Notes under the pieces: model-generated | The model's input: the letters and a program-made list of their open reading frames with translations, nothing else | What the model was told of the DNA's origin: nothing | The model's database searches: none | Shown: positions 1 to 64,000 of the stretch, in pieces | Layout of the letters: each line of letters opens with the position of its first letter | Numbering within the stretch: the stretch's first letter is position 1 | Assembly: GCF_020382885.2 (NCBI RefSeq) | Contig: NC_058511.1 | Coordinates: 509,501-573,500, forward strand | Origin: Scatophagus argus | Lineage: Eukaryota; Chordata; Actinopteri; Scatophagidae | Reading direction: 5' to 3' | DNA length: 64,000 nt | Program-made: the position numbers and the translations under genes

Positions 1-180
1 CGTCTTGTTGTTGAGTCCACACATTCAGATCAAAGATTAAAGGCCCCTGAGCTTCTGCATCTAATTCAGTTTCAGTTTATTTATGTAGCGCCAATTCACA
101 ACCAAAGTTATGTCATGACACGTTCCGGTTAGAGCAGGTCGAGTCCAAACGCCTTAATTAGATTGTAATACAGAGAACCC

Positions 181-214
<34 letters not shown>

Positions 215-1023
215 CAACACAAACTGCTCAGTCACGTGACTCGTCACACCTGAAATCACCTGTCCTGCACTAAAAAGACAGAACCATAAGAACGTATGAG
301 GGTGTCGGCACTGAACCCGTTCGGTCTCTCGAGTTTACTGTGACAGAACAGCAACTTCGATCAGCTGATCAGCAAAGTCATTTCTTAAGTTACTTTTTTC
401 TTAGTTAACAAATCGATTAATCAACTAGTTTCAAATGAAAAATGTGTTTTCGTTGTGACACCTATTGTTACTATGACAACCACAGGTGTCGGTGCTTAAT
501 TGTTTATTATTACTGACAGACAGGCAGACAGATGACTCTATCTCATGTCGCTCTGTTGTCATGGCAACACACAGCCGAGTCTGATCATGTGACAGGAAAC
601 AGCTCAGCAGCACCACAGACTGCATAAAATGGAAAACCTTATTAGCACAAAAGAAATCAGGTCAGGCAGGAAGTGACTGCAGTGGAAAACAGTTCTGTTA
701 TGCTACACCTGCGCTGCACCGCACTTTGACGTCTCATAAAATCAGTGAACAGTCACATTCACGTTTTGAATCTGTGTAGAAACTTTACTTATAAAATGTA
801 TTGATTAGTTTTGTCCGTGAGAGGCTGAAGACGTTCACGTCTCCAGCACAGACAGCTTCAGTCCAGATCATCAGTTAAGCTCCCGATCTCCGAAAGCTCA
901 GATTCAATGAGGTTGACGGCGCCACCCACAGGACAAAGTGCACCTGTAGACCCACTGCTGTTCACACTGTAAGCACCAGGAAGACTTTGAGTCTGTTAGA
1001 GGAGACCAGCAGAGACCAGTCCG
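1..1023. other. intergenic flank 3' of gpr132
   Basis: I see no gene here. The stretch holds a GT microsatellite and AT-rich unique-looking sequence. The part next to position 1023 is probably the gpr132 3' untranslated region on the minus strand. Short open frames in this interval have no recognisable protein similarity. Confidence 0.5.
184..212. repeat. (GT)n microsatellite
   Basis: A perfect GT dinucleotide run of about 14 units. It is visible directly and has no coding content. Confidence 0.95.
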
Positions 1024-2097
1024 TCAGGTCTCTGCTGGTCTTCCTTCCTGGTGTCTCTCTGTCTCGGCGTTCAGCTCTGAGGAGTTCTTGGTGGGCTGGA
1101 TCTTGTTCTGGCTGCTGTCGGATCGCGGTCTCAGGTGTGCACGGTTGCAGAACTGCGCGATTCCTCGGCTCAGCTCTTTGCGGATGTTGTCACTGGACAG
1201 GACGTAGAGGATGGGGTTGACGGCGCTGTTGACGGTGGACAGGCCGAGTGAGATGGTGTACGGCGTGTACATGGTCCTCTCGAACAGACAGGTGCCGTCC
1301 TCCAGCTGCGGGAAGTGGAAGATGACGGCCCTGACCAGCAGGATGATGTGGTACGGAGCGAAGCAAACCAGGAACAACACCACCACCGCCACGGCCAGCC
1401 AGCGGACGCGCTCCTTCTGCTCCCGCCGCAGCCCTGTGCTAGACTGCACGTTGGCCAGGATGCCGCGGTTGGCCACCACCAGCACCAGCAGCGGGACCAG
1501 GAAGCCCACCACGAAGCGGGCGTAGTTGAAACCCGTCACCGTGACGCTGGTCTGACTTGGCTCGAAGCAGCGACGGTCGCCCTCGGCGGCGTCGCCCTCC
1601 CTCATGGTGAAGACGGGCACGTGACCAACAGCCACCAGAAGCACAATGGCGACGGCGACGAGGAAGGCAACCCGCTGTCGGCGGAGGCCGCGGGACTCCA
1701 CGCTGTAGACGACGGCGACGTAACGGTCGCAGGAGATGCAGCACAGCAGGAAGATGCTGATGTACATGTTGTTGAAGAAGATGTAACCCGTCAGCTTGCA
1801 GGCGGCCGAGCTCCACGGCCACCAGTGACCTCTGCTGACGTAGTAGGCCCACAGCGGCAGAGTGCCCAGGTAGGTGAGGTCACATAGCGACAGGCTCCAC
1901 AGGTAAACACCCAGCACGTTCTTCCTGCGCACCTGCAGCCAGGTGAGGTAGGTGGTCAGCAGGTTGGCGGGCAGCCCGACAGCCAGCACCACGCTGTACA
2001 GCAGCACCAGCGGCAGGCGGCCTTCGTCGTACGGAGGCTCGCAGGAGGTGGAGCTCGCGTTGTTCGTCAGAGAGTTCGTCAGCGGCGGCTCGTGCAT
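1024..2097 (-). CDS. gpr132: G-protein-coupled receptor, GPR132/G2A-like
   Basis: Class A (rhodopsin-like) receptor of the GPR4/GPR65/GPR68/GPR132 group, which responds to protons or oxidised/lysolipids at the plasma membrane. The predicted protein has 357 residues with seven hydrophobic segments. It has an Asn-bearing extracellular N-terminus (NNAS), the TM3 motif CDRYVAVVY (intact DRY), a TM6 segment ending VCFAPYH and the TM7 motif NPILY. The stretch around CDRYVAVVY and the following ESRGLRRQR fits G2A better than GPR4 or GPR65. The open frame extends 23 codons further upstream, but a splice acceptor (pyrimidine tract then CAG, near 2103) lies just before the ATG at 2097. I therefore take MHEPPL as the start and expect a noncoding first exon upstream. 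Coding is in one exon, as usual for this family. GPR132 lies in human 14q32 with BRF1, matching the neighbours here. A different member of the proton-sensing group is possible. Confidence 0.85.
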   Translation of the reverse strand: MHEPPLTNSLTNNASSTSCEPPYDEGRLPLVLLYSVVLAVGLPANLLTTYLTWLQVRRKNVLGVYLWSLSLCDLTYLGTLPLWAYYVSRGHWWPWSSAACKLTGYIFFNNMYISIFLLCCISCDRYVAVVYSVESRGLRRQRVAFLVAVAIVLLVAVGHVPVFTMREGDAAEGDRRCFEPSQTSVTVTGFNYARFVVGFLVPLLVLVVANRGILANVQSSTGLRREQKERVRWLAVAVVVLFLVCFAPYHIILLVRAVIFHFPQLEDGTCLFERTMYTPYTISLGLSTVNSAVNPILYVLSSDNIRKELSRGIAQFCNRAHLRPRSDSSQNKIQPTKNSSELNAETERHQEGRPAET

Positions 2098-2676
2098 GAT
2101 GTCTGCAGGGAGACAGCGACAGCCAATCAGGTTCAAGATCAGTCTGTCTGCAGAAGACAAAGACACATAGAGGGGTCAACAGAATCATCAAAAGAGAAAA
2201 TGAAATCCTCGACGGCGTCTCTTTCATCTGGTGTGACGTTCTCGTCTGCACTTCCTGCCTTATCGTCCCTACAGCACCTGATTTTCACTTTGACTGGACG
2301 TTTCGGGGCCGTTGGCGGCGGTGGATCTGCTGCTGACCTCAGACTGGATCCGTCCTGTCAGATGGATGTTATCTCACTCAGTGGTCGAGATGAGCGTCGC
2401 GACTGACGTGACGCAAACATCAGACACTTTGGACTGATTCATCGTGACTGTGAGTCTCTGTTCCCCTTCTGACAGGGAAACCCCGCAGCGGGAGTTTCGA
2501 GGTATTTAATGACGCAGAGACGCGTGGTTTCCAAACAGCAGCTACTGAACATGTCCACTACCCTGATGTCCTCTTCATGAACCACAAGTCCGTCCTCTCA
2601 GAAGTCCCTGTCCCACTCTCAGGAACTAACGAGTCACACTGAGTCACAGTGAAAAGTTTGGGGCATTTTCTCTGAA
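2098..2676. other. gpr132 5' flank / intergenic
   Basis: No gene is seen. The segment next to 2100 is the intron or 5' region of gpr132 on the minus strand. The first noncoding exon cannot be placed from sequence alone. Confidence 0.4.
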
Positions 2677-2911
2677 GATGTGCCTGTCTGTCTGTCTGCC
2701 TGTCTGTCCACATGTCTGTCTGTCTGTCTGTCTGTCTGCCCACCTGTCTGTCCACATGTCTGTCTGTCTGTCTGTCTGTCTGCCTGCCCACCTGTCTGTC
2801 CACCTGCCTGCCTGTCTGCCCACCTGTCTGTCCACATGTCTGTCTGTCTGCCCACCTGCCTGCCTGCCTGTCTGTCTGTCTCCCTGTCCACCTGTCTGTC
2901 TGTCACTCTGA
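2677..2911. repeat. TGTC/TGCC-rich microsatellite block
   Basis: About 235 bp of imperfect tetranucleotide TGTC with TGCC, CACC and CACATG interruptions. It produces long spurious frames on both strands (DRQT-type on minus, VCLS-type on plus) that are repeat artefacts. Confidence 0.93.
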
Positions 2912-4399
2912 GCATGTGCAACACGCTTAAAACAAGTAGACACACACAGCCTAAACGCTGTTGGCTGTCTGTTAGTATACTACTATTACTGTCTGTTGTA
3001 ACTGTCTGTAACTGTTGTTTTTCAAAATAAAAGCACCATGTTTTTTGGCTAGAGACAGAACAGCAGCTCTGCTCTGATTGGCTGTTTACACGCTGTGACC
3101 TCATCGTGACACACTTTCACGTCTCTAATTTGAACAAACAAACACATTAATGTTATGACGTCATCTGTTCAATCGCCACTCGTGTGTTAGTTAAACTGTG
3201 AGTGACAGCAGCGTCCAATCAGGTGCTCCGAATGTCAGCGGTGGGCGGGGCAGCGAGCTGAATTATTGATCAGCGACCTCGTTAGCTGAAATATTAAATC
3301 ATAATGAATGAAGGAGACAGATGGCTTTCAGTACAACGTAGCAAAGGTGGTTGAGTATTGATCACCTACTGGTTCACGCAGTAAGCTGCTATGCTTTCTG
3401 ACGTTCTGAGTGTTACTGCAGATCGATATTAAAATCCATCGGATCCTCACGAGGACCTGCGAAGGGGAACGTACTGGGAGCAGTATTTGAACGTATTTCA
3501 GATGCTTGATGACAAAGTAGAAATACACAGAAGTATTTTAATATTTATCACTGTTGTTTGCTGTGGTTTGTGTCACATGAAGTGTTGATATAACATGAAA
3601 GTGTTCTAACAGGTTATCACGCAAACTGCCGAGTAACATTAGTACAAACACTATTTATCAGTACAGTAGTACCGGATGGTGATAATTAAACAGTATAGTT
3701 ACACTCACGTTATACCGTACTTACCGTACCGTACGTAATATAGTGATACAAGTACTATTAGGGTTTGTTTGACAGAAATATAGCAATATTTTAGGAGCTC
3801 AGAAGAATATGTTTTATATATTACAGTAACAGTAACCGATACTACAGTATTTATTGTTGTACTCCTCTGTGTGTTGTAACGCGAAGACACGTTGATGTAA
3901 TGATGAAGATAAACTGAATCTTTTTACTTCACCCTGTTTACTGTAGTACACTTTAACAGAGATAAAGAGATACTACACGCGTTTGCTACACGACATAGCG
4001 GTAATATTATCACTGGGACCGTGTAAAAGTACACGAAGTATCAGCGAGTGGAAGTAAAAACTCACCGTCTCGCGCGTGTCCTCGTGCGGTCTGACTGAAC
4101 GACGTGAGGACCTCATAGAGGAGCGTCTCTTCATCTCTTCATCTCTAATTCATCCCGCAGTCATCATTTATTCATCCGTTTCCTCCTCTGATGAAACACG
4201 AAAATCATTCACACACAAAAACAACGACACTGATGAAGGAAAGCAGAGAACTGATCATCAATGACCCGATCGATCAAACGGAATCCGAAAACACGTCACA
4301 GAAAACTGCTGAGTGACGTCAAATAAAAAAAAAGATTTAACTCAAAAACAGGAAAACATTCGCCATCTTGTGGCGAACTGTCGTTACTGCAGTCACTGC
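2912..4399. other. intergenic sequence without recognisable feature
   Basis: AT-rich, with no open frame of recognisable similarity and no clear tandem repeat. No feature can be supported. Confidence 0.4.
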
Positions 4400-7300
4400 T
4401 CCTTTTTTTAATTGCTTTATTCAACAACCATTTGTGAAACAAACAATAATACATAAAAGGTGGACAATATACATAATGAAAACTGAAAAAGAAATAATTC
4501 ATACAGACAATAAAAAAAAGTAAATAGATAAATAAGAATGAAATAAATAAAAAATAGAAATAAATACATGCCGGGGTCACAAGTAAAATAGGAAAAAGAA
4601 TTAACTTGAATTAAAAATATTATGAAAGTGGGAGCACACCCTCATAGTTTTAATAGCTTTCTTATTTGTAGAAGAAGACACTGATTTAAAATACAATTCG
4701 AATTCTTTCATAAAAACACGAAAAAGATGTCTGACTTTGGAAAATTTACATTTGTGGATGCAGAATTTTGCAAGAATTATAAAAAGATTAATTAAATAAT
4801 ATTCTCTTTCAACTAAAGTGTCAATCTTGAAAAACCCAAAGAGCACATCTTGCAGGAGGAGCTTAAAGTCACAAAAAATATTATTTAAAATAAAATTACA
4901 GATATCTTGCCACAGTTTACTGGTACAATTCCAATTCCAAATAGATGGGTAACAGTCTCAGTATGGGAGTCACAAAAGGCACAGTTTAAATTTAGATCAC
5001 CATATTTGAATTTGATAAAAAAGGATTTAACTGAGTAACACAGATGAATAATTTTAAATGATACATCTTTCACTTTATTAACCACAAAGAAGTTTTGAGG
5101 CAGGGACCAGATTTTTTTCCCAACATAAGTTATTTACATGACTATTCCAATAAGTTATTCCAGGTGAAGTAGAAACAATATGACTTTGGAAAAGAGCGCA
5201 GACCTTACGGTTATTCTTACAACTAGATGTGTTGAAGCATACTTTACCAACTGGTGAGTCAGTTACAGCTGTAAAGGGGACATCAGGCACAGAAACAGAC
5301 ATTTTATTTTTGACTAACATAAGAACACCAGATGGAATAGCATCGAAGACTACAGCATACTGTTCAGGTGTTACAGGTAACCCATAGTGTTGAAGGAACT
5401 CCTGATCAGAAAATAAAACACCATCTGTAGCTGACGCTCGCAATATGGCTATGTTACCGTGGCAATGCCAGAAGTTAAGGTGCAATCATCACATTTCAGT
5501 TCTGATTGTTTATTTGTTTACATAGATTGTGGTGAAACATCCTGAATTATGATCCATGATTGTTGTGGGATCTTGCGGAAATATTTAGTTTTATTGTGAA
5601 AAGGTCACTTCCTGTGTAGCTCAAGCCGGAAGTTGTGATCGGGAATTGAGAAAGAGATGACTGTCTACTACTGGCTAACCAGGCGTACACGGTAATCATT
5701 TTTAAATACTGAAATCCATGTACTTGTGTGAAAGAGAATAATAGAAAATGATGTATATGGAAATATGTTCTTGTTCCAGTTTTCACGGTGTTCCTTAACC
5801 ACGACGAAAGACAATAAAAAGGTTGTGGACATCAGTAAGAGGCGTGATTCTTGTTGCCATAGTAGATACACCATCGCTGTTGAATAGTTGTTTTATAATA
5901 ATATTTAGATAATATTATCGATAAACCACTCCTCAAAGAAAAAGGATCTGTTTCGGTAGAGTAAATCTTTGTTATTCCAAATAGAGTACCGGTGTGGTGA
6001 GAAATTGTGTTGTATTCATAGCCACAGTTTACTGGTACAATTACAGTTCCAGAATAGATGAGTAACAGTCTCAGTATGACAAGCAAGCAACACTTGTTCA
6101 TGAAAGTTGGAAAGACGAACAGGAGTTTTCTCTGTGTTATAGTCGCATGCCAAAAGGAATTTTATAAAACAACATAGTTAGGGACACTCTTCCATATTGA
6201 GTCGGGTTTTCTCAGGAATTGTTTGATCCAGTTAATCTTGAAGGTGTTCAAAGATTCAAAGTCCAAGAAATTAAGCCCCCCATTCTCATATGAGTTCATG
6301 ACAACAGATTTCTTTATGTAATGAGTTTTATTCTTCCATAAAAGTTAAACAACATCTGATCTACGTGTTTGATGGTCTTATTATCAATGTATAATGAGAT
6401 GGCAGTGTAAGTTAGTCTGAATATACCTTCTGCTTTTGTTATTAGCGTCCGATCTCTTAGGAGCCAGAGATTAAACCTTTTTTGGGTCTTTTCTATGGTC
6501 GGAGTAAAGTTTAAAGCAATTCTAGCCTTCTGATCTTTAGCGATGGAGATTCCTAAATATGTTACTGTATTTTTGACAGGGATGTTTGATACTGAGCATG
6601 TAGCTGAGTCTTTCACCGCCATTAATTCACATTTGTTTACATTTAAATGTAGTCCAGAAGCCCCAGAGAACATATTGATTATGCTTAAAGCACGACATAT
6701 CTGGGTAGAATCTTTTTTAAAAAATGGTTGTATCATCTGCAAGCTGACTGATAACGATTTCTCTTTCTGCAATTGTGATGCCTTTCAGAGCTCTTGATTT
6801 AATATGAATAGCTAAGAGTTGGGTGACAAGAAGAAAGAGATAAGAGGAGATAGGACAACCTTGCCGAATTCCTCGTTTAATGTCAAAACGTGGGGTTGTG
6901 CCAGACCTCATTTTAGTAGAACAATTACTAATAGCATTTACGGTTCGAATAGCTTTGCTGAAAAAAAGCCCAAAACCAGATTTCTCTAAAGAACTAAAGA
7001 TAAACTGGTGTTCAACTGAATCAAAGGCTTTATAGAAATCTAAAAATAGGATATAACTGTTATCAGAAATTTCTAACAAGTCTAAAACCAATCTGATGTT
7101 ATTAGATATGTGTCTATTGTTCATGAATCCAGATTGTGATTTGTCTTTGACTGAATCCAAAACTAGCTTAAGCCTTTTCGCAAATACAAGTGCTGACACC
7201 TTATAATCATTGTTTAAAAGATAAATGGGGCGGCAATTATCAATAAGCAGTACATCCTTGTTAGGTTTCAGAATAAGTGTTGTTAAGCCCTGTGTTCATG

Positions 7301-7560
7301 TTGGAGGGAGCAGCTCATCGTCTACGCTTTCTGTGAAAACCTTCAATAAGAATGCATACTATCACATATTGCATTATTAATTTTAAGTTGCTTAATGCAG
7401 TTGGCTTTGGATTGAGATTTTTCCAACCTGAATAAAGAGGCAGAGTTTTGTTCTCCCTCTTCCATCCACTAAATGCACCTTTTCTTTCAGCACGTATAAG
7501 TTGTCCAGCTTACTTTGACATTCAGTGGGAGTTTCTTTTTCATTTGTAGAGACAATCCAG
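4400..7560 (-). mobile_element. decayed non-LTR retrotransposon (L1/Tx1-like LINE)
   Basis: The minus strand carries pieces of a LINE ORF2 in order. A reverse-transcriptase core (7199 down to about 6717, with upstream motif NCRPIYLLNNDYK in the same frame just 5' of it) shows LDFYKAFDSVEH, GIRQGCPISSYLF and the catalytic-type LADDTTIF. The thumb region follows (6772-6314, with LHLNVNKCEL and VTYLGI). A C-terminal region follows near 5485-4885, with a CAFCDSHTETVTHLF zinc-binding-like motif. The element ends near 4405 with AATAAA-type sequence on the minus strand. Frames are broken repeatedly. A segment around 6022-6090 repeats the segment around 4911-4980 (same cagtttactggtacaatt core), so the copy is internally rearranged. 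No endonuclease domain is recognised; the 5' part appears truncated and abuts the palindromic array. It is inactive. Confidence 0.85.
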
Positions 7561-8510
7561 GGGCTTTTGAGAGAGAGAGGTTATGGGAGATACTAGCCTG
7601 GAGTAATCATCTTACAATCAATAAACAGACTACATGGGAGTAATCAGATTACAAACGGTAATCAGTCTACCGTAAAGTAATCGGATTACATGAAAGTAAT
7701 CGGGTTACCAAGCAGTAATCGGATTACATGGAAGTAATCGGATTACATGGCAGTAATCAGATTACATGAAAGTAATCGGATTACCCAAGCAGTAATCGGA
7801 TTACCCAAGCAGTAATCAGATTACATGAAAGTAATCGGATTACATGAACTGTAATCAGATTACATGGAAGTAATCAGATTACCAAAGCAGTAATCAGATT
7901 ACATGAACAGTAATCTGATTACACGCAGTAATCTGATTACCCAAACAGTAATCAGATTACCAGTCTTAAGATTTGGGCTTTGGGAGCTGTGGAGCGCAGA
8001 GCCTGACAGAAGAATCGCTGAGCGCTAAAACAGAAACATCAGCGTCACTCATTCATTCAAACTGCACTGTTACACACTTTACTGCTTTCCAATCAGTAAT
8101 CAGACCACATGAAAGTAACCAGATTACATTGAAGTAATCATCTTACAATCAATAAACAGACTACATGAAAGTGACCAGATTACATGAGAGTAAAAAGATT
8201 ACAAACGGTAATCAATCTACCGTAAAGTAATCAGATTACATGAAAGTAATCGGATTACATGAAAGTAATCGGATTACCCAAGCAGTAATCGGATTACATG
8301 GAAGTAATCGGATTACATGGAAGTAATCGGATTACATGGAAGTAATCGGATTACATGGAAGTAATCGGATTACATGAAAGTAATCTGATTACCCAAGTAG
8401 TAATCGGATTACATGGAAGTAATCAGATTACATGAAAGTAATCGGATTACCAGTCTTGTTACCTTGTATTCAGATTTGGGCTTTGGGAGCTCTGGAGCGT
8501 AGAGCCTGAC

Positions 8511-9137
8511 AAATAGTGCAATTTGACAAGGTCCGAAAATGTACCAGCACCAAAGCACCAATCGCGACAAGCACTTGTACCCTTTTAGGTGCACACCCGT
8601 ACTTTTGTTTTTGTGTGTGTACCTCTTCCTCTTTTTCTACCTCCTCTTCTCCCTACACCCTCCTTCACTTCTTCCTTTCTGTCTCCACCTCCTCCTCCAA
8701 CAGAAACACTCGTTGACATCAGATTAAATTCACATTTTATGTTTTTATTCTTTTTTGTTCACTTTTATACAAACAGGTTATCTGACGGATGTTGAAGCGA
8801 TGACTGAAGATCCGCCCGCCGTGTGCTTTGTGGGCAGAGTCAAACCAAGCGCTCCTCCTACAGCCAATGAGAGTGAAGCAGGCATGTGCTGACAGGATGT
8901 TCCTGTTGTCACGGGCATAGAAACAATAAAGAGTAGACGTCGCGTCGACCGCTACTGCCTGTTGGCGCTGACGAGCCGTGGGGCGGCCATCTTGGACCGG
9001 TCACCCGCTCCATTCAGTGTAATCTGTTTGGCAGGCGCAGTGAAGTGTCAGCGCATTTAATCAGTCATAACTCGCTGAATATTTCACTGATTTTCACAAG
9101 TTTTTTTTGCTGCAAACGCGTCACACATGTAGCTATG
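8511..9137. repeat. long duplicated segment, copy 1
   Basis: Shares almost all of its sequence with 11274-11898 and its first two thirds with 14743-15150. It contains a pyrimidine-rich stretch (8610-8700), a TTTATT motif, and a CpG-rich part with GGCGGCCATCTTGG, which resembles a YY1-type site. Copy 1 lacks about 40 bp (the ggtacacaattgtctctcc part) present in the other two. The flanks differ after 9137. No protein is recognised. Confidence 0.85.
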
Positions 9138-9757
9138 ATACAGGACACATGGTTTGACGTATATTAATATTCATAGTAATAGAATATTCTGAAATATGTG
9201 ATGTATGATAGGTATTTTGCAAAACACACAATGCAGAAGCAGATGGTGGCAGTAAAAGCACGACTCAGCAAGAAAGTGGAAATGCCGCCACACACTCTCA
9301 TCTGGTGTTTCAGACCTGCATAACAAAGCAGAGAGAAAAAAATGTATGTAATGTAAAAATGTAGATTGTCAAGTTAAACACAAGAAATGGACACCCCCTC
9401 GGCCCAAACCATATTTACACATGTACAAAGTTGCTAATGAAAGGTTTAATTTTTTTAATCATGAAATTTTTTATTTTATTTTTTAATTTTCCCTCAAATG
9501 CCCCAAAAGACTCTTCACTGTGGTCTTTGCTCTGTTCTCTTGCCATAGCGTTCTTCTTCTCTCCTTCCAGACTTTCCACTCTTGCTGGACGTGGTTTGAT
9601 CGTCTCAGCTCACACTCATCAGTTTGACACCACTCGAGTGTGACCCACATTCTGTCTTATAGTCATCAGCTGTCGAAGCCACTGCACTGTGTGTGTGTGT
9701 GTGTATGTGCGTGTATGTGCCAAGAATGCATGTTCTGATTGGTTTAATAACATTTAA
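9138..9757. other. array-internal spacer without recognised feature
   Basis: Unique within this window. AT-rich with a short GT run near 9689-9704. I see no coding or RNA feature. It separates duplicated segment copy 1 from the next palindromic block. Confidence 0.4.
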
Positions 9758-10540
9758 GCAATCAGATTACAGGATTACAGGAAAGTAATCAGATTACCTA
9801 AACAGTAATCGGACTACAGCCAACAGTAAGATTGCCGGTCAATAGTCAGATTGCCTAAACAGTAATTGGATTACACGCAGTAATCAGATTACCAGTCTTT
9901 AGATTTGGGCTTTGGGAGCTGTGGAGCGCAGAGCCTGACAGAAGAATCGCTGAGCGCTAAAACAGAAACATCAGCGTCACTCATTCATTCAAACTGCACT
10001 GTTACACACTTTACTGCTTTCCAATCAGTAATCAGACCACATGAAAGTAACCAGATTACATTGAAGTAATCAGCTTACAATCAATAAACAGACTACATGA
10101 AAGTGACCAGATTACATGAGAGTAATCAGATTACAAACGGTAATCAGTCTACCGTAAAGTAATCAGATTACATGAAAGTAATCGGATTACCCAAACAGTA
10201 ATCGGATTACATGGAAGTAATCGGATTACCCAAGCAGTAATCGGATTACATGGAAGTAATCGGATTACATGAAAGTAATCGGATTACATGAAAGTAATCG
10301 GATTACCCAAGTAGTAATCGGATTACATGAAAGTAATCGGATTACATGGAAGTAATCGGATTACATGGAAGTAATCAGATTACATGAAAGTAATCGGGTT
10401 ACCAAGCAGTAATCGGATTACATGAAAGTAATCTGATTACCCAAGTAGTAATCGGATTACATGAAAGTAATCGGATTACCAGTCTTGTTACCTTGTATTC
10501 AGATTTGGGCTTTCGGAGCTCTGGAGCGTAGAGCCTGACA

Positions 10541-10795
10541 GATTTGGTACATTTTTGTCTCCTTAAAGTCCAGAATTGCTTGTCACTGGAGGGTACCCTT
10601 ACAAGTACCTTAGAATACCCTTTTAAATGAGTACATTGCTGGACTATAGTTGAGAGTTACTTTTGTGTCTTACGGGATACACAATTTACACAATTGTACT
10701 TTAAATAGTGCAATTTGACAAGGTCCGAAAATGTACCAGCACCAAAGGGTACACAATTGTCTCTCCAAGGGATACCCAATCGCGACAAGCAATCA
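10541..10795. repeat. ~250-bp array segment (one of five)
   Basis: Starts gatttggtacatttttgtc and ends caatcgcgacaagc. Near-identical copies are at 11111-11360, 12471-12719, 13651-13900 and 14580-14829. Each directly follows a full-length vipas39 exon copy, so exon copy plus this segment forms a repeated module of the higher-order array. Confidence 0.85.
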
Positions 10796-11273
10796 GCTTA
10801 CAATCAATAAACAGACTACATGAAAGTCACCAGATTACATGAGAGTAATCAGATTACAAACGGTAATCAGTCTACCATAAAGTAATCAGATTACACGAAA
10901 GTAACCGGATTACATGAAAGTAATCGGATTACCAAAGCAGTAATTGGATTACCAAAGCAGTAATCAGATTACATGAAAGTGATCGGATTACCCAAGTAGT
11001 AATCGGATTACATGGAAGTAATCGGATTACATGAAAGTAATCGGATTACCAGTCTTGTTACCTTGTATTCAGATTTGGGCTTTCAGAGCTCTGGAGCGTA
11101 GAGCCTGACAGATTTGGTACATTTTTGTCTCCTTAAAGTCCAGAATTGCTTGTCACTGGAGGGTACCCTTACAAGTACCTTAGAATACCCTTTTAAATGA
11201 GTACATTGCTGGACTATAGTTGAGAGTTACTTTTGTGTCTTACGGGATACACAATTTACACAATTGTACTTTA

Positions 11274-11898
11274 AATAGTGCAATTTGACAAGGTCCGAAA
11301 ATGTACCAGCACCAAAGGGTACACAATTGTCTCTCCAAGGGATACCCAATCGCGACAAGCACTTGTACCCTTTTAGGTGCACACCCGTACTTTTGTTTTT
11401 GTGTGTGTACCTCTCCCTCTTTTTCTACCTCCTCCACTTCTTCCTTTCTGTCTCCACCTCCTCCTCCAACAGAAACACTCGTTGACATCAGATTAAATTC
11501 ACATTTTATGTTTTTATTCTTTTTTGTTCACTTTTATACAAACAGGTTATCTGACGGATGTTGAAGCGATGACTGAAGATCCGCCCGCCGTGTGCTTTGT
11601 GGGCAGAGTCAAACCAAGCGCTCCTCCTACAGCCAATGAGAGTGAAGCAGGCATGTGCTGACAGGATGTTCCTGTTGTCACGGGCATAGAAACAATAAAG
11701 AGTAGACGTCGCGTCGACCGCTACTGCCTGTTGGCGCTGACGAGCCGTGGGGCGGCCATCTTGGACCGGTCACCCGCTCCATTCAGTGTAATCTGTTTGG
11801 CAGGCGCAGTGAAGTGTCAGCGCATTTAATCAGTCATAACTCGCTGAATATTTCACTGATTTTCACAAGTTTTTTTTGCTGCAAACGCGTCACACATT
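11274..11898. repeat. long duplicated segment, copy 2
   Basis: Second copy of the segment at 8511-9137. It and copy 3 (14743 onwards) give identical conceptual translations over more than 80 codons, so these two are the youngest pair or have been homogenised. After 11898 palindromic units resume. Confidence 0.85.
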
Positions 11899-14742
11899 CC
11901 TAAACAGTAATCGGATTACACGCAGTAATCTGATTACCCAAACAGTAATCAGATTACCAGTCTTAAGATTTGGGCTTTGGGAGCTGTGGAGCGCAGAGCC
12001 TGACAGAAGAATCGCTGAGCGCTAAAACAGAAACATCAGCGTCACTCATTCATTCAAACTGCACTGTTACACACTTTACTGCTTTCCAATCAGTAATCAG
12101 ACCACATGAAAGTAACCAGATTACATTGAAGTAATCAGCTTACAATCAATAAACAGACTACATGAAAGTGACCAGATTACATGAGAGTAATCAGATTACA
12201 AACGGTAATCAGTCTACCGTAAAGTAATCGGATTACATGGAAGTAATCGGATTACCCAAACAGTAATCGGATTACATGGAAGTAATCGGATTACATGGAA
12301 GTAATCGGATTACATGGAAGTAATCAGATTACATGAAAGTAATCTGATTACCCAAGTAGTAATCGGATTACATGGAAGTAATCGGATTACATGAAAGTAA
12401 TCGGATTACCAGTCTTGTTACCTTGTATTCAGATTTGGGCTTTGGGAGCTCTGGAGCGTAGAGCCTGACAGATTTGGTACATTTTTGTCTCCTTAAAGTC
12501 CAGAATTGCTTGTCACTGGAGGGTACCCTTACAAGTACCTTAGAATACCCTTTTAAATGAGTACATTGCTGGACTATAGTTGAGAGTTACTTTTGTGTCT
12601 TACGGGATACACAATTTACACAATTGTACTTTAAATAGTGCAATTTGACAAGGTCCGAAAATGTACCAGCACCAAAGGGTACACAATTGTCTCTCCAAGG
12701 GATACCCAATCGCGACAAGCAATCAGCTTACAATCAATAAACAGACTACATGAAAGTCACCAGATTACATGAGAGTAATCAGATTTCCAATCAGTAATCA
12801 GTCTACCATAAAGTAATCTGATTACATGAAAGTAATCTGACTACCCAAGCAGTAATCTGATTACATGAAAGTAACCAGATTACATTGAAGTAATCAGATT
12901 ACATGGAAGTAATCGGATTACCCAAGCAGTAATCAGATTACATGAACAGTAATCGGATTACATGGAAGTAATCGGATTACCAAAGCAGTAATCAGATTAC
13001 ATGAACAGTAATCGGATTACATGGAAGTAATCAGATTACCAAAGCAGTAATCAGATTACATGAACAGTAATCGGATTACACGCAGTAATCTGATTACCCA
13101 AACAGTAATCAGATTACATGAACAGTAATCGGATTACACGCAGTAATCTGATTACCCAAACAGTAATCAGATTACCAGTCTTAAGATTTGGGCTTTGGGA
13201 GCTGTGGAGCGCAGAGCCTGACAGAAGAATCGCTGAGCGCTAAAACAGAAACATCAGCGTCACTCATTCATTCAAACTGCACTGTTACACACTTTACTGC
13301 TTTCCAATCAGTAATCAGACCACATGAAAGTAACCAGATTACATTGAAGTAATCAGCTTACAATCAATAAACAGACTACATGAAAGTGACCAGATTACAT
13401 GAGAGTAATCAGATTACAAACGGTAATCAGTCTACCGTAAAGTAATCAGATTACATGAAAGTAATCGGATTACCCAAACAGTAATCGGATTACATGGAAA
13501 GTAATCAGATTACATGAAAGTGATCGGATTACCCAAGTAGTAATCGGATTACATGGAAGTAATCGGATTACATGAAAGTAATCGGATTACCAGTCTTGTT
13601 ACCTTGTATTCAGATTTGGGCTTTCAGAGCTCTGGAGCGTAGAGCCTGACAGATTTGGTACATTTTTGTCTCCTTAAAGTCCAGAATTGCTTGTCACTGG
13701 AGGGTACCCTTACAAGTACCTTAGAATACCCTTTTAAATGAGTACATTGCTGGACTATAGTTGAGAGTTACTTTTGTGTCTTACGGGATACACAATTTAC
13801 ACAATTGTACTTTAAATAGTGCAATTTGACAAGGTCCGAAAATGTACCAGCACCAAAGGGTACACAATTGTCTCTCCAAGGGATACCCAATCGCGACAAG
13901 CAATCAGCTTACAATCAATAAACAGACTACATGAAAGTCACCAGATTACATGAGAGTAATCAGATTTCCAATCAGTAATCAGTCTACCATAAAGTAATCT
14001 GATTACATGAAAGTAATCTGACTACCCAAGCAGTAATCTGATTACATGAAAGTAATCGGATTACATGAACAGTAATCAGATTACCAGTCTTTAGATTTGG
14101 GCTTTGGGAGCTGTGGAGCGCAGAGCCTGACAGAAGAATCGCTGAGCGCTAAAACAGAAACATCAGCGTCACTCATTCATTCAAACTGCACTGTTACACA
14201 CTTTACTGCTTTCCAATCAGTAATCAGACCACATGAAAGTAACCAGATTACATTGAAGTAATCAGCTTACAATCAATAAACAGACTACATGAAAGTGACC
14301 AGATTACATGAGAGTAATCAGATTACAAACGGTAATCAGTCTACCATAAAGTAATCAGATTACACGAAAGTAACCGGATTACATGAAAGTAATCGGATTA
14401 CCAAAGCAGTAATTGGATTACCAAAGCAGTAATCAGATTACATGAAAGTGATCGGATTACCCAAGTAGTAATCGGATTACATGGAAGTAATCGGATTACA
14501 TGAAAGTAATCGGATTACCAGTCTTGTTACCTTGTATTCAGATTTGGGCTTTCAGAGCTCTGGAGCGTAGAGCCTGACAGATTTGGTACATTTTTGTCTC
14601 CTTAAAGTCCAGAATTGCTTGTCACTGGAGGGTACCCTTACAAGTACCTTAGAATACCCTTTTAAATGAGTACATTGCTGGACTATAGTTGAGAGTTACT
14701 TTTGTGTCTTACGGGATACACAATTTACACAATTGTACTTTA

Positions 14743-15150
14743 AATAGTGCAATTTGACAAGGTCCGAAAATGTACCAGCACCAAAGGGTACACAATTGTC
14801 TCTCCAAGGGATACCCAATCGCGACAAGCACTTGTACCCTTTTAGGTGCACACCCGTACTTTTGTTTTTGTGTGTGTACCTCTCCCTCTTTTTCTACCTC
14901 CTCCACTTCTTCCTTTCTGTCTCCACCTCCTCCTCCAACAGAAACACTCGTTGACATCAGATTAAATTCACATTTTATGTTTTTATTCTTTTTTGTTCAC
15001 TTTTATACAAACAGGTTATCTGACGGATGTTGAAGCGATGACTGAAGATCCGCCCGCCGTGTGCTTTGTGGGCAGAGTCAAACCAAGCGCTCCTCCTACA
15101 GCCAATGAGAGTGAAGCAGGCATGTGCTGACAGGATGTTCCTGTTGTCAC
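14743..15150. repeat. long duplicated segment, copy 3, joined to vipas39 3' end
   Basis: Third copy. It stops matching at about 15150, where the sequence continues into the vipas39 3' flank. A TTTATT at 14982-14987 (AATAAA on the minus strand) inside this copy is the first poly(A)-signal-like motif I noticed downstream of the vipas39 stop, so the vipas39 3' UTR may extend into the duplicated segment. Confidence 0.75.
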
Positions 15151-15224
15151 GAGGATGGAGGATCGTCCCTTCGCACAGGAAACTGCCACCTTGTTTCAAA
15201 GTAAAAGTCTTTCACTGAAACAGC

Positions 15225-18200
15225 TCAGTTCTTCCACCGGATTTGCTGAAAGAGAAGAAGAAAAGAGGTCCAGTGAGGACAGGTGATGAAGACGGAGAAG
15301 ACGACTCTTCCTCGTCATCCTCACCGGGTTGTTGAGCAGCTCATTGATCTTCCTCTCCTCCACCGATCCTCGCTCCACCTTCCCCCGGTATCCCAGCAGC
15401 AGCTGCCGGTCTTTCAGGTCCCGGTAAGTCTGATAGGCCCAGAGACACATCATAGCAAACACACAGTCGAGTGTCAGGTTTCACGAAGCGCACTTCTGCA
15501 TAATTCTGATTGGTTTAATAAAGTGTAAACAATCATCCAATCAGAGGGTGTTGTGAGAGTAAAAGTCAGTCTCACGTTGATGACGATGTCGTGACATTTA
15601 TGTTTCTGAGCCAAAGTGATCCTCAGCTCTGCATCATCGACCAACGCCACGTAGTCCTGCAGCACCTGTCCAACATACCACACACCTCATCGTCTCTCCT
15701 TCAACACCTTGACTCAACATGTTCTTACTTTCCATTGGTGGGACTGCTATGGCCACACCCCCTCACCTGTGTGGGGGCAGAGTTCTTCTGTAGGATGTCG
15801 ACAACTCGTTGGAAGCTCAGTGGTGATTTCTTCCTGGTGAAGCCAAGCCAATTCCTGCTGGTGAACAGAGCGTCCACGTCCGACCACGCCTTCAGCTTCG
15901 CCCGAGCCGCCAGCGCCGTCACAAAGTACTGCTTCTCAGAGATCTGAGGTCAAAGGTCAGCAGCTGTCAGTGACACAAACGTTATCTTCGAAAGTGTCAA
16001 TAAAAACTGAGAGAAAATGATCAGCTCTTACCTTAAAAGTCTGACGGATGTTCAACGGGCTGCTGTAGGTTCCCTGCAATCAGAGATAAAAACAGGCTCA
16101 ACTGATCTGAATCAGCTGAACCGCTTTGACTGATCTGGTTTAACCAGTACAGGTTCACTATCCTGATCGAACCAGTCCGCTTTGACCAACCTCAGACTCA
16201 GTGTAGTGGTAGAAGCAGCAATAGTACAGCGTTGTGACCAGCGGCATGTTGAGAATGGAGGCTCTTCTGGGAAACTTCTGGAAGATTTCCGCCTTCCCTC
16301 CGCGCTCGGCGTGCTGGTCGGTTGCCTAGCAACACAGAGCAAAAACAGGGATGGCACCTGGCATATACTTGGGTTTGCTCTGAGATTACGGTGGGATTCA
16401 AACTGCGTGTAAACTGTGATTAAACAGAGGAACTGCTGGAAATAAACAGGAAATAAACAGTGAAGTGAAGTGGGACAAGAGATGTGAGTCAGAGCTTAAA
16501 CCACATCAGGAAAGACTTCAGTGATTTTAATAATAAATCCACAAAAATGCCCAAAGGTTTTACAGGTCTGTCAGGTTGTGTTTGTCTGATGCTCTTCAAA
16601 TAAATCAGCAAATTTATTGACAAAGCAAAAGGAATGTTATGTTTTGGAAGTCCGACTGGTTGGGTCTGGTTTAGTGTGACCTCTGACCTCGATGATGATC
16701 TGCCTCTCCAGCAGAGTGAAGTGATCCTGAACATGAGCTGAATCTTCTGCAGAAAACGGAAGACTGGAAATAAACAAACAAACAAACAAACAAAAGAAAG
16801 ATGGTGATGTCGTTAAGGACATCATCAAGTAATTCATGATTCACAGATTAGTCACTACAGATATGACAACATCTAAATGATTCACACATGTTATTTAATA
16901 AATTATTTTTATAACCAAACGTCGTCAGTTCACAGTATTTGTTTACGTGTTATTCTGTTGTAAAGTACGGTGGCCTGCAGGACTCACTCACCTGAGGCAG
17001 CTCTTGAGGAAGTCCCGTCTCTTGTTTTCATCAGCAATGCTCAGGTGTTCTTTATACTGCAGCAGCTGTCAGACAAACAGGAAGTGACTGATGAGCCACC
17101 GATACTACAGCTGTGTACTACAGCTGTGTACTACAGCTGTGTACTTCTTGAGTGTATGTGGTGTGGACTACATACCGCCACGTCCTCTGTCCGGCCCAGA
17201 GCTCTGAGGAGGACCAGAAGAAGAAAACACATGAGTTAAACAAATGACAGACCAGGTGTGTCCAGGTGTACGTGCAGATGCAGGTGTGAGCAGAGACCTG
17301 AGCAGCTCCAGCAGCAGCCTCTGCTCTCTGGTCTCAGTCAGGTAGTGGATGAAATGTCTCAGAGCTGTTTGCCTGGACTCCAGCTCCCGAAACAAAACCT
17401 CTGAGCAGGAAAACACAACAAGTCAATACACAACACTGATCCTGGACCAGGTCTGACTGATCCAGAGTCTGACTTACCTTTACTCAGAGTCCTCTTTAAG
17501 TAAATTAACACCTGAAACAGCAAACAGTGTGTAGTCAATTGTTTGTGATGATATTTATTGGTGTTGTTAATAAAGTTAAGAGATAATGCCGCCGTGGATC
17601 AGATTGTCAATAAAGTTACAGCCGTGATGACGTTTCCGTCGTGTGCGCTGACGGCGAAATCGAGCAGCAGCAGTTTGTCCTGAAGAGATCGAAACTTCTC
17701 CAAAGACACAGCCTGAAACAGACGCAGTGCAAATACACTGTGATCCTACACATCAGTACTACGTTGTATCATTACACACTAATACAGCTTGTACTACAGA
17801 CTCTCCACAGCCTGAATCATATGCAGTACAAATACACTGCAATAGTACCTCTCTAGAGAAACAGTACTGCCAAATATCAGTAATGTACTGCAACAAGCCT
17901 GAGCCACAGACAGGTGGACAGACAGGTAGACAGACAGGTGTGTTACCTTTCCCTGCTGCATTCTGTGGACTGTCTCCTCAGGTGACCAATCACTGACATA
18001 ATCCTGACATCACAACACGACATCATCATTAGCACACCAGGAAAACAAATCAGATTAGCAATCTGATCAGAAGTAATCAGATGACTGGAAAGTTACTGCC
18101 TGTAATCTGATTACCCAAACAGTAATCGGATTACCAGTCTTGTTACCTTGTATTCAGATTTGGGCTTTCGGAGCTCTGGAGCGTAGAGCCTGACAGAAGA

Positions 18201-19102
18201 ATCGCTGAGCGCTAAAACAGAAACATCAGCGTCACTCATTCATTCAAACTGCACTGTTACACACTTTACTGCTTTGTGTACTACAATATATCTCAATATG
18301 TACACAGACAAGTTGAAGTTTTTTTTTTATTGAAGACTTTTAACTATGTGTCGCCTTTATGTTCTGACTTTGCCCTGTGGGGGGCGCAGTAAAGCACCAG
18401 CTCAGACTCACAGTCGGAGAAGGACTGGAAGTTCCCTCCTTTGGTTTTTCCTGCAGGTAAACAAATTCATCAGTCGTGAATCCAGTGGTTACTGTACCCG
18501 AGTCATGTGTCTCACCTGTCCACCGGTGCACCTGTCTCACCTTTGAACAGAGAGCTCAGAGAGTATCCCGAGTTACTCTTGCTGATGGTCGGCGTGTCTG
18601 CATTGACTTTGGGGAAGGCGGGCTCTCTGTCTGTCCTCTGATTGGATGCTGCCGTCTCTTTGACCGACCAGGAGATGCCTGAGGAGACGGACGGACAAAC
18701 CAAACCTTGCAGCCAATCACAGCTTCGGACCCTGCACGGGCGTTTCATAATAAGAATGAAGTCTTACTCCCGACGGGTTCTCCGCTCCAGCTGACCTTCT
18801 CCACGTCGTCTTCTTCATCGTCTTCCTCCACCAGGCGGCGGATGCTGTTCACCGCCTGCTTCGACTCTTTCAGCTGACAACACACAAACACAGCATCAAC
18901 ACCTGAGCGTCACGCAGGTGCACCGACACACCTGCTGCCTCACTCAGTCTGGTTCAGGTTTTCAGGTCGGTCTGGTTTTGGTCTGGCTCAGATCTGGTTC
19001 AGGTCTTACCCTGCTGAACTCGTCGTCTTCATCATCAAAGGTGAAAGCTTTAAACTTGGAGCTGTTCCAGTAATCTTCCTCATCTGCCTTATTCTTCATC
19101 AT
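15225..19102 (-). CDS. vipas39: VIPAS39 / SPE-39 vesicle-sorting protein
   Basis: Partner of VPS33B in the CHEVI tethering complex, acting in endosomal and apical membrane sorting. Coding exons (plus coordinates): 19010-19102, 18768-18873, 18541-18678, about 18408-18450, 18147-18189, 17947-18003, 17620-17712, 17478-17511, 17298-17400, 17176-17203, 16992-17056, 16688-16763, 16191-16325, 16032-16073, 15767-15943, 15576-15665, 15325-15429, 15225-15245. The total is 1449 nt, 482 residues; the human protein is similar in length. Recognised signatures are [20 protein letters not shown] at the N-terminus, [50 protein letters not shown] and the terminal QIRWKN, encoded by a 21-nt last exon. For the fourth exon the strong GTGAGT donor (18410-18411) breaks the frame; a donor 4 nt further keeps it, so that junction is uncertain. 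The fifth exon is the one copied into the array downstream. It is head-to-head with ahsa1, as in human 14q24. Confidence 0.93.
18061..18137. repeat. short palindromic-repeat tract in vipas39 intron
   Basis: A few degenerate units (GTAATCTGATTAC, GTAATCGGATTAC) lie ten bases from the functional 43-nt vipas39 exon. The arrangement, palindromic units then CAGTCTTGTTAC then exon, is the same as in every full-length exon copy of the downstream array. Confidence 0.85.
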
Positions 19103-19469
19103 CTGGACACACAACCCAACTGTGTTTAAACTGTCAACACAGACACATTCAGCTAACAAACACACACACTAAGAATCTGAGTCTTCACGTGCTGCTGTCT
19201 CACGTCCACGTGTGTATTTCAGTGTATTTCTGTGTATCTCCTTGTATTTGTGTGTATTCGTGTGTACTTCTGTGTATTTTGTGACTGTTTTGTGTCACAG
19301 CAGGAAGCTAGCAGGTTAACAGATAACGTCAGCGCTTAAACCGGATGCAAACTTTTGTTTCAGCTTGACAAACGACAAGGGCGGTGACGTCAGCACGCAG
19401 ATAAATAACCTGTGAATCGATCAAACGGATATCAAGCTTAACACTGATAATCGAATCAGGTGTATTTAC

Positions 19470-19560
19470 CTTCAGCCGCCGCAGCCACTCTTCTTTTCTT
19501 CTTCCGGCTTCTTCTTCTTCTTCTGCTTCTCCTGACGGCTCTCAGTCGCGCTGTGGCTGC
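19470..19560 (-). other. probable noncoding first exon of vipas39
   Basis: On the minus strand a CG- and GAA-rich stretch ends in CTGAAG followed by a GTAAAT donor at 19468-19469. It is placed upstream of the first coding exon, which starts right after an acceptor at 19103. No ATG in frame is needed. The 5' boundary is a guess. Confidence 0.5.
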
Positions 19561-20370
19561 TGGGAGTTGTAGTGAATAGTTCAATTACAACTTTTTAAGT
19601 CAAAATTCAGTTCAAGATTCAGTTCAATTATATAAATAAATACATTTCACATGAAAAATTTGTATTGGATGTACATTCATCTTAAATGCTGAAGAAAATC
19701 GTCACCATCTGTGAACATTTATTAAATAAATGTGATCTATTTTTCAGAAATGAATAAATAAAAGACTTGGAAGAGGAAATTAAAATGTAAAAAATGTTTT
19801 TACTGTTTAATATAATGGGGTGTTTTATGCTTGTGCCACTTTGTTTTTCTTTTCTCAATTTTTTTTGAATATTAATGACAATCAAATAGATGAACATTTT
19901 AAAAGAAGTTTTAATTCAGTTCATTTTAAATTTCTAAATATTTCTGTCATTTACCGTCATTTCTCTGAAGTTCTGTTAACATTAACTTCACATCAGTTAA
20001 TGATTTTCATGTTTCTGTACATTCAGAGCTTCTCCAACATCCAATATCAGTTTTATTATCATTACACATCTTTATTACTTCATAATCTTATATTATTATA
20101 TCAGAGTTATTTTTCCTCACTTTATTTTTGTCTTATTTTTAACTCTCTCATTTGGCTCACTTCTTTGGAGACATTTTGTTAGTTATTATTATTATTCACT
20201 GCTGCATCCTGTTTGTGTTGTTTTACTTTGAAAGTTCTTGGAGGAAGTAGTTAAACTGATTGTGTGTGACTTAAAGTTGGTTTTAGGTTTCAGTTGAACA
20301 GTCAGAAACGCACAGGAGACGTCTGGTTCAACACTCAACAGTTTACAGCAGTTACAGCGGTACTACCTCA
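19561..20370. promoter_or_regulatory. shared vipas39/ahsa1 promoter interval
   Basis: The gap between two divergent housekeeping genes. It is strongly AT-rich from 19600 to 20210 with no CpG island visible, and no coding sequence is recognised. The divergent arrangement suggests shared regulatory sequence; specific sites cannot be named with confidence. Confidence 0.4.
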
Positions 20371-20647
20371 GTGAGTACAGCAGTAATACTACAGAGAGTA
20401 CAGCAGTAATACCTCAGTGAGTACAGCAGTAATACTACAGAGAGTACAGCAGTAATACCTCAGTGAGTACAGCAGTAATACTACAGAGAGTACAGCAGTA
20501 ATACCTCAGTGAGTACAGCAGTAATACTACAGAGAGTACAGCAGTAATACCTCAGTGGGTACAGCAGTAATACTACAGAGAGTACAGCAGTAATACCTCA
20601 GTGGGTACAGCAGTAATACCTCAGTGGGTACAGCAGTAATACTACAG
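20371..20647. repeat. 46-bp minisatellite immediately upstream of ahsa1
   Basis: Tandem units reading GTGAGTACAGCAGTAATACT then ACAGAGAGTACAGCAGTAAT then ACCTCA, about six copies, each containing two related half-units. It ends some 24 bp before the ahsa1 start codon, so it lies in the promoter or 5' UTR. Confidence 0.9.
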
Positions 20648-20670
20648 TACTCAGACCTTGTTGGTCCCTG

Positions 20671-20769
20671 ATGGCTAAATGGGGCGAAGGAGATCCTCGA
20701 TGGATCGTTGAAGAGAGAGCTGACGCCACCAATGTCAACAACTGGCACTGGTCTGTTCCTCTTCTTCTT

Positions 20770-20802
<33 letters not shown>

Positions 20803-23064
20803 GTCAAAGTGAGGATTGTTGTGGCTGAAATGAAGCTGCAGGTTCAACATGAGCTGATCAGTTTTATTAAGAAACAAGTAAACTCTGGTTCACTGATCTG
20901 TTCTGTGTGTGTGTGTGTTATATGATCCTCCAGCTGGTTCAGCACATGTGTAGATATTTTTAAATGGCCTGATGGACAACAGGTTGTGATGTCAGAGAGG
21001 AGGGCGGGGCCAGAGTCGATGTGGGCGGGGCAGAAGGTGAAGCTAAAACTCACTGGATAAATTCAGAAATCAACTCTGCTTCTTTTTCTTCTTCTCCTCC
21101 TCCTCCTCTGTGTGTCACCTCCTCAGGACAGAGCGTGATGTCAGCAGCTGGTCATCAGAGCGTCTCCGTCAGCTGCTGCTGGGGGTCCGGGTGGAGGGAC
21201 CAGAGGGCGTCTGTCAGCTGACTGACGTCTCCAAACTGGATGGAGAAGCTTCCATCAACAACCGCAAAGGAAAACTAATCTTCTTCTACGAGTGGCAGCT
21301 GAGAGCCAACTGGTTGGGTCAGTGATGATGTCACTGGTGATGTCAGTCTGTAGCCTGCGACCACCACAGATCACTCTCATGGGGGGGCGGGGCTACTTAT
21401 GAAGTCTGCTGACAATGTCAATAGTTTGGTTAGCTTTAGCTTTATGTATTCTAAATAAATCAGTGGGTCAACAATCATGACATCGCTGATGATGTCACGT
21501 TACTGGCAAACCCTCCGATGACCACTCTGACATCACTCAGGTGTAACTCTCCTTCCTGTTTCCTGTGTGCAGGGACATCCAACAGCGGAGTGAAGTACAG
21601 AGGAACTGTTGACGTGTTCAACCTGTCAGACGAGAACGACACCGACGACCTCGATGTGAGGCTGCATCTTCCCGTTCCTGCTGATACTGACCGATCACAG
21701 TATTAATGGCTGTATTGATCAATGTATTGATGAGCACATTTCCTTCTAGATCTCAGTTTCTCTTTGTAAAGACCAACCCAACACTTCGCTCCTGGACCTC
21801 ATGAAGAAAAGTGGCATTCAGGAGGTCCAAAGGGTTCTGAGCGACTACGTCCAGCAGCTCAAATCAGGTGTGTTACCCACAACGCAACAGGACTAACCAA
21901 TCAGTGATGATGATGAGGATCCCTGTGGTAACTAGAGTGACGTCTGACCTCACAGAGTTCAGTCAGGGGATGATCCTCCCCACCGCCAATGGACCAAAGC
22001 TGCCACAAATGGAGACCAAGAAGACCCAAATCCAGACCAGTAAAACTCAGGTAAACTTTAGTTCAACTAAACTAGCCATGAATTCAGCCTCTGATCCTGA
22101 GTCAGCTGTGAAAGTTACCTCTGACCACGTTGTATACTCCCATAGATAAGCAGCATCCCCAGGTGTTCATCTACCCCCGACCCCTGTACCACAGGTGTCA
22201 GAATCTCAACCTGCGGCTTTAATCTGAAGGAAACCTTCCAAGCATCGCCTGACGAGCTCTACAGGACCTTCATCAACCAGGAGGTACAAAACCAGGACAG
22301 ACTGGGGCTAGTCTAGTTGGTCCCGTTCAATCTAGGACGAAACCTTGTTGAAATAAGACCAGGATTGAATAAAACCAGGACTAACTGGCTGAAATCAGCC
22401 CAGATCAGATAAAGATGTTCTGATTTAGCATTGGATTAACGTCAACAACACCAGACCAAAGCAGATCCAGGTCCAATCAGGGCCTGTTCCTGTAGTAATA
22501 TGGTAGTGCAGTGCTGCAGCTAACTGTGCCTGTCTGTGTACTTATATTGTGCTAGTGCCACAGTAGTAATGCAGGTAAGGGTCTCCGTCTGTAGTTTGTG
22601 CAGGTGTTCACACGCTCGGTGGCGGTGGTGGACGGCCGTCATGGAGGACGGTTCCAGCTGTTGGATGGGAACGTCACTGGAGAGTTCACACAGCTGGTGA
22701 GGTCACAGCTGATCACCCAAACAGTGCTTAGTTATCTCATCGCCATGGTAACCAGAGTGCCGCTTCTCTCTGCAGGTACCGGACCAGAGGATCGAGATGA
22801 GGTGGCGGTTCAGGACGTGGCCCAGTGGTATGTCATCCTGGGTTGGTCTTACGATGCGTTTGTGTACCGGCTGCAATTTTTGCTTTGTTTGTCGGTGTCT
22901 CTTCAGAGCACTACGCAACCGTCAGTCTGGAGCTGGTGGACCGAGGAGACGAAACAGAACTAAAGATGGAGTGTCGAGGAGTCCCTGCAGGGGAGGAGGA
23001 GTCCACCAGGGAGGGCTGGACCCGGTTCTATTTTCAGGCCATCAAACAGACCTTTGGATACTGA
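20671..23064 (+). CDS. ahsa1: activator of HSP90 ATPase (AHSA1)
   Basis: Cytosolic co-chaperone that binds the HSP90 middle domain and stimulates its ATPase. Exons: 20671-20750, 21127-21317, 21573-21655, 21750-21867, 21956-22050, 22146-22283, 22604-22696, 22776-22827, 22907-23064. The sum is 1008 nt, 335 residues (human about 338). The start MAKWGEGDPRWIVEERADAT with NVNNWHW matches the family N-terminus. The HSP90-binding N-domain shows VSKLDGEASINNRKGKLIFF, and the C-terminal START-like domain ends GWTRFYFQAIKQTFGY. The sixth exon was placed at the acceptor at 22144-22145 because later AG sites put the frame into a stop. The extreme C-terminus is slightly shorter than in mammals. It converges on brf1, with about 600 bp between stop codons. 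Confidence 0.95.
20757..20799. repeat. (TTC)n microsatellite in ahsa1 intron 1
   Basis: About 13 TTC units starting 6 bp after the exon 1 donor. It causes the poly-lysine/arginine spurious frames on the minus strand. Confidence 0.95.
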
Positions 23065-23660
23065 CAGAATGTGAAGTCCCTGGGGCTCGTCCAGCCACAG
23101 TCAAGAAGAAAAATGATGAACTTAAGCTTGTCGTCAGAGTTTCACCAACTTTCAGACAACATCGCAGTTTGATTCTTTCAGAGGTTCTTTATTCTCTGAG
23201 GGAATGTTTTCACTTTCCTTATTTTATCTCAGCAAGAACAAAGAAGCAAAGTCCACTATAAAATACACACATTCATGTACAACACAGACATGAGAAAAAC
23301 ATTAAGAATACTAAAACATTAAAACACCTGATGGAGTTTGTGATGGTTCATTTTCTAAAACATTTTTTACATTTCTTGTAAAACAGCATCGTTAAAACGC
23401 TTGTGTCTTGGAATGTAAATGTATTTACATGCAAACAGATTCATAGAAAAATACACACACATCTAAAGGCTACAACTTCTCTATTTACATTATGAACAAC
23501 GTGACAGGCTTGATGGCTGAATATCTACTCAAATGATCAGGAGCCAGTGAAAGAAGAAATTAAAACTCCATCGCTGATTACTGATCTCTGTAAAATTGAT
23601 CACTGAGTGGAGCCGATGGACGGACAGTTGATTCGCTGGTGGTCAAACATCAGTGTGGAG
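23065..23660. other. convergent 3' UTRs of ahsa1 and brf1
   Basis: No additional gene is seen. TTTATT at 23188-23193 is an AATAAA signal on the minus strand that could end brf1. It falls within probable ahsa1 3' UTR, so the two transcripts may overlap at their ends. Confidence 0.5.
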
Positions 23661-42060
<18,400 letters not shown>

Positions 42061-43182
42061 GGTGGAGGAGCTCAGAGGTCAACACAGCCTGCAGGTCAGA
42101 GAGACACTAATGTAATCACATTCTCCACATAATTAAAATATCCATGTATTCCTAAACAACATCCCTCCAACGTGACTGTATGTAACATTTAAATACAAAA
42201 GTTGCTGAGGATACAGCTCGAAATGTGTCGGCATGAGCAGAGATAAATACAGATACATGAAAACAGACGACACAAGCCGCGAAAACCAGCGAACAGCAGC
42301 CCCCCTCAGCTGCTCTGTGACTCTGACATTAAGGTAGTTAATCGATCAATAGAAAACATGGCTGACTGCCTAACACCGCTGACCATAGCTCACACCAAAG
42401 AAAAACATGTTGAACGCAGTTCAAACCTGTGTATGAAGTATGACACTTTGGCTTAAAAGTTTATCGTGATACTTCCAACACAACATTAACCTCCGTCTTA
42501 ACTTGTTAACATTAACTAGTCCTACTGATCAAAGCCAACTTACTGTGACGGAAGAAACTCACCGACAGTAGAAAACCAATTAAAAATAAACAATAGAGTC
42601 CAGTTTGGTGGTTAGAAACACGAGGAAGTCGACTGTCCTCAGATTTCTTTTATCCGTAGAATCCATTTGTTCTTCTTTCAGGCCAAACTACTGAATATAA
42701 GAACCATTTGTTTAAACAGTTTAGCATGTCAATATTAATCAATGATCACAGGAAGAGATCCTGATCAGTGTTTTGGGTGGTGTGTTTTCTTCCTGTGGCG
42801 CGCTGCAGTGACGTCACTGGGTTTGGAGCTGACCCGAAGAGTTTCTTAATCCATGAGAGAAAAATGGCTCGGGGAAAAAAATAAGTTTTAAGTTTTTATT
42901 ATAATATAGTTTAATGATTATTGGGCAGTACAATAAATCTGACTTGATTTTATATTTAAATCGGAAACGTCCACCCCCAAGGACAAAGTTAAATGGTTCC
43001 AGCCAACCAGCGCTGCGTGATGACGTCTCTCATTCCGGCGGGTATTTTTCACTGTAGAGCTCTTCGGGTAGGAAAAGTCAAACCAAACCAAACCAAACTT
43101 ATTTCTAAGCTAAAGAAAAGTCTTTCTGGTTTTGTGACATTCACTGAAGCAACAGCGGTGACAGTATGTCCTCAGCGGGGAG
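42061..43182. promoter_or_regulatory. divergent brf1/xrcc3 promoter interval
   Basis: About 1.1 kb between the start codons of two head-to-head genes. No coding frame is recognised. Untranslated first exons are expected at both edges but cannot be delimited. Around 42790-42850 there is a CpG-containing patch (GTGGCGCGCTGC, TGACGTCACT; the latter is a CRE/ATF-type palindrome) that is a plausible core promoter for xrcc3. Inference. Confidence 0.45.
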
Positions 43183-45762
43183 ATGGACTGGCATCAGCTG
43201 GAGCTCAGCCCGAGGATCATTGCAGCCGTGAAGAGAGGTGAAAAGAGCCCCAACTCCAGACTCCATTCACAAATATGACACTTAAATATTTCATCCCTCA
43301 CTCTCAAAAGTAGTGCGTTTATAGAACACACTGTCTTAGATTATATGTTCTACTTGTACCATCCGCATGTATTGTACATAGCGTATTTGTATGTAGCTGA
43401 TGTACGACAAAGTTTCATACAAAACTTCCAAACTTCAAAGGTTGACTTAAAGCTGCAGATATTTGTATGGAGTTTCTCTGTCTCGTTCTAAAAGCTGGAG
43501 CGTAATGATTTGTGGGTGGTGGGTGGCCTTGTACAGCCACAAGTGTCTGTATCCTGTTGTTAGATGTATAAACTGAGACATTCAGTCTGTTGTCATTATT
43601 TGATAATTTTCACTGTTACTGTGCTGTTTTTAACCTCCAGCTAAACTCACATCTGTCAGAGAGGTGTTGTGCGTTTCTGGCCTGGACCTGCAGAGACTCA
43701 CCGGCCTGTCCCTCTCAGACGTCCAGCAGCTGCTCACTGCTGCTGCCACCGCCTGCAGACGACACCCTCCAGTCTCAGGTCAGATCAGTAATCACGCAGT
43801 CCGATTGGACGTCACAACGTGATGTCACAACATGTATTAACCAGTGCGTTAATGTGGGCAGCCCTCCTGCTCCATCGTGGAGAGTGTCCCAGGCTGGAGT
43901 CCGGCCTCAGGCTCAGCGTTGGCTGTCCCGTCCTCGATGAGCTGCTGAGGGGAGGTCTTCCTGTGGGGGGCGTCACTGAGCTGTCTGGAGAGAGTGGAGC
44001 AGGGAAGACACAGCTGGCTCTGCAGCTCTGTCTGTCTGTACAGTACCCAGCGCAGCATGGGGGACTGAGCTCAGGTCAGCAAACGTTGATACTTGTAGTA
44101 TCTACATGCCCCAAATTACCTCCAGAACCCAGAAGAGTTGTTATGTATTATTAAGTGTAGTTGACCTACACTCAGCAGTGTGCCTGAAGGCATCCTGTGC
44201 AGACAGGATGCTGCAGGTCGTGTCCTGTAAAATGGTGTCTGTCTGCAGGAGCTGTTTATATCTGCACTGAGGACTCGTTTCCCATCAAACGTCTGCAGCA
44301 GCTGATCAGACATCAGTCCTGTCTGCGCTCTGATGTCCCTCCATCACTGATCAGCAGACTCCAGTTCAGTGACCACGTTTACATCGAACACGCTGCTGAC
44401 CTGGTGAGTCTGTCAAACTGACCCCTGATCAGTGATGCTGGCTGACTGTTAACATTCTGACTGATGATGCAGCTGATTTATTCACCTGCAGGACTCACTG
44501 CATGTGTGTCTGTCCCGCCGTGTCCCCCTCCTCCTGGCTCGTGGTCTGGTCCGGCTCCTGGTGATCGACTCGGTGGCGGCTCTGTTCAGGTCTGAATTCC
44601 AGGCTGCTGATTGGCTGGAGAGGACCAAACAGCTGCTCACCTTCTCCTCCACACTGCACCACCTGAGCCAGGAGTTTACCACACCTGTCCTCTGCATCAA
44701 CCAGGTAATGCACACCTGTCCTCTGACGTCATGGCAGAGCTGCTGGTTGTGTTTGTTTTGTTGGGATCCAGAGAAGAAGTAGAATCAACTTTTATTGGCA
44801 GTATATATATTTTTACATACACATACTGAATTTTACTACTGCATTTGACCCATCCTTAGTTGAACACACACATGCAACACCTGACAGATTACATGCAGTG
44901 AAGCACACACAGGAGCAGTGGGCAGCATCAAGCGCCTGGGGAGCGCTTGTTGCTCGTATTGCGGGGGTTAAGTGCCTTGCTCAAGGGCACATCAGCCGGC
45001 TAATGAAGCGGGGGGGGGGCATTTTAAACAGCTGCTGATGTGATGGACCAGGGGGCACCTGGTTATGAACCGGGGACCTCTTGATCTGCAGTCAAATGCT
45101 CTACCACTGAGCTATACCCCCTCCTGGACTGGCCTACTGGACCAGTAGGCCCACAGTACTGGGAGCAGCTGTTGTTCGGGACTGTGAACTGCAGGCCTGT
45201 CAGGACAGGGTGTCAGGCCAGGTGCCCCTCTGAGCAGCCACACTTCCTGAAGGATGACTGTAATTGTGAAGAGCTGACATTGGTGGCAAACCCTTCACAG
45301 AGTATTAGGACAACAGATCTGAATCCTGTTTGTGTTTCAGGTGTCCGACGTGTTCAACAGCTCAGACGACACTTTCGGGTAAAAACCATTTCACATCTCC
45401 TTTCTTCAACCGTCTTTTGGTGTGTGAATCTGAAAAATCATGACAAGCCAGTAGAAAGTTTGATCACACTGAGCTGCAGAAGAAGCAGCAGCTCCGAGGA
45501 GACTGAACTCCACTCAGATTTTAATCAAATTTCTCTCAGTCCTCAGTCCTCCAGCGTCTCACCAGCTCTGGGGTTGGCCTGGGCCAGTCAGGTGCTAGTT
45601 CGGCTGATGATTCGGCGCCTTCAGGTCACAGTTGCCCGTGGTGACCAGCGCAGCGCCCTGCGCAGGCTGGAGGTGGTGTTTGCTCCTCATCTGGCCCGAG
45701 ACGGAAGAGACGCCGCCGTCTGGAGGGAGGGGGTCCGAGGAGTCACGAGCGGCGAGCCGTGA
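43183..45762 (+). CDS. xrcc3: RAD51 paralogue XRCC3
   Basis: Homologous-recombination ATPase of the RAD51C-XRCC3 complex. Exons: 43183-43237, 43641-43778, 43862-44074, 44249-44403, 44492-44704, 45341-45378, 45540-45762. The sum is 1035 nt, 344 residues (human 346). The start [20 protein letters not shown] fits the family. The Walker A motif is canonical (GESGAGKT) and Walker B is [42 protein letters not shown] and CINQVSDVF are also family signatures. Exon 6 is only 38 nt, with its donor at 45379 chosen because reading through hits TAA. AATAAA occurs at 45822. Intron 5 (636 bp) carries a dispersed repeat with a tRNA-Cys-like end. XRCC3 is near BRF1 in human 14q32 too. Confidence 0.95.
44776..45049. 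repeat. dispersed repeat in xrcc3 intron 5
   Basis: Begins near CTTTTATTGGCAGTATATAT and includes GCATTTGACCCATCC, AGCAGTGGGCAGCATCAAGC and GTGCCTTGCTCAAGGGCACA, wording common to a fish dispersed family. The first ~170 bp recur at about 47272-47420. It leads directly into the tRNA-like segment, suggesting a SINE-type composite. Confidence 0.7.
45050..45121 (-). tRNA. tRNA-Cys(GCA)-like sequence, probably pseudogene/SINE part
   Basis: On the minus strand a 72-nt cloverleaf can be drawn: acceptor GGGGGTA/TGCCCCC, D arm GCTC-AGTGGTA-GAGC, anticodon arm TTTGA-CTGCAGA-TCAAG (anticodon GCA), T arm CCCGG-TTCATAA-CCAGG. It is very close to vertebrate tRNA-Cys. However, the T stem has a C-A mismatch and the T loop lacks the conserved A58, so the B box is damaged (GGTTCATAACC). 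No intron. It is antisense in xrcc3 intron 5 and fused to a dispersed repeat, so I favour a tRNA-derived pseudogene over a working gene. No T-run terminator follows closely on the minus strand. Confidence 0.6.
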
Positions 45763-47271
45763 ACCGCACAAAACACTCAGATTAAAGATTTGTAAAGATA
45801 TATAAACATAAGGATGTACATAATAAACTACATTAGAGCTGACAAAAATATAGCTTTTGCAATGGAAGTTATATGTATGTATTAGCAGTCTGCCTTATGG
45901 CCCATTTCATATGAAAGTTCTGTATTTATGCACTACATGGCTAAAAGTATGTGGACACGGACATGATACACTACATGTCCACAAGTAAATGGGCAGCTGA
46001 CTGTGCTGCCTCATTAACTGAGCCAAGCTGAATGTTTTTCTGCACTAATCAACATACTTTCATGACATTGTATCACTTACTAAATGCAGGACTTGTAACT
46101 TAGTACTAATACACACAACTAGTACTTTCACATCAGTATCTGAGTACTTCTTCCACTGTATGTTTTTGTGTCTTGAATTAAAGAGCAGAAATTTGACAGA
46201 ATCTAAGCTTATTGGTCCCAATACAAGCCCTTTCTAGCACTCAACCACCTTGGAGGATATTTTCATGGATTTTTAAATGATTTTCACTTTCTTTTTCTGT
46301 CCTGTTAGAATTACTGTTTTAAATAAAATTCTTTTCCAATAATTTTCTAAAATGTAGAAAGCAGATCTTCTGTTTTGTGTCTTTTTGTTCTGTTTTCTTA
46401 TGTCTTTCCTGCAGCAGCAGCGCCCCCTGCTGACATTTACGGATAGTAACACCATGACGTCAGGTTTCTGTCAGTGCACATGCGCGGTTTAACCTCAGTA
46501 GAGGAGCTGCTTTCAAAACAAAAGCGTGAATCTGGTTTTTGGTGACAGCAGAGAACTGGAAGAACAGTTTGATCATTGAAACGAGTTTCAGTGTTTACCT
46601 GTCAGCTCAGAGAATTTAATTTGACAGCAACTGCAAGTAATTCAAATTAAAAACGAATATGGTGGTGAAAGGTTTTTTCTTTTTTGTATTCTTTCCTACT
46701 TTATTGACTGCAGACGTATAGCTGAGAAGATCAGTGCTACAAATAATGATAATGACAACAATCCTATTAAAGTGTGAGAGGGATTTAGCTAAAATACAAG
46801 GAGTCAAGTCATTTGAATGAATTCCCATTAATATGTAGAGACCACTAATATCTACAGTTTGATGATATTGATAAATATTGTAAAACAATTTATTCATGTT
46901 GATAAACTGTTCATTCTGATCTGGGTAGATAATTATTGATTATTTCAATTATTTTGCTGTACAATTATATGTTTTAAACATCAGTAAACAGAAAAAGTGT
47001 CCACTCAGATGGAAGAAGTTGAGATGAGTTGAATTAACTCCGTCTGCTGATGAAGGCCATGGGACGTGGGTGAAAGCTTTGGAGAACCAAAAAGTGCAGA
47101 TTCAGTTTACTGAAGCAAACGTTGACTTGTGAGAGGGTGAAGTCAGATCATTTTTACTCCAGGTATTTTTAGAATTAAATTAATTGATTTCCTGTCAATA
47201 AACGAACTGGTTGTTGATCTAACCTGTTTGAGTTTTTCATTCGTTCTTTTAAGAAGAACAAGAACAAGAAG
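45763..47271. other. intergenic, no gene seen
   Basis: AT-rich, with no coding similarity. AAAAGTATGTGGACAC and its near mirror GTCCACAAGTA around 45943-45990 look like remnants of a small inverted-repeat DNA element, too short to classify. Confidence 0.4.
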
Positions 47272-47420
47272 AAGAATCCACTTTTATTGACAGTATATAT
47301 ATTTTACATACACACACTGAATTCGTCTTCTGCATTTGACCCATCCTTAGCTGAACACACACATGCAGTGAAACACACACAGGAGCAGTGGGCAGCATCA
47401 AGCGCCCGGGGAGCATATTG
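47272..47420. repeat. second copy of the dispersed repeat
   Basis: Matches 44776-44945 closely (CACTTTTATTGACAGTATAT start, GCAGTGGGCAGCATCAAGCG near the end) but stops before the tRNA-Cys-like part present in the xrcc3 copy. Confidence 0.75.
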
Positions 47421-48299
47421 GGGGATTGGTTTGTTTCTTCCTGAAACAGGCTTAATTTTTGTATAAAGTAAAAAAAGTATAAAGTAAAAAATCTATTTTT
47501 CTCAGGACTTCAGGGCCTCCGTAGTTTCAGTTATGGTTTGTTTCTCTCAAAATAAACATTTATTGTGAAACAAGTGGCCGGATGTACTGTTCTTGTTTGC
47601 GGCGATGATCAGAGCTCGAGCTTGATGATGATGCAGAGCTCGTGAGGCTTGAGAGGAGAAAGACGTCCGATCGAAGATCAAAGATCGAAACCCGGTAGGA
47701 CTTTGTACGTTCGTTCGTTTGTTCGTTTCCGGTTGTTTATTTTTGACTTTGGCAGACTGAGAGGCTTCAAATCATCATCAACTGTTTATCAACAACACGT
47801 CATGAAGGGCTTATATAATCAATACAGAGCCCAAATGATGGAGGGTATTACCGTACGCACAGCAGCAGAAAGCTGATCAATAGATTGATATCTCCTATCG
47901 ATCCGGACTGATCAGAAGTGTTGTCAGCTTCTTAGCAGGATTAAAACCATCATTTCAAATTAGAAGCCCTGACGGGGTGTGACGTCAGGGCGTGGCCCTG
48001 TAGACCGGAAGTCTAATCGAGAGGGTGATTGATATTGATATATTGATATTGATATTGAGTGAGGATGTAATGAACATTGAACATGAACAGAATTTATTGG
48101 TTTTACTGTTTGTTTAATGAAACACTTAGTGACATTTCGCTGTAATGATGATATAATCAATTAATAATGACAGCACTGGAAAAGCCGTTTAATCAATTTG
48201 AGGCACTAAAACACATTGGCTAAACACACAATATATGATATTTACATATGCAGACTCATGGTTTTCATCAGGCTGTGCCAAAGCAGCTGAAAACAGCTG
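47421..48299. other. intergenic, no gene recognised
   Basis: A CpG-containing patch around 47600-47740 with GTTCGTTCGTTTGTTC could be a promoter or first exon for the serpin downstream. The open frame at 47649-47876 resembles nothing I know. A short TTGATATTGATATTGAT repeat lies at 48026-48056. Confidence 0.35.
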
Positions 48300-48830
48300 T
48301 CAGCCAATCAGAGTCCAGAGCTGTGAGACCGCAGAGCAGCCAATCAGAGTCCAGAGCTGTGAGACCGCAGAGCAGCCAATCAGTGTCCAGAGCTGTGAGA
48401 CCGCAGAGCAGCCAATCAGAGTCCAGGGCTGTGAGACTGGAGCAGCCAATCAGAGTCCAGAGCTGTGAGACCGCAGAGCAGCCAATCAGAGTCCAGAGCT
48501 GTGAGACCGCAGAGCAGCCAATCAGGGTCCAGAGCTGTGAGACTGGAGCAGCCAATCAGAGTCCAGAGCTGTGAGACTGGAGCAGCCAATCAGGGTCCAG
48601 AGCTGTGAGACCGCAGAGCAGCCAATCAGGGTCCAGAGCTGTGAGACTGGAGCAGCCAATCAGAGTCCAGAGCTGTGAGACCGAGCAGCCAATCAGAGTC
48701 CAGAGCTGTGAGACCGCAGAGCAGCCAATCAGGGTCCAGAGCTGTGAGACCGCAGAGCAGCCAATCAGAGTCCAGAGCTGTGAGACCGCAGAACAGCCAA
48801 TCAGAGTCCAGAGCTGTGAGACTGGAGCAG
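48300..48830. repeat. 36-bp minisatellite with a CCAAT box in each unit
   Basis: About 15 tandem units of AGAGCAGCCAATCAGAGTCC followed by AGAGCTGTGAGACCGC; some units are shortened by a few bases (ACTGGAGCAGCC form). Each unit contains AGCCAATCAG, a strong NF-Y/CCAAT-box match. It lies about 300-800 bp upstream of the serpin start codon. The long VSQLWTLIGCSA frames on the minus strand are repeat artefacts. Confidence 0.93.
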
Positions 48831-49126
48831 CAGTGGACACTTTGCTAACATCTTAAACCGTCAGCCACCTGCAGATCACTCGTCTCTCCTGCAGTACATT
48901 TCAGATAGAAACATCTGCAGACTGACACACGTTTCTGTTAAAACATTTATTTTCCAAATGAAGTCTGACTTACTGTTTCCACGCTGTACGCGGTCTGTGT
49001 TTATTGTTTTTCTCTTTCTGTTATGTTGTTCCTTTGCAGCAATTTGGCTGCTAATAATCAAGATCAGTCAGTAGTCAGTAAATGTCAATTCAGTTCCCAC
49101 CTCTTCCTGCAGAGGGCGCTGTGACC

Positions 49127-51225
49127 ATGATTCCATTCATCCCTGTCTCATTGGTTGGGCTCCTCTTCGTCAGTCTGGCCTCCTCTGAGACCGCTGACCC
49201 CGCCCTGGAGGACCTGATCAATAAGAACGCAGACTTCGCTGCCCGCCTGTACCGAGCCGTCTCCAGCCGAACGGATGACAACGTCTTCCTGTCTCCATTC
49301 ACGCTGTCCACTGCACTCTCAGCGCTGCTGGGCGCAACCAGCGGACCAACGCAGAACCAGCTGCTGCAGGGACTCAGCCTGACTGGACTGGAACCTCAGA
49401 CTCTGCCAGGTACCTCGGGGCCCCAAGAAGACTGTCATTGTTTTGGTTTCAAACTGTGAGGTCACAGTCTGTGTCTGCTGTTCTCAGATCTGTTTCAGAA
49501 TCTGGGAAGTGTCATCCTGCAGAGGGGTGGCGCCACGAACCTGAGGCAGGGGTTGGCCATCTTCCCCTCGCAGAGCTTCCAGGTGTCATCATCCTACCTG
49601 CAGCTGCTTCAGACAAAGTTTGGGGGGAATGCTCAGAGTCTGGCCTTCGCGGCGCCACAGGAAGCTGCCGACATCATCAATCGCTGGGCTGAGGAGCAGA
49701 CTGGGGACCAGGTCCAGGGGCTGGTCGCCAACTTGGACCCTCAAACCCAGCTGCTGCTCGCCACCACCGCTTACTACCAGAGTATGCAACACTTTTCAGA
49801 TGGCAGGCTTACCTGCCTCAGGGTGGGCTTATCTAATGCCTGAGCGAACGGTTTGGGAATAAAGTCGGAATTTTAGAAGAACAAAATATTTGTCAGCTAT
49901 GAAGTCGTAATGTTTCGACAGCAAAGATCACAACTTCAATGATCAGGCAATTTTTATTAAAAAATAATGTCTTTTTTTCTCAGCCCGGTTCAGTCCGTTC
50001 TTTAACTCAACGCTCACTCAGGATGAGCGTTTCTACGTGGACAAGTATCACGTCGTCATGGTGCCCATGATGTTCAGGGCTGATAAGTACTTCCTGGCGT
50101 ATGACCGCTTGGTGAAGGCTGGTGTGCTGAAGCTGCCGATGGCGGACGGGACGGCCATGTTGGTTGTGCTGCCTGATGAAGATGTGGACATCACCACCGT
50201 CGAAGAGGAAGTGACTGGCGAGAAGATCCGAGCCTGGATCAGACAGCTGAAGAAGACGTGAGAGACCTTTTCCTTCTTCCTTCTTTCCTACCTCCTTATC
50301 TCCTATCTTACTTCCATCCTTCCTCACCTCCTCACCAGGAAGGACATCTTTTTCATCTTTTTACCTGCCTTCCCTAATTCCTTGTTTTCTTATCTCCATC
50401 TCTATCCTTCACTTTGTCCTTTTGTCCTCCTTCCTTACTTCATTCCTTTCTTTCTCCAACTTTCCTCCCCTTTCTTTCACCATTCTGTCTCCTTCCTTAT
50501 CTCCTTTATTCTATCCTTCCTTCCATACTTCCTTCTCTTTAATGCAAAAATGTTTTTCATTTGGTTTTTGAAAAAGAAGATAAATTTGAATTGTTTGGCC
50601 CTCAGAGTTTGAGCCTGTCAGAACCTCCAGGTGAAGTGAAGTTGCTTTATTTTGTAAACAGGAAGTTGGAGGTGCAGTTTCCCCGCTTCCTGTTGGAGCG
50701 TTCCTACACTCTGCGCGACGTCTTGCAGACTCTTGACATCACTCAGGTGTTTCAGGATGACGCTGACATCAGCAACATGAGTGGCTCTAAAGGACCCAAA
50801 CTCACACAGGTGAGTTTACTGTGAAAAACAAAACGAGTCCTCTTTATTTAAAGTGGGAGAGAAGTGGTACTGATGAGGAGTGAGCCTACTGAACCACCTC
50901 TTTGGACCTGTCTGAGCTTCGTTTTAGTTACTTTTATCACGATTGTATTTATGGCTATACTCTGTCTCTTACCATGAAAGTTTTCTTGTCCAAACCACAC
51001 TTTCTTATTTACCTTCAAACTGTTTTCCGTCTAAAGGTTTATCAGAAATCTGTCCTGTCTGTCGACGAGAGCAGCAACGACATCACTCCAGGAGACGGAG
51101 TCAACATGTTCTCCGCGCTTCCTCCTCGACTGACCATCAACAGACCCTTCATCTTCATCATCTACCAGGAGGCGAGCCGCAGCGTGATGTTCATGGGCCG
51201 AGTCATCAACCCCACCAAGAAATAA
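49127..51225 (+). CDS. serpina10: secreted serpin, SERPINA10 (protein Z-dependent inhibitor)-like
   Basis: Plasma-type serpin. Exons: 49127-49409, 49488-49781, 49984-50257, 50662-50809, 51037-51225. The sum is 1188 nt, 395 residues, standard serpin size. An upstream in-frame ATG at 49082 is ignored because a CAG acceptor (49110-49112) precedes ATG 49127, whose product starts with a clear signal peptide (MIPFIPVSLVGLLFVSLASS). Serpin landmarks are NVFLSPFTLSTALSALLGAT, VPMMF, GVLKLPM, MLVVLPDED, INRPFIF and FMGRVINP. Around the scissile site the F-S-A-L-P-P order parallels the Y-S-M-P-P of human PZI, and ppp4r4 is the neighbour as in human 14q32. The hinge (VDESSNDITPGDG) lacks the usual Gly-Thr-Glu-Ala-Ala run. 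The stop codon TAA sits inside an AATAAA. Other clade A or F members are less likely. Confidence 0.8.
50262..50540. repeat. CCTTCCTT-rich polypyrimidine tract in serpin intron 3
   Basis: Degenerate (TTCC/CTTT)n purine-free stretch filling most of the intron between 50257 and 50662; almost no purine clusters on the plus strand. Confidence 0.8.
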
Positions 51226-52639
51226 AATGAAGCCCCGCCCACTTGAGTTTCTGTTGCTACACCTGTTAAACTCAAGTTTTTCCCAACCTTTCCTTCTCAC
51301 CTTCATGCGTACATTTATGTGTACAGTTTGACTTTGTCCTGATCTTACAGGATAAAGGACTGTTTGACTGTAAAACCTTAGACGATGCCGTAGATGTCAG
51401 CTGCAGGAGCTCTTGGGTTAATGGTGCCCTCTACTGGTGATATGAGGTTATGGTGATGCCTGTTTTGTTCCCTTTACAGTTAGCTTAACACAGCTTTGAG
51501 AGTGTATTATCAAAGCATCACACACAAACAAACTCAACCAGTTGATAAAAACTCTTCACGGTTGTCTTCTTCAAACTTCTCTGGCTGAGAGCACTGAAGG
51601 CTGCCCTCTACAGGAAGGAGGCTGAATGACATTAAATTCAGAGGGAAGACAAAACAAATCTAGTAAAATTCTGATATTACAAGGCAACATTTTAGTAGTA
51701 GACCTGGAACTTCCACAGTACATATTTGTGGTAACTTTCTTTCCTCCCTGACACTGAAACACGAGCCTTTAGGGTGCTGGTGAACACATGACAAAAATGT
51801 TGGGGATGTTCTGATGCACTCAGCAGGTTTAAGACTAACAACTGATGATAAACTAAATGTTAGCATGATAACTACTATCATACCATATGCACTGTATAGT
51901 TTATGACATTTACTGTATTCAACTGTAACTCTAGTTAAATATATGCACTGTTAAAAACATGTATGTACCACCTGCAGTAAACCTTCATTGGAAAATATTA
52001 AACACTAAAATGACTTTTTCTCATCAATCTCCGATGTAAACACTAAAAATGTATCTCTGCAGCTCAGTAACACCACACCTGATGTCACCAAACATCACAG
52101 TGACATCACATACTCCAAACCAATCAACACCTAGACAAATCAAACGCGTGAAGCCTCAAATAGGAAGCGAAGTTAAAGTTACACAATGTCAGTGATCATC
52201 CAACAATCACCTTTCAGCAGATGAAACCACCAGCCAATAAGAACACACCAACAGTTTGTACGTGTGGAGTTTACTGAACCAATCAGGTGACAGGATGGGA
52301 TCATTAGGTTACACAGTGCTCAGAAAATAAAAGCAGCAGAAGTCCACTGTCTCTGTTAGTGACTGTGAGGAAGAGATGGTGTCCTGTTGCATTCTGGGTA
52401 ATGTTCTGAAGCATTATTCGTCCTTTAACATGTGAAGCTGCTGTTTGTATGGAAACTTCTCCCTGAATGCTGATTGGCTGATGGCCTGGTGGAGGTATAA
52501 TAACATCATCATCTTCAGTCTCGTCCTGACTGGACGCTGAAAGAGTTTGACTTCCTGTTTCTGCAGATTAAAAAAACAGGACATAAATTATTTTTTAAAC
52601 CTGAGAACAGTTTACTTTCAGACCCGCTAATAAATCTGA
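51226..52639. other. serpin 3' flank, no gene seen
   Basis: No coding frame is recognised; mostly AT-rich unique sequence. The serpin 3' UTR presumably ends near the start of this stretch. Confidence 0.4.
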
Positions 52640-53310
52640 CCTTTCTGTTCTAAGGAGTAATTAAAACCCGGTTCAAACAAATAAAGCATGTTAAATCATA
52701 ACCCAATCTAGCACTAAAACAGGATAAATGCAAGAGTGAAACAAACACAAAACAGGTTTAAAACAAAATGAAGTCAGAACTCTATAACACGAGGCCTAAA
52801 TCAAGGCTCAAGCCAGATTAAACAAGGACAATCTATGGCTAAAATTGGGTAAAAAAAAGGGGTTAATCAAGAGCAAAGTTAGCATTGGGTTAAAGGCCAG
52901 GTTAAAACAGGGTTAACACTGAATTAAACAGGGTTAATGTGGGGCTGAAAACAGGTAAATGTAGGGCTAGACTAAAGCAAAGTCAGATTCAAAACAGGCC
53001 TAAACCAAGTTTAAATCAGAAGCCTGACCTACGCAATAACATGACTAAACTGGAATAAACCAGGGTTTAGACAGGGCTAAAACAGGGTCAAACTAGCCTT
53101 GAAGCAGCAGTACGTTAGACAAGGTGAAATTAGACTCAAAGCCAGATGAAATCCATGAGGCTAAATCAGGGTAATTAATAGGGCTTACCTTCAGCAAACC
53201 AGACATAAAACAGGCCTAAACCAGAATAAAGATTGAGCTAAAAAGTAACAGAACAAAATGTGGTCAGGTCAGGGTTAAGATGGAGATAAACCAGGTTCAA
53301 ACACGCTTAC
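52640..53310. repeat. degenerate tandem repeat (ACAGGGTTAAAC / AGGCTAAA family)
   Basis: Many variants of short units such as AAACAGGGTTAA, AAACAGGCCTAAACCA and GGGCTAAAACAGGGT over about 650 bp. No period is exact. It is old and diverged. No open frame. Confidence 0.7.
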
Positions 53311-53554
53311 TGTTGGACAGGATAAGTTAACTGTTATGACAGTGGAACCACAAAAGACCAAACATGAACCCCTCCTTGACTTACTGCGGAGGGATTCAGG
53401 GAGGGATGGTCTCACACAAATATTGATTCATAAAGACCCCTGTGATTGGTTCAGTAAGCTCAGTTACAAGCTTGTTTGGGGGCAGTCCTTTACCTAGTCG
53501 ACTTACAAAACCTTGTGGGATCATCAATTACCAGCAAAATGTCTTAGCAAGAAC

Positions 53555-56500
53555 TCACATCGACAGCTTTCTGGACTGGCTGTCCTTCACCCCGGAGCCC
53601 CGGTCCATTGTTTTACTTCGCTGGTCCAAAGTACTGGTCCTATGGTCTCTCTGGTCATGGGTACTGGGCCTGTGGTCTCTCTCGTCCAAGGTACTGGTCC
53701 TGTGGTCTCTCTGGTCCAAGGTACCAGTCCTGTGGTCTCTCTGGTCCATGGTACTGGTCCTATGGTTTCTCTGGTCGAAAGTACTGGTCCTATGGTCTCT
53801 CTGGTCCAATGCACTGGTCCTATGGTCTCTCTGGTCCAGGGCACTGGTCCTGTGGTCTCTCTGGTCCAGGGCGCTGGTTCTATGGTCCAATGTACTGGTT
53901 CTGTGGTCCATTGTAGTGGTTCTGTGCTCCATTATATTGTTCCTGTGATCCATGTTACTGGTTCTGTGGTCCAGTGTAATGGTTATGTGATCTCTCTGGT
54001 CTAGTGTGCTGGTCTTGTGGTCTACACTACTGGCTCTGTGGTCCAGTGTGCTGGCCCTGTCCAGGAGGCTGGTGGTGTTGCTGCGGATCAAGACTGGCAT
54101 AGAGGATGTGGCTTGGCTTGCCATAGTGAAGTGGGCAGTCCTCAAGGAGTCATCTATAAAACACAGGTGATGTATGAATAAAGACAATCAAATAGAGTGT
54201 CTCCTCTAAGTCCGTAACAGTCCGTGTTAGATGTGCAGGAGGTCATACCTTTGCTCGATAACACTGAGGGCTTCCCGGCTCCAGATGTACTGCTCAGCTC
54301 TTTCACTTTCCTGAAAACCAAAACCAAAAACAGAGTATACAAAAGCATGAACTTTGGTTTTGTTGAAGTTTGAGTATTCCAGATGAGATGTGGCAAACAG
54401 CAAGCTTCCAGTTGCCCCAGTGACCACACAGTGATCTCAAAGAGTACTGACCCCAGCCTGAGTACACTTCTACATCACCGCCCTGAGGCGGCTACTTCAA
54501 CTCTCACATGTTTGAAGCTGTAAAGTCATTTCTGTTTCTGGACTGCCATCATGGTGAAGAAGAAGCCAGAAAGCAACCAGGCCAAGAAGATTAACGCAGA
54601 GGCTCAGAGGAGGACCAAGATGTCCGACTAAATCTACAAACTGACAAAGGCCAAGAGGATGATTAAGGAGATCATCAAGCATGATTCCAGGAGGATCCTG
54701 CACAGATGTTGATCAGAAGTCCTATGGTCTTGTTCTTCTCTGAGTTCAGTCCAGAAATCCTGCCAAGACAACTAATTTCAACTGTTTGAACCCTCATTCT
54801 TTCAGCCTCAACCCAAAGACCAAGGATTGGTTGCCCCCATCTGGTCTTTACTAAACCTGATCCTAATAACAGCTGCAGTAAGTCAGTCTTTGCTAAGACC
54901 AGACTTGAGAATAGTCTTTGGTCGCACCAGCCAAACTTAAGTCCTGTTTGGCCTCTGGCTGTGTGTCTGTCCACATTTGTGGAATAAGTGTGCAGTGATA
55001 TCATGCTCGTTCTAAAGTTGATGCACAATCGTCCTCACAATATCAACCAGTGGTGTGACGTTTAAAGAACCTAATATCTAGATTTTGCCTTGATACCTGC
55101 TTCTAAGTAAGGGTAATATTAACACCTGTGAAGAAGACTTAAACCGTGATGTTTCAGGCACCAACCAACATACAGATCTCATGTTCCATTTTCCTGCACA
55201 TCTGAAGAAGACCCTGAGATTGTTGAGGTGACAGTTTAAACAGGACCAGTTCTTACAGAGGTCTGTCTGAGTTGGTAGATTTGGATGTCGTTGGCTGACT
55301 ACTGAGGGACCGACTCCGTGAAAGTTTAGCCTTCCTCATCTCTTTACCTGTAAGGAGAACAAATAGCATCATCATCACAATTTGAATTTCAGAGACGATT
55401 GATGTAAGGTTTAAACTCCACCATAGTCAACAATTTCGACAATTAGTTCAACAATTTTCCTGCGGGATCAATAAAGTTCTTATCTTAGTCAAGTATGTAC
55501 TGAATTACCACGAATACCACAGTGCAACTCATCCCTAAACTGTCCAAACAAGCTGAAATGTTCTGAGCTACATAAAGTCAGTTTCATTTTGTGCCAAGTT
55601 CTGAGTATTTTTATGAAACTGAAACTTTAACCACTTGTTTTCAGCACAAACAATGCTAACATGTCAACACCTTGTAAGCTGATAGAGTGAACTTGTAGCT
55701 GCTTATTTCCACAGGCAACAAGATCAAATAGAAGAAAACTGTGTTCATAGTTCACAGGTAGAACATTCTCTCAGTGTCCACATAGTCACAGCTCGTCTTC
55801 AGTCATATATTTGTCTTACTGGAGGAGGACAAGGTGGCTCCAGACGAAGACACAGACATGGATTTGGTAGCAGATAGACTGGTCTTACTGTCCCTTCCTG
55901 TCAAAGGCAGACAGTTTACAGAATGGACTAAAAAGCAGGAATACATTAATTAAAAAACTCTGACAAGTAATACACATCAATTAAAACGACTAACTGAACT
56001 ATTTTGACAAATCATCAAATTAACTCTCCTCTGTGGATCATTTTAGGCAAAAGTAAAACATCACAGTTTAGCTCACGTTTTCTCTCCGTATGTTTTTCAG
56101 AGTTCAGTTTATCTTCACTCTGCTGGCGCTCCAGATGTTCCTGATGGCAGAGGAGACATCATGAAAACAATGCAGAACTGAAGTGATTCAGACTGAACGT
56201 GATCTGTATGGTTCAGGCTTACCATCTCCAGCAGAAGAGTCTCCTCCTTTTCCTTCTTCTGGTCCAGTAAATCCCTCTCCTGCCTCTTGTGAAACTACAA
56301 AACCACAACAAACCGGATGGAGGAACATCAGAAGTGAAAAAAAAAACCTCAGATGTTTTCTATACTTTGGTCCTTTATGAGAACAAGCTGCTTACAGGCT
56401 CTGTGAGGTCCAGTTTGTCCAGTTCCAACACTGTCTGAAAAACATTGTGAGCACAATTAATTCATTGTGGATTATTATTCATGCAGACCTACAGAGTGTT

Positions 56501-59500
56501 CAGACAGACGTTCTGGACTGGTCTCAGGTTGTGAAGATGTTACCTTGCGGATCGTGGCCACCACATCCTTGTCCTTCTCTCTGCAGAGGAGTTTCTGGAC
56601 ACAGAACTCGAGCTTTTGCAGCAGTTGCTTATCAGCCGGCAAGCGCAGAGATGAACGCAATTTGGGCAACAGCTGGCAAAGCTTGTACCTGACAGACAGG
56701 TGGACATGCACACGGGCGTGTTACATCTGCTTTCTGATGGTGTAGGTTGCTGCACAGCACAGAACCGAACTGGACTGTCAGAACTACCTGACGTTAGCGA
56801 CAGGGTCATGGACAAGCTCAAGTGCTGGGATCAGGAAGTGTTTGTTGAAGTATTTTCTGGAGAAAACCTCAGTGGCTGTTTCGCAAACATCCAGGAACCT
56901 CAGACGGTTCCAGTAGCTCCGCCCCTGAGCCAGATCTAAAGATCAGAAACACAATGAGATGAAGAGTCAACACTTTGTCCAACAGCCATGAAAGGGTTCT
57001 GCAGTGGTTGACAGATCTTAAGTTTTCTGTCTCGTACACACTACAGTGGCAGTCCCTTAGCTGAGACAGAAATGCAGGTGTCAGTGATGGAAAATAACTG
57101 AGGTCACCCATTTATAAGTGACATCACAAACAGAGCACCAGAGACTGAACGACCACAAAAGTCGGACCTTGGATCAGTCGCTCCATCATCTCCTGTCGCT
57201 GCTCCTGTTTGCGGTTGTAACGCAGGAACGTGCAGAACGTCCGAGCTGCCTCCTTCTGAACTGGCAACACCTTCTGCAACAACAAGAACCAGAGTGGGAT
57301 CACCTGTCTGTTCAGCTGCTCTGTTTGTTGTATTGTGTCATGTCTCGCTGTGTTTTGTCGTATTGTTTCTGGTAGTGCTGACGTTGGTGGTGAGGATGAT
57401 GAAGATGCGAGGGGAGAAGCTCTGGTGCAGCAGTTCTCCAGGCAGCAGTCTGGCCAGGCAGCTGTAACGCTGCAGCAGCTTCTCATGCAGGCGCCAACGC
57501 AGAGAACATCCAACCTTCTGCTCCGCTAACAGCAGAGCTGACAGCAGCTCTGGGAACTTTGAAGGAACCACAGCAGTCAGTGGAGAACATAGAGGAACCA
57601 GAGGACAACAAAGAACCAAGCTTAGAAACAGGGAAGCGACAGACAGAGTATAATCGTAGCATAGTCAACAAATGTTACACTCAGAACTAAGGTTATTGCT
57701 GGAGGTTTATTTTCTTACCTTGTTGTCCAGCGTCAGGTTGTCTCCTCTGGAAAGAACCACCTCCAAAGTTTCCTCTAGGTGATTCATTAGAGCGTCCAAC
57801 ACCTCAACAACAACAAAGACTTTGGCATGTGAAACGGACACATACAAAACTAATTTCTGAATAACAACATCTGAGAGTGTTGGCATTGCGCACGGACTCA
57901 CCTCCAGAGAGTCGTCCTGCAGCAGAACTAGGAGCTCTTTGTGGACCAGCTGAATGTTTGAACCGAGCAGCTTCACCACCTAACAGGAAGGGGTGGGACC
58001 CATGTGACATCACAGAAGGGCGCTTTTCAAAGCACAGACTGATGCACAGTGTCCCTGTATATTGAACCCTGGTGTGTTGCTCAGTCTGGTCTGATCATAA
58101 TAGATCTTTCCTCTAGTGACACCTTCACGACAAACTTTACCTTTTAGCTCCGCTGCTGGTCAGACTGTAAGAACAGATAAATCATCAAGATGTTGTTTAT
58201 TGTCTGACCTGGTGGAAACTGGCTGCAGCACTTCGTCGAACGCTGACCTCTGGGTCACAACAAAGGCTGGAAAAACTCGGGTAGAGCTCAGACAGGAAGT
58301 GAGCAGAGTCAGAAAACACCACCATAGCCTGCAGACAGAGAGAGACACAGATCGGAAAGTGACATCAACCGCCTGGAGGACTGAAGATTGAACTGAACTC
58401 TGGGGTCCTGTATCTCAGTGTGTGTATTTCTGTGTCTACCGGCAGGTTGTAGCAGCAGTTGCAGCGGATCAGCATTGACTCATTGTTGCCATCAGTTTGG
58501 TTTCCTTCAGTCTGCAGACCAGCGAGACACAACACCTTAAACCTCTGCAGCAACCGGCCTTTCTGCTCATTTGACAAAGACCCTGAAACATAACAACCAC
58601 TCATCAGAGACTCACCTTACCAACATGCTGCACCTTCAGATTCTGAAAATCAGGAACAACCCTGCTGGAGTCCAAAACCTTCTGAGAACATATTGGACTT
58701 TCCGCCTGGAACAAAGGCACATCTCTCTCTCTCTGGTTCTACAGGGACTTGTAGCAACAACCCTGGTACATCATACTCCCAAAGTAGCCCCCACAAGATA
58801 CCTAAAGAGACATGGACATAAACCTTGACCAAGCTCTCAAAAGAAATATAGACAGACTGGAAGGACAAACTCCTGTGACCCCTCCAAAATCTTTTTGGTC
58901 CACCTTCTGGTCCACAGCTTCTTTCCCCCTTTTTAAGAAGTTAGAAACCAAAGCATGGGGTTGCCACTCCACGGGTACTGTCCTCTGCATCCAGCGAGGT
59001 CCCCTAGAGCATCTCTGTGTGAATCTCAGCAACCCCCAGTACCCTACAACTGCAACTAATCCTGTCTCTGCTGTCTCTACTGTGTGACACCAGTGTTGAA
59101 GCTCACCTGCCAGGCCACTGCAGAGCTTCCCAAACTGGAAGGACAACGAAGCCACAACAGCCTCGTCTGCCTGCGAAGACACGTCGCACACTGACATCAC
59201 CAGAGGAACCACGACATGGAGTCTGTCATCTGAGAGAGGAGGAGGGGGATTTAAGAGTCTTTGCAGATCTCTGGACTTCTGACTTACTGCTGCTGACAGA
59301 GGGCGACTACACCTAGAACTGATTCCGTAAGAAGGCAAAGTGTGCTTCTTTGTCACCTATTTTTGTTTTCTGTCTGACATGAGATCTCAGTCTCAGGAAA
59401 CTTTAACTTTAAGCTGACACTGACTGACCACAGCTCCGCCTGACGACTCACCGCTGTCCATCATCTCCATCAGGTTGATGATGGTGTCGAAGGCAGCGAG

Positions 59501-62500
59501 ACGGACGCTGCTCTCCTCGTCTTCGGCGAGCTCCACCAGTTCAGGCAGCAGCTCCGTCCTGGTGTCGTCCACCCTGAGGGAGCGACAGGAGACGCACTGT
59601 CTCACCACAGCAGGGTGTTTGATTTGTGTTTGGCTTTGACCCCGTGTTTGGTGAAGTTTACCCCATTGCTCTGGCCATGCTCTCCAGCTGACGGCACATG
59701 CAGGCTCGGACCTCAAACTCCACATCCTGACATAACGAACGAACCAGCGGCAGCAGCTCCTTCTTCACTCTGACACAAAGGAAAGACTCCAGTGATTATC
59801 AGAGCAGGTAGAATGACACACCTGAGCTCAACATACAGGAATACACATAATCAACTAATGATATTCATTTGAATAAATAACAGTGGCTGATGTTGTGCGT
59901 GTGTACAGTATACAGTGTATGTAGTACTACAGTGTTCATGGCGTGTTGCAGCTCACATTTGAGAATCAAACTTGCAGGCGACTTTCCCTAAAATGCGGCA
60001 GCTGGCCAGACGAGCCTGAAGAGAGTGAGACAGCTGGGACTGAGAGAGGAGAGGGTTCAGCACCTGCAGAGAGACAGACAGGTAGCCACACAGACAGAGA
60101 GAGACGTGTAAATACACACAGGAAGACTGAGTTATCTTAAAAACCAGAAGACAGGTTGACTCAGAGGGAGAGAGAAGCAGACATGAGAGAGAGACACACA
60201 CGTCTTCTGGGCATCTTATTTCCCTAATCGAGCTGCCCAGGCTGTTTTGGGGATGGAAGTTGGGACTTTAAACTGCTCTAATGCTGATCAGTAATGAGTG
60301 ATGAGTGTTTGTGCAAAGTATTGATCAGGAAGTGTTGTAACTGTTGGATAACCTCCTGTTTGATGGTCTCCTTGGGGAGAGCGTTGATAGCCAACAGCAG
60401 AGTCTCCAACCACGCGTTGCTCACAACTGTGAAACAACACAGAACAGCAACAGCAACATCAACATCAACACTGTGACACGGACATCACTATCAATGTCAG
60501 CATCAGCAACATCAGTGTCAACTTCAAAACTTGTCTTCTGTTGTTACCTGTGTCTCGGTGGTTCAGGTGTAGCAGGACGGTCTTCAGGATGGAGTAGGTG
60601 TGGGTGTGGATCAGGATGATGTCATCCTGCAGGATGGTCAAAAACGATGCTGCTGCCGCAAGCTGGATTTCTGCCGCGGCTCCGTTCAGGACCTCCTGAA
60701 TCATGCAGGACAGGTTACCTGAATGACACACCTGTGCAACACTCCTGACATTTCTCACAGTGACCACCCACCCATAAAAGTTCACATCCTGAGTCGACAG
60801 GGACTGATGCCGAGACACCCGTCAGAGTCTGTACAGAGCATCCGGAAAGTATTCACACCGCTTCGCCTTTTCCACATTTCATGCTACAGTCTCATTCCAA
60901 AATGGATTCGATTCATTTTTTCCCTCAAAATTCTACACAAAATACCTCATAATGACAAAGTGAAACAAGCTTGATCTATGTGGAGTTTGCATGTTCTCCC
61001 TGTGCCTGCGTGGGTTTTCTCCGGGTTCTCCGGCTTCCTCCCACAATACCAAAAACATGCACATTAGGTTAATTGGCTGCTCTACATTGCCCCCTAGGTG
61101 TGAGTGTGAGGTTGTCTGTCTTTGTGTGTTGGCCCTGCGATTGACTGGCGACCAGTGCAGGGTCGCCTCTCGCCCGTAGTCAGCTGGGATAGGCTCCAGG
61201 GGTCACAGATCTGGGGAGGGGCACAGAAAGACTTCTGCTGCATTAAAGGTCTCAAAGAGCACAGTGGCTTCCATAATCCACAAGCGGAAGAAGTTTGGAA
61301 CCACCAGGACTCTTCCTAGAGCTGGCCGCCCAGCTAAACTGAGTGATCGGGGTAGAAGGGCCTTAGTCAGGGAGGTGACCAAGAACCCAATGGTCACTCT
61401 GACAGAGCTCCAGTGTTGCTCTGTGGAGAGGGGAGAACCTTCAAGAAGGACAACCATTTCTGCAGCACCTCACCAATCAGGCCTGTATGGCCAGACGGAA
61501 GCCACTCCTCAGTAAAATGCATATGGAAGCCCTCCTGGAGTTTGCCAAAAGGCACCTGAAGGACTCTCGGACCACGAGAAACACAATTCTCTGGTCTGAT
61601 GAAACAAAGATTTAACTCTATGGCTTGAATGACAAGCGTCATGTCTGGAGGAAACCAGGTACTGCTCATCACCTGGCCAATACCAATTCACCTGTGAAGC
61701 ATGGTGGTGGTAGCTTCATGCTGCGGGGATGTTCTGCAGCAGGAACTGGGAGACCAGCAAGGGTCGAGGGAAGGACGACTGCAGAAAAATGTATAGAGAC
61801 ATCCTGCTGACAACCTGCTCCAGAGGCTGGACCTCTGACTGGACCTCAGACTGGGGTGAAGGTTTATCTTCCAACAGGACAAAGACCCTCAGCATACAGC
61901 CAACATCACAAAGGACTGGCTTCAGGACAACTCTGTGAATGTTCCTGAGTGGCCCGGCCAGAGCCCAGACCTGAACCCCATTGAGCATCTCTGGAGAGAT
62001 CTGAAAACGGCTTTGCACCGACGCTCCCCATCCAACCTGATGGAGCTTGAGAGGTTCTGCATTGGAGGTGGAGAAACTGCCCAAACTTACAGGATCAGAC
62101 TCAAACAGACTTCAGGCTGTAACTGCTGCCAAAGGGGCTTCAACAAAGTGTTGATCACAGGCTGTGAATACTTATGTACGTGTTATATTTTTGTTTTTTA
62201 TTTTTGATAAATTTGAAACAAAATTCAAGCAAACTTGTTTCATTTTGTCATTATGAGGTATTTTGTGTAGAATTTTGAGGAAAAAATTGAATTGAATCCA
62301 TTTTGGAATGAGACTGTAACACAACAGAATGTGGAAAAGGCGAAGCGGTGTGAATACTGTCCGGATGCTCTGTATGTGAAAACCCTTTAAGGGCACAGCC
62401 TTTCCAACACACGCTTAACGTGAAGCAGCGCTTTGACTAAGTTTTAAAAGAACGTTTTGGTTTCACACAGGAGGTGAACCCTGGTCTCCTTGACCTCCAC

Positions 62501-63537
62501 CCCCCTTGGGCTTTGTAAACTACAAGGGGTGGTGCAGCTGCTCTGACAGTCTCATACTGATGGGTTTGCGGTGGAGCTGTTTTTGTTTTGTTTTATGAAG
62601 CGAAGCGTTTAAAGTCTGGTGTGTCTCCAGCAGACAGTAAGGGGTCCCTGCTGGGTCTGGATTTGATGCTCAGGGATGTGACAGAACACTGACAGACAGC
62701 GTAACTGATGTTACTGCGTACGTACCCGAACCTTTGGTACCACCCGACGAAACGTCTCCGCTGGGTTCTGGCGGACAAGGCTTGGCAGGTTACTGATGAC
62801 ACTCGCTCTCTGCACCTCCTGACCCACGCTGACAACACAAGAGGAAGAACACGAGTGAAAACATTCAGCACAGCTCAACTGAGAGTAAAAAATGAAACAC
62901 CTGAATTTGGATCTGAGCCAATAAAGAGCCAGCACTTCAACCATAAAGACTCTAATCAGTGACCTGCTCTCAGGTCCGAACATGGATCGATCACCTCAGG
63001 TGATATCAGTTCAAATCCTGAGTTCTCTCCACATTCTAGACTCCGTGAGTCCTGCAGCTTCAGTCCGGCTTCTGTGACAGGTTTCAGTTCAGACGCTGAA
63101 TGAGTTCAGTGAACTAGTTTAGAGCCTCTGGGATCTCACTACTATTACCTTCAGTGTTTAATTGGCTTCAAAGTTTGCTGGGTCTGAGGAAAGGACTGAG
63201 CTGCTTCTCCACCCACCTTCTTCCTTCACCTTAGACTCCGTACAGCAGAAACCCTTCTACCCATAAAAGATTTTTCATTTGTTGTGGATTCATCTGTTTT
63301 CTTCCTCACTCTGACTGTTTCTGGACCGACTGAAAAACGATGAGAAAAACTCTCTGCTGCAGGTGAACATTTGTTTCTGCTCCACAGTGGAAGAAACCAT
63401 CTGTTAGCATGACTGCTGTTAGTTTCTGAAACTACAGAGCGAGACACAGCACCCAGCTGCTACCTGAGCAGGTAGACCGCCCTCTCGATGTCGTTCAGGT
63501 CTTCATCCACAGTCAGCTGATCGATCTCCTCCGCCGT
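53555..63537 (-). CDS. ppp4r4: protein phosphatase 4 regulatory subunit 4 (5' end outside window)
   Basis: HEAT-repeat regulatory subunit of cytosolic PP4. Exons (minus order): 63464-63537, 62726-62828, 60548-60695, 60353-60426, 59957-60063, 59662-59769, 59452-59573, 59107-59229, 58440-58582, 58209-58328, 57902-57979, 57719-57802, 57383-57556, 57168-57270, 56788-56935, 56544-56688, 56396-56434, 56223-56294, 56077-56140, 55820-55897, 55257-55347, 54249-54310, 53555-54153. The visible part is 2859 nt, 952 residues plus stop; human PPP4R4 is 873 in total. Signatures are [87 protein letters not shown], a coiled charged segment ([20 protein letters not shown]), a Ser-rich tail and the ending [11 protein letters not shown]. 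The first exon(s) must lie beyond 64000. The last exon contains a long tandem repeat not known from the human protein. Confidence 0.93.
53620..54050 (-). repeat. coding minisatellite in last exon of ppp4r4
   Basis: A 30-bp unit (minus strand) encoding [10 protein letters not shown], repeated about nine times (53630-53870), then shorter 21-bp units encoding DHRTSxL/M between about 53870 and 54050. The frame stays open throughout and the exon is anchored on both sides by PPP4R4-like sequence (DDSLRTAHF upstream, KDSQSRK downstream). Both lengths are multiples of three. Confidence 0.9.
58583..59106. other. ppp4r4 intron with unexplained open frames
   Basis: Intron between exons 59107-59229 and 58440-58582. 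Plus-strand frame 58812-59087 and an overlapping minus frame show no similarity I can name. The sequence looks inserted (higher complexity than nearby introns) but no termini are visible. Confidence 0.35.
60834..62372 (+). mobile_element. Tc1-like DNA transposon, inactivated
   Basis: Inverted termini begin CAGAGCATCCGGAAAGTATTC and end in the mirror image, with TA duplications at 60832-60833 and 62373-62374. Over 100 bp of each end is complementary. The plus strand holds a broken transposase: a helix-turn-helix region (61300-61420, [20 protein letters not shown]), then, after frame breaks and stops, a DDE-region relic with HTANITKDW and [16 protein letters not shown] (61890-62020). It sits in the ppp4r4 intron between exons 62726-62828 and 60548-60695. 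Confidence 0.92.
60985..61205 (+). repeat. dispersed teleost repeat nested in the Tc1-like element
   Basis: Contains GTGGGTTTTCTCCGGGTTCT, AAAAACATGCACATTAGGTT, TTGACTGGCGACC and AGCTGGGATAGGCTCCAG, the hallmarks of a very common fish dispersed sequence. It interrupts the Tc1-like element between its left terminus and the transposase relic, so it inserted later. Confidence 0.75.
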
Positions 63538-63926
63538 CTGACAGGAAACAGCAAACACAGTCAGACAACTCAGGAATAGGCAATTTGAGTTTAAGTTTTT
63601 GTTTAATTCATGATAAAAGCTTCCAGTAGTGAATGCATCATGGACACCTCTACAGAGGAAGTCCAGAGGAAGTCCCATAAACAAAATGGCTGCAGTGACA
63701 GGAAGAGGTGGATCAGTTCCACAGATCTCAGTTACCCATCACAGTTAATATGAGCTGCTGAATCCTGCTCATGCTAATGGTGCTAATGGTGCTAATGTGC
63801 TTCACTCAGTGGAGGCCAAAGCAACTCGTTAGCATCCTTAGCACGATTAGCACAAGTTCAGATAAAAGAAAAGCTGTTCTCAGGATGTTATTCACTTTGT
63901 TTCCCACAGTGTGGTGTGGGAGCAGT

Positions 63927-63930
<4 letters not shown>

Positions 63931-63960
<30 letters not shown>
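63931..63960. repeat. (CA)n microsatellite
   Basis: About 15 perfect CA units within the upstream ppp4r4 intron. Confidence 0.95.
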
Positions 63961-63963
<3 letters not shown>

Positions 63964-64000
63964 TCACTGCTGATTGGACGGATGCAGACTGTAGTGTGTG

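Follow-up and report, generated by a model that had tools for sequence, protein, structure and literature searches.

A palindromic minisatellite array downstream of vipas39 in Scatophagus argus carries truncated pieces of vipas39 exon 5

A composite array located downstream of vipas39 is probably a young minisatellite amplification that carries pieces of one vipas39 exon as passengers, and these exon pieces are most likely without function. The array was found in a window of 64,000 nucleotides, the whole stretch of DNA that was analysed, and contained 11 exon fragments at 7957-14581, in gene orientation and past the vipas39 stop codon (15225-15227), which is far beyond chance. BLAST searches of the whole window with the exon and 100 bases on each side of it (18047-18289) gave 11 exon-containing matches besides the gene itself, all on one strand and with E values from 1.4e-35 to 2.2e-58, and the remaining matches were minisatellite or short chance matches. 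The first-pass annotation had reported 11 copies with this orientation and location, which was confirmed, whereas its exon length, its full-length copies and its 11 separate captures were not. Likewise, its interpretation of an intronic minisatellite that expanded with a passenger exon was retained, but not that of complete exons serving as decoys.

Table 1 Features of the array, its modules and vipas39 in the window.
Feature	Position	Strand	Remark
Composite array, 11 minisatellite blocks of 56-450 bp	7600..14581	.	borders set in the analysis
Donor-less exon copy	7957..8088	-	acceptor and 64 nt of intron
Donor-less exon copy	9889..10020	-
Donor-less exon copy	11954..12085	-
Donor-less exon copy	13172..13303	-
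Donor-less exon copy	14081..14212	-
Acceptor-less exon copy	8440..8511	-	donor kept; Arg to Pro
Acceptor-less exon copy	10469..10542	-	74 bp identical to gene
Acceptor-less exon copy	11039..11112	-	in-frame TGA
Acceptor-less exon copy	12399..12472	-	Arg to Pro
Acceptor-less exon copy	13580..13653	-	in-frame TGA
Acceptor-less exon copy	14508..14581	-	in-frame TGA
Dispersed transposable element joined to T2 copy	8914..9735	.	far end (~9735) where relatives stop
Module T1, dispersed-repeat fragment	14582..14830	.	identical copies at 10543, 11113, 12473, 13654
Module T2, chiefly distal 3'UTR of vipas39 plus sequence further downstream	14831..15159	-	copies 11362-11682, 8574-8913
Intact vipas39 gene, 18 exons, 491 codons	15225..19102	-	spliced frame without internal stop
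Intron beside exon 5, with palindromic units (two perfect, several decayed)	18041..18146	-	proposed (inferred) minisatellite birthplace
Functional exon 5, 65 nt in preferred model	18147..18211	-	frame stop-free with 39-nt exon 4

The repeat itself is palindromic. Between 7600 and 14600 we counted 103 GTAATCNGATTAC palindromes, most of them at intervals of 19-20 bp, and among the 92 neighbouring pairs separated by less than 80 bp the spacing was 19 in 42 and 20 in 28. The units are arranged head to tail, and their periods of 19-20 bp fall inside the 6-99-nt unit by which minisatellites are defined (PMC2688266). No two of the 11 minisatellite blocks have the same length. The window contained 105 occurrences of TAATCNGATTA, none of them outside the array and the vipas39 intron, compared with 2 altogether in 50 simulated windows. 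Across the 570.7-Mb assembly, the tandem palindrome gave 83 forward matches, of which 73 were in the array, 9 at one distant site and 1 in the vipas39 intron, and the reversed-pattern control gave 0 matches. In viral contigs the minisatellite also had 0 matches. This confinement to the locus and one distant site, together with the palindromic units adjoining the functional exon at 18102 and 18122, agrees with the earlier suggestion that a minisatellite beside the exon had expanded with it. One block (8225-8450) was folded as single-stranded DNA and folds strongly (z -12.8, with 0 of 200 shuffles as good). Rfam models at gathering thresholds had no match in the array, and the sole match in the window was a tRNA at 45050-45121.

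The intact gene provides the reference for the exon copies. The predicted vipas39 protein is identical to a manually entered human VIPAS39 sequence at 322 of 494 aligned positions (65%), and matches the Vps16_C profile (E 4.2e-6, 26.5 bits, cut-off 21), with no individual stretch above the cut-off alone; a 59-residue piece of it had 0 matches in PDB at E up to 0.001. Exon 5 had been taken to be 43 nt long but most probably comprises 65 nt. In six combinations of exon 4 and exon 5 that were compared for internal stops, only 39 + 65 nt and 82 + 43 nt were stop-free, and the 39-nt exon 4 gave 12 internal stops with the 43-nt exon 5 and none with the 65-nt exon 5. The 82 + 43 model introduces seven extra residues where the 65-nt model aligns gap-free with this human sequence, and the choice of the 65-nt exon rests on this alignment, the splice-site scores being contrary. 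In a small matrix made from this gene's own sites, whose acceptor part was built from the 16 other acceptors, the acceptor of the 65-nt exon scores 4.3, compared with 7.1 for the internal AG of the 43-nt exon, and falls short of the 90th percentile, 5.5, for the 322 array AG sites; for exon 4, the alternative donor outscores the preferred one, at 7.3 versus 6.7.

Under the 65-nt model, all 11 copies are truncated, complete exon copies are accordingly rejected, and two classes with class-wide breakpoints can be distinguished (Table 1). The six acceptor-less copies keep the donor and lack the acceptor and the first 14-16 nt of the exon. Their match to the gene stops at 18197 (five copies) or 18195 (one copy), which is within the 65-nt exon, so the AG in these copies is probably exon-internal, and the six full-length copies with both splice dinucleotides described earlier would stand only under the 82 + 43 model. 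Three of the six contain an in-frame stop. The five donor-less copies keep the acceptor and 64 nt of unchanged upstream intron, with a new junction after 18275, have lost the donor through a 13-nt deletion, and carry three shared substitutions in the donor half. The exon parts in the array are 49-56 nt long, and the 91 bp of 18185-18275 in the gene recur without change in the distant copy and in each of the five donor-less copies. Variable sites of the donor-less copies are clumped in the donor part (5 of 35, versus 0 of 86 elsewhere; Fisher p 0.0016, post hoc), and the three shared substitutions alone give p 0.023, also chosen post hoc; we tentatively ascribe the clumped changes to one error-prone event. 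The substitution at 18169 also occurs in two of the six acceptor-less copies, so conversion between the classes or a different order of events is possible. The class-wide breakpoints point to one or two captures followed by co-amplification, and make the 11 separate insertions proposed before unlikely.

The array also holds further modules. All five full copies of T1 are identical over 249 bp, a 45-bp T1 remnant lies at 8511-8555, and diverged relatives were found on C14, C22 and C8. In T2, 321 bp are identical in two copies, and the third copy has one substitution and a 19-nt insertion. The first 215 bp of the transposable element recur identically at 11683-11897. Since several modules are 100% identical, the array is either young or homogenised. 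The stretch from the stop codon to the nearest exon copy contains a single AATAAA, at 14987 in T2 on the minus strand, which lies upstream of every exon copy in the direction of the gene. A candidate plus-strand coding exon in T2, a 37-codon open frame behind an AG, was dropped because T2 continues the vipas39 3'UTR and holds this minus-strand AATAAA. The joint between exon and T1 falls at GACA, a tetranucleotide that the gene has too and that two T1 relatives show at the corresponding position, and the other joints have about one matching base. A template-switch duplication would be expected to show microhomology at its joins without long homology, but the other boundary is within the minisatellite and may be homologous.

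The exon module had 13 matches in the genome, namely the gene, the 11 array copies and one donor-less copy near 1806 kb of C19, on the same contig and 1.28 Mb away, where the nine distant tandem-palindrome matches are also located. This twelfth copy has the same 13-nt deletion, new junction after 18275 and three substitutions as the donor-less class of the array, and its site is co-linear with 12824-13363 over ~540 bp at 87%, which strengthens the idea of movement raised in the first-pass annotation. At position 18155 it has the base of the gene, which is changed in all five donor-less array copies, so no array copy of today can simply have given rise to it.

The most likely scenario is that break repair or template switching placed a copy of a hairpin-prone intronic minisatellite downstream, where it expanded; we infer both the direction, from intron to array, and the order of events. 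The palindromic 19-20-bp repeat would have arisen in the intron beside exon 5, an origin suggested by the decayed units there and by the confinement of the repeat to this chromosome region. Break repair or replication template switching may then have copied minisatellite, exon 5 and intron to the downstream flank, in a piece where the 13-nt donor deletion and the three donor-half substitutions are directly seen, and another exon piece would have been joined to T1 beyond the 3' end of vipas39. After these one or two captures, the pair of exon pieces, T1, T2 and the transposable element presumably spread as a composite unit by tandem duplication, unequal exchange and conversion, a process consistent with the identical modules and the varying minisatellite lengths. 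The donor-less module would also have reached the distant site, by a route that is conjectural.

Other origins of the array were weighed against this amplification. An assembly artefact, in which array copies were mis-joined or falsely duplicated, would produce 100% identical modules such as those observed, but is very unlikely given that each minisatellite block has its own length, that fixed changes separate the two exon-copy classes and that a separate distant copy exists. Cargo of a mobile transposon is a very doubtful explanation for the exon and minisatellite pieces: the module occurs at a second site, and a dispersed element and T1 are present in the array, but the distant insertion has no 16-mer in common with T1, T2 or the element, shows no target-site duplication (with approximate borders, its 50-base end stretches share no string >5 nt) and is the only such insertion found in the assembly. 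It is extremely unlikely that the exon piece is a dispersed repeat exonised by vipas39 from elsewhere. One module copy does lie outside the vipas39 locus, but it shares the derived changes of the donor-less class, the exon 5 peptide aligns with the manually entered human VIPAS39 sequence, and, where many gene-independent copies would be expected, 12 of only 13 matches were at the locus, so a widely dispersed repeat was not the source of the exon.

The copies had also been proposed to act as decoy exons in read-through transcripts, and we consider it very improbable that such vipas39 transcripts splice into them to yield altered or decaying mRNA. The donor of the gene is unchanged in the six donor-bearing copies (score 9.9 each), the other five keep the acceptor with its upstream intron, and six copies would be full length with both dinucleotides under the less likely 82 + 43 model; however, none of the 11 has both splice sites under the preferred 65-nt model, three of the six donor-bearing copies contain an in-frame stop, and the AATAAA at 14987 precedes all copies. 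With T1 sequence ahead, the AG of the six copies scores -1.3 (one) or -2.6 (five), versus at least 6.4 for the 16 other acceptors of the gene, in a matrix that discriminates weakly because it was built from those acceptors and gives the preferred acceptor of exon 5 only 4.3. The exon pieces have the look of passengers, not of spare exons; the palindromic repeat itself is the more unusual feature.

Similar to known minisatellites and composite higher-order tandem arrays, this array has a 19-20-bp unit, length-variable blocks and larger units in tandem. In contrast to these, the unit is a near-perfect palindrome that occurs in tandem only around vipas39 and at one other site on the same contig, and the larger unit combines two separate parts of a single exon with the 3' end of the gene. 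The Stellate and Suppressor of Stellate repeats of Drosophila likewise carry, in tandem, fragments that are related to a coding gene; the exon parts described here differ in being 49-56 nt long and in gene orientation. Among the titles and abstract openings of the literature matches listed, there was no description of this array or of vipas39 exon repeats. In human rearrangements, complex duplications have been attributed to fork stalling and template switching, end joining or unequal exchange, with microhomology of 2-5 nt at joints and with palindromes and minisatellites as break-prone structures near recombination hot spots (PMC2583991). The array resembles the duplications described there in its joined fragments from several places and in at least one 4-nt joint match, but differs from them in that most joints have about one matching base and the mechanism is deduced. 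The array is a compact, young-looking illustration of how a palindromic minisatellite in an intron may copy parts of a gene, among them a portion of an exon and a polyadenylation signal, to places outside that gene and, once, to a distant site.

The palindromes also match TAATNNNATTA, the sequence of P3 sites, and are putative sites. Dimers of paired-like homeodomains use P3 sites, which are TAAT-3 bases-ATTA palindromes, and K50 factors are weakly cooperative on them (PMC12636397, preprint). The P3 K50 probe described there, TAAT-CCG-ATTA, is the other strand of the commonest unit here (58 of 105), although the 105 copies in this window are clustered. It is highly improbable, as a reading of these motifs, that the array is a platform of ~100 P3-type sites for such dimers (Otx/Crx/Pitx-like or Alx-like) and works as an enhancer or a transcription-factor sink beside vipas39 and the neighbouring gene, a receptor gene, being kept by that activity with the exon pieces riding along. 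Should homeodomain dimers bind these palindromes, the array would show, as a natural test, whether a large cluster of factor sites can be created by repeat expansion.

All eleven vipas39 exon copies that the first-pass annotation had described in a palindromic array downstream of the gene were recovered, every one in gene orientation, and we conclude that the array is genuine, a mosaic amplification that is locally confined and looks young; it is of a known kind and has an unusual repeat unit. Besides eleven minisatellite blocks (56 to 450 bp), it contains two classes of exon copy, a dispersed-repeat fragment (T1), a module from the vipas39 3' end (T2) and a transposable element, arranged in successive rounds (Table). 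The five full T1 copies were identical (5/5, 249 bp), as were two T2 copies over 321 bp and the transposable-element part over 215 bp; the third T2 had one substitution and a 19-nt insertion. T1 and the transposable element are dispersed repeats: diverged T1 relatives (77-87%) were located on three other contigs, and the element had at least 82 assembly matches, two of them within the array (40 of 71 candidates scored). T2 is mostly vipas39 3'-end sequence with AATAAA at 14987 and copies at 11518 and 8749, the last T2 continuing into the vipas39 3'UTR, and an additional AATAAA lies at 9480 inside the transposable element. Just past the far end of the array, a reverse-transcriptase fragment (RVT_1, E 9.4e-18) was found on the minus strand at 6717-7199.

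Features of the gene, the array and the distant insertion
Feature	Position	Strand	Content
vipas39	19102 to 15225	minus	18 exons, 491 codons, without internal stop
Round 1 (by coordinate)			minisatellite, donor-less copy, minisatellite, acceptor-less copy, T1 remnant, T2, transposable element (8914 to about 9735)
Round 2			minisatellite, donor-less copy, minisatellite, acceptor-less copy, T1, minisatellite, acceptor-less copy, T1, T2, element part (11683-11897)
Rounds 3-5 (n=3)			each minisatellite, donor-less copy, minisatellite, acceptor-less copy, T1; T2 after the last
Distant insertion (lone)	about G000:C19:1806021-1806571 (about L025:3522-4072, a separately numbered stretch of the same contig)		minisatellite with a vipas39 exon copy of the donor-less class, at a distance of 1.28 Mb from the gene

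The vipas39 product is 65% identical to human VIPAS39 and matched Pfam Vps16_C over the cut-off (E 4.2e-6), with no single stretch passing alone. The copied exon, exon 5, had been read as 43 nt, and we prefer a length of 65 nt (18147-18211) from sequence comparison. Two of the six exon-4/exon-5 combinations, 39+65 nt and 82+43 nt, were without internal stops; since the 18-residue peptide of the former aligned gap-free with human SLSDALSDTPAKSYAPEL, whereas the latter inserts seven extra residues, the 65-nt exon is favored. The scores of a small splice matrix, derived from the other splice sites of vipas39 itself, count against this choice, for the exon-5 acceptors (7.1 for 43 nt versus 4.3 for 65 nt) and for the exon-4 donors (7.3 for 82+43 versus 6.7 for 39+65).

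In the six acceptor-less copies, the match to the gene runs from the minisatellite through the donor into the exon and ends at 18197 (five copies) or 18195 (one), past which T1 sequence takes over, so that the acceptor and the first 14-16 nt of the 65-nt exon are missing. In the five donor-less copies, it begins at 18156, includes the acceptor and ends at 18275, with 13 nt missing across the donor, three substitutions in common (18169, 18176 and 18184) and a changed base at 18155. Each class thus lacks one part of the exon, and under the preferred model none of the 11 copies would be whole. The six copies reported as full length with both splice dinucleotides would be whole in length if the 43-nt model were right. 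Their AG follows T1 sequence and in that context scored -1.3 or -2.6, with the 16 acceptors used to build the matrix at 6.4 or above; this is weak evidence, because the preferred acceptor of exon 5 itself scores only 4.3. Among the six acceptor-less copies, an in-frame TGA is present in three, two have an Arg-to-Pro change through base 18169, also altered in the donor-less class, and one (10469-10542) matches the gene without a difference across 74 bp. The exon pieces are probably non-functional. The earlier observation is thus confirmed in part, and its interpretation is supported as to a local amplification carrying exon pieces, whereas their proposed role as decoy exons is unlikely.

In the assembly (570.7 Mb, 48 contigs; the window is G000:C19:509501-573500), the 152-bp exon module had 13 matches, one in vipas39 itself, 11 in the array and one at C19:1806379-1806504. 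The tandem palindrome GTAATCNGATTAC-N3..9-GTAATCNGATTAC had 83 forward matches, 73 in the array, one in a vipas39 intron and nine at the distant site, and its reversed control had none. The distant insertion, with 12 palindromes, is co-linear with 12824-13363 over ~540 bp (87%). With the donor-less class it shares the deletion, the three substitutions and the new junction after 18275, but at 18155 it agrees with the gene, and a change at 18158 is private to it. It shared no 16-mer with T1, T2 or the transposable element, and no flanking duplication was evident, the longest string common to 50-base stretches from both ends being at most 5 nt. Nearby, L025:5718-6686 is a repeat of GAGGAGTGTGAG type of about 970 bp with several open frames (up to 439 aa).

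As to mechanism, a piece was probably copied out of the intron into the flank downstream of vipas39, by break repair or template switching, and tandem amplification with conversion probably followed. Among donor-less copies, variable sites were clumped in the donor part (5/35 versus 0/86 in the rest, post hoc p 0.0016; post hoc p 0.023 for the three common substitutions alone), as expected from one error-prone repair event. The exon/T1 joint lies at GACA, also present in the gene and two T1 relatives; the remaining joints have about one matching base. PMC2583991 counts palindromes and minisatellites as break-prone structures that lie close to recombination hot spots. A single minisatellite stretch (8225-8450) was folded as single-stranded DNA and gave a strong structure (z -12.8, 0/200 shuffles equally good).

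TAATCNGATTA occurred 105 times in the window, 103 in the array and two in the intron, and twice in total in 50 simulated windows modeled on the dinucleotides of the remaining window. The palindrome centre was G in 58, A in 34 and T in 13. By sequence match, the array palindromes are candidate P3 sites, which are bound by paired-like homeodomain dimers: the commonest unit, read on the opposite strand, equals TAAT-CCG-ATTA, the preferred K50 P3 probe in a preprint (PMC12636397). The same preprint gives the Q50 factor ALX4 an affinity for this probe similar to that of CRX, and the case for K50 dimers on the array is weakened by its report that the cooperativity of K50 factors on P3 sites is low (PMC12636397).

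Further minisatellites lie at 20353-20642, upstream of vipas39 (46 bp, 6.3 copies, 97% match), at 48301-48822 (36 bp, 14.8 copies, with a CCAAT core in the consensus unit) and at 53442-54187 (30 and 21 bp, with open frames of 168, 163 and 210 aa on both strands). On the minus strand, 1024-2166 is a rhodopsin-type receptor ORF (7tm_1, E 8.8e-46) that may be proton-sensing or GPR132-like.
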